Source of the DNA: a virus | Strand: one strand, 5' to 3' | IMG/VR virus record: IMGVR_UViG_3300033571_019687 | Coordinates: 62,001-126,000 of that record | DNA length: 64,000 nucleotides | Part shown: positions 1-64,000 of the stretch, in pieces | How positions within the stretch are numbered: the first letter of the stretch is position 1 | Layout: every line of letters begins with the position of its first letter | Position numbers and translations under genes: made by a program | The notes under the pieces: generated by a model | What the model was told of the DNA's origin: nothing | What the model saw: only the letters and a program-made list of their open reading frames with translations | Database searches by the model: none

Positions 1-2
1 CA

Positions 3-3000
3 AACCATAGTTATGATAAAACTATAAATGCTGAATATAAAAAGGGTAATAAAGGGTTAGTAAATGATATTAAATATTATGATACTTTAGGTGCTGGTGG
101 TTATAATGTGTTTGAGACAGGTCAATTAGGTAACAATCCTAAGTTAAATGATATGGCTGGTCAATATACTGCATTAGAAACAGAACTTAAAAATATAAGT
201 CCGGGTAATAATATTACCATAAAGGTTAAAACTTATGCAAGTCCGTTAGGTACACAAGAAAATAATAGATCTCTTGTTGGTAGAAGATTCATATCAATAG
301 TTAAATGGTTAGTAAAAGATATATTTGCTGGACTTGAAGATAGTGCTGGGATTCAAATAGACCCAAATTCATTATCATATACATCGGTTAGTTCTTCATA
401 TACTTTTTATAGAATATCATCTAATGGTGTTAAAGATACTATAAAAATAGAAAGTATAGAAGCTACTGCTAAAGACGCAGAGTCTACATATAGAGATATT
501 AATGATTTAACTGTAAATGATTTGAGTACTATAACTTTTAATAATGTTAGCTATCCAGTTTTTTATGTTGAATCTGGTGGTGAAACTTATATGGGTGTTT
601 TAGGTATATCTGATACAGTAAACGATGTTAAAGCTAGGGATATTCTTAAAACTAATTTTGCAAGTATTAGTGGTCAAACTCAAGGTATAGCAGGACCTGA
701 GTTTATCGGTGCTCTCAATTCGTTAGGTCAAGATAGAGTTAAAGCAGATTATATTGTTGGGGTTACTTCAAAAGAGGCATCATTTGCTAGACGTGCTGAG
801 ATTAGCGTTGAAATAACACAAAATCAATCACCAGATGATGTACAACTTGTTCAACCTACTTTAATTAATAATAAACCACCTCTTGAAACTAATTTTACAA
901 AAAGAGAGATTGCCCAAAAGTTATTAAACTCATTAATAACTGAATGTGATTATTTTGATTATCTTGAAGAAACAAGTCCGGTTTATTTGAGTAAAATAAA
1001 AGATAAGATTAAGTATTTTACACCTGCATTTCATTCAATGACACCAGAAGGTTTAAATGCGAGATTAACATTTTTGCAACAATGTCTAAGACCGGGTGAA
1101 ACAATTAAAAATGCTGATGGTACAACATGTGATGCAAAAAATACTGCATTTGGTAGACCACCAGTATGTGTACTTAGAATAGGTGATTTTTACAACACAA
1201 AAATTATCATTGATAACATATCGTTTACACCAGAACCTTTAATATTGGATCTAAACCCAGAAGGTATAGGTGTTCAACCTATGATTGTTAATGTAAGCAT
1301 GTCTGTTAAGTTATTAGGCGGATCAGGTCTTAAAAATTATGTTGATCAATTACAAACAGCATTATCATTTGATTATTATGCTAATACTGAAATATATGAT
1401 CCAAGGTCTTTTGCTAATACTGATCTTGAATCAAGAAATGCTATTAATCAAGAAGTAAATCCATTAACTGGTCAATTAGATTTGGTTGAAATAACTAAGA
1501 CCATAGAAAATGTATTCTCAAATGCCCCTAGAATTGATTCTAACGGTGCCAAAGGTACAATAGGTAAGTTGGTTAGGAAAACCATAAGCAAGGGCTTAAA
1601 TGACATTTATGACGATAATACAGGTGAAGGAACAGAGTTTAAAGAAGACCCTATATTTGATTTGTGTTTAATAGAAAGTAATTATCAAAATAGTTCGTTT
1701 GATACAGTTGAATTATCATATAAACCAGTATATGATGATATGTATAGAGCGTATAGTAAAAATATTAGTGCTTTAATTAATCATTATGATTATACTGACG
1801 ATGATATGTATCCGTTAAAATCACTTTTTAATAGATATTATAGTACAGATATTATTAGTGGTGATAATGTAGACACAAGTGCAAGTTATTTTGATAATGA
1901 AAAAGGTTATAAAAAAACCAATATCATTTTTAATGAGTTATTAAGAGATAGAACAGGTAATAAATTGAATGTAAACAGTACGGATATATACCCTAATTTA
2001 TATCCTGTATATGATATGTTTGAATTACCTAAAAACGGTGTTATAAATGATTTAACAGTAGTTAATGCAAATAACGGCATATTGGATTCTGATTATGAAA
2101 CTACACCTATAAAGTATTTTGATGATAATGTTAAGACTAGATATAATCAATTATCAAATTTGATATTTGATACTATGACTGATAAGTTAAATACGGATCT
2201 GCATGCAATGTTTTTGTATAACACACCAAATAATAATGTCTATGAAAGGTATTTTACTACATTTGATAAGAAATACAAAAACAAATTAAGATCATTGCTT
2301 ATAAATGAATTTAATAAGTATAGAGATAACTTTTTAAGTCGTCAAAATATTGGTATAAATGGTGTTAATACATCAGCACAACAATTTGGAAAAGCTTTAT
2401 ATAGTTTAGTACCAGTATTAGAAGGTTTTGATGCTGAATATCAGGTTGATAATAATTCATTATCAATATATGAGATATTACCAAATCAAAAAAGACTGAG
2501 TGCTGATGGCAAATCTTATTTTGGTTATTCACCATTCCATAGTGTTTTAATGCCTAATGGTGATGTTGTTGATTTTAAAACATTGAGTAGTGGATGGCTT
2601 AGTGCATATACAGGTACTACTGGTAATGTCGAATTTTTGATAAATCAGTTAACACAAAATTCATCAGAAGGGTTACCGCAAGCAGATTTCATTGGTAATA
2701 ATACTAGTGAAATTTATCAAATACCTACAGCTTATGGTTATGTATGTAATGATATACTTAATTCTTATGATAATGATAGATTCAACGATTATATGACAGA
2801 GGTATATGGTACAAAAAAATATGAACCTGTATACACATTTGAAAAACTATCGATGGAATTTTTTGAGTTTAGTAATAAAATGGCTGGGTTTAGTTTTAGT
2901 GATATAGTTAACTTTGATTCATATAATATAGAATTAGGTTTAAACAAGTCGTTTAATTTTAATACATTCTATGTTCAATCTTCTGGTGATACTTCACTCA

Positions 3001-3695
3001 AAAAAGAATCATTAAAAGTGGTATTAGATACAGATCATGATTTTGATGATATACCATATATGATATTAACTGGTAGTACATTATTAGCAGGTATAGACGA
3101 TTTATCTGGTAAATTAGGAGGTTATTTTAATTACGGTTCTTTTAATTGTGATACAACAAATATTGTTGGGTTAGATAACAATGTTAAAACAAATATTGAT
3201 ACACTTAAAAATAACAATCAAAGTACTTTTATTTCTTTGGTACCTGAATATTTGTTATTAGGATTTATCAAAACATTATTAGATAAACAATCTACTATAG
3301 TCAGTGAAATGGAAGCGTTTATTGATAGCAATAAGCCATTAAGAAATAATGTTGTTGATCAAAACAAAATTGCATCTATGAAAACTATTTTAGGTTTGTT
3401 GTTTAAGAACTTATCTAAATTTTATGGTGACGTATCTAGTTATAATAAGACATACAGTACACAGTATAAAAATGCTGTTTTAAGTAATGTTAAATCATTT
3501 ACAACAAATGTATTAGCAAATCAGTTACCTAACAATAGTGTTACAACTGTTAGCAATCCAGACACAACAAATATTGAAGGTAGAATATTCAATGCGTTAG
3601 GTAAAGGTACAGATAATGATTATACACTTTTATTGAGACAATCAAGTAAACCTTGGACTAGAGCAATACAAGTGGCAGTTGATTTAACCAAATAA
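3..3695 (+). CDS. Large baseplate/tail structural protein (5' end outside window)
   Basis: The reading frame is open from the first bases of the window with no stop and no plausible start, so the gene begins upstream; about 1230 residues are visible. A conserved-looking core around bases 1165-1400 holds a run of the type CVLRIGDFYNTKIIID followed by LNPEGIGVQPM and then a GGSGL segment and an NTEIYD motif. This arrangement is what I associate with tube- or baseplate-type structural proteins of T4-like phages, but I cannot name the T4 counterpart. The rest is rich in Asn, Asp, Tyr and Ser and has no catalytic motif that I recognise. It is followed after 4 nt by a gp53/LysM-like gene and then by two hub-type genes, which supports a role in the central baseplate. 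A gp48/gp54-like tube-initiator role is possible but unproven. Confidence 0.6.
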   Translation, partial: NHSYDKTINAEYKKGNKGLVNDIKYYDTLGAGGYNVFETGQLGNNPKLNDMAGQYTALETELKNISPGNNITIKVKTYASPLGTQENNRSLVGRRFISIVKWLVKDIFAGLEDSAGIQIDPNSLSYTSVSSSYTFYRISSNGVKDTIKIESIEATAKDAESTYRDINDLTVNDLSTITFNNVSYPVFYVESGGETYMGVLGISDTVNDVKARDILKTNFASISGQTQGIAGPEFIGALNSLGQDRVKADYIVGVTSKEASFARRAEISVEITQNQSPDDVQLVQPTLINNKPPLETNFTKREIAQKLLNSLITECDYFDYLEETSPVYLSKIKDKIKYFTPAFHSMTPEGLNARLTFLQQCLRPGETIKNADGTTCDAKNTAFGRPPVCVLRIGDFYNTKIIIDNISFTPEPLILDLNPEGIGVQPMIVNVSMSVKLLGGSGLKNYVDQLQTALSFDYYANTEIYDPRSFANTDLESRNAINQEVNPLTGQLDLVEITKTIENVFSNAPRIDSNGAKGTIGKLVRKTISKGLNDIYDDNTGEGTEFKEDPIFDLCLIESNYQNSSFDTVELSYKPVYDDMYRAYSKNISALINHYDYTDDDMYPLKSLFNRYYSTDIISGDNVDTSASYFDNEKGYKKTNIIFNELLRDRTGNKLNVNSTDIYPNLYPVYDMFELPKNGVINDLTVVNANNGILDSDYETTPIKYFDDNVKTRYNQLSNLIFDTMTDKLNTDLHAMFLYNTPNNNVYERYFTTFDKKYKNKLRSLLINEFNKYRDNFLSRQNIGINGVNTSAQQFGKALYSLVPVLEGFDAEYQVDNNSLSIYEILPNQKRLSADGKSYFGYSPFHSVLMPNGDVVDFKTLSSGWLSAYTGTTGNVEFLINQLTQNSSEGLPQADFIGNNTSEIYQIPTAYGYVCNDILNSYDNDRFNDYMTEVYGTKKYEPVYTFEKLSMEFFEFSNKMAGFSFSDIVNFDSYNIELGLNKSFNFNTFYVQSSGDTSLKKESLKVVLDTDHDFDDIPYMILTGSTLLAGIDDLSGKLGGYFNYGSFNCDTTNIVGLDNNVKTNIDTLKNNNQSTFISLVPEYLLLGFIKTLLDKQSTIVSEMEAFIDSNKPLRNNVVDQNKIASMKTILGLLFKNLSKFYGDVSSYNKTYSTQYKNAVLSNVKSFTTNVLANQLPNNSVTTVSNPDTTNIEGRIFNALGKGTDNDYTLLLRQSSKPWTRAIQVAVDLTK

Positions 3696-3699
3696 AGAT

Positions 3700-4023
3700 A
3701 TGAACTATACATATTACAACAGATATAAGGGCATGATAAATGATAATACTTTCAATATTATGCCAAATATAAAATTAACTGATAAAGTTAGCGATAAATT
3801 TGTTATATTTGACCCGGTTAAGAATAGACTTGATAAATTGAGTCAAGAATATTATAATACACCATATTTTGGTTGGTTAATTATGTTAGCTAATCCAGAA
3901 TATGATTATGAGTATGATATACCATCCGGTGTTGTTATTAGGGTACCATATCCTCTTAATGATACATTGAATGATTATCAGGCTAAATTAAGTGAGTATA
4001 AGAGACAATATGTTAACAACTAA
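3700..4023 (+). CDS. Baseplate wedge protein, gp53/LysM-like
   Basis: A 107-residue protein. The segment from about residue 37 to 85 (LDKLSQEYYNTPYFGWLIML followed by ANPEY and then IPSGVVIRVPYP) has the LysM-like pattern found in small tail proteins such as P2 gpX and T4 gp53: a helix with L..IS..YYG.P.Y.W.I..AN, then a turn and an IP.G..I..P strand. In T4, gp53 joins adjacent baseplate wedges. This version is much shorter than T4 gp53 (about 196 residues), so it may keep only the LysM core. It lies 4 nt after the preceding structural gene and overlaps the next by 14 nt, which indicates one operon. The family call is fairly secure; equivalence to gp53 rather than to a gpX-type protein is inferred. 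Confidence 0.65.
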   Translation: MNYTYYNRYKGMINDNTFNIMPNIKLTDKVSDKFVIFDPVKNRLDKLSQEYYNTPYFGWLIMLANPEYDYEYDIPSGVVIRVPYPLNDTLNDYQAKLSEYKRQYVNN

Positions 4024-6358
4024 TAATGATATTTTATCTGTTGTAAAAAATAACCTTTTAGTTATTGACCCAAATAAGGTTATTGATAACTATAATAAGG
4101 TTGCGGATAGATATGTAAAACAGGAGGATCTAATAATGTATGCAAACCTTAAGGCTGTTATAAAACAACAGACCGGGGTTTATGTTGGTCCAAATGGTAG
4201 TGTAGAAAAACAGAACAATACTGATAAAGAGATCAATCTAGGTGAAGTTAGATTTAATCTATTAAATCCACAAGATAAAAATACAAATGGTCAATATGAG
4301 TTTAAGAATGTTTTAACCAATCAATACTTAGATTATGAAGGTAAAGGGTACTCGGACACATTTGGTATTCAATCAATAAGTATTAATCAAAATGCTTCAT
4401 TGGTATCTCAAGTTAGCATTACTTTTGTTGATGTTCAAGGTAGGACATTAATGGAACGTGGTAATGAAGAAAATAACCCATATAATTTATTTTATACATT
4501 TCCTTATCCACAATTTATATTAACAGTTAAGGGTTATTATGGTATGACTGTTGACTACCCTTTATATCTATTGAAGACTAATAATACTTTTGATTCTAGT
4601 ACAGGAAATTATACAGTTACATGTGAATTTCTATCAAGAACTTATGGTGTTTTTAATAGCTTTTATAGTATATATGGGTTAATTGCACCATATCTAATTA
4701 AATTAGATACCGGAGAATATTTGGGTAGTAATTTATTAAAAAGGTTATATGAACTCCAAAATGCTGATATTGCATCAAAATATGTAAATCAACCTGACAT
4801 GATAAGAGCATTAACAATTGAAGGTGCTCCAACCATGATTGATTTATATACTGCAATAGATTCGTTAACTGAAAGCGGATTTGGTACTAATGTTAATAGT
4901 CTAAGTATTAAGACAACTATTGATACTATTAATAACTCTAAGATTAGGTTAGAAAATTCTAGGTTTATTATAGGTAACGCTTTTAACAATAAGAACAATT
5001 CTTTAATTGATAACGAGCTAAAAGCTATTGTTACAACATTACAAAATTTATCTCCTATATTACCGGCAATAGATAATGATATTAAGTTATATTCTTCATA
5101 TACACAATCTATTTTCAATAAAAATATAGAAGACACTATAACAAAAATTAATAAGGAATTATCAATACTCAACGAAAAACTTGTTAATGAGCAAGTGTCA
5201 GACATAAAAAACAAATTGGGTTTTGAGCCTAGCATAAGAAATATCACAAGAGTATTATTAAACTCTATGGAGGTATTCTTATATTTACTGTCAGAGGTAT
5301 CATTTGCTGCAAAATCACAGTTGTTTTATGATGGTAATAGAAGGGATATACACATTAATACTATTAAGCAATATGCTTTTGATACTATTAATGGTAAGAA
5401 CTTATACCCATTCCCAAATTATTATAAAGATAATAATGGTACACCTTCTAAAATATATCCCGGAGAAGATCAAAGAAATGTTAAATGGGCTGAGGTATAT
5501 TTTATTGATGAAATATATAGATCAATACAAGTTATAAAAGATAGAATTAGCCCCGAAATGGCTGATCAACTTGGTATCTCTCAAATATTAACAGGCCATT
5601 TAGATCCTAATAAAGCACCAAAGGATAAATTCATATCAAACAATGAAGAGGATATTTTGGCCGAAATAATACTTGATATGTATATTTACTTTACTTCAAA
5701 GGGTTACTCATTATTAGAAAATAACCTTAATGATGATGTTTTAGACAATATTGCACAAAGTTTTATTGATTTTCAAATACAGTTATTAGAATATAAAATA
5801 GATAAGTCTGATAAAAATGCTATATATTCTACTATCAGTAAGATGATTGACATTATTAATAGACCTAATTCAAATGGTGACGCATTAACTTCTATAAAAG
5901 AATATTTTTCAGTTAAAGTCGGTGATAAAATGCCTAGTATAGTAAAAGAATTTAGAGATGTATTTAGTAAATCAACTGATTATATTCAACAAAGAACTGA
6001 ATTAAATAAAATATATGTTAAGTATAATTTAACTGGTAATGATTTATACTCTAAACTGTTAAACATAAGTTTTGATTTTAAAAATAAGATTGAAAGTTAT
6101 GCTAATCTTAATAATTTAGTAGATAGTGTTAACTATAATAAACCGGATATTAGTAAATCAATAAATGGTGTTATAAAAGATATCATACAACTAGATATAA
6201 GTGACGGTATATTAAATCAGCAAATATTTAATATTGCGAATAGCGGAGTTTTTATACCCACAACTCATAATTTATCAGAAAATAATATAACTTATAAAGC
6301 ATTATTTGTTGAAGATGCTTTTAAAGGTTTAAGTAATTATACTAGTTTAATTAAGTAA
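4010..6358 (+). CDS. Putative baseplate hub protein
   Basis: About 782 residues. I chose the ATG at 4010, which overlaps the previous gene by 14 nt; the frame can be extended to a GTG at 3992, but ATG starts are the rule here. Residues about 100-230 look like a folded beta-rich domain: alternating strands (VSQVSITFVDVQGRTLMERG), then YPQFILTVKGYYGMTVDYPL and a YTVTCEFLSRTYG segment. This is the kind of pattern seen in hub/spike-carrier proteins. The C-terminal two thirds are helical and Asn/Asp/Lys-rich with no catalytic motif. It lies between the gp53-like protein and a hub-lysozyme fusion and shares its stop region with the next start (TAATG, 1 nt overlap). A gp27-like hub role is inferred from content and position only. 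Confidence 0.5.
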   Translation: MLTTNNDILSVVKNNLLVIDPNKVIDNYNKVADRYVKQEDLIMYANLKAVIKQQTGVYVGPNGSVEKQNNTDKEINLGEVRFNLLNPQDKNTNGQYEFKNVLTNQYLDYEGKGYSDTFGIQSISINQNASLVSQVSITFVDVQGRTLMERGNEENNPYNLFYTFPYPQFILTVKGYYGMTVDYPLYLLKTNNTFDSSTGNYTVTCEFLSRTYGVFNSFYSIYGLIAPYLIKLDTGEYLGSNLLKRLYELQNADIASKYVNQPDMIRALTIEGAPTMIDLYTAIDSLTESGFGTNVNSLSIKTTIDTINNSKIRLENSRFIIGNAFNNKNNSLIDNELKAIVTTLQNLSPILPAIDNDIKLYSSYTQSIFNKNIEDTITKINKELSILNEKLVNEQVSDIKNKLGFEPSIRNITRVLLNSMEVFLYLLSEVSFAAKSQLFYDGNRRDIHINTIKQYAFDTINGKNLYPFPNYYKDNNGTPSKIYPGEDQRNVKWAEVYFIDEIYRSIQVIKDRISPEMADQLGISQILTGHLDPNKAPKDKFISNNEEDILAEIILDMYIYFTSKGYSLLENNLNDDVLDNIAQSFIDFQIQLLEYKIDKSDKNAIYSTISKMIDIINRPNSNGDALTSIKEYFSVKVGDKMPSIVKEFRDVFSKSTDYIQQRTELNKIYVKYNLTGNDLYSKLLNISFDFKNKIESYANLNNLVDSVNYNKPDISKSINGVIKDIIQLDISDGILNQQIFNIANSGVFIPTTHNLSENNITYKALFVEDAFKGLSNYTSLIK

Positions 6359-9300
6359 TGCTAACACATAGTGAATTTATAAAAAGTATTAGTCCTATAT
6401 TTGAAAATTTTATTCTATTAGATGATGATGTCATAGATAGAAGCAGTGAAAGTGTTTCACATAGAGAAAAACTTTATTTGGGTGAGACTAATAATAATTC
6501 ATTAAATAACTCTTTTTCATACAAAGGGGTAAAAAAAGTGTTACCTTATATTTTACCGGAAGCTACTATTAACTTTAATGACCAAGAGTTTGTTAAAATG
6601 TTTTTAAGTAATACCGGCTATATTAAAATACCTCTTTCTTTAGCGTTAAAATTAAAACTCGCATTTGATACTTTAACTGACAGAGTATTAACCGATGATA
6701 CTACAGAATTTAGGCTTTCATCAAAAACACTTGAAGAATTATTAACAGAAAATGTTGATAAAGATGAGATAAATAGGTTATTAAATGATATTAGAGTATC
6801 AAGCAACTCAGATGTTTCATTACCTAATATAGCTATAGATTTTGCCAAAGAGAATTTATATGAAGACATTACACTATCAGCTTTAAGAAAGTTATTGGTT
6901 AAAATACCAAATTTTGATGCCGAAAGTATTAATATATATGCAGAGAAATTATATGGTGCTTATGTTTTGGGAGGATATAGTTATAAATTCATACAGAATT
7001 ACTCTACTTTTATTAAAGATTTTAATGATAGATTAACATTACTATATGCTAACTCTAGCAGGGATAAATTATTAAGTCATAAAGATTCTAATTTACAAAG
7101 CGTATTTATTATGTATTGTAAATTAAAGGCTGATTATATTCAAGGTAATATATCAGATTCTGAATATAATCAAATAATAGATGAATTAAACAATAATAAA
7201 TGCAATGATAGTGCATTAAGTAATTACCCAAAAATTATATGGTATATTACTAATTATTTACTTGAACCAAATAAAACACAAAAGACACCTAGAAGTCAAC
7301 TAAATAGACCAGTTTCTACAACAGATGCTAGAGTGTTTCTTAATAAACATTGGGAATATAAAAAGAGGTTATATACCGAAGAACTTTTTGATACTAAAAA
7401 GTGGAATATAGATCAAACCGGTAATATATTATTATTACCATCATTTGGTGGTATAAACTTAAATATAAGCAGCATATTGCCTAATATTACTACTAATACT
7501 CCAACAGTATATTCAAAATTTTTATGGTTTGATAATCTTGCAAATGATAAACCAAGTATATCAATATCAAGGGGTGAGTTAAAGAATATATCAAACACTA
7601 AAGTAGCGTCTGGAAAAATTACAACAGACTTGTTGTTAACTAAACTTAATTTACTTGATACCATTTCTAATTTTAATTATACCGAATATACATTAACAGT
7701 TGATAAAATATTATCATTGATAATGACAGTTGGTTATGATGATATAGAAGAAATTATAACACCTATAGGTACTATAAGTTATACGAAAGATGATTTATTT
7801 TCCATCATAGTTGCTAATGAGAGTAATTATGCTGAATACATGCGTGTATATAAGTTAGGGAGATTAATCAATGTCAGCCTAGCATCAGCACAAAATAATA
7901 GGTATAACAAAGTAATTCAAGAATACATATCTCAGTTTATTATTGTAAGAAATGACGAATTTATAGATTTAGATAATGACTTTTATAAATTACCATTTTT
8001 ACCAAATATTTTGTATAATGTTTCAAATGATACAGAATTTGCGACTAGTTTAATTGGGACATTTGATATGAACGGCATTAATGTTAACTTATTTGATAAG
8101 TTAAAAGAACAGTCACCTTATGTCAATGATATTACTTTAAGTGGTATTAGGGATAGTAAAATGATACCTTATACTCTATCAACTGGTAGTAGATTTAACA
8201 GTAATTCTATATCATTTAATTATATTACTCAATTAGAATCTGATAAAATTGCTGCTAGAAACAATTTGATTAATAATCATATAATTAATACACATAAGTT
8301 AATTCGTTATTCGTTAAATAAACTTAAGTTAAAACTATTACAGTACACAAATTCTAATAGCGAATCGTTTATTTTAGGTAATAATTCAAATAATGATATT
8401 GTTAAATTTAAAGCTGATACCTATTATAATTTAAAAGATATACATGATAGATATATATCTTTTGGTTTGGATAGTGAGCGTACATATTTGAAACTTGGTG
8501 ATAATATACCTATTAATACCAATGTTGATGACATATTATCTAGGGATTTGTTTTATGCATTTAATTTAGACGCTTACTGTAATACAAATATTGGTGGTGT
8601 TAAAAAGAGCGGGTTCTTTTACAATACATTAAAAATAGTAGATAAAGGTAACAACGACATTGGTCATAAAATGTATGTGGATTTGGTAGATTTAAAATCA
8701 ATACTTAATATTAAGGTTGATAATACATTTAATGTTGAGACATTAACTAAAACAACGTATTTTGGATTATTATCTAATATAGCCAAGAATAATAAATTTT
8801 TAATGCACACCATTTCAACCTATGCTAATTTTACATCGGCAATAGGGAATGAAACTCCGCAAGAATATGCAAATAAGTTATTTGGTCAACATACTACATT
8901 AGCAAGGATTGATAATACACCATCTTTGGTATTTCAATTAGCTTCATTAACATCTGAATCTAATAGTAACATATTATATAATCCGATGAATACGTTTTGT
9001 ATGGATATTGATACAACAGATAATGTAATTAAAGTAATTGATGATCCAAAAGGTAAAATACCGACAGATATATTAGATGGGGATGGTTATGTATCATCTT
9101 TTATTGTTGATTTTGCCAATAAAAACCAAAGTATGTTTAAAAACATAACAGTCAGTACGTCAGAATTTACAAACACAGAGGAATCTATAAAATCATTTGT
9201 GAATATGGTGAGTAATACTGCTGAAACCAAGGCAATTGTTTCTAGTAATAACTTATTTAATATCATTCAAAGTAGATCATATACAGCACAGGTTACGTCT

Positions 9301-10389
9301 ATGCTTAATATGACTATACAACCATTATCATATTTTTATCTTAAGAATGTACCTATATTCTATGGTAGTTATTGGATAACAAATATAAAACATGAAATTC
9401 AAGGTAATAGTGGTACTACTACATTTAAGGGTGTTAGACAACCTATAATGTCTTTTGCTGATAATAGGAATACCATCATAAAATATCTCGTTGATATCTT
9501 AGAGAAAGCGGTTACATATAGCGAAGAAAATACCGGTAAAACAAATTCATTATTGCCTTATGATAATGTTAATACTAATTTTGTTACTGTATTCACTAAA
9601 ACCGGAAAGTCGGCAATTATAAAAGTACCTATTAAGTTATCTAATGTACAAACACCTACACAAACACCTACACAAACACCGACTAATAACAATACAGTTG
9701 TTACACCTCCTGCACCTATTATAAATAATAATTCGGCGACTATTACACCTGATACTGTAAATATTGAACCACAAGCTCAAGTTAAAACATTACCTAGTAT
9801 TAGAGCTAGTGTTAATGATGTAAGACTTGTTTTTGAGGAAAGAATAACACAAGCTTCAATAAACGATGATCCGGAAGAGTTTAAGTTGAAGGTGTTACAG
9901 GTAGCATCTGACCTTAAAATTAATCCTAATTGGTTGATGCAAATTATGATGATAGAATCTGGTATAAATACTAGGATTATAAATAGCATAAAAGCTGTAG
10001 GTTTAATACAATTTGTTAAATCTACTGCTAAAAATCTCGGCACAAACACAACTGAGTTGGCTAATATGAAGGGTACTGAACAATTAGATTATGTGTATAA
10101 ATATTTTAATGCAGCTACAAAAGGGTTCCCTACTTTTTATCATTTATATGCATACACATTTTTACCAATTTTATATAGTAGACTAAATGGTAGAGATGAT
10201 GAAAGTATTATCCTACCAGATGGTACTGAAAAAGATCCTACGCTATATAAACGTTTAAATAAACCTTTATATAATAAAGTTGGTAAAACAACATTTGGTG
10301 ATTTTAAACGTAAAGTTAATAAAGCATTAAAGCGGTATTTTAATAATACATTAGCCTATAATAATTTTATTAAGGAAACTATGGTATAA
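6358..10389 (+). CDS. Baseplate hub protein fused to a lytic transglycosylase-like domain
   Basis: A 1343-residue multidomain protein. Around residues 975-1040 there is a hub-type (gpD/gp27-like) strand pattern: a Y.AQV.SMLNMTIQPLSY run, then IFYGSYWITNIKHEI and a TTTFKGVRQP segment. A flexible linker of three QTPT repeats follows (bases 9649-9684, exact or near-exact 12-nt units). Residues about 1160-1343 form a lysozyme/SLT-like domain with a MIESG motif whose Glu (residue 1200) is in the position of the catalytic acid, followed by AVGLIQFVKSTAKNLG. The expected role is local peptidoglycan cleavage during tail penetration, the job done in T4 by gp5. It overlaps the preceding gene by 1 nt. 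The domain call for the C-terminus is strong; the hub part is weaker. It is the last gene before a CTATTTA promoter. Confidence 0.75.
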   Translation: MLTHSEFIKSISPIFENFILLDDDVIDRSSESVSHREKLYLGETNNNSLNNSFSYKGVKKVLPYILPEATINFNDQEFVKMFLSNTGYIKIPLSLALKLKLAFDTLTDRVLTDDTTEFRLSSKTLEELLTENVDKDEINRLLNDIRVSSNSDVSLPNIAIDFAKENLYEDITLSALRKLLVKIPNFDAESINIYAEKLYGAYVLGGYSYKFIQNYSTFIKDFNDRLTLLYANSSRDKLLSHKDSNLQSVFIMYCKLKADYIQGNISDSEYNQIIDELNNNKCNDSALSNYPKIIWYITNYLLEPNKTQKTPRSQLNRPVSTTDARVFLNKHWEYKKRLYTEELFDTKKWNIDQTGNILLLPSFGGINLNISSILPNITTNTPTVYSKFLWFDNLANDKPSISISRGELKNISNTKVASGKITTDLLLTKLNLLDTISNFNYTEYTLTVDKILSLIMTVGYDDIEEIITPIGTISYTKDDLFSIIVANESNYAEYMRVYKLGRLINVSLASAQNNRYNKVIQEYISQFIIVRNDEFIDLDNDFYKLPFLPNILYNVSNDTEFATSLIGTFDMNGINVNLFDKLKEQSPYVNDITLSGIRDSKMIPYTLSTGSRFNSNSISFNYITQLESDKIAARNNLINNHIINTHKLIRYSLNKLKLKLLQYTNSNSESFILGNNSNNDIVKFKADTYYNLKDIHDRYISFGLDSERTYLKLGDNIPINTNVDDILSRDLFYAFNLDAYCNTNIGGVKKSGFFYNTLKIVDKGNNDIGHKMYVDLVDLKSILNIKVDNTFNVETLTKTTYFGLLSNIAKNNKFLMHTISTYANFTSAIGNETPQEYANKLFGQHTTLARIDNTPSLVFQLASLTSESNSNILYNPMNTFCMDIDTTDNVIKVIDDPKGKIPTDILDGDGYVSSFIVDFANKNQSMFKNITVSTSEFTNTEESIKSFVNMVSNTAETKAIVSSNNLFNIIQSRSYTAQVTSMLNMTIQPLSYFYLKNVPIFYGSYWITNIKHEIQGNSGTTTFKGVRQPIMSFADNRNTIIKYLVDILEKAVTYSEENTGKTNSLLPYDNVNTNFVTVFTKTGKSAIIKVPIKLSNVQTPTQTPTQTPTNNNTVVTPPAPIINNNSATITPDTVNIEPQAQVKTLPSIRASVNDVRLVFEERITQASINDDPEEFKLKVLQVASDLKINPNWLMQIMMIESGINTRIINSIKAVGLIQFVKSTAKNLGTNTTELANMKGTEQLDYVYKYFNAATKGFPTFYHLYAYTFLPILYSRLNGRDDESIILPDGTEKDPTLYKRLNKPLYNKVGKTTFGDFKRKVNKALKRYFNNTLAYNNFIKETMV

Positions 10390-10406
10390 TTCTTTTACAT
10401 AATTGA

Positions 10407-10413
10407 CTATTTA
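10407..10413 (+). promoter_or_regulatory. Candidate late promoter (CTATTTA)
   Basis: CTATTTA lies in the 39-nt gap after the hub-lysozyme gene, with exactly 15 nt between the motif and the ATG at 10429. The downstream context (CAATAAA, then TATTATGAG) closely matches the copy before gp25 at 20698. No -35-like element is visible. If it acts as a -10 element, the transcript would start only a few bases before the ATG. Confidence 0.5.
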
Positions 10414-10428
10414 CAATAAACATCTATT

Positions 10429-10644
10429 ATGAGTAATTTAGATAACTTAAATAAATCTATCATTGATAGCTTCAATGATAAGTTAAAAAAAGCAAAAGAG
10501 GAGTCACAAAAAAAAGTGATTGATCCTAAAGATGGTCTTATTCAATATGACAATCTTTTAGAAAAGCCTCTATATACCAAAGACGGTAAAGAGCTTTTGA
10601 CCGAAGAATTACCTATAAGCAACTCATCTAAAAGTTTTCTTTAA
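10429..10644 (+). CDS. Small charged protein of unknown function
   Basis: A 71-residue, Lys/Asp/Glu-rich, probably helical and soluble protein with no recognisable motif, signal or membrane segment. It is the first gene downstream of a CTATTTA promoter and overlaps the next gene by 1 nt (TAATG). Coding is supported by a clean ATG start and by position in a tightly packed operon. The co-transcribed 310-residue partner is also unassigned, so function cannot be inferred beyond probable late expression. Confidence 0.6.
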   Translation: MSNLDNLNKSIIDSFNDKLKKAKEESQKKVIDPKDGLIQYDNLLEKPLYTKDGKELLTEELPISNSSKSFL

Positions 10645-11576
10645 TGGAAAAAACAGTAAATATCTCAAACCCTAAAGCATTTAAAAGGTTTCAAAAATCA
10701 ATTGGAAAATTGAGTGAAAACGTCGTTTATAATGTTGATGAATCGAAAAATGAGTTATCATCTTTAAACGAAAGTGTGTTAGATTTTAAACCAAAAAAAG
10801 ACCATCTTACTAGGTTCAAAGAGATATTGAACGAAGGTATTCCATATAGATTTTTTGAAGATGAAAATAAAGGTGGTAATATTGATGCTAATGTAATGAC
10901 ACCAGATCCTGCTATGGCTCAACTGGATCAACCAGAAGAACCTAAACAGGATAATAATGAATTACCAGCACCTACTGATAAAGGATTAGTACCTGACAGT
11001 CCTGTATCAGAACCTAAACCGGAAGATAACAATTTACCTGCACCTGATATGGGTGGCATCCCTGATTCTGGTAATGATTTGCCTCCTATGGATAATGGTA
11101 TGGATGGTGATGCTGGTACAGAAGAAATTGATGTTACTGAATTAGTTACAAGTACTACTGAATTAAAAGATAAAATGGTTAACATTGATAATAGATTCAG
11201 TAAAGTATATAAAGATTTAGAAACCATTAATAATAACACTGTTAAAGTAAGTAATGATATTACCGGTTTTATTAAAGATGTTACTAATACATTACAGTCG
11301 TTAACTGCTGAGGTTAATAAAATGAGACCTCCGACAGAAGATGAAAAATTAAGAAGTACATTAGCATCTTCTTATCCATTTACAGTAACTGATAAGGATT
11401 TTAAAAACGGTAATGCACCAAGAACTGTACAAGACATTCAAGGTAAACAAGTTCAATTTGAACCTGTAAAACAAAATTCTGGTAATCCATTTGAAAATAT
11501 GTCAGTAGAAGACTTAAATGCTTTTGTTAGACAATTCCAGAACATAAACAAAATTAGAAACGAAATCACTGGTTAA
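10644..11576 (+). CDS. Acidic, proline-rich late protein of unknown function
   Basis: A 310-residue protein in three visible parts. Residues 1-75 are Lys/Glu/Ser-rich and include LNE/LNES-type sites. Residues about 76-150 are a low-complexity acidic and proline-rich linker with repeated PEEPK, LPAPT and LPAPD-like units. Residues about 155-235 look like a coiled coil with regularly spaced hydrophobics, followed by a polar tail. No enzyme motif is present. The Pro/Asp-rich linker and coiled coil suit a scaffold, head-internal or assembly protein, but this is only inference. It sits between two unassigned small genes in one late operon (1 nt overlap upstream, 5 nt gap downstream). Confidence 0.6.
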   Translation: MEKTVNISNPKAFKRFQKSIGKLSENVVYNVDESKNELSSLNESVLDFKPKKDHLTRFKEILNEGIPYRFFEDENKGGNIDANVMTPDPAMAQLDQPEEPKQDNNELPAPTDKGLVPDSPVSEPKPEDNNLPAPDMGGIPDSGNDLPPMDNGMDGDAGTEEIDVTELVTSTTELKDKMVNIDNRFSKVYKDLETINNNTVKVSNDITGFIKDVTNTLQSLTAEVNKMRPPTEDEKLRSTLASSYPFTVTDKDFKNGNAPRTVQDIQGKQVQFEPVKQNSGNPFENMSVEDLNAFVRQFQNINKIRNEITG

Positions 11577-11581
11577 TAGTT

Positions 11582-11953
11582 ATGATGAATTTTGAATTTG
11601 AACAGGTAATCAATAGATTATCATTTTTAACAGGTGCAACATTACAAACTGTTACTGGTGTTACAGCAGAAGATAATGATGAATATGTTATTAAATATGG
11701 AACATTTGTTCCGCTTATTGGACCATTAGATATTGTAACAGTAAGAATAGACGGAGTTGATCATAATTTAGTTGCTAATCAATCTATTTTTATGGAGTGT
11801 AGTGAAGTAGAGTTAGTTAGCATGAAACTTGTTAATGCTTCTAATCTTGTTACTTCATTTACAGGAACAACATCTCCAATAGGACAGGGCTTACAGGCTG
11901 ATGCTGCTGCTGTTTTACTATACGGCACAAAACACAGAAAAAAAAGTTACTAA
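11582..11953 (+). CDS. Small late protein of unknown function
   Basis: A 123-residue protein beginning with two adjacent ATG codons (11582 and 11585), either of which could be used. The sequence is beta-rich (EYVIKYGTFVPLIGPLDIVTVRI), with an Ala/Gly-rich stretch near the C-terminus and a basic tail (KHRKKSY). That pattern fits a small virion decoration or head/tail accessory protein, but I see no family signature. It closes the operon that begins at 10429. A host-type promoter for the gp32-like gene starts only 5 nt after its stop codon, and no obvious terminator separates the two. Confidence 0.55.
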   Translation: MMNFEFEQVINRLSFLTGATLQTVTGVTAEDNDEYVIKYGTFVPLIGPLDIVTVRIDGVDHNLVANQSIFMECSEVELVSMKLVNASNLVTSFTGTTSPIGQGLQADAAAVLLYGTKHRKKSY

Positions 11954-11957
11954 CCTA

Positions 11958-11989
11958 TTTGGTTTTTTCGTAAAATCCTTTTATATTTG
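11958..11989 (+). promoter_or_regulatory. Bacteroidota-type promoter (TTTG-N20-TATATTTG) for the gp32-like gene
   Basis: TTTG at 11958-11961 and TATATTTG at 11982-11989 are separated by 20 nt. This matches the known Bacteroidota primary-sigma consensus (-33 TTTG, -7 TAnnTTTG). The start site would be near 11996, giving a leader of about 65 nt. It should be read by the host sigma factor, which fits early or middle expression of an abundant ssDNA-binding protein. Confidence 0.8.
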
Positions 11990-12061
11990 TAAAAGAAACT
12001 TAAAGTTCTAGCTAGACTTACGTTTATAAATAATTTCGTACACTTAAACAATTTACGTATC

Positions 12062-13078
12062 ATGAGTATTTTAGACAAGTACAAATCAATTGACATTGCA
12101 GGCTCAGTGCAAGACTACAAAGACCAGAGAGACTGGCAATCAAAGCCGAAAGGCACAATGAGTAACGAAGATCGTCTAAAAATGTATTTTAGACCGACCA
12201 TCCCAGCGGGACAAAAAAGCGCCTTTATCAACATTAGGGTACTTCCAATTTCAGCAGATTCAACAGAATGGTTTACCAGTGAGTGGTATCATGAAGTTGA
12301 AGTCCAAGACAAAGATGGTAAAAAACAACGAGTAAAACTCTACGACCCAAGACTAAACAGCCCAAAAAGAGATGGTCTATCTCCATTATATAATGTCTAT
12401 GCTGAGTTAAAACAGGCATTTGATAAAAATGGTGATCAAGCTGCTGGTGATTTAGCTAAACAATTCAAGGCTAAAGAATTCCATATTTTGAGAATTATTG
12501 ATAGAGCTAATGAAGCTGATGGTCCTAAATTTTGGAGGATCAAAAAGAAAGACAGATGTGCATTCGATTTGATTATGAATGAAATCGAAAGGTTGATTAG
12601 AGATGGTGAAAATTGTAATTTTTTACATCCTGAAACCGGATTTGATATTGAATTGACTGTTAATAAGGCAAAGATTGGTAATACAGTTTTTGATGATGTA
12701 ACTGCAACCAGATTTAGTAAACCTAAACCTCTTGCCTCAACTGTAGAACAGATGGAAGAATGGTTATCAGACTCTAAAACTGTAAGAACAGCATTCCCTA
12801 TTAAACCTATTGAATATCTTGAAATTGTTGCATCTGGTGGTGTACCAACATGGGATAAGGAATTATCTAAATATGTTGATGCTAATGCTGGTATGTATTT
12901 GGAAACGCAAGATGATGAAGATGCTACTGTAGGTATTAATATTGTTGCACCAAGTGTTGCGGCACAAAAAACTACTGCTACTGTTGGTAAACCTGCTAAA
13001 AAAACTAAACAGCCGGAACCTGTTGTAGATGAAGATGACAGTGAAGCAGATGTTGCAGATGACGATATGCCTTTCTAA
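12062..13078 (+). CDS. Single-stranded DNA-binding protein, gp32-like
   Basis: A 338-residue protein that would coat ssDNA during replication and recombination. The body (residues about 25-230) has an OB-fold-like arrangement: FINIRVLPI, then WY.EVEV, KLYDPRLN, FHILRIIDR and the PKFWRIKKKDRCAFDLI segment, with many aromatic and basic residues typical of T4-type SSBs. The C-terminus is a strongly acidic tail of about 25 residues ending in DDDMPF, which resembles the bacterial SSB tip DDDIPF rather than a T4 gp32 end. It has its own host-type promoter at 11958-11989 and its own terminator at 13097-13126, and lies directly before uvsX. The first 300 bases are clearly richer in G+C (about 40% by hand count) than the rest, perhaps because of codon selection in an abundant protein. 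The T4 zinc-binding cluster is not evident. Confidence 0.8.
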   Translation: MSILDKYKSIDIAGSVQDYKDQRDWQSKPKGTMSNEDRLKMYFRPTIPAGQKSAFINIRVLPISADSTEWFTSEWYHEVEVQDKDGKKQRVKLYDPRLNSPKRDGLSPLYNVYAELKQAFDKNGDQAAGDLAKQFKAKEFHILRIIDRANEADGPKFWRIKKKDRCAFDLIMNEIERLIRDGENCNFLHPETGFDIELTVNKAKIGNTVFDDVTATRFSKPKPLASTVEQMEEWLSDSKTVRTAFPIKPIEYLEIVASGGVPTWDKELSKYVDANAGMYLETQDDEDATVGINIVAPSVAAQKTTATVGKPAKKTKQPEPVVDEDDSEADVADDDMPF

Positions 13079-13096
13079 GGTAAATCGGTAAAATAA

Positions 13097-13126
13097 GTGG
13101 GCAGTTTAATACTGCCCACATTTTTC
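13097..13126 (+). terminator. Intrinsic terminator after the gp32-like gene
   Basis: GTGGGCAGT (13097-13105), loop TTAAT and ACTGCCCAC (13111-13119) form a perfect 9-bp stem followed by ATTTTTCT. With the promoter at 11958 it makes the SSB gene a monocistronic unit. Only 15 nt remain before the uvsX start, so uvsX is probably reached by read-through. Confidence 0.85.
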
Positions 13127-13141
13127 TAATTAAGTTTAACA

Positions 13142-14155
13142 ATGGCTGTTAAAGATAAAAAAACATTTGACATTAAAAAACTAATAAAAGATAATTCAAG
13201 CTCTACAAAATTTAAAGAGACTTCTTACTATAACTTGGGCCCATCTATGTCTAAATTAGGTATTAATGGTATCCCAAGGGGTCATATTACCCAAATCATA
13301 GGACACTCTGATACAGGTAAAACTACATCAATGTTGCTTGCTATTAAAAGTGCTATGGAGATGGGAGATATTCCTGTCATAATGATTACAGAAGGTAAGT
13401 GGGACTTTAATAGATTAAAACTAGTTGGTGCTCCAATTCACCAAAACGAAGACGGGTCATGGGAAGGTAATTTTATTTATAGAGATGATTTGAATACTGT
13501 TGAAGAGTGGGGTGAGTTTATTAATGATTTATTAAAACAACAAGAAAAATCACCAGAACCTTTCAATTTATTCTTTTGTACAGATTCTATTGGTACAATC
13601 CCTTGTCAAATGACTTATGAAGGTAAAGGGGGTAAACAACATACAGCATCAAAACTTTCTGATATTGTAGGATTAAATTTACACCATAAAATTACTCGTA
13701 CAAGAAAAGAGGAATGCCCTTATTACTCAACAATGTTAATTATTAACCAATGTTGGGTATTTACGCCACAAACATATATGGCACAGCCTGTATTAAAACC
13801 AAAAGGTGGTGAAGCAATCTATACTCATTCTAGTATGGTACTTAAATTTGGTGCAACAACTCACTCAAGCAAAACAAAAATTGATGCAGTTAAAGGTGGT
13901 AGAAAAGTGTTATTTGGTCATAAGACTAAAATTACATTAGATAAGGATCACATTAACGGTAAAAGTTTTAATGATGTTAAAATAATCTCGGTACCTCACG
14001 GTTATATTGATGATACTAAAGAAGCAATTGAAGAGTATAAAAAGAAATATTCTGATTATTGGAAAAAAGAGTTAGATGTTACAAGTCTTGAAGATATTGA
14101 ATTAGAAGAAAACGAAATTGTTAACACTGATACAGGAGAAATTTACGAAGAATGA
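13142..14155 (+). CDS. uvsX: UvsX-like RecA-family recombinase
   Basis: A 337-residue strand-exchange ATPase. The Walker A motif GHSDTGKTT lies at residues 54-62. A TEGKW segment at residues 83-87 is in the position of the RecA catalytic Glu region. The Walker B strand FNLFFCTDS lies at residues 141-149, with Asp148. The NQC segment near residue 202 and the KPKGGEAIYTHSS run near 219-231 match the L2/DNA-binding part of RecA/UvsX. The length is somewhat below T4 UvsX (about 390). It should work with the adjacent gp32-like SSB and with gp46/gp47 for recombination-dependent replication. It lies between the SSB terminator and the FEN/RNase H gene, with which it overlaps by 4 nt (ATGA). Confidence 0.88.
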   Translation: MAVKDKKTFDIKKLIKDNSSSTKFKETSYYNLGPSMSKLGINGIPRGHITQIIGHSDTGKTTSMLLAIKSAMEMGDIPVIMITEGKWDFNRLKLVGAPIHQNEDGSWEGNFIYRDDLNTVEEWGEFINDLLKQQEKSPEPFNLFFCTDSIGTIPCQMTYEGKGGKQHTASKLSDIVGLNLHHKITRTRKEECPYYSTMLIINQCWVFTPQTYMAQPVLKPKGGEAIYTHSSMVLKFGATTHSSKTKIDAVKGGRKVLFGHKTKITLDKDHINGKSFNDVKIISVPHGYIDDTKEAIEEYKKKYSDYWKKELDVTSLEDIELEENEIVNTDTGEIYEE

Positions 14156-15213
14156 GCCTAATCAATTCAAATAAAAAGAGGGTAGTTAAAGAACAAAAAA
14201 CCTTGCTTATTGACGGTGAAAGCCTACTTAAGCAGGGTTTTTATGGTACTAAGGATACTGTAACTAAAAACGGTAGAATAGCAACTGTATATAACTTTTA
14301 TAATCAAATTCGTAAAATATATGAAACAGACTTGTTTAATAAAGTTGTTGTATTTTGGGAAGGAGAAGACTCTAAAAAATATAGACAGAATTACTATTCA
14401 AAATATAAAAGCGATAGAGTTACTAGTGAATTAGATCAATACCTTGAAACTGATCTTATGAATAAGCGTTTATTAGTTAAAAACTGTAATGAAGACCTGT
14501 TTATAAGACAGGTTGAAGTATATGGTTGTGAGGCTGATGATGCAATAGCTTTATATTGTAAGATGGCACCAAATGAGATTAAAACTATATGTACCAATGA
14601 TATGGATTTAACTCAGTTAATAGATGTTAATACCAAAGTATATTTGTGGGGTAAGAAGATTTTAGTAAATTTTATTAATTTTAAAAGTTACTTTAAATAT
14701 CACCATGAAAACGTTGGGTTAATTAAGATATTAGCAGGCGATAAGTCAGATAATATAGCTGGATTACAAAATATAGGACCTGATACAGTACTAAAACTTT
14801 TTCCAGAAATCATAGATAATCCAATCACATTAGATTGGGTTAGAGAAAGGGCTAAACAGTTATTAGATGAAAATCCTAAGAGTAATAAAATCAGGACTAT
14901 TGTAGAAGGTACAGCTAAATGGGGACCAACAGGTGATGATTATTACCATGTTATGAAAACCATCATTGATCTTAGAGAACCATATTCACCAGAGGAATTA
15001 ATAACCGAAATTAATGAAGCCATAAATGGTGTTTTAAATCCAGAAGGTAGATCTGGTGTAGAAGGGGTAATAAGTACGTTTGCTACTTACGGTATCGGAG
15101 TATTATTTTCAAGAAAAGATGAATATTTTTTGGAATTCTGGAATCCTTTTCTTAATATTGTAAATACAGAAAAGAGGAAGTACAACTCTTATCTTGCTAA
15201 AACAAATCTTTAA
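14152..15213 (+). CDS. rnh: FEN-family 5'-3' exonuclease / RNase H (T4 Rnh-like)
   Basis: A 353-residue flap-endonuclease-family nuclease that would remove RNA primers and 5' flaps. Metal-binding acidic residues are visible in order: Asp21 (LLIDGESLL), Glu127, Asp129 and Asp130 (GCEADDAIALYC), Asp150 and Asp152 (TNDMDLTQL), and Asp197 and Asp200 (LAGDKSDNIAG). The helix-hairpin-helix GLQNIGPDTVLKLFP follows at about residues 204-218. The length is close to T4 Rnh (305) with a C-terminal extension. It overlaps uvsX by 4 nt and is followed by an unassigned gene and the replicative helicase, so it belongs to the lagging-strand set. Confidence 0.85.
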   Translation: MSLINSNKKRVVKEQKTLLIDGESLLKQGFYGTKDTVTKNGRIATVYNFYNQIRKIYETDLFNKVVVFWEGEDSKKYRQNYYSKYKSDRVTSELDQYLETDLMNKRLLVKNCNEDLFIRQVEVYGCEADDAIALYCKMAPNEIKTICTNDMDLTQLIDVNTKVYLWGKKILVNFINFKSYFKYHHENVGLIKILAGDKSDNIAGLQNIGPDTVLKLFPEIIDNPITLDWVRERAKQLLDENPKSNKIRTIVEGTAKWGPTGDDYYHVMKTIIDLREPYSPEELITEINEAINGVLNPEGRSGVEGVISTFATYGIGVLFSRKDEYFLEFWNPFLNIVNTEKRKYNSYLAKTNL

Positions 15214-15232
15214 CTATAAATGCGTAATAAGT

Positions 15233-15763
15233 ATGCAAACAACAGAACAACAAACAAAAACAGAGTATCCTTTTAATCCTAAGACCCAAAAACGTTTAAC
15301 TATCACTTTATATAGAAACAACAATATTGCGGTTAGGCGTGATTTTATTGTAGGCACAGCAGAAGATACTGGTAAGGGTGTCTTGGTTTATAATGAGAAA
15401 TCGTCAAAGGGTATTGACTTAGTTTATCTTGGTTTAGAACATGTAGACATGATTAAGAGGTATTTAAAAGAACAGACAGTAGTCCATGCATTTGCTTTCC
15501 ATAAGGAATATTATTTGAATCCGGAATACGACATGATTACTGCTAATAAGAATGATAATTTTAGTTATACATTAAGTGAAACTAGTGAGGATAATAAAGA
15601 TGTTAAAGTATTTTTTAGAGAAACTTGGGATGCAACAAATTATCCTGCAACAGTTAGAAACAATGTTAACATTAGACATTTAACTAAAGAATTTATCAGA
15701 GATTTTCAAAGAATTTTAGTAAAAAAACAGGGTATAAATAAGAATAAAAATGCAAATAACTAA
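15233..15763 (+). CDS. Unknown protein between the Rnh-like nuclease and helicase genes
   Basis: About 176 residues from the ATG at 15233; the frame extends upstream to a TTG at 15194 inside the previous gene, but the ATG is preferred. The protein is mixed alpha/beta and basic at its C-terminus (VKKQGINKNKNANN), without a recognised motif. It lies where a helicase loader or accessory factor could be expected, immediately before the gp41-like helicase and overlapping it by 14 nt. That position is the only hint of a replication role; I do not see gp59 or DnaC signatures. Confidence 0.6.
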   Translation: MQTTEQQTKTEYPFNPKTQKRLTITLYRNNNIAVRRDFIVGTAEDTGKGVLVYNEKSSKGIDLVYLGLEHVDMIKRYLKEQTVVHAFAFHKEYYLNPEYDMITANKNDNFSYTLSETSEDNKDVKVFFRETWDATNYPATVRNNVNIRHLTKEFIRDFQRILVKKQGINKNKNANN

Positions 15764-17222
15764 TAAAGATTTTTCACATTTAGGTGCCGAATACCAATTA
15801 CAGCTTATAAATGAGATTTTAACTGATAGTAAGTTTGCAGAAAAAATTATTGAAATAATAGAGCCTTCTTTCTTCCCAAGGGAGGCTCTTGCAAAACTTG
15901 TTTTACTGATTAAAAGATATTATGTTAAGCATGAAGTAGCACCATCCTTTTCTGTATTAGATACAGAGGTTAGATTAAATACAGAAGATAATGATGCATT
16001 TAGAGATCAGTTATTAGAGACATTACAGAATATCAAATCAATAACTGATATTAATTATAATGTACAAGAAACTGCTCTTGAATTTTGTAAACTTAAAAGA
16101 GTTACAAATGTAATAAATGATATTCAAGGTAAACTAAAAAAAGGTGCTATTGATTATAATTTAATTGAGGCTCAAATAAAAGATGCTATCACATTTAAAG
16201 AAGATACAGAAGCATTTAACTTCTATAATAACGTAGAGGATATATTTGATGAACAATTTAGTGAACCAATTCCCACAGGTTTACCAGAACTTGATAGATG
16301 TTTAAAAAATGGTGGTTTAAATAAAGGTACATTGGGTTTGCTTATAGCACCAACTGGTACCGGTAAAACCACATTATTTACTATATTTGCTATAAATGCT
16401 TTTCTTGCTGGTTATAACGTACTTCATATCATTTTTGAAGATACAGTAAGGCAAATGAAAAGTAAGTATCTTAAATCAATTTATCAAGCGTCAGATGAAG
16501 AGTTATTGTTAATTAAGGATAAAGTATTAGAGGAAACAAAGGATCTTAAAAATAGACCTAATAAATTACATACAATTAGGTATTCAAGTGATGGTTCAAC
16601 TACACCTTCTATTCTTAGAAAAGAGATAAAGAAGATTAATGCTAAAAACCCTAAAATCGATTTAGTGATTATTGACTATCTTGATTGTATGGATGTTGAT
16701 TATGCTCAAAGATCTGCTGATGTTAACCATAATGAAGGCAGACTTATTAGAAGCATGGAAAGTATGGCTAGTGATGAGAATGTTGCTTTATGGGCGGCAA
16801 CTCAAGGTGGTAGATCATCAGTTGATAAAGATACTGTAGGTATTGAACAAATTGGCGGTTCAATTAAAAAGGCACAAGCCGCCCACGTTATATTAACTAT
16901 TGCCAAAACTCAAAGTGATAGAGATCAAAAAACTGGTAATATGTTTATTTCAAAAAATAGAGATGGTAAAGATGGTGTAGAATTTAGAGGTGTTATATTT
17001 GATAATGAAAGATGTAAAGTAGATTTAGGTAAAACATTTTCTATTGATGGTTTTGATAAACCAATTAACCCAACATCAGCTAGTGATCATAAGAAAAATA
17101 CTGAACAAGATACACGTGCTAAAGCTATGGCAAAATATTTATTACAGAAACAAGAAAAAGAAAAACAGTTAAAAGAATTTGAGGAAACTACTAGTCAAAT
17201 TAAAGTTCAAGCAGCTATTTAA
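15750..17222 (+). CDS. Replicative DNA helicase, DnaB/gp41-like
   Basis: A 490-residue hexameric helicase of the DnaB superfamily. Residues 1-150 look like the DnaB N-terminal helical domain. The RecA-like core carries Walker A APTGTGKTT at 200-208 and Walker B IDLVIIDYLD at 303-312 (Asp309). A GGSIKKAQAAHVILTI segment and a KNRDGKDG segment in the C-terminal part match the DnaB H4 and arginine-finger region. The last 40 residues are Lys/Glu/Gln-rich and likely helical. It should work with the primase at 45792, forming a T4 gp41/gp61-type primosome. It overlaps the preceding gene by 14 nt. The stop codon is embedded in a CTATTTAA sequence 40 nt before nrdB; whether that is a promoter is unclear. 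Confidence 0.88.
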   Translation: MQITNKDFSHLGAEYQLQLINEILTDSKFAEKIIEIIEPSFFPREALAKLVLLIKRYYVKHEVAPSFSVLDTEVRLNTEDNDAFRDQLLETLQNIKSITDINYNVQETALEFCKLKRVTNVINDIQGKLKKGAIDYNLIEAQIKDAITFKEDTEAFNFYNNVEDIFDEQFSEPIPTGLPELDRCLKNGGLNKGTLGLLIAPTGTGKTTLFTIFAINAFLAGYNVLHIIFEDTVRQMKSKYLKSIYQASDEELLLIKDKVLEETKDLKNRPNKLHTIRYSSDGSTTPSILRKEIKKINAKNPKIDLVIIDYLDCMDVDYAQRSADVNHNEGRLIRSMESMASDENVALWAATQGGRSSVDKDTVGIEQIGGSIKKAQAAHVILTIAKTQSDRDQKTGNMFISKNRDGKDGVEFRGVIFDNERCKVDLGKTFSIDGFDKPINPTSASDHKKNTEQDTRAKAMAKYLLQKQEKEKQLKEFEETTSQIKVQAAI

Positions 17223-17261
17223 ACTTACCTATAAAAATAAACTAAACAAAACAAATAACGT

Positions 17262-18209
17262 ATGGAACCGATTTTGATTGAAAATCCGGGCAGGTTTGTA
17301 ATTTTCCCAATAGAACATCAAGATATTTTTGATTTCTATCAGAAACATCAATCTGCCTATTGGACAGCAGAAGAAGTTGAATTATCAAATGATCTTAATG
17401 ATTGGAATTCGTTGGATGAAAATTCAAGATATTTCATTAAGAATATACTATCATTTTTTGCTGCGAGTGATGGTATAGTAAATGAAAATTTGGCTATGAA
17501 CTTTTTAAATGAAGTACAATATCCAGAGGCTAAATTCTTTTATGGATTTCAGTTAATGATGGAGAATATTCATAGCCACATGTATTCATTATTAATTGAT
17601 ACTTATATAAAAAGACATGAAGAAAAACTTGAATGTTTTAATGCCATTGAAACTAATCCTATTGTTAAGAAAAAGGCTGATTGGGCACTTAAATGGATTA
17701 AAAGTGATTCATTTGCTGAGAGACTTTTGGCTTTTGCTGCGGTTGAAGGTATATTTTTTGCTGGTTCGTTTGCTTCTATTTTTTGGTTAAAAAGTAAAGG
17801 TTTAATGCCGGGGCTATCTCAAGCAAATCAGTTTATTTTTAAAGATGAGAATTTACATTGTGAATTTGCATTACATCTTTTTAATAATCATGTAACAAAC
17901 AAACCTTCAAGAGATAGAATTAAAGAAATCTTTTTATCTGCACTTGAAATTGAAAAAGAATTTATAACTGAGTCTTTACCAGTATCATTAATTGGTATGA
18001 ATGCTGATCTAATGAAAAGGTATTTGGAATTTATTGTTGATGAATTACTTCATAAACTAGGTGTGGAAAAACAATTTAATGTTACACAACCATTTGATTT
18101 TATGAACGGTATTGCAGTTGAAACAAAAACTAATTTCTTTGAAGCAAGACCAGCGGAATATCAAAAAGCAAAAACCAATGAAATAATTCAGTTTAACGAA
18201 GATTTTTAA
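17262..18209 (+). CDS. nrdB: Ribonucleotide reductase small subunit (class Ia)
   Basis: A 315-residue diiron-tyrosyl radical subunit. All expected ligands are present: Asp70, Glu101 and His104 ([10 protein letters not shown]), Glu162, and Glu196 and His199 (KDENLHCEF). The radical tyrosine is Tyr108, with the standard E-x2-H-x3-Y spacing. This subunit generates the radical that NrdA uses to make deoxynucleotides, supplying dNTPs for phage DNA synthesis. It lies 15 nt upstream of nrdA in a B-A order and follows the helicase gene by 39 nt. Nothing in the sequence suggests loss of function. Confidence 0.95.
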
Positions 18210-18224
18210 TAAACAGTAACAAAA

Positions 18225-20663
18225 ATGAAAATAATTAAACGTAACAGTAAAACAGTAAACTTTGACCCATCTAAAATTGATAAGAGGATTAGGGCTGCTG
18301 CCAAAGGATTAAATGTAGATACGGCATCATTGTTTGTCAAAGTTATCACATCATTACCAACAGATGATTTGTCAGTATCTACAAGTCAAATAGATGGTGA
18401 ATTGGCTAGAATAGCCAATTCAATGGTAACAACCCATCCAGATTATGCAAAGTTTGCTGCGAGTATAGCATTAACTTCTTTATATAAAGACACTAATCCG
18501 AGTTTTTATGATTTAACAGTATCTTTAGATGGTAAAAATATTCTACACCCTGAATATATCAATAAAGTTAAATCTATCGGTAAAGAGATTGATAATATCA
18601 TTGATTTAACCAAAGATGAGTTGTATGATTATTTTGCAGTAGAATCGCTTAAACAAGTGTATTTGCTTAAAGACAATACTGGTAAACTAATAGAAAGACC
18701 ACAATACATGTATTTAAGAGTGGCTACATGGCTTGCAGATACTTTAGATGAAATTAAGATTTTGTATAATTATTTGTCAAATCAACAAATATCAGCAGCA
18801 ACACCTATTATGATTAACTCAGGTAAATTTTACCCTCAGTTAATTTCATGTACCTTAATTGAGAATAAAGAGGACTCAAGACGTGGTATTATTGAAACTA
18901 TGGGTGATATTTGTGATTATTCTAGTAATGCTGCTGGTATTGGTTTGTGTGTTTCAAATGTTAGATCAGCTAAAACTAAAATTAAATCAAGTGGTGGTAA
19001 TGCTGGTGGTCTATTAAAATACATTAAGATGGTTAATGAAAATCTAAGGTTCTTTAATCAACAAGGTAGAAGACCGGGCGCTGCTGCAATTTATGTTGAG
19101 CCTTGGCATAAAGATATTTTTGACATTATCCATATTAGAAGTCAGACCGGTAAAGATGAACTTAGAGCGAGAGATACATTTTTGGCATTGTGGTGTCCAT
19201 CTAGGTTCTTTGAGGCTGTTGAAAATGATGCAGATTGGTATTTAATGTGTCCTAAAGATATTGAAGACGCTGGTTTACCTGCTTTACATAAAATTTACGG
19301 TGATGAGTTTAACCGTGTTTATGATAAAGCCATTGAATTAGGGTTAGGTGAAAAAATTAAAGCACAAGATTTATGGAAAGAGATTTATAAAGCGCATACT
19401 GAAACTGGTGTGCCTTATATCTTATCAAAAGATAATGCTAACTATAAGTCTAATCAATCTAATATTGGTCCACTTATAATGTCAAACTTGTGTGCTGAAA
19501 TTTTTGAGGTTGCAACACCAGATGAAACTGCTCAATGTACATTATCTTCTATGGTTCTTAAAAACTTTGTTAAAAAAGATAATAATAAGGTTTATTTTGA
19601 CTTTGAGGAAATGAGAAATGCTGTTAAAACAACAGTAAAAATGCTTAATCGTGCTATTGATATTAATGACTATTCTACTGAAAAAGGTAGAATTGGCGGT
19701 CTTAATCAAAGAGCATTAGCTATTGGTGTACAAGGATTAGCAGACGTATTCTTTATGTTTGATTATGTTTTTGATTCACCGGAAGCAAGGGAGCTAAATA
19801 AAGAGATTTTTGAGAATATTTATTTTGCCGCAATTCAAGGTTCTAATGAATTAGTGATTAATGGTCAATATGAACCATATAAATATTTTAAAGGTTCTCC
19901 TATGTCAGAGGGTAAATTCCAATTTGATTTGTGGGGTTATGATCATTCTAACTTGAAATTAGGTAAAGATAAATGGGACGAGCTTAAATCAAGCGTTATT
20001 AAACATGGTATATGTAATAGTTTGTTTACTGCTGTAATGCCAGTTGCATCATCTGCTAAAATTACTGGTTCTAATGAAATGGTTGAACCACAGTTTAGTA
20101 ATGTATATAATAGAAAAGTTATTGGTGGTGAATTTACAATTGTATCTAAATATGTCATTGATGATTTATCAGCATTAGGTATTTGGAATCAACATGTTAA
20201 AGATACTCTTATTATCAATAAGGGTGATATTTCTAAATTACCTTATGAGCAATATCTTGATTTGAGTAATCAATTTATTGTGGATAAAGTTAATCATTTG
20301 ATTGATAAGTATAGAACTATTTGGAACATTAAACAAAAATCGCTTATTGAGATGGCTGCTGATAGAGGACCATTTGTAGACCAATCACAGTCAATGAATA
20401 TCTATATGGCTAATAATACTATTTCAAAAATGACAAGTGCGTTATTATTAGGACATAAGTTAGGACTTAAAACATTGTGTTACTACTATAAAACACAAGC
20501 TGTTGATAGTACTCCAACATATTTGGCAGTTAAATTATCAGATATGGGAGATAAACCTAAATTTGTTAAAGAGGTAGTAGATGAAAGACATGAATTTAGT
20601 GAAAGTTTATTACCACCTAAACCTGAAAATAGTTATTTTGAATGTGAAGGATGTTCAGCGTAA
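18225..20663 (+). CDS. nrdA: Ribonucleotide reductase large subunit (class Ia)
   Basis: An 812-residue catalytic subunit. An ATP-cone allosteric domain occupies residues 1-90 (KIIKRNSKTVNF at the N-terminus). The active-site redox pair is Cys209 (LISC) and Cys438 (TAQCTLSS). The NLCAE motif gives Asn421, the thiyl-radical Cys423 and Glu425. A Tyr pair of the radical-transfer path is seen in LCYYYKTQ near the C-terminus, and the C-terminal swinging-arm pair is Cys807 and Cys810 (FECEGC). It is a complete enzyme that pairs with NrdB encoded just upstream. A strong terminator begins at its stop codon and separates DNA metabolism from the baseplate operon. Confidence 0.96.
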   Translation: MKIIKRNSKTVNFDPSKIDKRIRAAAKGLNVDTASLFVKVITSLPTDDLSVSTSQIDGELARIANSMVTTHPDYAKFAASIALTSLYKDTNPSFYDLTVSLDGKNILHPEYINKVKSIGKEIDNIIDLTKDELYDYFAVESLKQVYLLKDNTGKLIERPQYMYLRVATWLADTLDEIKILYNYLSNQQISAATPIMINSGKFYPQLISCTLIENKEDSRRGIIETMGDICDYSSNAAGIGLCVSNVRSAKTKIKSSGGNAGGLLKYIKMVNENLRFFNQQGRRPGAAAIYVEPWHKDIFDIIHIRSQTGKDELRARDTFLALWCPSRFFEAVENDADWYLMCPKDIEDAGLPALHKIYGDEFNRVYDKAIELGLGEKIKAQDLWKEIYKAHTETGVPYILSKDNANYKSNQSNIGPLIMSNLCAEIFEVATPDETAQCTLSSMVLKNFVKKDNNKVYFDFEEMRNAVKTTVKMLNRAIDINDYSTEKGRIGGLNQRALAIGVQGLADVFFMFDYVFDSPEARELNKEIFENIYFAAIQGSNELVINGQYEPYKYFKGSPMSEGKFQFDLWGYDHSNLKLGKDKWDELKSSVIKHGICNSLFTAVMPVASSAKITGSNEMVEPQFSNVYNRKVIGGEFTIVSKYVIDDLSALGIWNQHVKDTLIINKGDISKLPYEQYLDLSNQFIVDKVNHLIDKYRTIWNIKQKSLIEMAADRGPFVDQSQSMNIYMANNTISKMTSALLLGHKLGLKTLCYYYKTQAVDSTPTYLAVKLSDMGDKPKFVKEVVDERHEFSESLLPPKPENSYFECEGCSA

Positions 20664-20694
20664 AAAAGGGCCCCAATTGGGGCCTTTCTTTTTT
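20662..20694 (+). terminator. Intrinsic terminator after nrdA
   Basis: The GGCCCCAATTGGGGCC palindrome, flanked by A-rich and T-rich arms (T tract interrupted by one C), makes a strong hairpin starting at the nrdA stop codon. The CTATTTA promoter for gp25 follows 3 nt after the T tract ends. Confidence 0.9.
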
Positions 20695-20697
20695 GTT

Positions 20698-20704
20698 CTA
20701 TTTA
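20698..20704 (+). promoter_or_regulatory. Candidate late promoter (CTATTTA) for the gp25-gp6 operon
   Basis: CTATTTA with 15 nt to the ATG at 20720, followed by ATATAAA and TATTATGAG. It is nearly the same arrangement as at 10407 and is isolated from the upstream unit by the nrdA terminator, so it is a good place for the promoter of the long baseplate operon. Confidence 0.6.
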
Positions 20705-20719
20705 ATATAAATTGGTATT

Positions 20720-21103
20720 ATGAGTGTTAGAAAAACTACATACGGCATATCATTCCCATTTGAGGATTCACAAAATGGTGATTATTTCAAATTGACAACC
20801 TCTCCGATTGAGGAAACTAAAACCATGCTTATACATTATTTTATGACAGATAAAGGATCAAGATATATGTATCCAGAATTTGGTACTAGGCTTAAATATC
20901 TATTATTTGATCAAAATGATGAGATTATGAGACAGGAGGTCACTCAAGAAATATATGATGTTGAAAATTATATCCCTAATGTTAAAATTAAAGGGGTTAA
21001 TTATGAAAAGGATGAAAATAGAAGTACATTAATAGTATCAATAAATTATCTATTCACAGATAATACATTTGAATATAACGACAATATAACAATAGAACTA
21101 TAA
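20720..21103 (+). CDS. Baseplate wedge protein gp25-like
   Basis: A 127-residue member of the gpW/gp25 family, close to T4 gp25 (132 residues). The N-terminus GISFPFEDS, the helix following IEETKTMLIHYFMTDKGSRY, and the PEFGTRLKYLLF segment are characteristic. The C-terminal half has the IPNVKIKGVNY strand and an I.V.INY.F strand pair. In T4, gp25 sits at the baseplate-sheath junction and nucleates sheath assembly. It is the first gene of the outer baseplate operon and precedes the gp6-like gene by 1 nt, the same order as in T4 and P2. Confidence 0.88.
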   Translation: MSVRKTTYGISFPFEDSQNGDYFKLTTSPIEETKTMLIHYFMTDKGSRYMYPEFGTRLKYLLFDQNDEIMRQEVTQEIYDVENYIPNVKIKGVNYEKDENRSTLIVSINYLFTDNTFEYNDNITIEL

Positions 21104-21104
21104 A

Positions 21105-22928
21105 ATGGCAAGAACATTATCTTATGCTGTTAGGGATTTTAAATCACTTAAAGAAGAACAGTATAATTACATAAAAAATTATTACCCAGATCTAATCAAT
21201 AATTTCAATGATGGATCAATAATGTCAGTATTAGCTGATTTAAATGCTGGTATTGCTGATACTTTAAATCATGGTATTGATAGATCCGTTAATGAGGTAT
21301 TTTTATATACTGCTCAAAAAAGGGAATCATTGTATAGATTAGCTGAAACTTATGGGTTAAGCTTACCAAATAAATCAGCAAGCATTGCTATATGTCAGTT
21401 TACAGTTCAAGTACCAGCATTTGGTGACGATGCTGACCCTTCGTATATGCCAATACTTAAAGCAGGTACTCAAGTATTAGGTGGTAATAATAGTTACGAG
21501 TTATTATATGACGTGGATTTTTCCTCACCATTCAATATATCAGGTGTATTAGATAGAACAAAAACTCCTATTACATCAAATGGGATTATTGTGGCATATA
21601 GATTAACTAAAACGGGTATAGTAATAGCCGGTATTAGCAAAGTATTTACACAGGTTTTTGGTAATGCAGATGTTAAACCGTTTTATTCTCTTATTTTACC
21701 AGATGATAACGTATTATCTGTACAAAGCGTAATAATGAAGCCCGGCACAAACTTATCATCTCAACCATCTATTAATGATTTTTCAAATGAGAATTATTTG
21801 TGGTATGAAGTTGATGCCTTAGCACAAAAAAGTGTTTTTGTTAGAGATAGAAGTAAAGCCGTTGACAGTAATGGTATTCCAGCAGGTAAGTGGTTAGAGA
21901 CAACTAAACGTTATATCAAAAAATATTTACCAAATAATCAATGTAAAATAACATTTGGTAATCAAACAAATTCAGGATTTGATATTCTTGACGATTTTGT
22001 TGATGGTGGAACATTTGATTTACAGTCGTTATTGAATAATAGTAGTTTAGGTGAAGCACCATTTAAAAATCACACAATGTACATTAGGTATAGAATAGGC
22101 GGTGGTAGTAATAGTAATGTAGGTGTTAATGTTATTAATTCATTTGGTACAAAATATATTGAAATAAATGGTAGTGATGTTAGAACAAACGCCGTTGTTG
22201 AAGGTTCTTTAAGTGTTACAAACGTAACTCCAGCAGTTGGTGGGGGTGAAGAGTTAGATATTGAAGAATTAAGAAATATGATTGCATATAACTTTGCATC
22301 TCAAAAAAGAGCAGTCACATTAAATGATTATAAAGCGTTATTGGTTTCATTACCAAAAGATTTTGGTGCCCCAGCTAAAGTAGGTGTAAGACAAGTAAAC
22401 AATAAAATAGAAGTCAACTTACTATCTTATGATAATGAGGGCAAAATTTCCAATCAAGTAACATCTACTGTAATGGAAAATGTGGGAGCATATTTATCAA
22501 ATTATAGAATGTTAAATGATTACATACTTATTAAACCCGGACAAGTAATTGATTTAGGATTTGAAGTGAGTGTATTGATTGATAATACAACTCAAATAGA
22601 AACTAGTAATAGAATAATTGATCTTATTAATAGTGAGTTTGAAAATTCAAAGATTGATACTGGTAGATCATATAATCTTGGTAGATTAATTAGACTTATA
22701 TCAAACATTGATACCGTACAAAACATTAACTTTATTAAAGTATATAATAAAGTCGGTGGTCAATATAGCAGCAACACGATAAATCAACCTTTAAATAATA
22801 CTACTACAAGGGAAGTAAATACTAGCAATAATATTTTAAAGTGTGAATCTAATCAAATTTTACAAATTAGATATCCACAAAGAGATATTATTGTTAGAAC
22901 AACTACTCTTAGTAATAACTTAATCTAA
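21105..22928 (+). CDS. Baseplate wedge protein gp6/gpJ-like
   Basis: A 607-residue protein similar in length to T4 gp6 (660). The N-terminus (DFKSLKEEQYNYIKNYYPDL, then a FNDGSIMSVLADLNAG segment) and the YTAQKRESLYRLAETYG helix match the gpJ/gp6 family. A central GGGEELDIEELRNMIAYNF segment followed by SQKRAVTLNDYKALL is the conserved gpJ core. In contractile tails this protein forms the dimeric scaffold ring of the wedge. It lies between gp25 and a large unassigned structural gene in one operon. Confidence 0.85.
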   Translation: MARTLSYAVRDFKSLKEEQYNYIKNYYPDLINNFNDGSIMSVLADLNAGIADTLNHGIDRSVNEVFLYTAQKRESLYRLAETYGLSLPNKSASIAICQFTVQVPAFGDDADPSYMPILKAGTQVLGGNNSYELLYDVDFSSPFNISGVLDRTKTPITSNGIIVAYRLTKTGIVIAGISKVFTQVFGNADVKPFYSLILPDDNVLSVQSVIMKPGTNLSSQPSINDFSNENYLWYEVDALAQKSVFVRDRSKAVDSNGIPAGKWLETTKRYIKKYLPNNQCKITFGNQTNSGFDILDDFVDGGTFDLQSLLNNSSLGEAPFKNHTMYIRYRIGGGSNSNVGVNVINSFGTKYIEINGSDVRTNAVVEGSLSVTNVTPAVGGGEELDIEELRNMIAYNFASQKRAVTLNDYKALLVSLPKDFGAPAKVGVRQVNNKIEVNLLSYDNEGKISNQVTSTVMENVGAYLSNYRMLNDYILIKPGQVIDLGFEVSVLIDNTTQIETSNRIIDLINSEFENSKIDTGRSYNLGRLIRLISNIDTVQNINFIKVYNKVGGQYSSNTINQPLNNTTTREVNTSNNILKCESNQILQIRYPQRDIIVRTTTLSNNLI

Positions 22929-22929
22929 T

Positions 22930-25128
22930 ATGGACATAGAAAATATCGTATTAAAGGTAGATGATTTAAATACCGATAATGTCATTAGTTTAAATTTAGA
23001 ACAAGACTTTGATGAACTCAAAGTCTTATCTTTAGCTGTTTCATCTGATGATGTCTATAATCGAGTATCCTCTAATGAAGGTGTAATTGCCGGTAGTATA
23101 AAACTAAAAAATGGTGTTGGTGTGCAAAATGCAAAAGTCAGTGTTTTCATACCTATAACAACTGATGATTTGTTAAGGAACGATATTATCAAATATTACC
23201 CCTTTACAAGCCCTACAGATGCTTTCCCTAATGGTTTGAGACATAATCTACTACCAAGGGTTAGGAACGCTAAAAACGCATCACATAGAGCCGTAGGAAG
23301 CTTTCCTGATGTGAATGATTTTGTTAATTATCCTATATTGGAGGAAGTATATAACAAGTATTATAAATTCACTGCAACGACAAACGAAAATGGTGATTAT
23401 ATGATATTTGGCGTACCGGTTGGCCCACATCAAGTTAGAATGGATTTTGATTTGTTTGATACAAATAGTTTCAATATTAATGCAAGTGATTTAGCTAATC
23501 AGTTATCTGGTGGTGAGACAATAAATTCAATAAAGTCTTTCATATCTGCAAATATATCTGGTTCAACATTAGATGATGTATCAAATATACCGGGATTCAT
23601 TTATACCGGAAATGGTGATTATGAGGTAGAAGTCAATGTTGATATTGATAAGATGCCAAATATATTTACAGAGGTTAAACAATTAAATGTCTTACCTTTT
23701 TGGGGTGATAATAATAACGTAGGTATTACTGAATGTAATTTTACTATTGATTATACTTTTATTCCAACTGCAACATTTTTCGGTTTTATAGGATCATCCC
23801 CTGAATACATAGGTTACAATTTTGATGGTTCATATTTTACCATTAATAACGACTCAGGATTGGACGAAAATTCTGTTATAGAAGCAAATAGTGTTTATGG
23901 TGAAACTAAAGATGGTAGAATAGCCGGTGGGTTTTATCCTGTTCAGGAATTAGAAGTGGTGATTTATAAAATGGATGATACTAATACTGTTGGTACAAGA
24001 AAAAGAATTGGTACATATAGATTTCCAAAATCTAGTGGAGTATTCAAGATTAATTTACCAATGTATAGTGATTATTACATGACTAATGAATACGGTGATA
24101 AAATACCTACTGAAAATAAAACATTGGGTGTACCAACTAAAGGTTCATATTGTTTTGAGTTTTACGAGGCGGATAAGATTAATTACGGTACCAGAAGACC
24201 TTGGGGAGGATTTAAACATCAAGTATTATCTGGTGTTAGAATACCTGCCAATAATGAAGGAGACCCTAATATAGGCGGTTGGTTAGGCACTTATTGGGGT
24301 AGTTTTGAATACGACATATTGAATAACAGACGTAAGTTTTATACAATAAAAACTTCATACAAATCACATGGTAATACCATAAATCAGAATGGGTTAAATA
24401 TCCCATATATACCAAAAATTGATACCAATAAATCTGAAAAAGTATTTTGGCAACATCCAGTAAGTAATATAACTGGAGATACGGAAGTAATTGGTTCATG
24501 TTTTTTACCTAGAATTTCTGTTAATACAGCTAGAGGTACTGTAGTTAGAAATGTATTGAGAAATTTTTCTATAATTATTGATGATGTTGTTGATGTAAAT
24601 AGGTTAAAAATTCCGGGGTTAATAGAAGAGATTGTTTATGGTATTGGTAGCGATATAGCAGGCGGATCAAGTACAGTAGGTAAAAATATAGGCCCAGTAT
24701 TTGAAGAATTATTTAATAGCAACGATTTTACTTCTAATAATCTTGATATATATGGCCAATTAGATACTGTTAATTTTGGCGATAATTCAGGTAGTGTTGT
24801 TTATAGGGGTACACCATATTCAAGAGATTTGGCTAAAAGTAAAAATAGTGAGGCTAATTCTTTTAATGTACACCCACCGTATAACAAAGCACTTAATGAT
24901 ACTGTAACAGTTGGATTATTTGTTAATTGTTGTGACTTTAGAAATTATAAAACTGCATTAGAAATAGAAATTGTGGATATTACAAATGATTTACCTGATC
25001 TAATTGCAAATACTGTCTATTCATCTTATGGTAAACAAAATAATATGTATAATGGCAAATACTATTATTTTGGTATGTGGGATGGGGCAAATTCACTAAT
25101 AGACATAGAAAACATCTACTTTAAATAA
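22930..25128 (+). CDS. Baseplate-associated protein with a CnaB/carboxypeptidase-regulatory-like domain
   Basis: A 732-residue protein. Residues about 45-175 resemble a prealbumin-like carboxypeptidase regulatory fold: GVIAGSIKLKNGVGVQNAKV, then VFIPI, and after an inserted loop a TTNENGDYMIFGVPVGPHQV segment, which is the classic T..dG.Y.f..vp.G.y.v pattern. The remainder is beta-rich and Asn/Gly/Tyr-rich and unassigned. Position right after gp6 corresponds to the T4 gene 7/8 region, but I see no direct similarity to those. It shares one base with the next start. A structural wedge or baseplate-periphery role is likely; the CnaB-like domain is moderately supported. Confidence 0.6.
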   Translation: MDIENIVLKVDDLNTDNVISLNLEQDFDELKVLSLAVSSDDVYNRVSSNEGVIAGSIKLKNGVGVQNAKVSVFIPITTDDLLRNDIIKYYPFTSPTDAFPNGLRHNLLPRVRNAKNASHRAVGSFPDVNDFVNYPILEEVYNKYYKFTATTNENGDYMIFGVPVGPHQVRMDFDLFDTNSFNINASDLANQLSGGETINSIKSFISANISGSTLDDVSNIPGFIYTGNGDYEVEVNVDIDKMPNIFTEVKQLNVLPFWGDNNNVGITECNFTIDYTFIPTATFFGFIGSSPEYIGYNFDGSYFTINNDSGLDENSVIEANSVYGETKDGRIAGGFYPVQELEVVIYKMDDTNTVGTRKRIGTYRFPKSSGVFKINLPMYSDYYMTNEYGDKIPTENKTLGVPTKGSYCFEFYEADKINYGTRRPWGGFKHQVLSGVRIPANNEGDPNIGGWLGTYWGSFEYDILNNRRKFYTIKTSYKSHGNTINQNGLNIPYIPKIDTNKSEKVFWQHPVSNITGDTEVIGSCFLPRISVNTARGTVVRNVLRNFSIIIDDVVDVNRLKIPGLIEEIVYGIGSDIAGGSSTVGKNIGPVFEELFNSNDFTSNNLDIYGQLDTVNFGDNSGSVVYRGTPYSRDLAKSKNSEANSFNVHPPYNKALNDTVTVGLFVNCCDFRNYKTALEIEIVDITNDLPDLIANTVYSSYGKQNNMYNGKYYYFGMWDGANSLIDIENIYFK

Positions 25129-26627
25129 TGAAAGAGAGATTAGATAAAACAATAGGTATTAAAAGTGATATATCTCTACCATTAACTGTTGAATCAGCAG
25201 AAAAACGAATGGTAGATGATAAATACTATTATACCATATCTGGTATTCAACAATATCAGTTAGAAAAAAATACCACTAATAATCTTAGATTATATGGTAA
25301 AGTTGATCCTATAATTAATACAAACCCCGTTATTTTACTTAATAATAACATATATTCATCTATCAATATTGATAAAACCAAATTGTCTTTTAATAAAGAT
25401 AATTGGTCAATTGTTGTATTGGTTGAAACAGGTGAAGAACTTTATGTAAAAACAGCGAATAATGAATTTGATTTAAGAAAGGGTATTCCAGCAAAGATTG
25501 CGTATGAGTTAAATATAGATACACCTAATAGGTTATGTTTTAAACCCTTATTTGAATGTGATGTTGAATTTGGCGATACGCTTTATGTGACAAATGCAAC
25601 AAATAGCGAAATATCATCTGGATTATATGTGGTTGATGAATATACAAATGGTATTGTGTATTTAAGAGATACAAGGCCTGCTATACAAAGCGTAACAGGT
25701 TATACGGTTACAGATACATTGATAGGTAATGTAGGTTTTAAGAATAGTGAATTATCTGCATTATATGAAGATAGACCAAATGTTATTAAACTACTTAAAC
25801 CAGATCTAAATTTCAGAAAAGTTAAAAATGGTGAGTTAATACAGTATTATTTTAAACAATTAGAAGTCATAGATATAATACCTGATTATGATATATGTTC
25901 ATTTAGTAAAAATTGTTTCAATTCAGAAATTTATAATTTTGTAAATGATATAGATACTAATATTGAGAACTTATTGAATCATAAAGGTTATCCGATAACA
26001 AATATTGTTATTGGTATTATGTATAATGGCGGCATAAAATCTAATTTAAGTGAGTTTATTGAAAGTACTAGTAGTGATTATATAGAAAATACTAATGGTG
26101 TATATATAGGTCAGAAATACATACATTCAATATGTTCTTGGTCTGTATTAGAACAAGTTGAAACTGAACTTACCACTTTAAAACACTGTTTTATGTTGGG
26201 TGATGTATTATATCATTATAACCCATTTTACATAAAACAACTTAGATTATTGGGTGAATTGCAGACCACTAGTAATCAGGAACTAACACCATATTATGCA
26301 ACATTACTTAATGATGGTAGATATATATGGAGAGATGTTAAAGATTATGCTTATGTTGATCCATTAACGGCAGCAAACGTAGATTATCCATTCATTAACA
26401 ACGCTTTATATGTTTACAATGATATAAGGTTTATCGTTAATGTAGAAAAGAGATATACTAAACTAAATACTAATGATGATAATGATTTAGTTAATATTAG
26501 AAATGTGCCTACAAGAATTAATCAATCATATATATTTAATTTTAGAGATTATATAAATGGTCTATTTGATAATACAGGACTGTTTACTGATGATAACTTT
26601 AGTGAATACAAGCGAGTAAAATGTTAA
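25128..26627 (+). CDS. Structural protein of unknown function (baseplate operon)
   Basis: A 499-residue protein, beta-rich in the first 200 residues (VVLVETGEELYVKT, then GLYVVDEYTNGIVYLRD), then more helical with several Cys residues between about 260 and 360. No enzyme motif, signal peptide or membrane segment is visible. It overlaps the preceding gene by 1 nt and the next by 7 nt, so it is co-translated with other baseplate genes. By position it is a candidate wedge component; function is not assigned. Confidence 0.6.
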   Translation: MKERLDKTIGIKSDISLPLTVESAEKRMVDDKYYYTISGIQQYQLEKNTTNNLRLYGKVDPIINTNPVILLNNNIYSSINIDKTKLSFNKDNWSIVVLVETGEELYVKTANNEFDLRKGIPAKIAYELNIDTPNRLCFKPLFECDVEFGDTLYVTNATNSEISSGLYVVDEYTNGIVYLRDTRPAIQSVTGYTVTDTLIGNVGFKNSELSALYEDRPNVIKLLKPDLNFRKVKNGELIQYYFKQLEVIDIIPDYDICSFSKNCFNSEIYNFVNDIDTNIENLLNHKGYPITNIVIGIMYNGGIKSNLSEFIESTSSDYIENTNGVYIGQKYIHSICSWSVLEQVETELTTLKHCFMLGDVLYHYNPFYIKQLRLLGELQTTSNQELTPYYATLLNDGRYIWRDVKDYAYVDPLTAANVDYPFINNALYVYNDIRFIVNVEKRYTKLNTNDDNDLVNIRNVPTRINQSYIFNFRDYINGLFDNTGLFTDDNFSEYKRVKC

Positions 26628-29167
26628 AGATAGACAAAGATATTAATTTAGTAATAGATGTCAGCTCTGATATTGGTAAATCTAATCAGAGTGAAAATAA
26701 CACTGATTTTTTAAATCAAAATGTAGGATTTTCGGTTAATCCGATTACTGATAATGAGTTGTATGAATTTAAAAATAGATTCACTAATATAAGTTATTGT
26801 CTATTTTTTTTCAATACATTTAATCCGCTTATATCTGGTGACACATTAGATAGGTTTATTGATAGTAATTATATAATACTTAAAAGTGATATTAATAATT
26901 TAGCTTTAACTATACAAAGACAGTCATTAATAACAGATTATCAATATTATGCTATACCAAGACCTTACAATACTAATTTATTGCCTAGTGAAGTACTTAT
27001 TAATAGTGGTTTAATCTCGCAAAGTTTTGTTACTGATATATCACTACCTAGACCAACATTTACCGATTTACCTATATATTACTCATCGTTTGCAATACCT
27101 TTTAAATCTAAACAAACAACGTGGGTTAATAATTACAATGATAAGCCTTATTTGTATGCAAGTGGATTAATTATTGAATACTTTGATAGTAATGATCCTA
27201 TAAGACAGAAGTTAATAATGACCACTAAGGTACCTGTTAGTGAGAGATATTGTGATACAGAAGTATTAAGTGAGAGTAAAACATTAAGACCTTTATTCAA
27301 TTTAGATAAAACTAAAGAAGGTTATTCTATATCATTTACTAAATTTGGTTTTGATGAGTTGTATGCTAAGTATTATTTTTATGATGCCGCAAATAATAGA
27401 CGTATCCCAATGATACCAGCAAGCGTTAGTACAAATAATAGAAGATGGGTGATTTCAAATGATGAATTTAATGTTAAATATGAGTATTCTAAAATCGTTT
27501 TGAATAAATCCTTATTACAATACGATACGTTATTATTTGATGGAAATGATTATACAATAGAAACACCAGATATTGATTTATTTGAACTAGTGATTGATAC
27601 ATATTGGTCAGATAAAAAAGTTCCCATATTTAGACCAACCCAACCAGTACCAGTATCATATTTTGGTACAATGGTTAAAAATAATAGTATAAACAAAGAC
27701 ATTAGTATCAATAATACACTATTTGAAGATGGTTTATTAGATACAATGTTTAGAAATAATATATATGAAAATGCTAATGTAGTTAATACTGTATTTAAGA
27801 TATTAATATATTCATTATTTACCAACAATGAGTTAAAATATTTTTTCGGATCAGACTTTAAGTTTAATAGATATGATTTAATCAATGATAGAGGGAATTT
27901 ATCTATTGAGAGTAACTTAGGTAAAATAAGAATACAAAACCAGTCAAATAAACAATTTAAACTTAAAGATTTGTATTTTGATACTATAAACTTAACTGGT
28001 AATACTTTAAATAATCAATCTTTTGTTACTGTTGAAAAAACTAGATTAGATCAATTTAATAGATATGCTTCAATTAAACTAGCGTATGGGGACGAAACTT
28101 CAAGATTACCAGACTACCCAGAAGATAATATCTATATCAAGTTTGTAGATTTAATAAATGATAATGGTTTCATGAATGTTGTGTTAGGTACACATACAAA
28201 TCCAACTTATGTTGCAATGCGTAAAGCCGATATTGATGATTTTTTTTATGATGTAAGTCATCAATATGGAGAATTAGAAATACCTACCGATTTAAGATTT
28301 ATTTCTAGCGGTAATACTTTTGCATCTAATACCGGATTTAATTTTACAAATACAGGGACAATGGTTTCAAGCGGATTTTATATAAAGCCTGCTAAAGAAT
28401 GGTCTGATGCTGATAAAGAATTGGTATATAAAAGAGAGGTCGAATCTAAATTTGAGACTCTTAATCAATACACTGATTATCTTTTAAACTCTACTGCAAT
28501 AAAGTATGTTATTTTAAGTAGAAATTCTAGTACTATAGGTAGAATAGAACTTACTCAAAATACTACACCAAAAGGTCAGAGTGTTGCCACTAATACCGGT
28601 ATTAGATTAACTGTAAATGGTATAACATATCAAAATACTCCTTATACTTTTAGATTTAATAAATACCCAAATGTTAATTTTATCCAGAATAGGAAATTTT
28701 GGCTTAAAAATTTGAATGAGTATAAACAATTATATGATCAGTATATAGCAAGTCTAGCAAATATAGATCCAACTAACGGGCAGTTAACAGGTGTTAATAC
28801 ACAAAGTATAAATATAATAAAAAATGCTATATTAACATTAAAACCTATTAGCGAAATAAAAACTGATTATATTAACTTAATGAGATATTACCATAGGCTA
28901 GTTCCAAATAGAGACCAATCAAGTTTATTTGATAATGATTTCTCGGTCGTTGTTAATATGGTTACAAATCAAACTAAATCTATTATTGAGCCAAGTGAAA
29001 TTATAGATTTAGATGTAAAAACCTATTTTAATTACTTACTGTTTTCATATAATTTTGATATACCTTCTACATTAAGATGTAATATAGTATATAAGGCAAT
29101 ATTTGAGGATTTAAATGATTCTAGTATAACAGAACTAACTGATGCTATTAACTTTTCATTGATATGA
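26621..29167 (+). CDS. Large structural protein of unknown function (baseplate operon)
   Basis: An 848-residue protein rich in Asn, Tyr, Asp and Ile. The start at 26621 overlaps the previous stop by 7 nt and the end overlaps the next gene by 4 nt (ATGA). A repeated beta-type pattern and a helical segment around residues 680-760 can be seen, but no known motif. The position within the gp25-gp6 operon makes a virion, probably baseplate, role likely. Confidence 0.58.
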   Translation: MLKIDKDINLVIDVSSDIGKSNQSENNTDFLNQNVGFSVNPITDNELYEFKNRFTNISYCLFFFNTFNPLISGDTLDRFIDSNYIILKSDINNLALTIQRQSLITDYQYYAIPRPYNTNLLPSEVLINSGLISQSFVTDISLPRPTFTDLPIYYSSFAIPFKSKQTTWVNNYNDKPYLYASGLIIEYFDSNDPIRQKLIMTTKVPVSERYCDTEVLSESKTLRPLFNLDKTKEGYSISFTKFGFDELYAKYYFYDAANNRRIPMIPASVSTNNRRWVISNDEFNVKYEYSKIVLNKSLLQYDTLLFDGNDYTIETPDIDLFELVIDTYWSDKKVPIFRPTQPVPVSYFGTMVKNNSINKDISINNTLFEDGLLDTMFRNNIYENANVVNTVFKILIYSLFTNNELKYFFGSDFKFNRYDLINDRGNLSIESNLGKIRIQNQSNKQFKLKDLYFDTINLTGNTLNNQSFVTVEKTRLDQFNRYASIKLAYGDETSRLPDYPEDNIYIKFVDLINDNGFMNVVLGTHTNPTYVAMRKADIDDFFYDVSHQYGELEIPTDLRFISSGNTFASNTGFNFTNTGTMVSSGFYIKPAKEWSDADKELVYKREVESKFETLNQYTDYLLNSTAIKYVILSRNSSTIGRIELTQNTTPKGQSVATNTGIRLTVNGITYQNTPYTFRFNKYPNVNFIQNRKFWLKNLNEYKQLYDQYIASLANIDPTNGQLTGVNTQSINIIKNAILTLKPISEIKTDYINLMRYYHRLVPNRDQSSLFDNDFSVVVNMVTNQTKSIIEPSEIIDLDVKTYFNYLLFSYNFDIPSTLRCNIVYKAIFEDLNDSSITELTDAINFSLI

Positions 29168-29808
29168 CATTAAATATAGAACAAACACAAAATGATATCA
29201 ACTATCTATTACAATTAGATCAAAATATATCAGCTAATGGGGTATATGTTGATACAGATGGGTATATTAATAGAGTTAATTTAGATAATACCATTATTAA
29301 CCAGACAGTGTACTCAGATTTAACAGGATTAACAGTATTATTCTCTCAAGATATAAATTATATTACAGGTGTTACTACTTCAAAACTCGGTGCTATTTTA
29401 ACACAGGATGAGTTAAATGGTAATTTTAATAGGACTAATTTAGGTAAACCTATATTAATATCTGGTACCGATCTAGTTGCTATAATAGAAAATTATGATG
29501 TAACTAATGACAATTATTATTATAAGTATTATATTGGTGTTGGTACATCAAATCCTATATTATATGAAGAAATTAATGAACGTGTTATATATAAAGCTAT
29601 ACCTAATGATGATTATATTACTAAACCGGTTTATATGTTATATGACAGCATAGCAGAAGAACCAAAAATACAAAGTAGTGTATTTATAGATAGAGGTACA
29701 AATAGTGTATTTGAATCAATAAGTAAGTTAAATAAAACTAGGACGTTGCAGGAATTAAAAAAGACTGGTCTTGGGTTTTTTAAGATAAATAAAAACGGCA
29801 TATTATGA
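29164..29808 (+). CDS. Structural protein of unknown function (baseplate operon)
   Basis: A 214-residue protein with alternating beta strands (VIYKAIPNDDYITKPVYML near residue 140) and a basic C-terminal helix (SKLNKTRTLQELKKTGLGFF). It overlaps both neighbours by 4 nt (ATGA junctions), typical of coupled translation. No family signature was recognised; a small baseplate or fibre-attachment component is the simplest reading. Confidence 0.55.
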   Translation: MTLNIEQTQNDINYLLQLDQNISANGVYVDTDGYINRVNLDNTIINQTVYSDLTGLTVLFSQDINYITGVTTSKLGAILTQDELNGNFNRTNLGKPILISGTDLVAIIENYDVTNDNYYYKYYIGVGTSNPILYEEINERVIYKAIPNDDYITKPVYMLYDSIAEEPKIQSSVFIDRGTNSVFESISKLNKTRTLQELKKTGLGFFKINKNGIL

Positions 29809-30707
29809 GTTTAGGTAATTACGGTTTTAAAAGACCAGCAGATGTAAACCCAAGTGATATTGAGGTTATTGTCATATACTCAAGGACAAGAGCATCTGGT
29901 GAACAACAAGTGATAAAAAAACTTTCTGGATCAACGGTAATTAGACCTTTGTATTCGAATCAAGAACTTGGTGGTAACACATCAGAACTATTAGGCGGGT
30001 TATATAATTTAACATTACCAAAAGATGTTTTTAATCAAAAAGGTATATACACAATATATATCAGGCCAGCACAGATAAGAACTACTATACTTGATTGTGG
30101 AGAATTAGTTAATGTTCCTGATATTAGAGGTTTAGTTTTTGATGTAAACTCAGCACCAGTAGACTTTATTCGTAAATTTACAAATAATGGTCTTGATGGG
30201 TATAGAGTTGAATACCTAAATAATAACGGTTCAAAAATTGAGGGTTTATATAAAATCGTAACTACTAGTTTTTTGTGTGAAGCAACGCAATCAATTGGTA
30301 ATGGAACCACACAAAAGGGTATTAAATACGCATATAACAATACTGGTAGCTTACTATTCTGTACAGTTACACCAAATACTGCACCATCATTTAGACCTAC
30401 AGCACAACCATTTATTGGTAGAAAGGGACAAAATGTGATATTAAGTAATACTAGTTTTAATCCAATAGTTAAAGAGATTGAAGTTGTAGATTTTGATATT
30501 GAGAGTCTATCAATAGCATTATTTGGTGAACAAAGTAAGTCACTTAAAGATGGGATTTATACACTTTATAATACTGATGGTACAATTTATAAACAATATG
30601 ATCTATATGAAATTGATGATCCAAATATCGGTCATTATGAAGTTAGAAGAATAAGAACAGATATAGATTCAAGTAAATCATTAGATAACATACCGTTACC
30701 AAACTAA
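29805..30707 (+). CDS. Structural protein of unknown function with an Ig-like N-terminal half
   Basis: A 300-residue protein. The first 150 residues alternate strands and turns (DIEVIVIYSR, then GLYNLTLPKDVFNQKGIYTIYIRPAQ), as in Ig-like or fibronectin-like folds. The C-terminal part ends with GIYTLYNTDGTIYKQYDLYEID and is again beta-rich. No catalytic motif is present. It lies between a small structural gene (4-nt overlap) and the giant gpI-like gene (4-nt gap), so a role in mounting that protein is possible but unproven. Confidence 0.55.
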   Translation: MSLGNYGFKRPADVNPSDIEVIVIYSRTRASGEQQVIKKLSGSTVIRPLYSNQELGGNTSELLGGLYNLTLPKDVFNQKGIYTIYIRPAQIRTTILDCGELVNVPDIRGLVFDVNSAPVDFIRKFTNNGLDGYRVEYLNNNGSKIEGLYKIVTTSFLCEATQSIGNGTTQKGIKYAYNNTGSLLFCTVTPNTAPSFRPTAQPFIGRKGQNVILSNTSFNPIVKEIEVVDFDIESLSIALFGEQSKSLKDGIYTLYNTDGTIYKQYDLYEIDDPNIGHYEVRRIRTDIDSSKSLDNIPLPN

Positions 30708-30711
30708 TAAA

Positions 30712-33700
30712 ATGGCAGTAATAAATTCACCTATACTACGTTTTGTATATTCAAGTAAAGAAGAAGCAATAAACAAGGCAAAAGAATTAGGATCAGATGG
30801 TTTTAGAGAGTATAATATTAATGGTACATTATGCTATGTACCATGTTTTACTTTTGCTGAATATGAAAAAGTCACTAGAACTGTAATAACAAAGGGGGGT
30901 AATTTAGCTAGTGGTAATGATACATTTGGTGGTGGTTTAGTTGGTATGCAATTTGCCAATAATAATGAATTTGGCGGAGACCCATTTCTAACTCTTGGTA
31001 ATTTTAGTATAGTTAAAGATATTAGTGTAATTCAGACAAGTGTATCTGGAGAAACTAATGCACCAGTATCTTATACACAAGAAAGTATATCTAACACATT
31101 AGGTGTTCAACCAAATAATTTATCTAATTATGTTGAAGATAAATTAAAACCTAAATTTAATGTTGATACTAGTAATGTTAGCAGATTTGTATTATTTTCT
31201 TCATTAAAAGAGAGGATTAAAAATGGATTAGTTGAAATCATTACTAACTTCCCGGCTGCGATTAAAATAGAGTATTTGGGTCAAAATATTCGTAATGTTG
31301 TTTCTTATATTGAAAATAGAAATAATAATACATCAACTATTACTATAAATTCAAATGCTATAAGAAATCCATTTGGTATTGAATATAATACTACTGGTAC
31401 AACATTAAATGATTATGATGACCGTGCTATTATTAGGAACTTTTCAAAATACTATACGAATTATACTGTATTTTTTAATGATCAAGAATATGATATTATT
31501 GATGTAGTATTAAGAACATCTGGTACTAATTTATCAGTAACTGTAAATGGGTTCCCATTTGCAGATGTAAAAGATAATGATAATAATGTTAACACCAAGT
31601 TTTATTTAAAACCGAATAAAACTATAGTTAATAAGTTTTATGAAGGATTAAGTGATGTTGCCAAATTTTTATTAAATTTTGACAATCAAAATAAACTATA
31701 TGCAACAAAAATTAATGTACCGGTATCAGATGACACTGGTAAGTCCGTAATACAACCTGTGGTACTATATTTCCCGTTATATGATGATTATAACTTAGAT
31801 GTGTTTACAACAAAATATGATGAATATGTATTAGAATTAAATTCGATTGCTGAATCATTTGATAGTTTTAAAAGTGATTTAATTAGTAGAACATTAACAA
31901 CTGAGGCCTTTAAAGAGTTTGATACCGTAGATCGTAAAATGGAAAACGTTTTGCAGTTATATGGTAGAGGATTTGATGCTGTTAAAGTTTATGTCGATTC
32001 ACTTGCTTACATGAGAAATGTAAGTTATGATAAAATAGATAATGTACCTGATTTGTTAATTAAAAACTTTGCTCAGACATTAGGTTGGGACACAAATAGA
32101 TTAGATGATGATGATGCAATAGTTACAAGTCTGTTTACCATAAGTCAACCTTTAGAAGATACTATTACACCACAAGAGTTTGATATTGAGGTGTGGAGAA
32201 GGTTATTATTGAATACAGCATATCTATTCAAAAGTAAAGGTACTAGAAAGGCCATAGAAGCCCTATTAGAGATCGTCGGGATACCTGACTATATAATAGA
32301 CATTAATGAGTATATCTACTTAACAGAAGCGAAATTAGACGCTAATAACAAGTATTTAGAAATAGCGGAAGCTTTAGGTGAAGATGATCCGGCTAATCTT
32401 GTTGGGTTATACCCATTTGATTCAGAGGGTTATCCATCTGCACCAACTGATGTTGCTTATCAGGAAGCTGGTGGTTATATTGTTATAGATAAAGAAAATA
32501 TTGGACCTTATGATAATGGTAAGACATATCTTGACAAATTTAGGGATTTTGACGGTATAAAAGGTTTTGAGCTTATCAAAACTATTGATAATAAAAAATC
32601 TTGGGTTTACACCGAATCTGCCACCATTAATGAGGACACAGATTCAGATACTTCTTATGAAGTGATTGATAGTAGATTATTAATTAATACAAAAGAGGTT
32701 GAGATCTATCTTAATTCACAAAGGGTTGTTGATTTTTTAATTTATAGATATTTTAAACGTAATAGACTTATTATTGATACTAATTACGGTATATCTTACA
32801 CAAATGGTGTTAATCCTACTAATATAACATTTTCGCAATTCATTAAAGATTGTCTTAATAATTTTATTGACCCAAGAAATAGAAAAACAGTTATTGTTTA
32901 TCCTACACTTAGAAAATTATATTATGATTTTAAAAAATCTTATGGTAAAGATATTAGTAATAGTGTAGGTATTGATTTTATTAATCAGTTTGATACATAT
33001 TGGGTTCAACTTATTAAACAAGTTATACCTGCAACAACTATATTTAACGCTGGTAAAAAGGTTAAAAACTCAGATCTACTTGATAATAAGTATAAGTATA
33101 AAGCTGGTATTGATAAAGGATCAGAATTTACTAATGAAACTTTAAAAAGGGTTAATCAGGGTACTAATAGTATAGAGATTAATGGTGGAAAAATATATGA
33201 TACCGCAAAGGCATTGTCTACACCATTATCAATCTATAATCAATTAAAAGAAAGTAATAAAGGTATCGATAATAGCCTTAACCTTTACAGAGGTAAATAT
33301 TACAGTATTAAAGATGAATGTGAGAGAGATGGTAAATATTATCTATATGATAATTTAACTGATTATACTGAAAGTGATTTTGGTGGTAATATCAATACGT
33401 TAGTTGTTGCTACCGGACTTACATCAGAATCAGTTGGTGGTAGATACGGTGTGTTTGTTGTGGCTAGAGGCAATCTATACAGACTTAGAACTGTTAATAA
33501 CTATGATGAAAATAATAATCTGTTAACACCTAATGATACCGAATTAAATACTACTTCACAAATAACTATAATTAATGTATTGTATAATAGACCCGGAGGT
33601 ACTGTTACGTTATACAAAAAGTATAATGGCATAACTGGTGTTACAGTTGATTATGACAGACCAGCATTTGATATTGTACCAAAAAATGTTAACTCACATA

Positions 33701-36700
33701 CAATAACGTTTGCTGATTGTCCTAATCCTACAAATATTGAAAGAGAGTTCTTTATAAATTCAATATCAAAAGCTTTAGCTTACATTGAATTAGGATTTAA
33801 TTTTGATTGCCCTCCACCTAAAGCACATACATGTTATTTTGATATAGCAGGTAGCATAATAGATTTAGAACCGGGGTCATATACGTCATCAGATACCCAA
33901 TATACTATACCTGATGTGGCATATTATACCGATAATACAAATACAGATAGGGTTATTAAACAACCTTATTATTATGGGTATAGTACATACACAGGAACAA
34001 CCAAACCACTTGATGGTGAGTATTTAAGAGATAATAATTGGTTAGTACCATATAGAAGAAGCAAAACATGGTCTAATGGTATTACCTATTATAAAGGAGA
34101 TGTTGTTAGTTATAGTGGTAATTTCTATGAAATAACAGCAACAACTGCTGTTGGTAGCGTATCAACACCTACAGGATCAACATTAACACCTTATAGAAAT
34201 GGTTTAGCATATAAGTATTCAAAAAGGGTTAAAACTGATCCTTTAATGCATATAGATTATGCTTATATTAATAAAATTAACCTTAATCCAATGAATGATA
34301 CTTTATCAATTAATTTGTCAAAATTAATAGATACGTATCAAATTTTTAGTGGATTAACAATTGATACAACATATAAAGTTGATGATATATATGTTGGTGA
34401 TAAGTTGTTTATTGATAATAAGCTTATAGCTGAGTTTGATGGTTTATACCCAGTAAATTCAGATAATATAGGACCATTTTATAATCTTAATGATACTAGT
34501 CTAATTCACACTTTAACTGATGAGTTAGATTTAGTACCTAATATTGATAATTTTATTTCAATCACTTCAATTAATGAAGGTTTTGCTGATACTCTTGAAG
34601 ACGTTTCTTTGGTAAAGTCTAATAATCCTTATTATTTAATCAAAGATATTGGGTTTTATAAATTTGATATCAATTTATATTTTGATGCTGATTTAACAAG
34701 AAATAATAGACAAAGTGTTATTATTAAACTAGTGGATCAAAACGGTTTGATCTATAATCAGCAAGAATTTACATTTATTGGTAGTTCTTTGGCGGATGAT
34801 AGAATTTACAATTTTGTTTATGAAGGATTTTTTAGACAAAATGATAGAGTTTATATTGCAATTCAACCATTGGATTTTCCTTGTAAATTAAAAAGATTTG
34901 AAGAAATAGATTATACACATTCTGAGGTCCCTTACGGTCAATATAACCCAATAAACGATGGTAGATTTAGATTATTATTTAATGCTGGTAGGTTAATAAA
35001 TGGTAACAGCATATTTGAAAAAATATTATCTATTCAACCTTTATTAGGTAAAGAAGATATTGTTAGTCAAACAACAATTAATATCGCTGATAAAGACGTT
35101 TATAAAATAGCAACACAAGGGCAAAGTCAATCTTATTTTGATATAGTTAAACCAAAGGTAGTTGGTAATACCGATCCTGATTTATTGTTTAATAAACTAT
35201 ACTCTGATTATTATAAAAAATATAGAGACACGGATGATATTTTAAACATATCATCATTAGTATATGATAAAACAATAAACTATGACAAAGTAGATTTTAC
35301 ATTTAAGGCTAAGACTAGAAAGTTACCTATTGAGCGTAAAGAAGATAATGATGATTTGGCTGGTGAATACGGTATAACTGTGACCAAAGATATAACATTA
35401 ACTGATTGGTATTTAGGTAATACACCTACAGCTTATGAATTTGCTTCACCATCATTTAATATTAGTATAGGTAAGAAACAAATTAAGAGGGATAGTGTAT
35501 ATAGTAAAACTATACCGTATGCACCTAATAGGTCACATATAAATGGTAGTAAATCACCTATTTCAACAGGATCTACTGGATCAATAGATATTGATGGTAC
35601 ATCATTTGGTATAGAAGGTTATGATAAATATGATTTTAATAAACCGTTTGAGACAGAATTTAAAGATAAGAATTATACTGTCAATGATTTAACTTATTTA
35701 TTAGAAAACCCAATTTATTCTAGTGAAGAATATTTACAATTACTTGAATTTGCGGAAGAGTTTAATCCTAAGATTATTAACTATCAATTAAATGATATTG
35801 TTAAATACAAGATTAACAGTTATAAAAAACCTGTTTTGACTTCAACTGGTTATACAATAGAAACAGTAGATATTTATAGATTATTTGTTTGTATTGAGGA
35901 AACCACAATATTCCATTGTGATTTAAATGATATATTACCAAAAAACATTAGAAATATTTATCATCCTAATGCCGGTCATTCATGTTTTGTTGAAATAACA
36001 GAATATGATCCTAAATTATTCACACCTTGGGGATACGAAAAATGGAGATATAAAGATATAACCTATTCTAATATTGAACCATATACTTATGGACCTATAA
36101 CTACTTATACGGGATCAAGTACAGATTTCACACAGTTTAATTATGGTGATATCGTAACTGATGGTACTAGAGTTTATAGATATATTTATAATAAACCTAT
36201 AAATTATATCTCTGGAGGTACTGTAACATATTTGGCGGGTGATTTTGTACAGTATAAAACTGGTACAACGTATAGTTTTTATGTATGTAAAAGTGTTACA
36301 GGTACTACAACAGCACCGGGAACTGCTAATTGGCAACATATAGATCCATTCTCACCTACATTAATTACTTTTACTAATGCATTTTTTGATAAAAATAGTA
36401 AAATATGTAGGTTACAAAATTTAGTACCACGTAATGGGTTTACTGTTACTAATGCATATACAACTGGATATACTGATGTCTATAGAAATGAAATGTTAAT
36501 ATATCCTATGGAATTATCAGGTACTAGTTACGGTGATATACCTAACTTATATAGTATAGATAATGGTACAACAAATATAGGGGCAAGAATATCTACTACA
36601 ACATTTAGTAATTATCCTGTGTATAATGCTAACACTTCTGGGTTAACCGTTGTACCAAGTTATTTAGGTGCAAATAGTTACCCTTTATTTGAAGAGTTAT

Positions 36701-37770
36701 GTAATATTAGTTTGATTAATAATCCTAGACAATTTTCTACTGGCACAACTTATAATGCTTTTGAAAAAACATTATCATATAAGTATGCTGTATCACATGG
36801 TAAAGTATGGAGGTTTAAGGGCTCACAAACAACAGGTACCACATTAACAGTAAATGAGGCACCAAGTGTTAATGCTGAATACTGGACAGATTCAGATTTT
36901 TGCGTTGCAGATAAGTTTAAATTCTATAAAGATAGGGTATCTGTTAAAGTATATAATTCAACAGTTGAGTCTTTAGATGAAACTACTAAAGATAATCTAT
37001 ATTTCTTTAATTCTAATTTAGAATATAAGAATGGTTTTAGTATAAATCAATTTACTGGTTCTACATTAGATACAAAACATTTAAATGCATTAGAATTATA
37101 TGCTGATAGTATAGATGAGAATATTAAGTCAGTGACTAAATATGGTAACTTTGCAACAAGATATTCTAATGGTGATTTGTTTTTAGATTATCAAATTGAA
37201 AAAGATAATTTAGGGTTACCTGTAACTGGTGAGTTTGTTGGTAAGTTAAATTTAAAAGACGTTTGCGGTAATAGTGCTACGACAATATTTGGGTTATTAT
37301 TAGATACAGATGTCAATAAATTAAGAGATATGCAAGTTAGATACATTGCATATAATACTGATGTCACTAATACTAATGGATTTAATTATTTTGTTAGGGT
37401 GATTACAAATTATACATCTGATGACCCTATGATTATTAATTACACCGGATTAACTACTGGTATATTAACGGTGGATAGGAGTAATAATTTGGATAGAAAT
37501 TTATTAACCAATAAAAATGGTGAAATAGTATTAGAATTCAAATATGTTATTGGTAAAGGTAAGACTTTAGTTAAATCAGTATTACTTAATTCGGTTAATA
37601 TTGATCAATTATCAAATGTTACCAGCAGCACTAGTGTATCAGGTAATATTGAAACTAGGGTAATAAAGATAAGTAAGGTTGTTGGTAATTTTACATTAAA
37701 CTTTATTACCGACACATTTAATGATCTTAATATTGGTAATACTAACATAAACACAACAATAAATTTATAA
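30712..37770 (+). CDS. Giant baseplate wedge/tail protein with gpI-like domain and carbohydrate-binding-like modules
   Basis: A 2352-residue protein, the largest in the window. Residues about 400-545 hold a gpI/gp7-type segment: a VPDLLIKNFAQTLGWD run, then WRRLLLNTAYLFKSKGTRKA and IEALLEIVGIPDYI. The KSKGTRKAIE.LL...GI pattern is typical of tail protein I, the gp7-core equivalent. Several later segments follow the CBM5/12-like pattern of a Trp, then Y..GD.V.Y.G..Y: from about 1120 (TWSNGITYYKGDVVSYSGNF), 1805-1820 (FNYGDIVTDGTRVYRY), 1839-1875 (YLAGDFVQYKTGTTYSFYVC, ending NWQ) and perhaps 2007-2060. This suggests one chain that spans the wedge core and carries surface-exposed, possibly glycan-binding modules. 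It ends the operon that starts at 20720. Confidence 0.7.
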   Translation: MAVINSPILRFVYSSKEEAINKAKELGSDGFREYNINGTLCYVPCFTFAEYEKVTRTVITKGGNLASGNDTFGGGLVGMQFANNNEFGGDPFLTLGNFSIVKDISVIQTSVSGETNAPVSYTQESISNTLGVQPNNLSNYVEDKLKPKFNVDTSNVSRFVLFSSLKERIKNGLVEIITNFPAAIKIEYLGQNIRNVVSYIENRNNNTSTITINSNAIRNPFGIEYNTTGTTLNDYDDRAIIRNFSKYYTNYTVFFNDQEYDIIDVVLRTSGTNLSVTVNGFPFADVKDNDNNVNTKFYLKPNKTIVNKFYEGLSDVAKFLLNFDNQNKLYATKINVPVSDDTGKSVIQPVVLYFPLYDDYNLDVFTTKYDEYVLELNSIAESFDSFKSDLISRTLTTEAFKEFDTVDRKMENVLQLYGRGFDAVKVYVDSLAYMRNVSYDKIDNVPDLLIKNFAQTLGWDTNRLDDDDAIVTSLFTISQPLEDTITPQEFDIEVWRRLLLNTAYLFKSKGTRKAIEALLEIVGIPDYIIDINEYIYLTEAKLDANNKYLEIAEALGEDDPANLVGLYPFDSEGYPSAPTDVAYQEAGGYIVIDKENIGPYDNGKTYLDKFRDFDGIKGFELIKTIDNKKSWVYTESATINEDTDSDTSYEVIDSRLLINTKEVEIYLNSQRVVDFLIYRYFKRNRLIIDTNYGISYTNGVNPTNITFSQFIKDCLNNFIDPRNRKTVIVYPTLRKLYYDFKKSYGKDISNSVGIDFINQFDTYWVQLIKQVIPATTIFNAGKKVKNSDLLDNKYKYKAGIDKGSEFTNETLKRVNQGTNSIEINGGKIYDTAKALSTPLSIYNQLKESNKGIDNSLNLYRGKYYSIKDECERDGKYYLYDNLTDYTESDFGGNINTLVVATGLTSESVGGRYGVFVVARGNLYRLRTVNNYDENNNLLTPNDTELNTTSQITIINVLYNRPGGTVTLYKKYNGITGVTVDYDRPAFDIVPKNVNSHTITFADCPNPTNIEREFFINSISKALAYIELGFNFDCPPPKAHTCYFDIAGSIIDLEPGSYTSSDTQYTIPDVAYYTDNTNTDRVIKQPYYYGYSTYTGTTKPLDGEYLRDNNWLVPYRRSKTWSNGITYYKGDVVSYSGNFYEITATTAVGSVSTPTGSTLTPYRNGLAYKYSKRVKTDPLMHIDYAYINKINLNPMNDTLSINLSKLIDTYQIFSGLTIDTTYKVDDIYVGDKLFIDNKLIAEFDGLYPVNSDNIGPFYNLNDTSLIHTLTDELDLVPNIDNFISITSINEGFADTLEDVSLVKSNNPYYLIKDIGFYKFDINLYFDADLTRNNRQSVIIKLVDQNGLIYNQQEFTFIGSSLADDRIYNFVYEGFFRQNDRVYIAIQPLDFPCKLKRFEEIDYTHSEVPYGQYNPINDGRFRLLFNAGRLINGNSIFEKILSIQPLLGKEDIVSQTTINIADKDVYKIATQGQSQSYFDIVKPKVVGNTDPDLLFNKLYSDYYKKYRDTDDILNISSLVYDKTINYDKVDFTFKAKTRKLPIERKEDNDDLAGEYGITVTKDITLTDWYLGNTPTAYEFASPSFNISIGKKQIKRDSVYSKTIPYAPNRSHINGSKSPISTGSTGSIDIDGTSFGIEGYDKYDFNKPFETEFKDKNYTVNDLTYLLENPIYSSEEYLQLLEFAEEFNPKIINYQLNDIVKYKINSYKKPVLTSTGYTIETVDIYRLFVCIEETTIFHCDLNDILPKNIRNIYHPNAGHSCFVEITEYDPKLFTPWGYEKWRYKDITYSNIEPYTYGPITTYTGSSTDFTQFNYGDIVTDGTRVYRYIYNKPINYISGGTVTYLAGDFVQYKTGTTYSFYVCKSVTGTTTAPGTANWQHIDPFSPTLITFTNAFFDKNSKICRLQNLVPRNGFTVTNAYTTGYTDVYRNEMLIYPMELSGTSYGDIPNLYSIDNGTTNIGARISTTTFSNYPVYNANTSGLTVVPSYLGANSYPLFEELCNISLINNPRQFSTGTTYNAFEKTLSYKYAVSHGKVWRFKGSQTTGTTLTVNEAPSVNAEYWTDSDFCVADKFKFYKDRVSVKVYNSTVESLDETTKDNLYFFNSNLEYKNGFSINQFTGSTLDTKHLNALELYADSIDENIKSVTKYGNFATRYSNGDLFLDYQIEKDNLGLPVTGEFVGKLNLKDVCGNSATTIFGLLLDTDVNKLRDMQVRYIAYNTDVTNTNGFNYFVRVITNYTSDDPMIINYTGLTTGILTVDRSNNLDRNLLTNKNGEIVLEFKYVIGKGKTLVKSVLLNSVNIDQLSNVTSSTSVSGNIETRVIKISKVVGNFTLNFITDTFNDLNIGNTNINTTINL

Positions 37771-37787
37771 GTGGTTTTTATACCAAC

Positions 37788-37794
37788 CTATTTA
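37788..37794 (+). promoter_or_regulatory. Candidate late promoter (CTATTTA) for the fibre operon
   Basis: CTATTTA lies 17 nt after the stop of the giant baseplate gene and 45 nt before the next ATG. The long spacing leaves room for a leader, which contains a short inverted repeat at 37799-37830. Confidence 0.45.
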
Positions 37795-37798
37795 TCTT

Positions 37799-37830
37799 TT
37801 AGTTAGGAGTTACTAAATTTAACCAACTAA
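37799..37830 (+). other. Inverted repeat in the fibre-gene leader
   Basis: TTAGTT (37799-37804) and GG (37806-37807) can pair with CC (37823-37824) and AACTAA (37825-37830), an 8-bp stem with one bulged A. It lies 9 nt before the start codon, so it could influence translation. The stem is AT-rich and weak, and the call is tentative. Confidence 0.25.
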
Positions 37831-37839
37831 TTTGGCAAT

Positions 37840-40563
37840 ATGTCGTACATTATAAAAAATAGTGAACCAAGTATAAATCTTAAATTAACTGACAAGGGTA
37901 GAAGTAATTTAGCTTTTGGGCAGTTAAATTATGTTAGTTATGTATTAGGTGATAGTGAAATTGATTATACTAATCAATTGCCTTCACAAATGATATTAAG
38001 ACCTAAAGATAATCAACATGATATTATATACCCTGTACCAATTAGAGATAATATAACTAAAGTTGATTTACCATCTGTATCAGCAAAACCTAGAGTTATA
38101 TATCAAAGTTCAACCCCAAGAGGTTTTTTTGAACCTAGTGGAGATACATATCAGCCTAGACAATCTATATGTTCGATATATGATATTCGTAATCATCCTA
38201 ACTTTAGTTACAGCGGTGATACATTTTATAATTTAGATGTTGCATTTAATAATCATGATACATTTGTATTGAATACAGGATTAACAACTATTTTATCTGT
38301 TAATGATACTTTATTTGTTAAATTTATTGACGAAGAATTAGTTGATGATTATGATGAAACAAGTTTACCACCAACTTTTAATCATGGTGCTATTAAAGCT
38401 TTGTTTTATAAGGTCACTGGATTATATGATGAAAATGATGAATTGGTTGATAGTATTAATCTAACCGGATTAACAACTTTTGGTATTAAAGTTGATAGAG
38501 AATTACCATCAAGACATGAGGCGACTATTGTGTCTATATATATTGTACCTTTTAATATTAAAGAGTTATTTGATCCAGAAGATCCTGCCCAGTATTGGGA
38601 TGAAGATTTGCTTAGCTTTAATTCAACTTGTGATACAACAGTTGCAGATGTACCATTTTGGGATTTCAACATTATATATAGAGAAAATGTTATAGGTTTA
38701 GATGCTGCTATAAAAAAGAATAAAGATGAGGTGTTATCTAAAGATTATGTTGGTACTTATGTTTCATTAAAATTATTCGAGCAGACTGACATTACTAAAA
38801 TAGGTGTTGTACATTACACTAATCATCTTATTGATAATTATTATGCCGAAGGTTTTTATAGAAACACGTTAAAACTCGTTATACCACATATTATGTGGCA
38901 TAAAAAACAGTTTGAAGGTATTAGTACAGGCACGTCATTAGGTTATACATTTGTGTGCGGAACTGAGATTAAGTTTATTGATAATAAGATTAGATATTAT
39001 GATTTAGTAGATCAAGAAGTAAATCAAACGATTGTTGGTAAAGTTCTTTTAGATGATAAGATAATTATTATAGAACATCCTGAGTTGTTAACAGCTTTAT
39101 CATTTAAATCTGATAGAAACCATACTCTACCTAAACCGTCATTACAGCTATTAGATCCCGGTTCATGCCCCCAAATAAGCTCTATTGGTTCATTAGAGCC
39201 CAATCAGACAATGTGTGTTAGTTATATGTTAACTACACAAAATGAAACGCATTATAACACATCTTTACATTGTGAAGATTATGCTAAGCTAACTAATACT
39301 ACTGATAAAAATAAAGACGTGCTGTTTTATTTTGATAGATCAGTAAGTGATAACTTTGCGTATTTATCTACATTATATGTGGATAATCCTATTAAAGGTT
39401 ATGGATATTCTTATGACAATGTTTACATTCTATGGCAAATTGTTAATGGTGATCAAATACCAGACCCTACACAGTGGAATATAGAAGATATAACAAGATA
39501 TTTAAACACTAATGGTTGTCTTAATAGCGACCCAACAGTATGTGAACAAGTATCTTTAAAAACACAAGTATCAGTTGGTGCTATTAGTGGGTTTACCTTA
39601 AGTGAATATCCTATTGGTGATGTTTTAGTATTTTGGAATGGTAATGTTTTAATACCTAACAATGATTATACTATATCAAATAAAAACGTTACATTTACTG
39701 GTGGTTTAATTACTGGCGGTACAACAGTCTATAGTTATCTATATGGTGAAGGTGCTGTTGGGACAAGATTAATTAGGTTTGAATTACCAGAACCGGGGGA
39801 TGAATTAGAGTTTGACTCTATTGTTTATACTTATCCAAGTGGAACAGATTTAACTGAATATGTTGCTACAGTATTAGAAGCAACAGGTAGCACAAATTTA
39901 GTTACATTACCTAACGGCCAACAAGCATTTTCAGATAATGGTTCTTCTACTGATGGTTTGTCATTAGTAATACCATCTACACCAAATAATGATGTTGTTT
40001 ATGTGCATTATTCAGGTGTTTTATTAGATTCAAGTATGTACACATTAGCTACTGATGGTATAACCACTTGGGTTAGATTAGATTTTGCACCTGCGGATTT
40101 AACTGATATTGTTATTTATTATTTGGATAATAGTTTAGGGGGGTCTACATTGATACCTAACTCTGATAAAACACCTCAAGCATTAAGAGCTATAAATGTT
40201 GTTATTGATAAGGAGTTTACTGATAATTCAGAAGGTAATTATTATGTTATTGCAAACAAATTTAATTTACCTAACATTTCAACAACAGGGTTTACATTTG
40301 GTGATGAATTCATATTTCCGGGGATTATAGAGACTGATATTAAATCAACAATATATAAAACTTCATTCAATATAAATATATTACCTAATACATATACTAC
40401 ATCAAATAATCCTACTTTTAGTACTGGAGATAAAGTTGCATTTAGCGAATTAGGTATATATGATAATCAGAATAATCTAGTTTGTATAGGTAAGTTTTCA
40501 ACTCCTATAACTAGAAAATATAATGCCGATATTTTGACTATTGAGGCTACTATTGACTTTTAA
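37840..40563 (+). CDS. Tail-fibre/adhesin-type protein with LTD-KGR N-terminal module
   Basis: A 907-residue protein. The N-terminus (residues 1-45) has the pattern M.Y, then LKLTDKGRSNLAFGQ and GDSEIDY, which recurs in two other genes of this block (40565 and 42937). The middle is beta-rich with repeated surface-protein style segments (YPIGDVLVFWNGNVLIPNND, then DYTISNKNVTFTGG; later YVHYSGVLLDSSMYTL). The last 45 residues carry an ELGIYDNQNNLVCIGKFSTP module related to the C-terminus of the gene at 43274. The modular build suits a fibre or receptor-binding protein with a conserved mounting module. It starts a new unit behind a CTATTTA promoter. No enzymatic motif is visible. Confidence 0.6.
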   Translation: MSYIIKNSEPSINLKLTDKGRSNLAFGQLNYVSYVLGDSEIDYTNQLPSQMILRPKDNQHDIIYPVPIRDNITKVDLPSVSAKPRVIYQSSTPRGFFEPSGDTYQPRQSICSIYDIRNHPNFSYSGDTFYNLDVAFNNHDTFVLNTGLTTILSVNDTLFVKFIDEELVDDYDETSLPPTFNHGAIKALFYKVTGLYDENDELVDSINLTGLTTFGIKVDRELPSRHEATIVSIYIVPFNIKELFDPEDPAQYWDEDLLSFNSTCDTTVADVPFWDFNIIYRENVIGLDAAIKKNKDEVLSKDYVGTYVSLKLFEQTDITKIGVVHYTNHLIDNYYAEGFYRNTLKLVIPHIMWHKKQFEGISTGTSLGYTFVCGTEIKFIDNKIRYYDLVDQEVNQTIVGKVLLDDKIIIIEHPELLTALSFKSDRNHTLPKPSLQLLDPGSCPQISSIGSLEPNQTMCVSYMLTTQNETHYNTSLHCEDYAKLTNTTDKNKDVLFYFDRSVSDNFAYLSTLYVDNPIKGYGYSYDNVYILWQIVNGDQIPDPTQWNIEDITRYLNTNGCLNSDPTVCEQVSLKTQVSVGAISGFTLSEYPIGDVLVFWNGNVLIPNNDYTISNKNVTFTGGLITGGTTVYSYLYGEGAVGTRLIRFELPEPGDELEFDSIVYTYPSGTDLTEYVATVLEATGSTNLVTLPNGQQAFSDNGSSTDGLSLVIPSTPNNDVVYVHYSGVLLDSSMYTLATDGITTWVRLDFAPADLTDIVIYYLDNSLGGSTLIPNSDKTPQALRAINVVIDKEFTDNSEGNYYVIANKFNLPNISTTGFTFGDEFIFPGIIETDIKSTIYKTSFNINILPNTYTTSNNPTFSTGDKVAFSELGIYDNQNNLVCIGKFSTPITRKYNADILTIEATIDF

Positions 40564-40564
40564 C

Positions 40565-41719
40565 ATGGGCTATATATTAGATAACACAAATCAATTTAAG
40601 GTATATTTAACTGATAAAGGTAAAGAATTATTATCTGATGGTGGATTATTGGCAAATATTGCGTATTTTTCAATGTCAGATGAAGATACGAATTATACTA
40701 CATTAACAGATAATTTTGACCCTATTGATGTAGATAAACAAGATATAGTATCTATAGAAAATGAGTTATTTAAAGTTAATGGATTATCATTAGTTTTTGT
40801 TCAACCAGTATTAAGAGGTAATATTGTAAATGGTACTCAGAAAGATGATTCTTTATTATATATTAATAATAATGGATTTAAAGATGTGTTATTAGTTGAT
40901 GGGGAAGAAGTAACGGAGAAAAAATTATTAACATATAGAGATAATAATGGATATAGAAAGTTTAAATTAACTGGTAATAATGGTTTATATTTACATTCAC
41001 CTTATCCAGAGGTATTAACAGATTTTAACGAGTTAATTAAAAATTATGACTTTTATCCAACAAATGATAAAGAAAGAACATTATTTGATTTAAAAAACGT
41101 ATCATTTTCTGATAATTCAACATTAAAGGGTAATAATAGAACGTCAGAGAGTAACTCATCATTGATTAGTAGTAATATAACTAAGAAATCTGAACTTATA
41201 TTACATGAAAGATATTACACGGAGTTTAATGTGTATTTTAATTATTGGAAAGGTTTCGGGTTTGATAACAGTAGTCCTGATTATAAGACACAAGTTGATT
41301 TTTATGCTAGTTTAGGAACTAATAGAATTAAATTATTATTAGATGGATTACAGTATTATGATCCAAACTCTTTTACATATACAACTATACCCACAGGATT
41401 AACTTCTTATATTCAATTGAGTGGTGATACACTTATGTTAGATTATTCAAATACTGATAGTGTTGTGTCATTACTTAATACGGTTTCACCATTGGCACCT
41501 AATGGATGTAATTTTAGGGTTAGGTGTAGATTAATTGATGATATTGCTGATTTTTTAACAGAAGATAATGTTGTTACAGACAGTAAAGATTTTAAGTTAG
41601 AAATAGTGTACTCAACTACATCAGATACTATATCAGAGGCACAACAAACTTTAGTAAATATAACCAATCCATTATCTAATAGTGGAGAACCGCCTATTAT
41701 AATACCAGACCCTTCATAA
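40565..41719 (+). CDS. Fibre-associated protein with LTD-KGK N-terminal module
   Basis: About 384 residues from the ATG at 40565; a TTG further upstream at 40541 is in frame but overlaps the preceding gene and is less likely. The first 50 residues (M.Y..., VYLTDKGKELLSDGG, then SMSDEDTNY) match the module at 37840 and 42937. The rest is beta-rich with an extended polar region and a Pro-rich C-terminus (EPPIIIPDPS). It follows the previous fibre gene by 1 nt and precedes the next by 1 nt. A paralogous virion-surface component is the best reading. Confidence 0.58.
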   Translation: MGYILDNTNQFKVYLTDKGKELLSDGGLLANIAYFSMSDEDTNYTTLTDNFDPIDVDKQDIVSIENELFKVNGLSLVFVQPVLRGNIVNGTQKDDSLLYINNNGFKDVLLVDGEEVTEKKLLTYRDNNGYRKFKLTGNNGLYLHSPYPEVLTDFNELIKNYDFYPTNDKERTLFDLKNVSFSDNSTLKGNNRTSESNSSLISSNITKKSELILHERYYTEFNVYFNYWKGFGFDNSSPDYKTQVDFYASLGTNRIKLLLDGLQYYDPNSFTYTTIPTGLTSYIQLSGDTLMLDYSNTDSVVSLLNTVSPLAPNGCNFRVRCRLIDDIADFLTEDNVVTDSKDFKLEIVYSTTSDTISEAQQTLVNITNPLSNSGEPPIIIPDPS

Positions 41720-41720
41720 C

Positions 41721-42380
41721 ATGGCTACAATACCAATAGTATTAAATACTGGGCTATTAAGTAAACAAAATCCTATATTTGATTTTGTTATACCTAGCTA
41801 TGACTTTTTTATTAATCAGCCATCATTAAGTGTTAGTGAAGCTAATAAATCAGTTTCGTTACTGCAAGACGGTGAATTACGATTATTAAATAAAAATACG
41901 AGTCCAGTATATTTTAAATCCATTACACTAATTGATGCTAAAATAAATGATCAATATCTTTCTAGTATAGACAAAGTATTAAGATTTTCATTAGTTAATG
42001 AAGTACAAGATGTTACAAATAATGTTATATTCATTAATTATAAAATAACGTATAAAGGTAGTCAGATAGGTACTATTACATGTAGATATAATTTAGATTA
42101 CTATAATACGACAAAAATATTATATCCCATGCAATCATTACCATTATCATTTTATTATAAAGTTGATAATGTTGGGATATTGAATCAACAATATTTTGGT
42201 AAAAGTAATAGTAATAAAAATAAAAGAGTGGGTTTAATTGATTTTACTTTTACAATAGAATGTTATGATAATAATAGTTTCACGACGACTATTACAGAAC
42301 CTTTAATTGTTAGCGCATATTTAGTTAATAGTGCCTATGTTCCCCCTATACTTAATGAACCAATTGATTATGGTAGTTAA
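41721..42380 (+). CDS. Unknown protein of the fibre operon
   Basis: A 219-residue, beta-rich protein with hydrophobic alternation (FVIPSYDFFI, then VIFINYKITYKGSQIGTITC) and no recognised motif. It is tightly packed between a fibre-type gene (1-nt gap) and the nucleotidyltransferase-like gene (1-nt overlap, TAATG). It is probably a structural or assembly factor; the tight coupling to the nucleotidyltransferase-like gene is notable. Confidence 0.55.
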   Translation: MATIPIVLNTGLLSKQNPIFDFVIPSYDFFINQPSLSVSEANKSVSLLQDGELRLLNKNTSPVYFKSITLIDAKINDQYLSSIDKVLRFSLVNEVQDVTNNVIFINYKITYKGSQIGTITCRYNLDYYNTTKILYPMQSLPLSFYYKVDNVGILNQQYFGKSNSNKNKRVGLIDFTFTIECYDNNSFTTTITEPLIVSAYLVNSAYVPPILNEPIDYGS

Positions 42381-42895
42381 TGAATACAGTTAAATACATT
42401 TTTGAAAATATAGAACTTGAATACAACTATAATAATGCTACGATTAGAAGTGTTATTAATATGTTTAATGAGTTTAAGTATTCAAATGTATATTGTTTTG
42501 GTTCATTTCTAAATGTTATGTATGGTAAAACTGATAATGTTCAAGATGTTGATTTATTTTATATTGGTGAGTATAATAAGCATTTAGAAAACGATATATT
42601 TATTAGGGCAAAAAATAGTGGTATAGTAATAGATTTATTTTATCTACCTAATTATACTGAATCTGATATTATTGGTAACCCGTTAAAAACTATAGTCAAT
42701 GATAACGTTAAAGACTTAACAGTATATAGATCGTATTCAGTCAAGTTAATAAATAATGAAGTTAAATACGGGTCTGATATATTAACAGAATTTGGTTATA
42801 GGTTTAATTTCAAGAATGAATTATTATATAGACATAAAGATATTGATGGTAATAATTTGATAGGTGTTAAGTATAATCCTATCAAGTTATCGTAA
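42380..42895 (+). CDS. Nucleotidyltransferase-fold protein (pol-beta/MNT type)
   Basis: A 171-residue protein with the signature of minimal pol-beta-type nucleotidyltransferases. CFGSFLN gives Gly41-Ser42; after 13 residues comes DVDLF, giving Asp56 and Asp58; the strand IVIDLFYLP supplies a third acidic residue, Asp85. This GS-x(n)-DxD-x(n)-D layout binds two metals and transfers a nucleotide to protein, RNA or a small molecule. The substrate cannot be read from the sequence. The gene lies inside a fibre/structural operon, coupled by a 1-nt overlap to the preceding gene and followed by a CTATTTA promoter 3 nt after its stop. It could modify a virion component or a host molecule, or be a cargo gene. 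The motif call is good; the function is open. Confidence 0.6.
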   Translation: MNTVKYIFENIELEYNYNNATIRSVINMFNEFKYSNVYCFGSFLNVMYGKTDNVQDVDLFYIGEYNKHLENDIFIRAKNSGIVIDLFYLPNYTESDIIGNPLKTIVNDNVKDLTVYRSYSVKLINNEVKYGSDILTEFGYRFNFKNELLYRHKDIDGNNLIGVKYNPIKLS

Positions 42896-42898
42896 TAA

Positions 42899-42905
42899 CT
42901 ATTTA
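42899..42905 (+). promoter_or_regulatory. Candidate late promoter (CTATTTA)
   Basis: CTATTTA followed by ATAATAAAG lies 3 nt after the stop of the nucleotidyltransferase-like gene and 31 nt before the ATG at 42937. Placement right behind a stop codon matches the copy at 56379. Confidence 0.45.
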
Positions 42906-42936
42906 ATAATAAAGTAACTTATATTAACATTGTAAA

Positions 42937-43272
42937 ATGGCATACGCAACAGGCACTACAACAGAAACAATGACTGTCTATCTAACAGATTTAGGTAGAA
43001 AAAGAATTTTGGAACAGGGATTTAATCCGGTTAGTTTTTCATTATCTGATGATGATGTTAACTATATTGCTGATAATGAAAATTTGGTACAATTAGTACC
43101 TGATTTAACTGGTGATCACAATGATGAAGTATTATCATTATCAAAAAATTATATCATAAGGGCTAATATTATCAGAAATGATAATTTAACTAATTCGGTT
43201 GTTATTCCAGTTAATGTAACTGGTACAACGATAGATCCCACAACAACTAATAACACAAATAGCGGAATATAA
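42937..43272 (+). CDS. Short protein with LTD-GR N-terminal module
   Basis: A 111-residue protein that is little more than the shared module: M.Y at the start, VYLTDLGRKRILEQG at residues about 14-28 and SLSDDDVNY near 36-44, followed by a Thr/Asn-rich tail. The related modules at 37840 and 40565 are N-terminal parts of larger proteins, so this may be a stand-alone adaptor or connector, perhaps for the 619-residue protein encoded 1 nt downstream. Confidence 0.58.
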   Translation: MAYATGTTTETMTVYLTDLGRKRILEQGFNPVSFSLSDDDVNYIADNENLVQLVPDLTGDHNDEVLSLSKNYIIRANIIRNDNLTNSVVIPVNVTGTTIDPTTTNNTNSGI

Positions 43273-43273
43273 A

Positions 43274-45133
43274 ATGGCTAATATTAGAACAAAAATAAAA
43301 TTTGCTAGAAGAAAAAGTACAGGTACAGGTAATGGCCTAGTTACATTTTTCTTATCTGGAGCACCTGATTATACACCATCATTAAACCAAAGGGTTATTA
43401 TAACTCATACTAATGTTGCTGAAAATAGTGGTCTTAAAACTAAATTAGATAGTATTTCAACAAATACCGTAACAGGACAATTCCAAAGCTATCAACAAAA
43501 TTTGGATTCAAATTCAATTATACAGTCAGATGGTTTTTCACAGTTCTTTGTAATTAGATATGATGATGTAACATTCTCATCTAATCAGTTTGGTGGATCA
43601 TGTGATGGTTATATAGAGTTTGATGCTAACGTATCATCTGCTGAATATCTCAAAGCTATTGAAAATGCTGTTATTGTATCTGAAAATGTACCATTTGATA
43701 ATGCAGATGCTCAAAATACAATTTCATCACATATAACACAATTAAGTGGGTTAACCGTTTCACCTATGTTTTTCATGAAGCGTAATGCGGTTAAGAGTAT
43801 ATTTGCCAACACGCTTAAATCTTTAAATCTACCTGTTACTGATGACGCAATGAAACAATATACTAGATCTGCTTATGGTACATTAACCCAGACTAGCGGT
43901 ACAACTTACGATACATTAATAGACGGTATTAAATATAATTGGTCTGCTTTAACAACAACCGGTTCAACCGCTATTGTTAGTGTACATCCAACAACTGGTC
44001 ATACCGGGGATTTTTATTCTAGTGCGTTACAAACAATAGGGTCTTATAACTTTTTAAAAGACAATTATTTTGAACCAGTTAAGAACGGTTTATATTTAGC
44101 ATTTGAAATCCCTCAAAATAGCTATGGTGAAATTATAGATGGTAAAACATTCAAATTAAGTTTACCTTATTGGGCACCAACTGGTAATACAACTGGTCAT
44201 ACAGAAGAAAATCAGTATGGTGTATATAGTGGTTATACTTCAAGCCCTAGTACTATTGAGTTATTTGGTACATATAATCTTAATGGTTTAAGTAAATTTG
44301 ATCTTGATAGAGTATTAAGTGAAAAAGGTGTGGAAGCTCAAACTGTTGGTAATAAATTGGATTTAAGTAAAAACCCTAATGAATACGAGTCTAATATAGT
44401 ATTTTTATTTTGTAACGATATTAAAACGCCTCAAGTTGATGATTTTGATTCGTGGGAAGATGGTCATGAAAATGCTTTTGAAGGTATTAAAGTTCTTCAA
44501 AATAACAGTACTAGGTCTAAAGCATTATTTGATTTTAGAAGAGATGAATGTGTTGGGTTTGTCGCATTAGATAAGGGTTTTGTTGTTATTACACATCCAT
44601 TAATCGTTGATAGTTTCTTTATTAAAGGTTTTGGCGGTGTAATAGATATTCAAGGTTCTGGTAGCAACAGAGAAAAAACATATTTATACTATGATTCAAT
44701 TCCACAAGGTACATCTCTAACTAGATTGAATGTTACTACAGCAAGTGGGGATACTAGGGTTAAATATACTATTGAAGAGGAAAACGGATTTATTGATTGG
44801 GATTCCACTCAATTTTTATATAATGCAACAGGTACAACTATTCCTACTATGAGATTCCTATCTTATAATTCAGAAAAGAATTTAGTAATAACCTGTACTG
44901 CTTCATCTGGTGAATTTGTTAGGAGTACAAATGATACTGCTAAAGTATTACATAATACAACAAGTCCATTTCCTACATTTAAAACTGATAATACAGAATT
45001 GTATCCAGTTTGTATAACAAAGATTGGTATTCATGATGCTGATGGTAACTTACTTGCAATATGCGTACCATCTCAGCCAATTAAAAAATATTGGTATGAT
45101 GTAGTATCGTTTAATTTAAAGATAAGAGTTTAA
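43274..45133 (+). CDS. Fibre/structural protein with shared C-terminal module
   Basis: A 619-residue protein, beta-rich with Thr/Ser/Gly-rich segments (SGTTYDTLIDG; YWAPTGNTTGHTEENQYGVY). It lacks the LTD module at the N-terminus, but the last 45 residues (CITKIGIHDADGNLLAICVP, then SQPIKK) are clearly related to the C-terminus of the 907-residue protein at 37840. It follows the stand-alone LTD-module gene by 1 nt, so the two together may equal one split copy of the 37840-type architecture. A virion-surface role is likely; a receptor-binding role is possible. Confidence 0.58.
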   Translation: MANIRTKIKFARRKSTGTGNGLVTFFLSGAPDYTPSLNQRVIITHTNVAENSGLKTKLDSISTNTVTGQFQSYQQNLDSNSIIQSDGFSQFFVIRYDDVTFSSNQFGGSCDGYIEFDANVSSAEYLKAIENAVIVSENVPFDNADAQNTISSHITQLSGLTVSPMFFMKRNAVKSIFANTLKSLNLPVTDDAMKQYTRSAYGTLTQTSGTTYDTLIDGIKYNWSALTTTGSTAIVSVHPTTGHTGDFYSSALQTIGSYNFLKDNYFEPVKNGLYLAFEIPQNSYGEIIDGKTFKLSLPYWAPTGNTTGHTEENQYGVYSGYTSSPSTIELFGTYNLNGLSKFDLDRVLSEKGVEAQTVGNKLDLSKNPNEYESNIVFLFCNDIKTPQVDDFDSWEDGHENAFEGIKVLQNNSTRSKALFDFRRDECVGFVALDKGFVVITHPLIVDSFFIKGFGGVIDIQGSGSNREKTYLYYDSIPQGTSLTRLNVTTASGDTRVKYTIEEENGFIDWDSTQFLYNATGTTIPTMRFLSYNSEKNLVITCTASSGEFVRSTNDTAKVLHNTTSPFPTFKTDNTELYPVCITKIGIHDADGNLLAICVPSQPIKKYWYDVVSFNLKIRV

Positions 45134-45137
45134 TAAT

Positions 45138-45743
45138 ATGATAACAAAAAACGACACCTCGTATTTACTTAGTTTAGATGTATCAACTACTACCATTGGT
45201 ATGTGTGTATTTAATCTTAATGGGAAATTATTAGATATTTCCCATTTTACTCCTAAAGTAAAATGTGATAATAAGATTGAAGAGTTGATTAAAAAAGTTG
45301 ATGGGTTCAATATTTTTGTTGATGATGTCATAACATCACTAAAAATCAATATAAAAGATATTGTAGCAATTGTAATTGAAGAACCATTGCTTAAATCTAA
45401 TAATGCAAATACTGTTGGTACACTTATGAGATTTAATGGTATGATTACCAAACTTGTGCATACTAAGTTTAATGTTATACCAAGTTACATTAGTACATAC
45501 GATTCTCGTAAAAATGGGTTTCCACAGCTAATGAGACCAAATAAAACTGGTGATATTGTATTATTTGGCGGTTACCCTAAAGATACTGATAAAAAATTGG
45601 TAGTGTGGGAAGAAGTAGCAAAACTTGAACCTACTATTAACTGGGTATATAACTCAAAAGGTCAACTTAAAAAAGAAAACTTTGATATGAGTGACGCTTA
45701 TTGTTGTGGTCTTGGATATCTTAGGTTAAAAAATTACATATAA
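45138..45743 (+). CDS. RuvC-like Holliday-junction resolvase (RNase H fold)
   Basis: A 201-residue protein with RuvC-type acidic residues. The first strand LLSLDVSTTTIGMCVFN carries Asp14. The second, DIVAIVIEEPLL, carries Glu81/Glu82. The C-terminal NFDMSDAYCCGLGY supplies Asp183 and Asp186. That is the RNase H-fold arrangement of RuvC and its phage relatives. T4 uses the unrelated gp49 for junction resolution, so this could be its functional replacement, acting with the recombination genes encoded just downstream. It follows the fibre gene by 4 nt; a host-type promoter for the primase lies just after it. Confidence 0.72.
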   Translation: MITKNDTSYLLSLDVSTTTIGMCVFNLNGKLLDISHFTPKVKCDNKIEELIKKVDGFNIFVDDVITSLKINIKDIVAIVIEEPLLKSNNANTVGTLMRFNGMITKLVHTKFNVIPSYISTYDSRKNGFPQLMRPNKTGDIVLFGGYPKDTDKKLVVWEEVAKLEPTINWVYNSKGQLKKENFDMSDAYCCGLGYLRLKNYI

Positions 45744-45745
45744 AA

Positions 45746-45777
45746 TTTGGATATCCCAAAAATATTGCCTACATTTG
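45746..45777 (+). promoter_or_regulatory. Bacteroidota-type promoter (TTTG-N20-TACATTTG) for the primase operon
   Basis: TTTG at 45746-45749 and TACATTTG at 45770-45777 are separated by 20 nt, the same geometry as at 11958-11989. The start site would be near 45784, only about 8 nt before the ATG at 45792, so the mRNA leader would be very short. It begins 3 nt after the preceding stop codon. Confidence 0.75.
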
Positions 45778-45791
45778 TGGAAAAATAACCC

Positions 45792-46784
45792 ATGAGTGTA
45801 GGCAATCTTTTTAATGAAAACGGTTTAACCGTACTTATATCTCTCTTAGAAGACACTCTAGGGGAGTGTAAAAAGCATTATGAAGGTAAGGCTGAATTAC
45901 TTTTTGATTGCCCGGTATGCTCTGCTAATAGCGGTGTTTTTTTTGACGGTAAAGGTAATTTACAAGTCAATTATGTAAAAGGTAAGTATAATTGTTGGGC
46001 ATGTGGTGAATCTTGTAATACAAAAGGTAGTATTAAGAACCTATTTAAAAAATTTGCTGATGGTAAAACATACATCAAATATGCTAAATTGGGTTTTAGA
46101 TATAATGACGACTCATTTATTTTTGATGAAGAAGATGAATTAACTGAAAAAGCACCTGTTGTATTACCAAGATTTAGTTTACCTATAAATGGTATGACAG
46201 AAAATACCCCAAAATTTAAGGATGTAAATAAGTATTTAACATTAAGGGGTTTAGATAGTAAAATAATAAGTAAGTTTAATTTACATTTTGGTGGTGATGG
46301 GTTTGAAAACAGAATTATTATACCATCTTATGATCTTAGTGGTAGTCTAAATTATTATACAGGCAGACTAATATATAAGTATCAAAACAGGAAGGTAATA
46401 AAGTATAAAAACTTTGAAGCCCCGAAAGAAACATTCATATTTAATGAGGGACTTATAGATTGGAATAAACGGGTTTTCTTAGTAGAAGGCCCATTTGATC
46501 ACATTGTTTTACCAAACTCAATACCATTACTTGGTAAAAAGTTAAGCAACTTATTATACAACTCCATATATTATAAAGCTAAAAAAGGTATAACTATTGT
46601 ATTAGATCCAGATGCTAGAGAAGATTCAAAAAAAATTTTTTACAAATTAGACGCTGGTAGATTGTATGGTAAAGTTAATTATGTTGACTTACCTTATGAT
46701 ATGGACGTTAGCGAAATATATCAGAATTACGGCCTATCTGGTTTAAGAGATGTGGTAATAAAACAAAGAAGATTTAAAGATTAA
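45792..46784 (+). CDS. DNA primase, zinc-ribbon plus TOPRIM (gp61-like)
   Basis: A 330-residue primase, close to T4 gp61 (342). A zinc-binding set Cys40-x2-Cys43 and Cys68-x2-Cys71 (DCPVC; NCWAC) forms the template-recognition domain. The RNA-polymerase part carries FENRIIIPSYD near 171-181. The TOPRIM motifs are VFLVEGPFDHI (Glu232, Asp236) and IVLDPDAREDS (Asp272, Asp274). It would make RNA primers on the lagging strand together with the gp41-like helicase at 15750. It is driven by its own host-type promoter and followed after 1 nt by a nuclease gene. The separation from the helicase by about 29 kb is notable. Confidence 0.85.
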   Translation: MSVGNLFNENGLTVLISLLEDTLGECKKHYEGKAELLFDCPVCSANSGVFFDGKGNLQVNYVKGKYNCWACGESCNTKGSIKNLFKKFADGKTYIKYAKLGFRYNDDSFIFDEEDELTEKAPVVLPRFSLPINGMTENTPKFKDVNKYLTLRGLDSKIISKFNLHFGGDGFENRIIIPSYDLSGSLNYYTGRLIYKYQNRKVIKYKNFEAPKETFIFNEGLIDWNKRVFLVEGPFDHIVLPNSIPLLGKKLSNLLYNSIYYKAKKGITIVLDPDAREDSKKIFYKLDAGRLYGKVNYVDLPYDMDVSEIYQNYGLSGLRDVVIKQRRFKD

Positions 46785-46785
46785 C

Positions 46786-47553
46786 ATGCCGGTATATTTA
46801 GAACATGAAACGCATACTTATATTAACACAGATAAACCAGATTTGGTTTATAAGAGTGTTACTACAATTTTAGGTGAATATAAGAAGAAGTTTGAAACCG
46901 AAAAAATGGCAGCCAGAACTGCTAAGAAAAGGGGATTAACTACAGAAGAAATATTAACTGAATGGCAACAAATAAATGATGATGCCAATGTTTTTGGTAC
47001 AGCTTTTCATGAGATTTTAGAGAATTATCTTAAAAATAGACTTTTTTACATCCCTAAAGATGATTTTGAAAGACATGTTATTCAAAAATTTGTGGCATGC
47101 TGCACAAAACACAAATTGTTAAAAACTTTTGATAAATATAACAAGTATAAAGTAACTCCAGAAAAAATCCTTCATATTGAATTTAATGAAAACGAAGGTA
47201 TTGCTGGAACTACTGACGTATTAGAGGATGTCAATGATGATTATTTCAATATCTTTGACTTTAAAACCAATAAAATTTTTAACTATTATAGCAAGTATAA
47301 TGAAAAGTTACTGCCACCTGTATCACATTTGGACCATTGTGAGTTAAATGATTATACTTTACAAATATCAATGTATGCTTTAATGTATGAAAGGTTAAGT
47401 GGTAGAAAGTTTAAACATGGGGGATTATTTTTTTGGGACAAAGAACTAGAAGATTTTACCTATTATCCGGTAACATATCATAGAAAAGATGTTATAGAAA
47501 TAGTTAATCACTATATTAATAAACACAATATAACTGTAATTAAAAATGGCTAA
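46786..47553 (+). CDS. PD-(D/E)XK nuclease, RecB/Cas4-like
   Basis: A 255-residue protein with RecB-family motifs in order: FGTAFHEILENYL (His75), IEF (Glu132), GIAGTTDVL (Asp144) and FNIFDFKTNK (Asp158, Lys160). The Asp-x13-Asp-x-Lys spacing is typical of the PD-(D/E)XK fold, and the His motif is typical of Cas4/RecB exonucleases. No iron-sulfur Cys cluster is evident. It lies between primase (1-nt gap) and gp47 (8-nt overlap), so a role in end resection or recombination with gp46/gp47 is inferred. No CRISPR array is present in the window, so a Cas function is not suggested. Confidence 0.75.
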   Translation: MPVYLEHETHTYINTDKPDLVYKSVTTILGEYKKKFETEKMAARTAKKRGLTTEEILTEWQQINDDANVFGTAFHEILENYLKNRLFYIPKDDFERHVIQKFVACCTKHKLLKTFDKYNKYKVTPEKILHIEFNENEGIAGTTDVLEDVNDDYFNIFDFKTNKIFNYYSKYNEKLLPPVSHLDHCELNDYTLQISMYALMYERLSGRKFKHGGLFFWDKELEDFTYYPVTYHRKDVIEIVNHYINKHNITVIKNG

Positions 47554-48352
47554 TATTAAGAAGATAATTGCTATTGCAGATATTCACTTCCGTAAATATG
47601 AAAGGCGAGAAGAATATGATACTGTACTTAAACAATTATATACAGAGTTAGAACAACAAAAACCAGATAGGATAGTTGTTGCCGGGGATATAGTACATAG
47701 TTATACTACATTAACACCTGAATTGGTATTTGATGTTGGTAATTTTTTAAGAAAATTGGCCTCATTAACAGAAAAAGTGATTATTATCCCCGGTAATCAC
47801 GATTTTGTTATGAAGAGTAAATCCAGAATGGACTCCATAACACCTATTCTTAGTAATCTAAAAATAGATAATATTTCTTATTATAAGAATACCGGGATAT
47901 ATGATGATGAAAATGTTAAATGGGTTATATACTCTTTGTTAGATGACAATATTAGACCAAAAGGTTTAGATTATAAAGATTCTGACAAGACATATATAGG
48001 TGTATTTCATGGTATAGTGGAAGGTATGAGCAATGCATACGGTATAGAGCTCAAGGGAGGCTTATCTAAGGCTAGATTTGATGGGTGTGATGTTGTTATA
48101 TGTGGAGACGTTCACAAGCGTCAGGTGGCTTATATGGACGAATATGACGATACTAACCCTATCATAATGGTCGGGTCTTTAATACAGCAAGATCATGGAG
48201 AAACTATTGATGGACATGGTTATTGTACAGTAGAATTGGGAGAAAATATAATTTTTTCTTTCAAAGATTTGGAAAATCCAGTAAAATACTATACCTTTGT
48301 AGTCCGTGGAATTGAAAGTATAGAAAATAACTCAGAGGTACTCATTAATTAG
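47546..48352 (+). CDS. Recombination nuclease gp47-like (SbcD/Mre11)
   Basis: A 268-residue calcineurin-type phosphoesterase. The metal-binding motifs are ADIHF (Asp12, His14), VAGDIVHS (Asp48, His51), PGNHD (Asn84, His85), GVFHG (His154) and CGDVHKRQ (Asp187, His189). It is shorter than T4 gp47 (339) and probably ends soon after the catalytic domain. It partners with the gp46-like ATPase at 48566 to process DNA ends for recombination-dependent replication. A 76-residue gene separates the two. Confidence 0.86.
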   Translation: MANIKKIIAIADIHFRKYERREEYDTVLKQLYTELEQQKPDRIVVAGDIVHSYTTLTPELVFDVGNFLRKLASLTEKVIIIPGNHDFVMKSKSRMDSITPILSNLKIDNISYYKNTGIYDDENVKWVIYSLLDDNIRPKGLDYKDSDKTYIGVFHGIVEGMSNAYGIELKGGLSKARFDGCDVVICGDVHKRQVAYMDEYDDTNPIIMVGSLIQQDHGETIDGHGYCTVELGENIIFSFKDLENPVKYYTFVVRGIESIENNSEVLIN

Positions 48353-48354
48353 AT

Positions 48355-48585
48355 ATGGAGCTAGATGATAATTTGGCAAATGATGTAAGATTATTTTATG
48401 AAGCCAATAAGGATAAATTTACATCATTAGATCATTGTTTAAATAGTATTGTTAAGGCTGGTCTAATGAGACTTATGTATCCTATACCACAAAAAAAAGT
48501 GGTTAGTCCTATGGTTATTAAAGACGTAAACAAAGAAGAGTCGAAAGAAAAAAAACAAGGGTTTTATGGAAAACACTCAATATAA
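48355..48585 (+). CDS. Small protein between gp47 and gp46 genes
   Basis: A 76-residue protein, two predicted helices (DNLANDVRLFYEANKDKF, then SLDHCLNSIVKAGLMRLMY) followed by a Lys/Glu-rich tail. It starts 2 nt after the gp47 stop and overlaps the gp46 gene by 20 nt. The helix-turn pattern could suit a small DNA- or protein-binding domain, but I see no definite family. Position suggests an accessory of the SbcCD-like complex. Confidence 0.55.
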   Translation: MELDDNLANDVRLFYEANKDKFTSLDHCLNSIVKAGLMRLMYPIPQKKVVSPMVIKDVNKEESKEKKQGFYGKHSI

Positions 48586-50917
48586 TAAGGTGAGGGTTAT
48601 ATGGGAAGATACCATAGACAACCAAACTAAAGCTAACGCTAAAAAAATAGCTGATTATTTTAAGACTAAATATAATGCATCTACAGTAAATATTTCTAAG
48701 CAAAATACAACTGTTAAAAATAGAAGTGAGGTTGATGTTACAGATATGGACATTGACGTATCTCACATGGTCATATCAGATGATTTTCAACTTAGGTTAA
48801 TTAATCAATATCTTGATAACAATGAAATAGATATTGATCGTAATCTTATCTATAGACTTAACAGTAAAATTAATGGTCTTATAGAAGGTTATAAAGAGTC
48901 TACAATACGTAATAGGAATATTAGACCACTAGATATTAAATTTGATAATTTTTTATCATACGGGTCTGGTAATGTAATTGATTTTACCAAATATAATGGT
49001 TTAACAACAATAAAGGGTTATCCGGAAAACTATAGTGGTAAAACAACATTAGCGGTAGATTTGTTGTTATTTTTGTTTTTTGGTAAAACAACAAAAACTG
49101 ATGTATTATATGAAATCTTTAATAAGTTTGTATCAGATGATATTTTAACTGTTAGAGGTCGTGTGGCCATTGATGATAAAATATATGTTATCAAGCGTAG
49201 TATAACAAGAAAGAAAAAACGTGATAGTAGTTTCAATGCAGAAGGTAGGCTTGAATTATATTTAGAAGATGAAAAAGGTAATCTAATTCAAGAAAACAAA
49301 GAAACTGCGGTTGTAACTGATAGTTATATTCAAGAACTTGTTGGTACTTACAATGATTTTTTAATTACTATTCTTACGACTGGTGATAACTTAGATGATC
49401 TTATTAGAACAAAACCTACTGAAAGAGGTAAATTGTTCACAAGATATGTTGGTTTAGAAATTTTTGATAAAAAGTTTGATGTGGCCAAAGCTGATTACAA
49501 AGCTTGGTACTCAGGCACAAAACTAAGTCAGTATAGTAAAGCTAATTTAAAAATTGATAATGAAAATAGTCTTACCCAAGTTACAGAACTAAAAGAGCAG
49601 GTTGATAATTTACAGGAAGAGTATGATAATGATCAAAAAACTATTCTTATATATGAAGAAAAATTAGGTAAGCTTTATTCAAAAAAGAGACCTGTTGATA
49701 ATGATACGTATTCATTTAATAAGGATTTTGCGGTTAGCGAGATTGAAAGACTTGAACAACGTAAAGACCAGTATGTTAATGATATATCAAAAGCAAAGGA
49801 AGTTGTAGATAATTCAAAACCTGATATTGATTTTAACGATTATGATTATAAATCAGCACAATCTGACATTAGAACTCTAGTAAATAAGGTTGCGTCTATA
49901 AAAAGTGAGATACAATCTTTTAAAAGAGATATTGAGAATATTAACAATTCTGAGCTTTGTCCTCATTGTGGTAAACATATTAATCATTTAAACGTAGAAG
50001 AAAAACTATCTATTATAAATGATAAAATTGTTGATAAAAACAAAGAGTTAGTTAATTTTGAAAATGAGTTAGCTAAAAATGAAGAATATATATCCGGACA
50101 AGATGAATTAAAAAAAGCTTGGGATTCATATAATATGAATAATCTTGCTTATAGCAGGAAAATTTTAGAATTACAAGAACTCCAAAATAAAATTGACAGA
50201 TATAAAAATGATCTTGATAAGTTTTTAAGACAACAAAGTGATATTGAGCATAATAAAGAAATAGATGTTGAGCTCAATAAGCTAAACTATGATTTAAAAC
50301 AGGTTAAAGATAATTCAGTTTTAAAGTATAAAAGTATTGCCAATATATCAAATCAGATTACTAACTTGCAGGATCAAATTAGTAAAAATGAGAAATTAAT
50401 TATTGATATTAGCAAAGAGGAGAAAATAGATAAGGTATATAAAGTATATCTTGATATTTTTGGTAAAAACGGGATATCAAAAATGGTATTGGCAACAATG
50501 ATACCTGTTATGAACCAACATCTTGAAAATCTTACTTATGACTCATCTAGTGAATTTAAGTTAGAAGTAAGGCTTAACGATAAAGAGGAGTTAGATTTCT
50601 GGATGATTGATAATTTAACTGGTATTGAACGCCCACTTAAATCCGGGTCAGGTTATGAAAAAACTATAAGTTCTTTAGCTTTAAGATGTGTATTAGCTAA
50701 AATCTGTAGTTTACCAAAACTTAGTATCATAGTATTTGATGAAATTACTGGTAAAGTGGCTAAATCAAATATGCAAAATATTGAAAGCTTTTTTCAAAAG
50801 ATTAAAAACTATTTTGATAATATTTTCATTATTTCACATGATGAGACCGTGCAAGATTGGGGTGAAAACATTATTATGGTAGAAAAAGAAAACAACATCT
50901 CTAAAATTCTTAATTAA
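48566..50917 (+). CDS. Recombination ATPase gp46-like (SbcC/Rad50) with N-terminal extension
   Basis: A 783-residue SMC-like ATPase. FDNFLSYG leads into a Walker A written PENYSGKTT, with Lys159; the first Gly of the usual G-x4-GK is a Pro. Long coiled coils flank a zinc hook CPHC (Cys465, Cys468). The C-terminal lobe has a signature-like SGSGYEKTISSLALR, Walker B IIVFDEITG (Asp725, Glu726) and an H-loop ISHD. The first ~125 residues (VRVIWEDTIDNQTKANAKKI onward) precede the ATPase domain and have no counterpart in standard SbcC/Rad50, where Walker A lies near residue 35. The partner is the gp47-like nuclease at 47546. Start alternatives further in exist, but the extension reads as coding. 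Confidence 0.85.
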   Translation: MENTQYNKVRVIWEDTIDNQTKANAKKIADYFKTKYNASTVNISKQNTTVKNRSEVDVTDMDIDVSHMVISDDFQLRLINQYLDNNEIDIDRNLIYRLNSKINGLIEGYKESTIRNRNIRPLDIKFDNFLSYGSGNVIDFTKYNGLTTIKGYPENYSGKTTLAVDLLLFLFFGKTTKTDVLYEIFNKFVSDDILTVRGRVAIDDKIYVIKRSITRKKKRDSSFNAEGRLELYLEDEKGNLIQENKETAVVTDSYIQELVGTYNDFLITILTTGDNLDDLIRTKPTERGKLFTRYVGLEIFDKKFDVAKADYKAWYSGTKLSQYSKANLKIDNENSLTQVTELKEQVDNLQEEYDNDQKTILIYEEKLGKLYSKKRPVDNDTYSFNKDFAVSEIERLEQRKDQYVNDISKAKEVVDNSKPDIDFNDYDYKSAQSDIRTLVNKVASIKSEIQSFKRDIENINNSELCPHCGKHINHLNVEEKLSIINDKIVDKNKELVNFENELAKNEEYISGQDELKKAWDSYNMNNLAYSRKILELQELQNKIDRYKNDLDKFLRQQSDIEHNKEIDVELNKLNYDLKQVKDNSVLKYKSIANISNQITNLQDQISKNEKLIIDISKEEKIDKVYKVYLDIFGKNGISKMVLATMIPVMNQHLENLTYDSSSEFKLEVRLNDKEELDFWMIDNLTGIERPLKSGSGYEKTISSLALRCVLAKICSLPKLSIIVFDEITGKVAKSNMQNIESFFQKIKNYFDNIFIISHDETVQDWGENIIMVEKENNISKILN

Positions 50918-50924
50918 TAAAACT

Positions 50925-51542
50925 ATGTGGAATCCATTTAAGTGGTTTAGAAAACCAGAAGCACCTAAAAAAGTTGAAGATGAATATGAACTATATCATA
51001 TTCTAGTTAGTGGGACGATACCAAGTGAATTTGATGCCAATGTATTAAAAGTGCTCCCAGAAGGTCATAGAATTGGTATTATACCTGATAATCGTATTAG
51101 AATGATCAACGTTATTTATTATGTCCCAACTAAAGATAGTAATCCAGTTTTTATTCTTAATGAGATTATAGAAAAGATTTTTCCCCTCTATTATAAAAAC
51201 ATGTTCGGAGAGGAAGATCTTAGAGACATGTACATGACCAAGTTAAGTGATTCCGGTAGTGTATTTCTGATGAAATCAATGAATATGCCAAAACAAGCAC
51301 TTGTTATGAAAAAAATGGAGTATATCATTAATCAGGGATATACATTAGATCGAGAAATACAATCTGTTGATCTGTATTATAAACAGCAAATGCAGATAAT
51401 TAAAGATTTTTACTCACCTAAAGATGATGCTACAGAAGATGAAGTTAGTAGATTAGATGAATTGCTTGATAAAATCAACAAAACTGGAATTGAATCATTA
51501 ACAGAAAACGAATTAAAAGAACTAAACCAATTATCTAAATAA
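50925..51542 (+). CDS. Unknown protein with a C-terminal SLTENE motif
   Basis: A 205-residue protein beginning MWNPFKWFRK. The body is mixed alpha/beta (HRIGIIPDNRIRMINVIYYV; NPVFILNEIIEKIFP). The C-terminus, LDELLDKINKTGIESLTENE followed by LKELNQLSK, resembles a short helical segment that I associate with the C-termini of Bacteroidota rhomboid-type proteins; here it is attached to a soluble protein. It lies 8 nt after gp46 and 4 nt before the sigma factor gene. A link to transcription or recombination is suggested only by position. Confidence 0.55.
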   Translation: MWNPFKWFRKPEAPKKVEDEYELYHILVSGTIPSEFDANVLKVLPEGHRIGIIPDNRIRMINVIYYVPTKDSNPVFILNEIIEKIFPLYYKNMFGEEDLRDMYMTKLSDSGSVFLMKSMNMPKQALVMKKMEYIINQGYTLDREIQSVDLYYKQQMQIIKDFYSPKDDATEDEVSRLDELLDKINKTGIESLTENELKELNQLSK

Positions 51543-51545
51543 ACA

Positions 51546-52463
51546 ATGGCCGTAGGTAAAATTTTCGCACACACAAAAGAATTAGCAGAGTATCTTAAAG
51601 AAGTTAATAAGTATAAAGTCTTAAGTATAGTAGAAGAAAAAAAAGTATATGATGAAATTATTGATATACTAAAAAACAAAAACAAAGTTATACTAAAAAT
51701 ACAGAATACTAATATAAGTGATATTGAGACGATAAAAGGTTTAAATGCCGAACTAAAAATATTAGAAAGACTAGAAAGAAAAACCAAGGATATTTTAGTT
51801 AACACTAATTTACGATATGTAGTTAGAATGGCTAAAATACATGCCGGAAATGCAAGTGTATATGATTTAATGGATTTGATCCAAGAGGGGCATCTTGGTC
51901 TAATTCATGCCACTAATGTGTTTGATTATGAGAGTTATTATAGTCATAGATTTATGACATACGCAACTTATCATGTTAGGGTTTTCATCATCAATGGTAT
52001 TCAGAAATACGGTTATCAGATTAGAGTACCTGCTGATGTACACGTTGCTAAACAAAAATATAGCAAAGTACCTTTAAAGGAAGAATTAACTTATGACGAT
52101 TATGAAAATCTAACAAAGGTAGAATCAAGTTTTAAACCTACGGTAAGTCTTTATAGTCAACTTGGAGATGAATATGAATTGATTGATACTGTTAGATCAG
52201 ATGAATTCCCTGATACTGATCATAATATGGATAATGATACAATCTTAGTTCAAGACTTATTCAGTAAAATGGGTGATGTGTTAGATAGACGTGAAATAGA
52301 TATTTTGAAAAAATATTATGGTATAGACTTATATACACCTTGTAGTTTTGAGGAGATTGCAGATGAATATGATTTAACCAAAGAACGTGTTAGACAAATA
52401 AAAGAAAAGGCAATTATGAAGCTAAGAGACTGTATATATGACCTACATAACCTTTATCATTGA
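51546..52463 (+). CDS. Phage sigma-70-family factor (candidate late sigma)
   Basis: A 305-residue sigma factor. Region 2 spans about residues 85-165: VNTNLRYVVRMAKIHAG, then LMDLIQEGHLGLIHATNVFD and FMTYATYHVRVFIINGIQ, which are the core-binding and -10-recognition helices. A shorter middle part follows. Region 4 (about 245-300) reads DRREIDILKKYYGIDL, then CSFEEIADEYDLTKERVRQI and KEKAIMKLRD, a clear helix-turn-helix. Region 1.1 is absent. In T4 the late sigma gp55 is much more reduced; this version keeps both regions 2 and 4. It is the obvious candidate to read the CTATTTA promoters. Its terminator loop contains one such CTATTTA. Confidence 0.88.
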   Translation: MAVGKIFAHTKELAEYLKEVNKYKVLSIVEEKKVYDEIIDILKNKNKVILKIQNTNISDIETIKGLNAELKILERLERKTKDILVNTNLRYVVRMAKIHAGNASVYDLMDLIQEGHLGLIHATNVFDYESYYSHRFMTYATYHVRVFIINGIQKYGYQIRVPADVHVAKQKYSKVPLKEELTYDDYENLTKVESSFKPTVSLYSQLGDEYELIDTVRSDEFPDTDHNMDNDTILVQDLFSKMGDVLDRREIDILKKYYGIDLYTPCSFEEIADEYDLTKERVRQIKEKAIMKLRDCIYDLHNLYH

Positions 52464-52487
52464 TAATAAACTATGAACAATTTAACT

Positions 52488-52518
52488 AAAAGCCTTGCTA
52501 TTTAATGGTAAGGCTTTT
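52488..52518 (+). terminator. Intrinsic terminator after the sigma-factor gene
   Basis: AAAAGCCTT (52488-52496) pairs with AAGGCTTTT (52510-52518) around a 13-nt loop. The T tract is the right arm itself. The loop contains CTATTTA (52498-52504), so terminator and candidate promoter overlap. Confidence 0.7.
52498..52504 (+). promoter_or_regulatory. Candidate late promoter (CTATTTA) inside a terminator loop
   Basis: CTATTTA occupies the loop of the preceding terminator, with 45 nt to the ATG at 52550, the same spacing as at 37788. It would drive the 843-residue late protein and the following genes. Confidence 0.45.
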
Positions 52519-52549
52519 ATGATTAATAGCGTAAAACAATTATAGCAAG

Positions 52550-55081
52550 ATGAATATTATAAACACAAACATTAAAAGTAGATATTTCAATGTAATACCA
52601 ATAGCATTTAGACCAGATAAATCTGTTACTTATGTTGTTGAATCTAAGAATGACAATGAAATATTTGCATTACTTGAAGAAGTATTAGTTTTTGATAGAA
52701 GAGTTATTGAACCAAGCGCATATAAATCGAATGAAGATTATTGGGATGCGGTATATGCTGCAAATGGTGATAGTTTTGAAGCAAAAGCCGCATTAAATAA
52801 AATGATACCTACTTACCAGCAAGATCCAGAAACTGGTAAAAAGAAATTTGTTAGAGATGAAGATGGTAATATTGTTGCTACTAGAGCTATTGGTAGAAAC
52901 GATGTTAATACAGGTGAATTCGCTGCATCTAAGAAACAAGGTCAAAGTGCTGGTACTAGTGGTAACTTACTACAAAATGGGAAAACTGTAGTTAGAGTTG
53001 CGGAGATAAAAACAAAATTACTTTCTTATACAAAAGAGGATAATTCATACGGCGAAAACAAATTTTTATATAACAGTACAACCGGCAGATGGCAATTCAC
53101 TGCAACTTATGACAAATCACCAGATGGCGAAGTATTGAGTTTGGGTGAAAATAAGTTAACATCATTTTTGGCTTTGGCCGATAAGTATTTAGATGAAATG
53201 TATAAACTACAAATCCCTGAAAGGATATACAGATTATATCAAAATAATAAACTTGGTGTTCCTATTGTAAATAAAATTATGACATCAGGGATTAGAAAAA
53301 AACCTGTTATCAGTATTGGCAGTAAAGGTGTTGATGTTAAATTTAGGGGAAAAACAGAAGCTGAACAGGCCGTTGGTACTTTTATGGCAACAGCATTGCC
53401 GGTGATAAATAAATATATTCGTGAAATTATTGAAGATGTATCTGTAGGTGAATTGGTAGGTGATTTAGCTGAAAGAATGGAAGAATTGAAAATAAATTCT
53501 GATGCTGGTGATTCTTTAACTGTTAATAATGTTAATGTTACTGATATGAAGCCATATCAAAAAGCATTTCAACAAAGAATAAATCAATTAACCTATGCGA
53601 TTAGATCTAATGAATTTACTGTAGATGAATTCTTTAATAACCAACCAAAGTTTGAAAATATAAGAAATTATATCGAAAGAAGTAAAATTTCTAATTTATT
53701 GGGTAAAGAAGAATTTAGTTTTTTCCCTAGAGTTAATGCATTACTTTTAATGTTGTATTCTGAATTAGATGGTAAAACATATACACTAGCCAATGTTGCT
53801 GACGACACGTCATGGACGAATGCTGGGTATGCCATTAAACCCGGTGCCATGCCATTGTATTTGCTTACCCCAGCTTATGAAACAAGAAATATTGATAGTG
53901 GAGTAAAGGGTCAGGTTGATGTAGATAAAGCTAATGAATGGATATCAACATATTCTCGTAACAAAAATTTAACGTATGAAGAATTAGTTGAATTGGCTAA
54001 TAGTGGTCAAGCGACAGAAGAACAATATGCTACTATGAGATTCATTAGTAACGCATTTATTAAAGCACCTCAAACAGATAGAACATCTAGTAGAACAAGT
54101 ATTACAGCATATTTTAGCGACAATGACGTTGTCTATATTGGCGGTAATAAATCTAAGCGAGGGTTTACTGCTAGAGATATAATGAATTCTGCTGATCAAA
54201 TTGTTAATGTTGATCCATCAACTAATAGATCAAAGATGTATATTTTCTTGGATTATGATTACAACAAAGAAAATTCTTTAAGACCAATGATTGTTTTTAG
54301 AAATTATATCAAAACTCTTATTGCTAAATTAGGTGGGTCACCTAGATTGGGGATTATTCCTAAAGTAACACCTGATATGAGTGATGAAGAATTTAATGAT
54401 AGTTATAACGCTTTATACAATAATATTCGTATTGGTCTTGAAGATGGTATTAAAGTATTATTAGATAATATTGATAATATAGAAAATGATACTAGAGCCG
54501 TTGCAGATATTAAACTTAGATTACAAAATCTAGGTATCGATACTGGTGTAGGTGGCAGAAAAGTGACTACCATAAACCCTTTATTTACACAATATTTTAA
54601 TAATGCCGCTAATAATGAAGATATAAATGAAACTAGGGCTGAAATATTGGCTAACATGGTTTTATATTACTACGGTTCTCAAAATGCTAGGGAAGCTATT
54701 ACTGAATTAACTACATTAATGTTATCAAGTATGGTACCTAAACAATTTGTAGAAGTTGAGAAAAATGTAATACTTGTAGTGTTTAAGAACTTTATTAAAG
54801 ATTTAAACCGTATTAGAAATGAATCTGTTAAAACTAATCAGGTTAGTACTAAAGATGCTGAATTAGTAAACTTAAGGGGTAATAAATCTATTATGGAGAG
54901 TTATGGCTTTGAGGTTTATAATGACATTATTGATAAAAACCTTATTTATCTTGATTTAAAAATGATCAATAATAGTGAGACTTTATTAAGTGAACTTTTC
55001 GATAATTATCAATTTGCTAATAAGGCATCCGCAGTATTATCTGAAATAAACAACCTCTTAAAATTAAAAAAGAATGGCTAA
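52550..55081 (+). CDS. Large late protein with an ArdC-like patch (possible virion-internal protein)
   Basis: An 843-residue protein. Around residues 390-445 there is a pattern reminiscent of the ArdC N-terminal (ssDNA-binding, antirestriction) family: FFPRVNALLLMLYSE, then SWTNAGYAIKPGAMPLYLLT with Trp422. This mimics the N..LLL...W......G..V..G pattern of ArdC. The metalloprotease motif of full ArdC proteins is not seen. The rest is helical and polar, with a coiled-coil-like C-terminus. The size and late-type promoter are consistent with a virion or virion-internal protein. If the ArdC resemblance is real, protection of incoming DNA is an attractive role, but this is speculative. It overlaps the next gene by 8 nt. 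Confidence 0.5.
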   Translation: MNIINTNIKSRYFNVIPIAFRPDKSVTYVVESKNDNEIFALLEEVLVFDRRVIEPSAYKSNEDYWDAVYAANGDSFEAKAALNKMIPTYQQDPETGKKKFVRDEDGNIVATRAIGRNDVNTGEFAASKKQGQSAGTSGNLLQNGKTVVRVAEIKTKLLSYTKEDNSYGENKFLYNSTTGRWQFTATYDKSPDGEVLSLGENKLTSFLALADKYLDEMYKLQIPERIYRLYQNNKLGVPIVNKIMTSGIRKKPVISIGSKGVDVKFRGKTEAEQAVGTFMATALPVINKYIREIIEDVSVGELVGDLAERMEELKINSDAGDSLTVNNVNVTDMKPYQKAFQQRINQLTYAIRSNEFTVDEFFNNQPKFENIRNYIERSKISNLLGKEEFSFFPRVNALLLMLYSELDGKTYTLANVADDTSWTNAGYAIKPGAMPLYLLTPAYETRNIDSGVKGQVDVDKANEWISTYSRNKNLTYEELVELANSGQATEEQYATMRFISNAFIKAPQTDRTSSRTSITAYFSDNDVVYIGGNKSKRGFTARDIMNSADQIVNVDPSTNRSKMYIFLDYDYNKENSLRPMIVFRNYIKTLIAKLGGSPRLGIIPKVTPDMSDEEFNDSYNALYNNIRIGLEDGIKVLLDNIDNIENDTRAVADIKLRLQNLGIDTGVGGRKVTTINPLFTQYFNNAANNEDINETRAEILANMVLYYYGSQNAREAITELTTLMLSSMVPKQFVEVEKNVILVVFKNFIKDLNRIRNESVKTNQVSTKDAELVNLRGNKSIMESYGFEVYNDIIDKNLIYLDLKMINNSETLLSELFDNYQFANKASAVLSEINNLLKLKKNG

Positions 55082-55658
55082 GAAATTAAATGAAGTTAAA
55101 AAAATGCTGGAGCTTGCAAAGGTTCATTCAGCAGATACAGTTAAATATATACCATCATCATTGATGGTTGAAAATATAATGACTAATCAATTAGTTATTG
55201 GTATTGATTCAAATCAAAGTAGTGGTAATAAAGTATCTTTTGATACAATATCAACAGAGGCTATAATTGACTTTGGTAATATAGATCAATCTAAACAAGA
55301 CGAAGTTAAAAAAGGTTTTGAGGAATTACTTAAATCATCATTAATGTCCGCTATTAATGTTAATATAAAGATTAGTGAAGGTTCATTTCTAATTACAACT
55401 AATACTGTTAATAACCCAAAAGTTGAATGTATTGCTAGTGTTAAAATAGATTCAACTGCTGATAATGCAGAGGTAGAATTTAAACAAGGCAAAGCAAATA
55501 TTAATTCAGAATTGGTTAATATAATTAAGGGTTTACATTCTTTATATGAAGATAATGGTTCAATAACAACAATGCTTAATATAATATCTGGTAATTCTAA
55601 TCAAGAAGGGCCTGATAACACAGATATAAATCCATTAGCAAATGATAAAGCACTTTAA
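55074..55658 (+). CDS. Unknown late protein
   Basis: A 194-residue protein with a basic N-terminal helix (MAKKLNEVKKMLELAKVHSA), a beta-rich middle (VNIKISEGSFLITTNTV; VECIASVKIDS) and a polar, Asn/Asp-rich tail. No motif was recognised. It overlaps the 843-residue gene by 8 nt and the membrane-anchored gene by 17 nt, so the three are translationally coupled and probably act together. Confidence 0.55.
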   Translation: MAKKLNEVKKMLELAKVHSADTVKYIPSSLMVENIMTNQLVIGIDSNQSSGNKVSFDTISTEAIIDFGNIDQSKQDEVKKGFEELLKSSLMSAINVNIKISEGSFLITTNTVNNPKVECIASVKIDSTADNAEVEFKQGKANINSELVNIIKGLHSLYEDNGSITTMLNIISGNSNQEGPDNTDINPLANDKAL

Positions 55659-56376
55659 TACATTACTGTTAGCAATACTTGCATTTACTGTATTTTTACT
55701 AGTAAATCAGTGTTCGTTAAACAATAGACAAGACCAAATCATTAAGCAAAATGAATTGGCAATGAAAGACTCTAGTTATTCAGCAATCAAAACAATAACA
55801 GAACTTAAAGAAGAGCTTGCCAAAAAGGATAGTGCATTATCAGTAAAGGTTAATACTATAGTAAAAGAAAAGATTACATCTGTTACTAAAACTGTTGTTA
55901 AATATAAAAGAGATACGACTGTTCTTACTAATACTAAATTAATTTATACTGATAGTACTATATTATTCAACTCAATATTTAATGACTCAATTATTAAACT
56001 ATCAGTTGATAGTCATGTAAAATATAAATATGATACAATAACTGAGTCTCTCAAGGTAGATACTGCATATAATATTTTGAATAAACTAGATTTAAATTTT
56101 GGTATAGGACTAATCAAATCTGTTGATAATGATGGGTTTTTAAGAGTTAGAAGTCAAGCATATTATTTAAATTCTGTTGGCGGATTTAGTAAAGAAATAC
56201 CAAAGAACATATTAAATCTAAGAACGCAGGATATTGTTATTGATAATACTAAAAAAGAAAGTAGGTGGGCATTAACATTATCTCCAGCAAGTGTCGGTTT
56301 ATTTTTAACTCCAGTTGGGGTTAATTTAGGTATTGGTCCGAGTGCAGCCTTTTCTTATGTAATAAGAGTTAAATAA
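55642..56376 (+). CDS. Membrane-anchored coiled-coil protein (spanin-like candidate)
   Basis: A 244-residue protein. The N-terminus is a membrane anchor (residues about 8-23, LLLAILAFTVFLLVNQ), followed by a Lys/Glu/Asp-rich coiled-coil region (about 28-90) that would lie in the periplasm. The last 35 residues (WALTLSPASVGLFLTPVG, then VNLGIGPSAAFSYVI) are amphipathic-beta and hydrophobic with a basic end, as in outer-membrane-associated segments. A Cys at residue 24 lies just after the anchor but lacks a standard lipobox. The inner-anchor, periplasmic coiled coil and outer-membrane-like end would suit a lysis spanin, though a structural or entry role is also possible. It overlaps the previous gene by 17 nt. 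Confidence 0.5.
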   Translation: MIKHFNTLLLAILAFTVFLLVNQCSLNNRQDQIIKQNELAMKDSSYSAIKTITELKEELAKKDSALSVKVNTIVKEKITSVTKTVVKYKRDTTVLTNTKLIYTDSTILFNSIFNDSIIKLSVDSHVKYKYDTITESLKVDTAYNILNKLDLNFGIGLIKSVDNDGFLRVRSQAYYLNSVGGFSKEIPKNILNLRTQDIVIDNTKKESRWALTLSPASVGLFLTPVGVNLGIGPSAAFSYVIRVK

Positions 56377-56378
56377 AA

Positions 56379-56385
56379 CTATTTA
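56379..56385 (+). promoter_or_regulatory. Candidate late promoter (CTATTTA)
   Basis: CTATTTA begins 3 nt after the preceding stop and has 15 nt to the ATG at 56401, the same spacing as at 10407 and 20698. It is followed by TCTAAAAA, an A-rich stretch. Confidence 0.55.
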
Positions 56386-56400
56386 TCTAAAAAAAGAGTT

Positions 56401-56706
56401 ATGGTAATAAAGCATAAATTAACCGAGTCGCAATTAAAATCTATCATAAAAGAATGGTTAGATGAAGACGGTAAAGAAGTTATAAATGAATCTGTAGATA
56501 AAACAGATGTTAAAGAACTTATTAAAAAAGAGTTGGCATCATTTGCTAAGAGCGATGAATTTAAAACTCAGATTAAAAATATGGTTCTTAAAGAAGTTAA
56601 AGGTAAAGATGCTGAAAAATATATTGTTGAAATAACTAAGAATGTATTAGCTGATGTTTATAAAACATTGTGGTTAAGAAAAAACACATTATTTGCTGGG
56701 ATCTAA
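56401..56706 (+). CDS. Small late protein with LTES N-terminal motif
   Basis: A 101-residue, Lys/Glu/Asp-rich helical protein. Its start HKLTESQLKSIIKEWLDE matches the pattern (LTES, then helix with II) at the N-terminus of the minus-strand protein at 61009-61401. Such N-terminal motifs recur in proteins of some large myoviruses and could be a targeting or prohead-processing signal, but that is inference. It is the first gene behind a CTATTTA promoter and lies 1 nt before the next gene. Confidence 0.55.
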   Translation: MVIKHKLTESQLKSIIKEWLDEDGKEVINESVDKTDVKELIKKELASFAKSDEFKTQIKNMVLKEVKGKDAEKYIVEITKNVLADVYKTLWLRKNTLFAGI

Positions 56707-56707
56707 A

Positions 56708-57133
56708 ATGGGTAAAAAGGTTTTAAAAGAAGTTACTGCAATTGGGGGTGATGTATCTAATTCACCAAGTACAGGTTTTTTTATTGGACCTATTGGTGCT
56801 AAACCGATTAAAAGGAAACTTTACAAATCGCCAGAAGATAGCTATCTTTATAATGAATCAGGTGAAAGATTAACAAAGACTCAATTAAATGAAATGTTAT
56901 TTGAGACAACTTATAAAACAAATCCGATTAAAGCTGAAATTGAACCTAAATGTGAAGCATTCCCTTATTGTGATAAATCAGTATTAAGTGAAGGTTATCT
57001 TAGATTGATAGAAAACAGTGATGAAGGTATGTGTCAAGATTGTAGACAATATTGTGAAAGTGTTGGCGGTTTAATAAATAAGTCGGCCGATTATATAGCA
57101 GAAATAATAAACAAGAAATATAGTAAACTATAA
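56708..57133 (+). CDS. Unknown late protein with Cys-rich C-terminal half
   Basis: About 141 residues from the ATG at 56708; an upstream TTG at 56693 is in frame but less likely. The N-terminal half is basic with a Gly/Pro-rich segment (STGFFIGPIGAKPIKRKLY). The C-terminal half carries five Cys residues (PKCEAFPYCDK, then MCQDCRQYCES), a spacing that could bind zinc. The family is unknown. It overlaps the next gene by 1 nt (TAATG). Confidence 0.55.
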   Translation: MGKKVLKEVTAIGGDVSNSPSTGFFIGPIGAKPIKRKLYKSPEDSYLYNESGERLTKTQLNEMLFETTYKTNPIKAEIEPKCEAFPYCDKSVLSEGYLRLIENSDEGMCQDCRQYCESVGGLINKSADYIAEIINKKYSKL

Positions 57134-58656
57134 TGAAAGAGTTACAAAGACTTAAAGAAATCGTATCAAATAAACCAGTACTAGATCATTTAATTAATGA
57201 TGGGTTTCTTTTTGAAGGCGAGGATATTGATACACAATTATCAGTTTTATATTCTGATGATAAATCTCATTTTACTAAAATGCTAAATGAGGCTGAAAAA
57301 GTATATGATAAATATATTGAGGATTCCACATCAAAAGAAGTTGAACCATCAGACGAAGAACTTGATGAACAAGCCAAATTGGATCAAATGATTGCTGAGG
57401 CATTTATTATGGGTGCTTATGGGTCACCTTTTGTTCCGGCTCATTATAAGCAACAGATTAGAGAAAATTTTGAGGGTTTTGTAGAATTTATGGTGGATAA
57501 TTTTAAACTACCAAATTTATCCGATTTTTCAGAAACAGGTACATTATTTGAAGGATTTTATCCGGAATTAAATGAGGAGTCTTTAACTGATGATGAATCT
57601 GATAGATATGGTATCGGTGAACCAATGCCTAAAAAATACAGATATTATGATGATAAAGATGAACTTGTAAGTAAAGTTATGTCACCAGACTTTGGTAAAG
57701 AGTTAGTTGATGCGTTTGGTGAAGAACCTTATGACGATGATGCTGGTCATGAAAACAGTGGATTAAATGAAGCCAGACTTCACAAAAAATTTGATATAAG
57801 TGAATTAGATGGTGCTTTACAAGATGCTTTAAATTTTTTTAATACTAAAGAATTTTTAAATGTAACTGATTTTAGTGATGAAGCTGAAAATGCTATAAAC
57901 TTTATTAAGAAACTTGGCTCACTTGAAGGTGATAAAACACCTGAAAGACTTATATCTATTGCTGATCAATTTAATATAGATGTTAAAAAGTTTAATGATT
58001 TGAACTTTATTGCTCAAACTATTTTTTCAAATAAACCCGGTCCCGCTAAAAGGCTTAAAGTGTACATGTCAAAAATTATGCGTATTCTTGATTCATATTT
58101 TGATAAATATGATGAAGAAAGTAGAGAAACGTATAAACCTAAAAAAGTGGCAAAAACCCGTCTTAATTATGCAAAAAATTCAGCATTGAGAGACTTTGAT
58201 GTTGCAAGTAAGAATATATTTTCTTTATATGGTAAATCAAAAAAATTGAATGAAGAAAAAGTTGGTGATGGTATAGCATTCGGTAAAGGCAAAACTAAAA
58301 GGGAAGACCTTAATACAAATATTAGAATTTCAGATGCGTTTAAACCTAAAAAATATGAAATGACTGATAATGAAAAAGAAGCCAGTGAACAATTATTAGG
58401 TAGAAATGGGTTGTTAGATATTGATTATACCAACGGTGCTCCCGATCATATTAAAGATGCTAATATAGAAGGCGTTAAAGGCGATAAAAAGAAGAATAAA
58501 GATATGGGAGGTGCTGAATACACAGATTCGGGGGATACCATGCTTAAAGCTGCTAAGAAAAGATTTGAAGATGATGGTATAGCTAATCTTGATTATACCG
58601 CTAGAGGTGTTAAAATTAAAGATGGTGAAGAATATAAAAAGACACCGGGATTTTGA
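57133..58656 (+). CDS. Acidic late protein of unknown function
   Basis: A 507-residue, strongly acidic, mostly helical protein with several repeated-looking short motifs (LFEGEDID, LFEGFYPELNEE, LNEARLHKK). The C-terminal 140 residues are Lys/Asp-rich and probably disordered. No enzyme motif is visible. Acidic helical proteins with LxE-type sites are typical of T4 prohead scaffold and internal proteins processed by the gp21 protease, which makes a head-assembly role a reasonable guess, not a conclusion. A strong terminator follows. Confidence 0.55.
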   Translation: MKELQRLKEIVSNKPVLDHLINDGFLFEGEDIDTQLSVLYSDDKSHFTKMLNEAEKVYDKYIEDSTSKEVEPSDEELDEQAKLDQMIAEAFIMGAYGSPFVPAHYKQQIRENFEGFVEFMVDNFKLPNLSDFSETGTLFEGFYPELNEESLTDDESDRYGIGEPMPKKYRYYDDKDELVSKVMSPDFGKELVDAFGEEPYDDDAGHENSGLNEARLHKKFDISELDGALQDALNFFNTKEFLNVTDFSDEAENAINFIKKLGSLEGDKTPERLISIADQFNIDVKKFNDLNFIAQTIFSNKPGPAKRLKVYMSKIMRILDSYFDKYDEESRETYKPKKVAKTRLNYAKNSALRDFDVASKNIFSLYGKSKKLNEEKVGDGIAFGKGKTKREDLNTNIRISDAFKPKKYEMTDNEKEASEQLLGRNGLLDIDYTNGAPDHIKDANIEGVKGDKKKNKDMGGAEYTDSGDTMLKAAKKRFEDDGIANLDYTARGVKIKDGEEYKKTPGF

Positions 58657-58694
58657 TTTCCAGAAAATAGTATAATTTTAATAATAAAAAACCT

Positions 58695-58726
58695 AAAAAC
58701 CTTGATTAAGTTCAAGGTTTTTCTTA
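58695..58726 (+). terminator. Intrinsic terminator after the 507-residue late gene
   Basis: AAAAACCTTGA (58695-58705) and TCAAGGTTTTT (58712-58722) form a perfect 11-bp stem with a 6-nt loop, continuing into CTTATTTATTG. It closes the unit beginning at 56379. A TTATTTA variant at 58724 overlaps the tail. Confidence 0.85.
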
Positions 58727-58757
58727 TTTATTGATACATATAAACGTAAAATGAGAA

Positions 58758-59156
58758 ATGCCTGAATTAACAAAAGAAAGATTAGCATATCTAAACAAAA
58801 TGCATGGGGTTACTGAAAGCAAGGTTAAAAAGATAAAAACTTTTATAACCGCTTTAATTGATTTGGTTGACTCAACTTATTTAGGTGACGAGTTATATGA
58901 TGATATAGATGAATTTGATGGCCATTTTTATTGGTGTATAAATAATATAACTGGTAGTGAAGTAGATAAATCAAAACCTGAGTATTTATTTATAAAGGAC
59001 ATATTTATATTCTCATATTATGATAAAAATGATGAGAATAGAGTTCAAGATACTAAGGACCATTTTGACCTATTTTTAACTAATAAAGGCATCAATATGG
59101 AACATTACGAAATTTTTGTAAATTACTACAATAATTTAGTTGTTTTCATTGACTAA
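58758..59156 (+). CDS. Small acidic protein of unknown function
   Basis: A 132-residue protein rich in Asp, Tyr and Phe with predicted helices (ELTKERLAYLNKMHG; KVKKIKTFITALIDLVDSTY). An earlier ATG at 58751 is out of frame and stops after four codons, so 58758 is used. No family recognised. It follows a terminator and may be read from a weak upstream TTATTTA-type sequence. It could be an early host-takeover gene. Confidence 0.5.
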   Translation: MPELTKERLAYLNKMHGVTESKVKKIKTFITALIDLVDSTYLGDELYDDIDEFDGHFYWCINNITGSEVDKSKPEYLFIKDIFIFSYYDKNDENRVQDTKDHFDLFLTNKGINMEHYEIFVNYYNNLVVFID

Positions 59157-59183
59157 TATGTCTATAATTCTTATCATTGTTTT

Positions 59184-59402
59184 ATGGAGATAATAAAAAC
59201 ACTTTTAGACGTGGGTTCAGATTTAGGTCACTTATATCTTATATTTATGGGCCTGATAATTATTGGTAAAATTGTCTTAGCTGTTATTGCTAATGAAGAG
59301 AATAGTATTACTAAAATATCAAATCAGGAAATTAATCAGATAATAATTGGGTTAGCTGCAATTGTATTACTCATAGTTAGACTACATTTAGGGTTATGGT
59401 AA
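59184..59402 (+). CDS. Small two-helix membrane protein
   Basis: A 72-residue protein with two hydrophobic segments, residues about 17-36 (YLIFMGLIIIGKIVLAVIA) and 52-68 (IIIGLAAIVLLIVRLHL), joined by a short polar loop (NEENSITKISNQEIN). It would sit in the cytoplasmic membrane. The size and two-helix topology are compatible with a class II holin, but many phage accessory proteins look the same. It overlaps the next gene by 7 nt. Confidence 0.55.
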   Translation: MEIIKTLLDVGSDLGHLYLIFMGLIIIGKIVLAVIANEENSITKISNQEINQIIIGLAAIVLLIVRLHLGLW

Positions 59403-59821
59403 AAAATGATCAACAAACTAAGACCTATTCATTGGTAAATGATTTATTTGCATATAATGATAACTCAATAAAAAATATTGGTTATCAATTAGATTATGAG
59501 AGTGGGCAAGAAACACCAGTAATTAAACTTCAATATGGTGATAGAACCGCAATAATGGTTTCAAGACTTAGAGCAAAACTTAATCATCCATATAATATTG
59601 ATGTTCAAGATGAGTATTCTTATTTTTATAGTGATGATCCTACTACAGTTATTGGTGATCTTGTAAAAGAGTTTATTACTACTAGTGACCAAGTTATAGA
59701 AGAAATTAAGAAAGAAGAGTTAATTACTAATACGTTTAATGAGATTAAGAATAGTGTATCAGAAATATCAATGGAAGAATTAGCACAATTACTTAATACA
59801 ATAAAGAAAGATAAAAAGTAA
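59396..59821 (+). CDS. Small soluble protein of unknown function
   Basis: A 141-residue protein with a beta-rich N-terminal half (TPVIKLQYGDRTAIMVSRL) and a helical acidic C-terminus ending KDKK. No motif recognised. It overlaps the upstream membrane-protein gene by 7 nt and lies 6 nt before another membrane-protein gene, so it is part of a small accessory operon. Confidence 0.5.
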   Translation: MVKNDQQTKTYSLVNDLFAYNDNSIKNIGYQLDYESGQETPVIKLQYGDRTAIMVSRLRAKLNHPYNIDVQDEYSYFYSDDPTTVIGDLVKEFITTSDQVIEEIKKEELITNTFNEIKNSVSEISMEELAQLLNTIKKDKK

Positions 59822-59827
59822 TGTAAT

Positions 59828-60184
59828 ATGATTGATGTGTTTGCTATTTTAATGTATTACTTTGCTGTCTATTCTATAAGTCTGATAGTGACTCAAAGTA
59901 ATTTATTTAAACCGTTAAGAGATAGATTACAAGGTAAATTCTTAGGTAAAGTATTATCATGTATAATGTGTCTACCTTTCTGGATGTCTATTATATTAAC
60001 ATTATCAATAGGATTTTCTCCTGTAGAAATGATTATGTATTCTTATTACTACACAACAGAGGCCGGTATTAGTTTAACACATTCAATTATATACAGATTT
60101 ATGGATTCAGTTATATCATCTGGATTCAGTTGGTTAATAAACTCTCATGTTGAGAATAATCTAAAAAATACCGATTATGAATGA
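59828..60184 (+). CDS. Membrane protein, DUF1360-like
   Basis: A 118-residue protein with hydrophobic segments at about 3-22 and 47-64 and a weaker one near 100. The middle carries KFLGKVLSCIMCLPFWMSII, the C-x2-C-x3-W pattern typical of the DUF1360 family of small phage and bacterial membrane proteins. Function of that family is unknown to me. It overlaps the next gene by 8 nt. Confidence 0.6.
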   Translation: MIDVFAILMYYFAVYSISLIVTQSNLFKPLRDRLQGKFLGKVLSCIMCLPFWMSIILTLSIGFSPVEMIMYSYYYTTEAGISLTHSIIYRFMDSVISSGFSWLINSHVENNLKNTDYE

Positions 60185-60368
60185 AGAGAATCCGCTAAAT
60201 GAACTAAAAGAATACCAACAAGAAATATTAGCGTCAGATAAAATGTTAGAACTTCAATTAAGTAATTATAAGAAAGAACTAATTGAAGAAATGAAACGTA
60301 ATAAGACTAAAGAACCTAATAAGAAAAATACTAGTATATTAAAAAAGTTGGCTAAGATTTTTTCTTAG
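60177..60368 (+). CDS. Small charged helical protein
   Basis: A 63-residue, Lys/Glu-rich helical protein (ELKEYQQEILASDKMLELQL) without a known motif. It overlaps the preceding gene by 8 nt and ends convergently with the minus-strand gene at 60352, sharing 17 nt of 3' ends. It closes the plus-strand accessory operon; no terminator hairpin is visible there. Confidence 0.5.
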   Translation: MNEENPLNELKEYQQEILASDKMLELQLSNYKKELIEEMKRNKTKEPNKKNTSILKKLAKIFS

Positions 60369-60951
60369 TTGTTTGTCTTATCATTTCATATCTTGATATA
60401 TTATATTCATTTACTATTTCATCAATAATATCAAGTTTGGTAGATTTAGGTAGTTTATCAATAAAAATGTGTCCACATTTTGAAAAATACTTAATTACAA
60501 TCATTTTCATTAAGTGATAAAATCTTTTAGCATCTGATATATCCTTTAATACAAAGAAGTCATAAGACCCCAATGACTGAATTATAAACTTGTTATTTAT
60601 CAAAAAGAAGGATAGATTTTTTTTGGATTTAATAAACTTTTTAATAATATCCGGCATTGTATAACGTTTATTATCTTTAACCCTTAAAATAGTTTCTTCT
60701 ATTTTGTAATCCTCTTTTTTCTTTATAGTCAAATCTTCATATTTTTGATCATGTACAGAATATGATTTATTAACCATAATACATAATTCATACATGACTT
60801 TCTCACTTTGTGTTATCTTTTTCTCAAATAATACCTTATTATCGGCAAGCATTTTATTGTAATATGCTAATGCTTGTGCATAACGCTTATAGGACTTATA
60901 TAAACGCTTTCTAAGGCCGTTCTTGTATAAAATGATATAATACTCCGTCAT
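60352..60951 (-). CDS. Unknown basic protein on the minus strand
   Basis: A 199-residue, very Lys/Tyr/Ile-rich protein with alternating helices and strands (MTEYYIILYKNGLRKRLYKS at the start; SFFLINNKFIIQSLGSYDFF in the middle) and a basic tail. No catalytic motif recognised. It is one of only two minus-strand genes. Its start lies just beyond the terminator of the other minus-strand gene (61009-61401), so it may be expressed by read-through. Its end overlaps the convergent gene at 60177 by 17 nt. Confidence 0.55.
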   Translation of the reverse strand: MTEYYIILYKNGLRKRLYKSYKRYAQALAYYNKMLADNKVLFEKKITQSEKVMYELCIMVNKSYSVHDQKYEDLTIKKKEDYKIEETILRVKDNKRYTMPDIIKKFIKSKKNLSFFLINNKFIIQSLGSYDFFVLKDISDAKRFYHLMKMIVIKYFSKCGHIFIDKLPKSTKLDIIDEIVNEYNISRYEMIRQTTKKKS

Positions 60952-60961
60952 AAATAAGAAA

Positions 60962-60985
60962 GCCCGTATAACGAGCTATACGGGC
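60962..60985 (-). terminator. Intrinsic terminator for the minus-strand gene at 61009-61401
   Basis: GCCCGTATA and TATACGGGC form a perfect 9-bp stem with a 6-nt loop. Read on the minus strand it is followed by TTTCTTATTT. It separates the two minus-strand genes. Confidence 0.8.
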
Positions 60986-61008
60986 CTAATATAATGGTTA
61001 TTTAATTA

Positions 61009-61401
61009 TTAGTAAACAATGCTGTATTGACTCATAATATCAACTTTACAGTTTGTTAATTTTCTATAAACAGCATAAAGACTATCTCTAATCTCTTTAT
61101 TTTTTTCACTTGCAGCAACTTCACTTAATTTAGACAAAGCCACATCATATAAATTCAAAAACTCTAACATGTCTTTAGGTGGATTTTTAATTTCTAGTGC
61201 TGTTTCCATAGGATCTTTTTCATCCAAACCTTTTTTTGTATCAAGATGAACCGGCGCATTTGGTTTATTATAATCAACCACACGATCTTCTTTATTACCT
61301 AACATGTCTTCAATTTCCTTTAATCTTTCCTCACTAACGTTTTCGGCGATTATGTTCTTAATCTCAGATTCAGTGATATTCAATTTAATTTTCTTGCTCA
61401 T
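61009..61401 (-). CDS. Small minus-strand protein with LTES-like N-terminal motif
   Basis: A 130-residue helical, charged protein. The N-terminus KKIKLNITESEIKNIIAEN follows the same T-E-S plus helix pattern as the protein at 56401. The middle is polar and Asp/Pro-rich and the C-terminus helical. The minus-strand CTATTTA (61426-61420) lies 18 nt upstream of its start, which puts it in the candidate late class. It ends 24 nt before its own terminator. The shared N-terminal motif hints at a common destination with the 56401 product. Confidence 0.55.
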   Translation of the reverse strand: MSKKIKLNITESEIKNIIAENVSEERLKEIEDMLGNKEDRVVDYNKPNAPVHLDTKKGLDEKDPMETALEIKNPPKDMLEFLNLYDVALSKLSEVAASEKNKEIRDSLYAVYRKLTNCKVDIMSQYSIVY

Positions 61402-61419
61402 AACAATCTAGTTTAGTAA

Positions 61420-61426
61420 TAAATAG
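61420..61426 (-). promoter_or_regulatory. Candidate late promoter (CTATTTA, minus strand)
   Basis: On the minus strand CTATTTA is followed by TTACTAAA, with 18 nt to the ATG at 61401. This is the only minus-strand member of the motif family I found before a gene. It lies 24 nt from the edge of the TGTCA-box array. Confidence 0.5.
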
Positions 61427-61449
61427 ATCAAAAGATTTAAATATGTTAC

Positions 61450-61506
61450 TGACATGATGTCATATCACTGTCATACATAATATGACAAAACTTGTCATTA
61501 TGTCAT
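61450..61506. repeat. TGTCA/TGACA box array in a divergent intergenic region
   Basis: Within 57 bases there are six TGACA/TGTCA core units: TGACAT at 61450, TGTCAT at 61458, 61469, 61493 and 61501, and ATGACA at 61482. The first two form the palindrome TGACAT-G-ATGTCA. The third and fourth form TGTCATA-5 nt-TATGACA, a perfect 7-bp inverted repeat. The array lies between two divergent genes. The likely function is an operator for a dimeric regulator; an iteron-like initiation site is an alternative. Confidence 0.7.
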
Positions 61507-61570
61507 GTTTTATGTATTGGCATAGGTATTGTAAATGGTTTAGTACAAACTTTAAAACCTAAGTAAAACT

Positions 61571-61903
61571 ATGTTCACAACAGATTTATTATTTGACTTG
61601 TTGCAAACAGGAATTAATGCAACAGCTAACACCACATCACCAGTTACTTATAACTTTGCTGGCTTGTCAGCAGAAGATCTTGAGATTACTCAAGAAAAGA
61701 GAGGATCAGTGTTTTATTACACACTAACTCTAAAATTTGATGACAAGCATGAGTTATACGATGTTCTTAAAACTCGTTTCAAGAAACAGTATGTATTGAA
61801 AACTTACTGCGAGGTTGATTTCAAATTTAAGAATGGACTGTTGATTACTACACCTAAACAGGAAACTGTAACCAAGGAAAAGGTAACAATCAAAGTGATG
61901 TAA
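61571..61903 (+). CDS. Small protein of unknown function under its own control region
   Basis: A 110-residue protein, helical at the start (TTDLLFDLLQTGINATAN) and then beta-rich (SVFYYTLTLKFDD; KTYCEVDFKFKNGLLI). No family recognised. It is monocistronic: the TGTCA-box region lies upstream and a perfect terminator follows. Its base composition is G+C-richer than its neighbours (about 43% in one 60-base stretch), like the 5' part of the gp32-like gene, which may indicate strong expression. No good Bacteroidota promoter or CTATTTA is visible before it. Confidence 0.6.
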   Translation: MFTTDLLFDLLQTGINATANTTSPVTYNFAGLSAEDLEITQEKRGSVFYYTLTLKFDDKHELYDVLKTRFKKQYVLKTYCEVDFKFKNGLLITTPKQETVTKEKVTIKVM

Positions 61904-61909
61904 CAAATA

Positions 61910-61940
61910 AAAGCCGGATTTTTATCCGGCTTTCTTGTTT
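61910..61940 (+). terminator. Intrinsic terminator after the 110-residue gene
   Basis: AAAGCCGGAT (61910-61919), loop TTTT and ATCCGGCTTT (61924-61933) form a perfect 10-bp stem followed by CTTGTTT. It isolates the small regulated gene from the glycosyltransferase operon. Confidence 0.85.
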
Positions 61941-61982
61941 AAAAGGAAAATAAATACTATATTAGGTACAAATTAGTGAATT

Positions 61983-62993
61983 ATGATATACTACTTTACA
62001 CCTAACCATAGTAAACCGTCTGGAGGTATTAGATATTTATTACGTCATGCTCTGATTGCATCAGAGACTAATGAGGTAACGCTTTTAATACCAAAGCTTA
62101 TTGATCCTAATACAGGGTTACCTCAATTATTTGAACCTAAATGGTTGTATTACAATATATCAAAACTTAATATAACCTATATTGATTTAAATAAGGATTG
62201 GTTTTCTATAATCAAAGCAAACGATACCTTGGTATTACCAGAAGGTATAGGTGATATTATAACAGTTTTAAGCAAACATAAATGCAACAAAGTTGTTTTG
62301 GCCCAAAGTTGGGTTTATATTGTAAATTCATTTATGCGGTTTAATTATAGACCTTGGAGTGATTTTGGTGTTACTAAGGTTATCAGTATTAGTTCTGGTA
62401 TAACTGATTATATAAAAACTTTAATGCCAAAAATAGATGTTTTGACAGTAACACAAGGTATAGATCATGAAGTATTTGCTCAACAAGATTCAGATGTAAT
62501 TAAGTGGCATCAAAGTGATGATGATGTCGTTAATGTTTGTTATACTCAAAATAGGGGTCCAGAAAGTGAATGGAAGATTAAGTCTCTAATGGAGCAGGTT
62601 AGAGCAAATAATCCTAATATTCGTTTTACTAGATTAACTGGATTAAATCAATTAGATTATGCTAAATATTTGAGAGAAGCCGATGTATTCTTATTTACTG
62701 ATGATATAGCCGGATTTGGTACACAACCGATTGAAGCGATGGCATCCGGTACGTTAGTATTAGGGTTTAAAAGTAAATTTAATTCAATATATACGGAAGA
62801 TGATAATGGTTTTTGGTGCGATAATGGTAATTATGAACAATTATTAGATATGTTTAAAATTTTTAGCATACCACAAGTGACAAAAGATTTAGCAGAATGG
62901 AAGATTGGTAATGGTTTAGAAACCAGTCGTAAATTTACAATGGATATAGAAAGATCTGAAATAATAAAATCATTAAAGTGGATTACAGAATGA
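61983..62993 (+). CDS. Glycosyltransferase, GT-B fold (GT4-like)
   Basis: A 336-residue protein. The N-terminus MIYYFTPNHSKPSGGIRYLL is the donor/acceptor loop typical of GT-B enzymes. The C-terminal domain contains YAKYLREADVFLFTDDIAGF followed by GTQPIEAMASGTLVLGF, the E.(A/M)A.G.PV. motif region that binds the nucleotide-sugar donor. The substrate cannot be read; a sugar added to virion proteins, modified DNA or host surface glycans are all possible. It overlaps the next glycosyltransferase by 4 nt. A CTATATTA sequence at 61957 may be a variant late promoter. Confidence 0.75.
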   Translation: MIYYFTPNHSKPSGGIRYLLRHALIASETNEVTLLIPKLIDPNTGLPQLFEPKWLYYNISKLNITYIDLNKDWFSIIKANDTLVLPEGIGDIITVLSKHKCNKVVLAQSWVYIVNSFMRFNYRPWSDFGVTKVISISSGITDYIKTLMPKIDVLTVTQGIDHEVFAQQDSDVIKWHQSDDDVVNVCYTQNRGPESEWKIKSLMEQVRANNPNIRFTRLTGLNQLDYAKYLREADVFLFTDDIAGFGTQPIEAMASGTLVLGFKSKFNSIYTEDDNGFWCDNGNYEQLLDMFKIFSIPQVTKDLAEWKIGNGLETSRKFTMDIERSEIIKSLKWITE

Positions 62994-63670
62994 ATTTACT
63001 TATAAAATTTCCAACTAGACAGCGACCAGATACATTCATTAGAGTATTGGGATTATATAGAAGCCATTTAAGCGGTCTTAATAGAGTTAAGTTTTTGATT
63101 AGTTGTGATAATGATGATCCAACAACTAATAATGATAATTTTAGGAAACGTGTACATAAAGTATTATCAGATATAGAATATGAAATTGATTATGCTGATA
63201 ATAAAAACAAAATACAAGCAATAAATGCCGGACTAACCTCAGAACGATTAGATGGATTTGATGTAATACTTTTAGCATCAGATGATATGATTCCGGTAAA
63301 ATATGATTATGATGATTATATTGCAGAAGATTTTGAAGAACATTTCCCTGACTATGATGGTGTATTATGGTACAATGATGGGTACCAAGCTAAAAATTTG
63401 AATACATTACCTATATTAGGTGTTAAGTATTTTAATAGATTTGGTTATATTTATCACCCATCTTATTATTCTTTATGGTGTGATAATGAGTTTATGGATG
63501 TTGCAAGTATTTTACATAAACAGGTTTATATAGATGAGATTATAATTAATCATCAACATCCGGTTTGGACTAATCAACCTTGGGATGATTTACAAAAGAA
63601 AAACGATATGTTTAATAATACAGATCGTGAAAACTATTATAAAAGAAAATCAAACAATTTTGACCTATGA
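62990..63670 (+). CDS. Glycosyltransferase, GT-A fold (GT2-like)
   Basis: About 226 residues from the ATG at 62990 (a GTG 12 nt upstream is in frame but less likely). Features of GT-A enzymes are visible: LLIKFPTRQRPDTF at the N-terminus, a VKFLISCDNDDP strand, an Asp-rich LLASDDMIPV segment that could be the metal-binding DxD equivalent, and a YYSLWCDNEFMDVA acceptor-side motif. It overlaps its neighbours by 4 nt each (ATGA), so the GT-B enzyme, this enzyme and the ClpP-like protease are translationally coupled. The sugar and target are unknown. Confidence 0.7.
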   Translation: MNLLIKFPTRQRPDTFIRVLGLYRSHLSGLNRVKFLISCDNDDPTTNNDNFRKRVHKVLSDIEYEIDYADNKNKIQAINAGLTSERLDGFDVILLASDDMIPVKYDYDDYIAEDFEEHFPDYDGVLWYNDGYQAKNLNTLPILGVKYFNRFGYIYHPSYYSLWCDNEFMDVASILHKQVYIDEIIINHQHPVWTNQPWDDLQKKNDMFNNTDRENYYKRKSNNFDL

Positions 63671-64000
63671 GCATTTATAGCATACCAACAGTACCTGAAT
63701 ACAGTAATACTAACTTAATCAATGTAGATATTTTTTCAAAACTATTAAAAAATAGAGAAATCCTTTGTTTCGGTGAAATATCACAAGAAACATCTATAAT
63801 GATTAATAGTCAATTACTTTACTTAGATTCTGTAAGCGATGATCCAATCACGATTTACCTTAATTCGGGGGGAGGATCGGTTTATGATGGTTTAGCCATA
63901 ATAGATACGATGCGTTATATTACTTCGGATGTTAAGATTGTATGTACTGGAGTATGTGCATCTATGGCAGCAGTTATATTAGCATCTGGTGATCAAAGAT
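63667..64000 (+). CDS. ClpP-like serine protease (3' end outside window)
   Basis: The first 111 residues of a ClpP-family peptidase. The hallmark motifs are ITIYLNSGGGSVYDGLAI (oxyanion-loop Gly-rich strand, residues 61-78) and CTGVCASMAAVILASG (residues 93-108) with the nucleophile Ser99. The His and Asp of the triad would lie beyond the window edge. In phages, S14-family proteases serve as prohead proteases or as ClpP variants; which applies here cannot be decided from this part. It overlaps the preceding glycosyltransferase by 4 nt. Confidence 0.85.
   Translation, partial: MSIYSIPTVPEYSNTNLINVDIFSKLLKNREILCFGEISQETSIMINSQLLYLDSVSDDPITIYLNSGGGSVYDGLAIIDTMRYITSDVKIVCTGVCASMAAVILASGDQR

Follow-up and report, generated by a model that had tools for sequence, protein, structure and literature searches.

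A dense array of TGTCA/TGACA boxes between two divergent genes of a tailed phage probably serves as the upstream activating region for a promoter of sigma-54 type, which would drive a phage gene coding for an Hsp20-like chaperone (61571-61903). Its sequence is most readily interpreted as a host heat-shock enhancer and promoter that the phage has copied in strengthened form. The window, i.e. the whole stretch of 64,000 nucleotides that was analysed, comprises bases 62001-126000 of an IMG/VR virus record of 133,874 bp; its G+C content is 29 %. PHROG matches to a baseplate hub, a DnaB-like helicase, a portal, a terminase and a major head protein identify a tailed phage. Bacteroidota-style promoters (TTTG...TATATTTG) are present within and around the phage tRNA cluster and, judged from promoter style only, the host is probably a member of the Bacteroidota.

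The tRNA cluster (record 129930-133300) harbours 13 tRNA genes, interspersed with several promoters of Bacteroidota type and with recurring GATTTACATC stretches; two of the tRNA predictions are odd, showing an anticodon of two or four bases. A long AT-rich gap at record 53484-53864 contains numerous TAATA repeats, and from record 133368 to the end an open frame starts that by eye resembles a TnpB/OrfB transposon protein.

The initial annotation described six copies of a 5-bp core in 57 bases, arranged as two inverted repeats (TGACAT-G-ATGTCA and TGTCATA-N5-TATGACA) plus a direct TGTCAT pair 8 nt apart, and all six boxes and both arrangements were confirmed. The number of TGWCA boxes per 57 nt, six in the array, reached a maximum of only 2-4 in 150 first-order Markov genomes, and a search of the complete 133,874-bp record for further TGTCA/TGACA clusters yielded three boxes as the next densest. 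TGTCAT alone shows no enrichment across the window (38 observed, ~50 expected). Since the reverse complement of TGWCA is again TGWCA, it makes no difference whether a copy is direct or inverted, and the array is most naturally described as two TGWCA-N3-TGWCA pairs plus two single boxes (Table 1). The distance from the distal to the proximal pair is 43 bp, or ~4 helical turns.

Table 1 Features of the box array and its surroundings (positions in the window)
Feature	Position	Strand	Remarks
CTATTTA late-type promoter element of divergent gene 61009-61401	61420-61426	-	From sequence
Distal box pair TGACA-TGA-TGTCA	61450-61462	+	Boxes at 61450 and 61458; centre ~-88 from predicted start
Single box TGTCA between the pairs	61469-61473	+	From sequence
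Single box TGACA	61483-61487	+	Forms TGTCATA-N5-TATGACA with the box at 61469
Proximal box pair TGTCA-TTA-TGTCA	61493-61505	+	Boxes at 61493 and 61501; ends 12 nt before TGGCA; centre ~-45
Sigma-54-type promoter TTGGCATAGGTATTGT	61517-61532	+	GG 61519-61520, N10, GT 61531-61532
Predicted transcription start	61544	+	12 nt downstream of the -12 base, from sigma-54 promoter geometry
Hsp20/alpha-crystallin-like gene, 110 aa	61571-61903	+	PHROG Hsp20, E=0.015
Terminator-like hairpin after the Hsp20-like gene	61910-61933	+	From sequence

The plus-strand gene had been annotated as lacking a visible standard promoter; this view has to be abandoned, as a sigma-54-type promoter sits just downstream of the array. 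Sigma-54 promoters are recognized by GG and GC dinucleotides 10 nt apart (TGGCAC-N5-TTGC). The sequence TTGG-CATAGGTATT-GT at 61517-61532 agrees with this pattern except for the last base, which is changed from C to T. The array's proximal pair, in front of this promoter, is the only box pair in the record that precedes TGGYA. With the start predicted from sigma-54 geometry, the transcript would carry a leader of ~27 nt. Repeated dyad-like upstream sites and a GG-N10-G element are shared with promoters served by sigma-54 (RpoN) and enhancer-binding proteins, and the upstream sites in the window stand in helical register, as is characteristic of sigma-54 activator sites. Unlike typical sigma-54 promoters, this one resides in a phage, its -12 element is GT instead of GC and its predicted activator sites are centred at ~-45 and ~-88, the nearer one being unusually close for an enhancer site; both the GT and this proximity count against the proposed reading. 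On the first viral matches a sigma-A reading was considered, in which TGGYA...TTTG represents the Bacteroidota -7 element (TAnnTTTG). It was dropped because the unforced constant proved to be a G ten bases after GG.

The product of 61571-61903 appears to be a divergent Hsp20-like protein with a low score. It stays below the PF00011 gathering cut-off (14 bits vs 20.8), while its landmarks GLSAEDLEI and KNGLL align with phage Hsp20s. A structure model built with an Hsp20 alignment (pLDDT 57) gave Hsp20s as best matches, evidence that is partly circular because the alignment consisted of Hsp20s; a model without alignment was uninformative. The Hsp20 profile search bears on the family and not on the 110-aa member itself, and the later rounds of an iterated Hsp20 profile search, spoiled by UVR proteins, were left out. 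The hairpin behind the gene is consistent with a monocistronic unit. By eye, the start of a ClpP-like gene is found at window 63667-63999, and an 800-aa ATP-dependent protease is encoded at record 6611-9013; together with the Hsp20-like gene these may possibly constitute a phage proteostasis set. Phage-encoded small heat-shock proteins are also known from cyanophages, with no sigma-54 promoter mentioned in the opening of the abstract of that report (PMC5028025).

No close relatives of the locus were found by DNA or with the Hsp20-like and glycosyltransferase proteins. Related viral contigs were picked via the major head protein and then searched with the Hsp20 family, and seven of them carry Hsp20. 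Upstream of hsp20, TGGYA followed by G at GG+N10 was found in 7/7, the element not being forced; two contigs share one sequence, so these represent six distinct promoters. In most of the seven, a TGWCA pair ends 12 nt before TGGYA. The window shows the same layout of pair, N12, TGGCA and GG-N10-GT, and in the relatives the promoter element is conserved as GG-N10-G(A/T/C).

These phages also bear on the divergent gene. The minus-strand gene with a CTATTTA promoter, as initially annotated, is real; in this phage CTATTTA is a motif of late-type promoters, lying upstream of 23 genes and ~43-fold enriched in such upstream positions. Since the array lies ~23 bp upstream of this element, it might be an operator around the CTATTTA promoter, acting on the late gene 61009-61401 or on both genes. 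This is very unlikely: what is conserved in the arrangement is oriented towards the plus-strand gene, the related phages keep it upstream of hsp20 with other upstream neighbours, and the remaining CTATTTA promoters are without a comparable box cluster. By eye, the products of 61009-61401, of window 56401-56706 and of record 5544-6578 have in common an N-terminal segment resembling LTESxLKxIIxE, which may be a shared tag.

Scanning viral sequences for the box pair with TGGYA gave 108 loci, many of which precede hsp20, dnaK or UVR-motif genes, as assigned by crude regular expressions with eight proteins checked with Pfam. UVR-motif proteins are the third kind of viral product encoded downstream of the box-pair/TGGYA promoter. 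With the box order of the window (TGTCA-N3-TGTCA-N12-TGGCA), at least 18 of 61 viral sites precede chaperone-type genes and the unforced G at GG+N10 is present in 16 of these 18; an N17 version of the scan placed 0/73 sites before such genes. In a scan for two pairs, with the gap from pair to pair left free at 19-49 bp, the sites before chaperone-type genes displayed spacings of 21-22 (7 sites), 30-32 (33 sites) and 41-42 bp (3 sites) only. Their unforced YA after TGG was found in 43/43 and G at GG+N10 in 36/43. The spacing between viral pairs was thereby shown to follow steps of the DNA helical turn, at the level of sequence; the 43 bp of the window lie just outside the 41-42 bp class. Extra boxes occur in 64/72 viral promoters vs 15/57 host promoters, the viral ones being phylogenetically non-independent and the counts not independent events, because promoters were merged only where identical in sequence. 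Some viral promoters have T or A at GG+N10, mostly in one group of UVR genes, and some viral contigs, above all those bearing dnaK, may be host DNA.

That the functional element is a hairpin, formed by RNA or by single-stranded DNA, is extremely improbable. The region does fold better than shuffled sequences (z = -3.1), but it lies upstream of the predicted start, the boxes and their helical spacing are conserved rather than the pairing, and direct and inverted pairs both occur.

Bacteroidota chaperone genes carry the same module. A scan of bacterial genomes with TGACA-N3-TGTCA-N12-TGGCA-N5-TTG resulted in 89 loci, of which a simple classifier placed 35 before dnaK and 23 before groES. Matches in Sulfurovum and planctomycete genomes were rejected, the site lying in or beside apparently conserved coding sequence and not before chaperones. 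RpoN was found in 118/118 sampled Bacteroidota genomes. Sigma-54 control of GroEL, GroES, GrpE, DnaJ, DnaK and IbpA in Bacteroidota has been predicted earlier (PMC12316311). That regulon shares its promoter class and the targets GroES, DnaK and IbpA/Hsp20 with the present set, but its promoters were predicted in bacterial genomes; the text mentions no upstream activating site or UAS, and phage shock protein A is its sole mention of 'phage' (PMC12316311).

Seventy Bacteroidota groES upstream regions, sampled without reference to the motif, fell into 27 with a CIRCE-like operator and 43 without. TGGYAY was present in 40/43 of the latter, 36 of these 40 also having G at GG+N10, a combination found in 0/27 of the CIRCE-type regions. 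HrcA/CIRCE likewise exerts heat-shock control on groES, but differs in its operator (TTAGCACTC-N9-GAGTGCTAA) and in not co-occurring with the sigma-54-type element in the 70 upstreams, where the two appear mutually exclusive. This operator is also absent from the intergenic sequence of the array. In 10/40 non-CIRCE groES upstreams with TGGYAY, a box stops exactly 12 nt short of TGGYA. A strict box-pair test on the unselected regions was positive in only 4/70, because many groES upstreams keep one box or none. A further repressor system, from Actinobacteria, is RheA of Streptomyces, with the operator TGTCATC-N5-GATGACA before the small heat-shock gene hsp18. The central TGTCATA-N5-TATGACA of the array resembles this operator, whereas its defining element is the TGWCA-N3-TGWCA pair adjoining a sigma-54-type element.

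The composite of box pair, N12 and TGGCA was thus shown by sequence to precede host dnaK and groES as well as viral hsp20, dnaK and UVR-motif genes, and in the window this Bacteroidota heat-shock layout (box pair, N12, TGGYA) stands before the low-scoring Hsp20-like gene. The proposal of an operator for a dimeric activator or repressor named the right class of element, given that the pairs recur at fixed promoter distances; it did not assign the array to the plus-strand gene, nor recognise the module as a copy of a host heat-shock promoter. Iterons of a replication origin, mentioned as a less likely option, gained no supporting evidence and have a negligible chance of being correct: short repeats, densely packed within AT-rich DNA, would suit them, but hosts and viruses alike show this spacing in front of dnaK, groES and hsp20 genes.

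Neither a sigma-54 nor an activator can be recognised in the phage record, which gave no match to the RpoN DNA-binding domain or a Fis-type HTH. Its PF00158 match was rejected as an activator since it falls inside the 800-aa protease. Among hosts, one receiver-less activator with G(A/S)FTGA is common to four motif-bearing genomes; the candidate activators have GAFTGA and a Fis-like C-terminus. One of these four genomes, the smallest and possibly incomplete, yielded no other activator with G(A/S)FTGA than the receiver-less protein. In 7/10 groES regions the activator gene lies upstream of lptE-like and secG-like genes (labelled by eye and from known gene order), followed by groES; in Capnocytophaga bilenii it is located elsewhere, and in two further regions not within the stretch. 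Orthology and gene order make this protein beside secG-groES the best candidate for acting at the array, as support short of proof.

A host sigma-54 activator, less surely the receiver-less GAFTGA protein whose gene precedes lptE-secG-groES-groEL, would bind to the pairs in a cooperative manner, along a single face of the DNA. Once bound, it would remodel host RNA polymerase-sigma-54 at 61517-61532, and the phage gene would therefore be switched on with the host heat-shock regulon. The trigger may be protein stress caused by infection, or a host that is already stressed. Use of sigma-54, the activator, heat induction and a benefit to the phage are what we infer from these sequences. It has also been considered that the promoter is of sigma-54 type while the pairs bind a stress-released repressor or accessory factor beside polymerase, with the activator acting elsewhere or from solution. 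This is unlikely: the proximal pair does adjoin polymerase and groES promoters often keep GG-N10-G without an exact box at N12, but helical-step spacing and the abundance of extra viral boxes fit cooperative activation better, and the activator gene neighbours groES.

Sigma-54 control of Bacteroidota chaperones was predicted previously; the box pair, its phasing, the candidate activator and the viral copies are new here, and in the searchable literature the box element, its phasing and its use by phages were not found. A wider hypothesis, to which we give about an even chance, is that large phages of Bacteroidota put hsp20, dnaK and UVR-motif genes into the host sigma-54 heat-shock regulon, with multi-site versions of the host enhancer in helical register that let these genes win out over host targets or respond to milder stress, the activator being the receiver-less protein beside secG-groES. 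The results yield a cis-regulatory code that can be tested (TGWCA-N3-TGWCA, N12, TGGYA, GG-N10-G) and name a candidate activator for the heat-shock response of the Bacteroidota, where CIRCE is missing from more than half of the groES genes sampled (43/70). They suggest that the phage reads the protein-stress signal of its host via the host's own machinery, and that expression of the phage chaperone may be tied to this signal and not to its own early/late programme.
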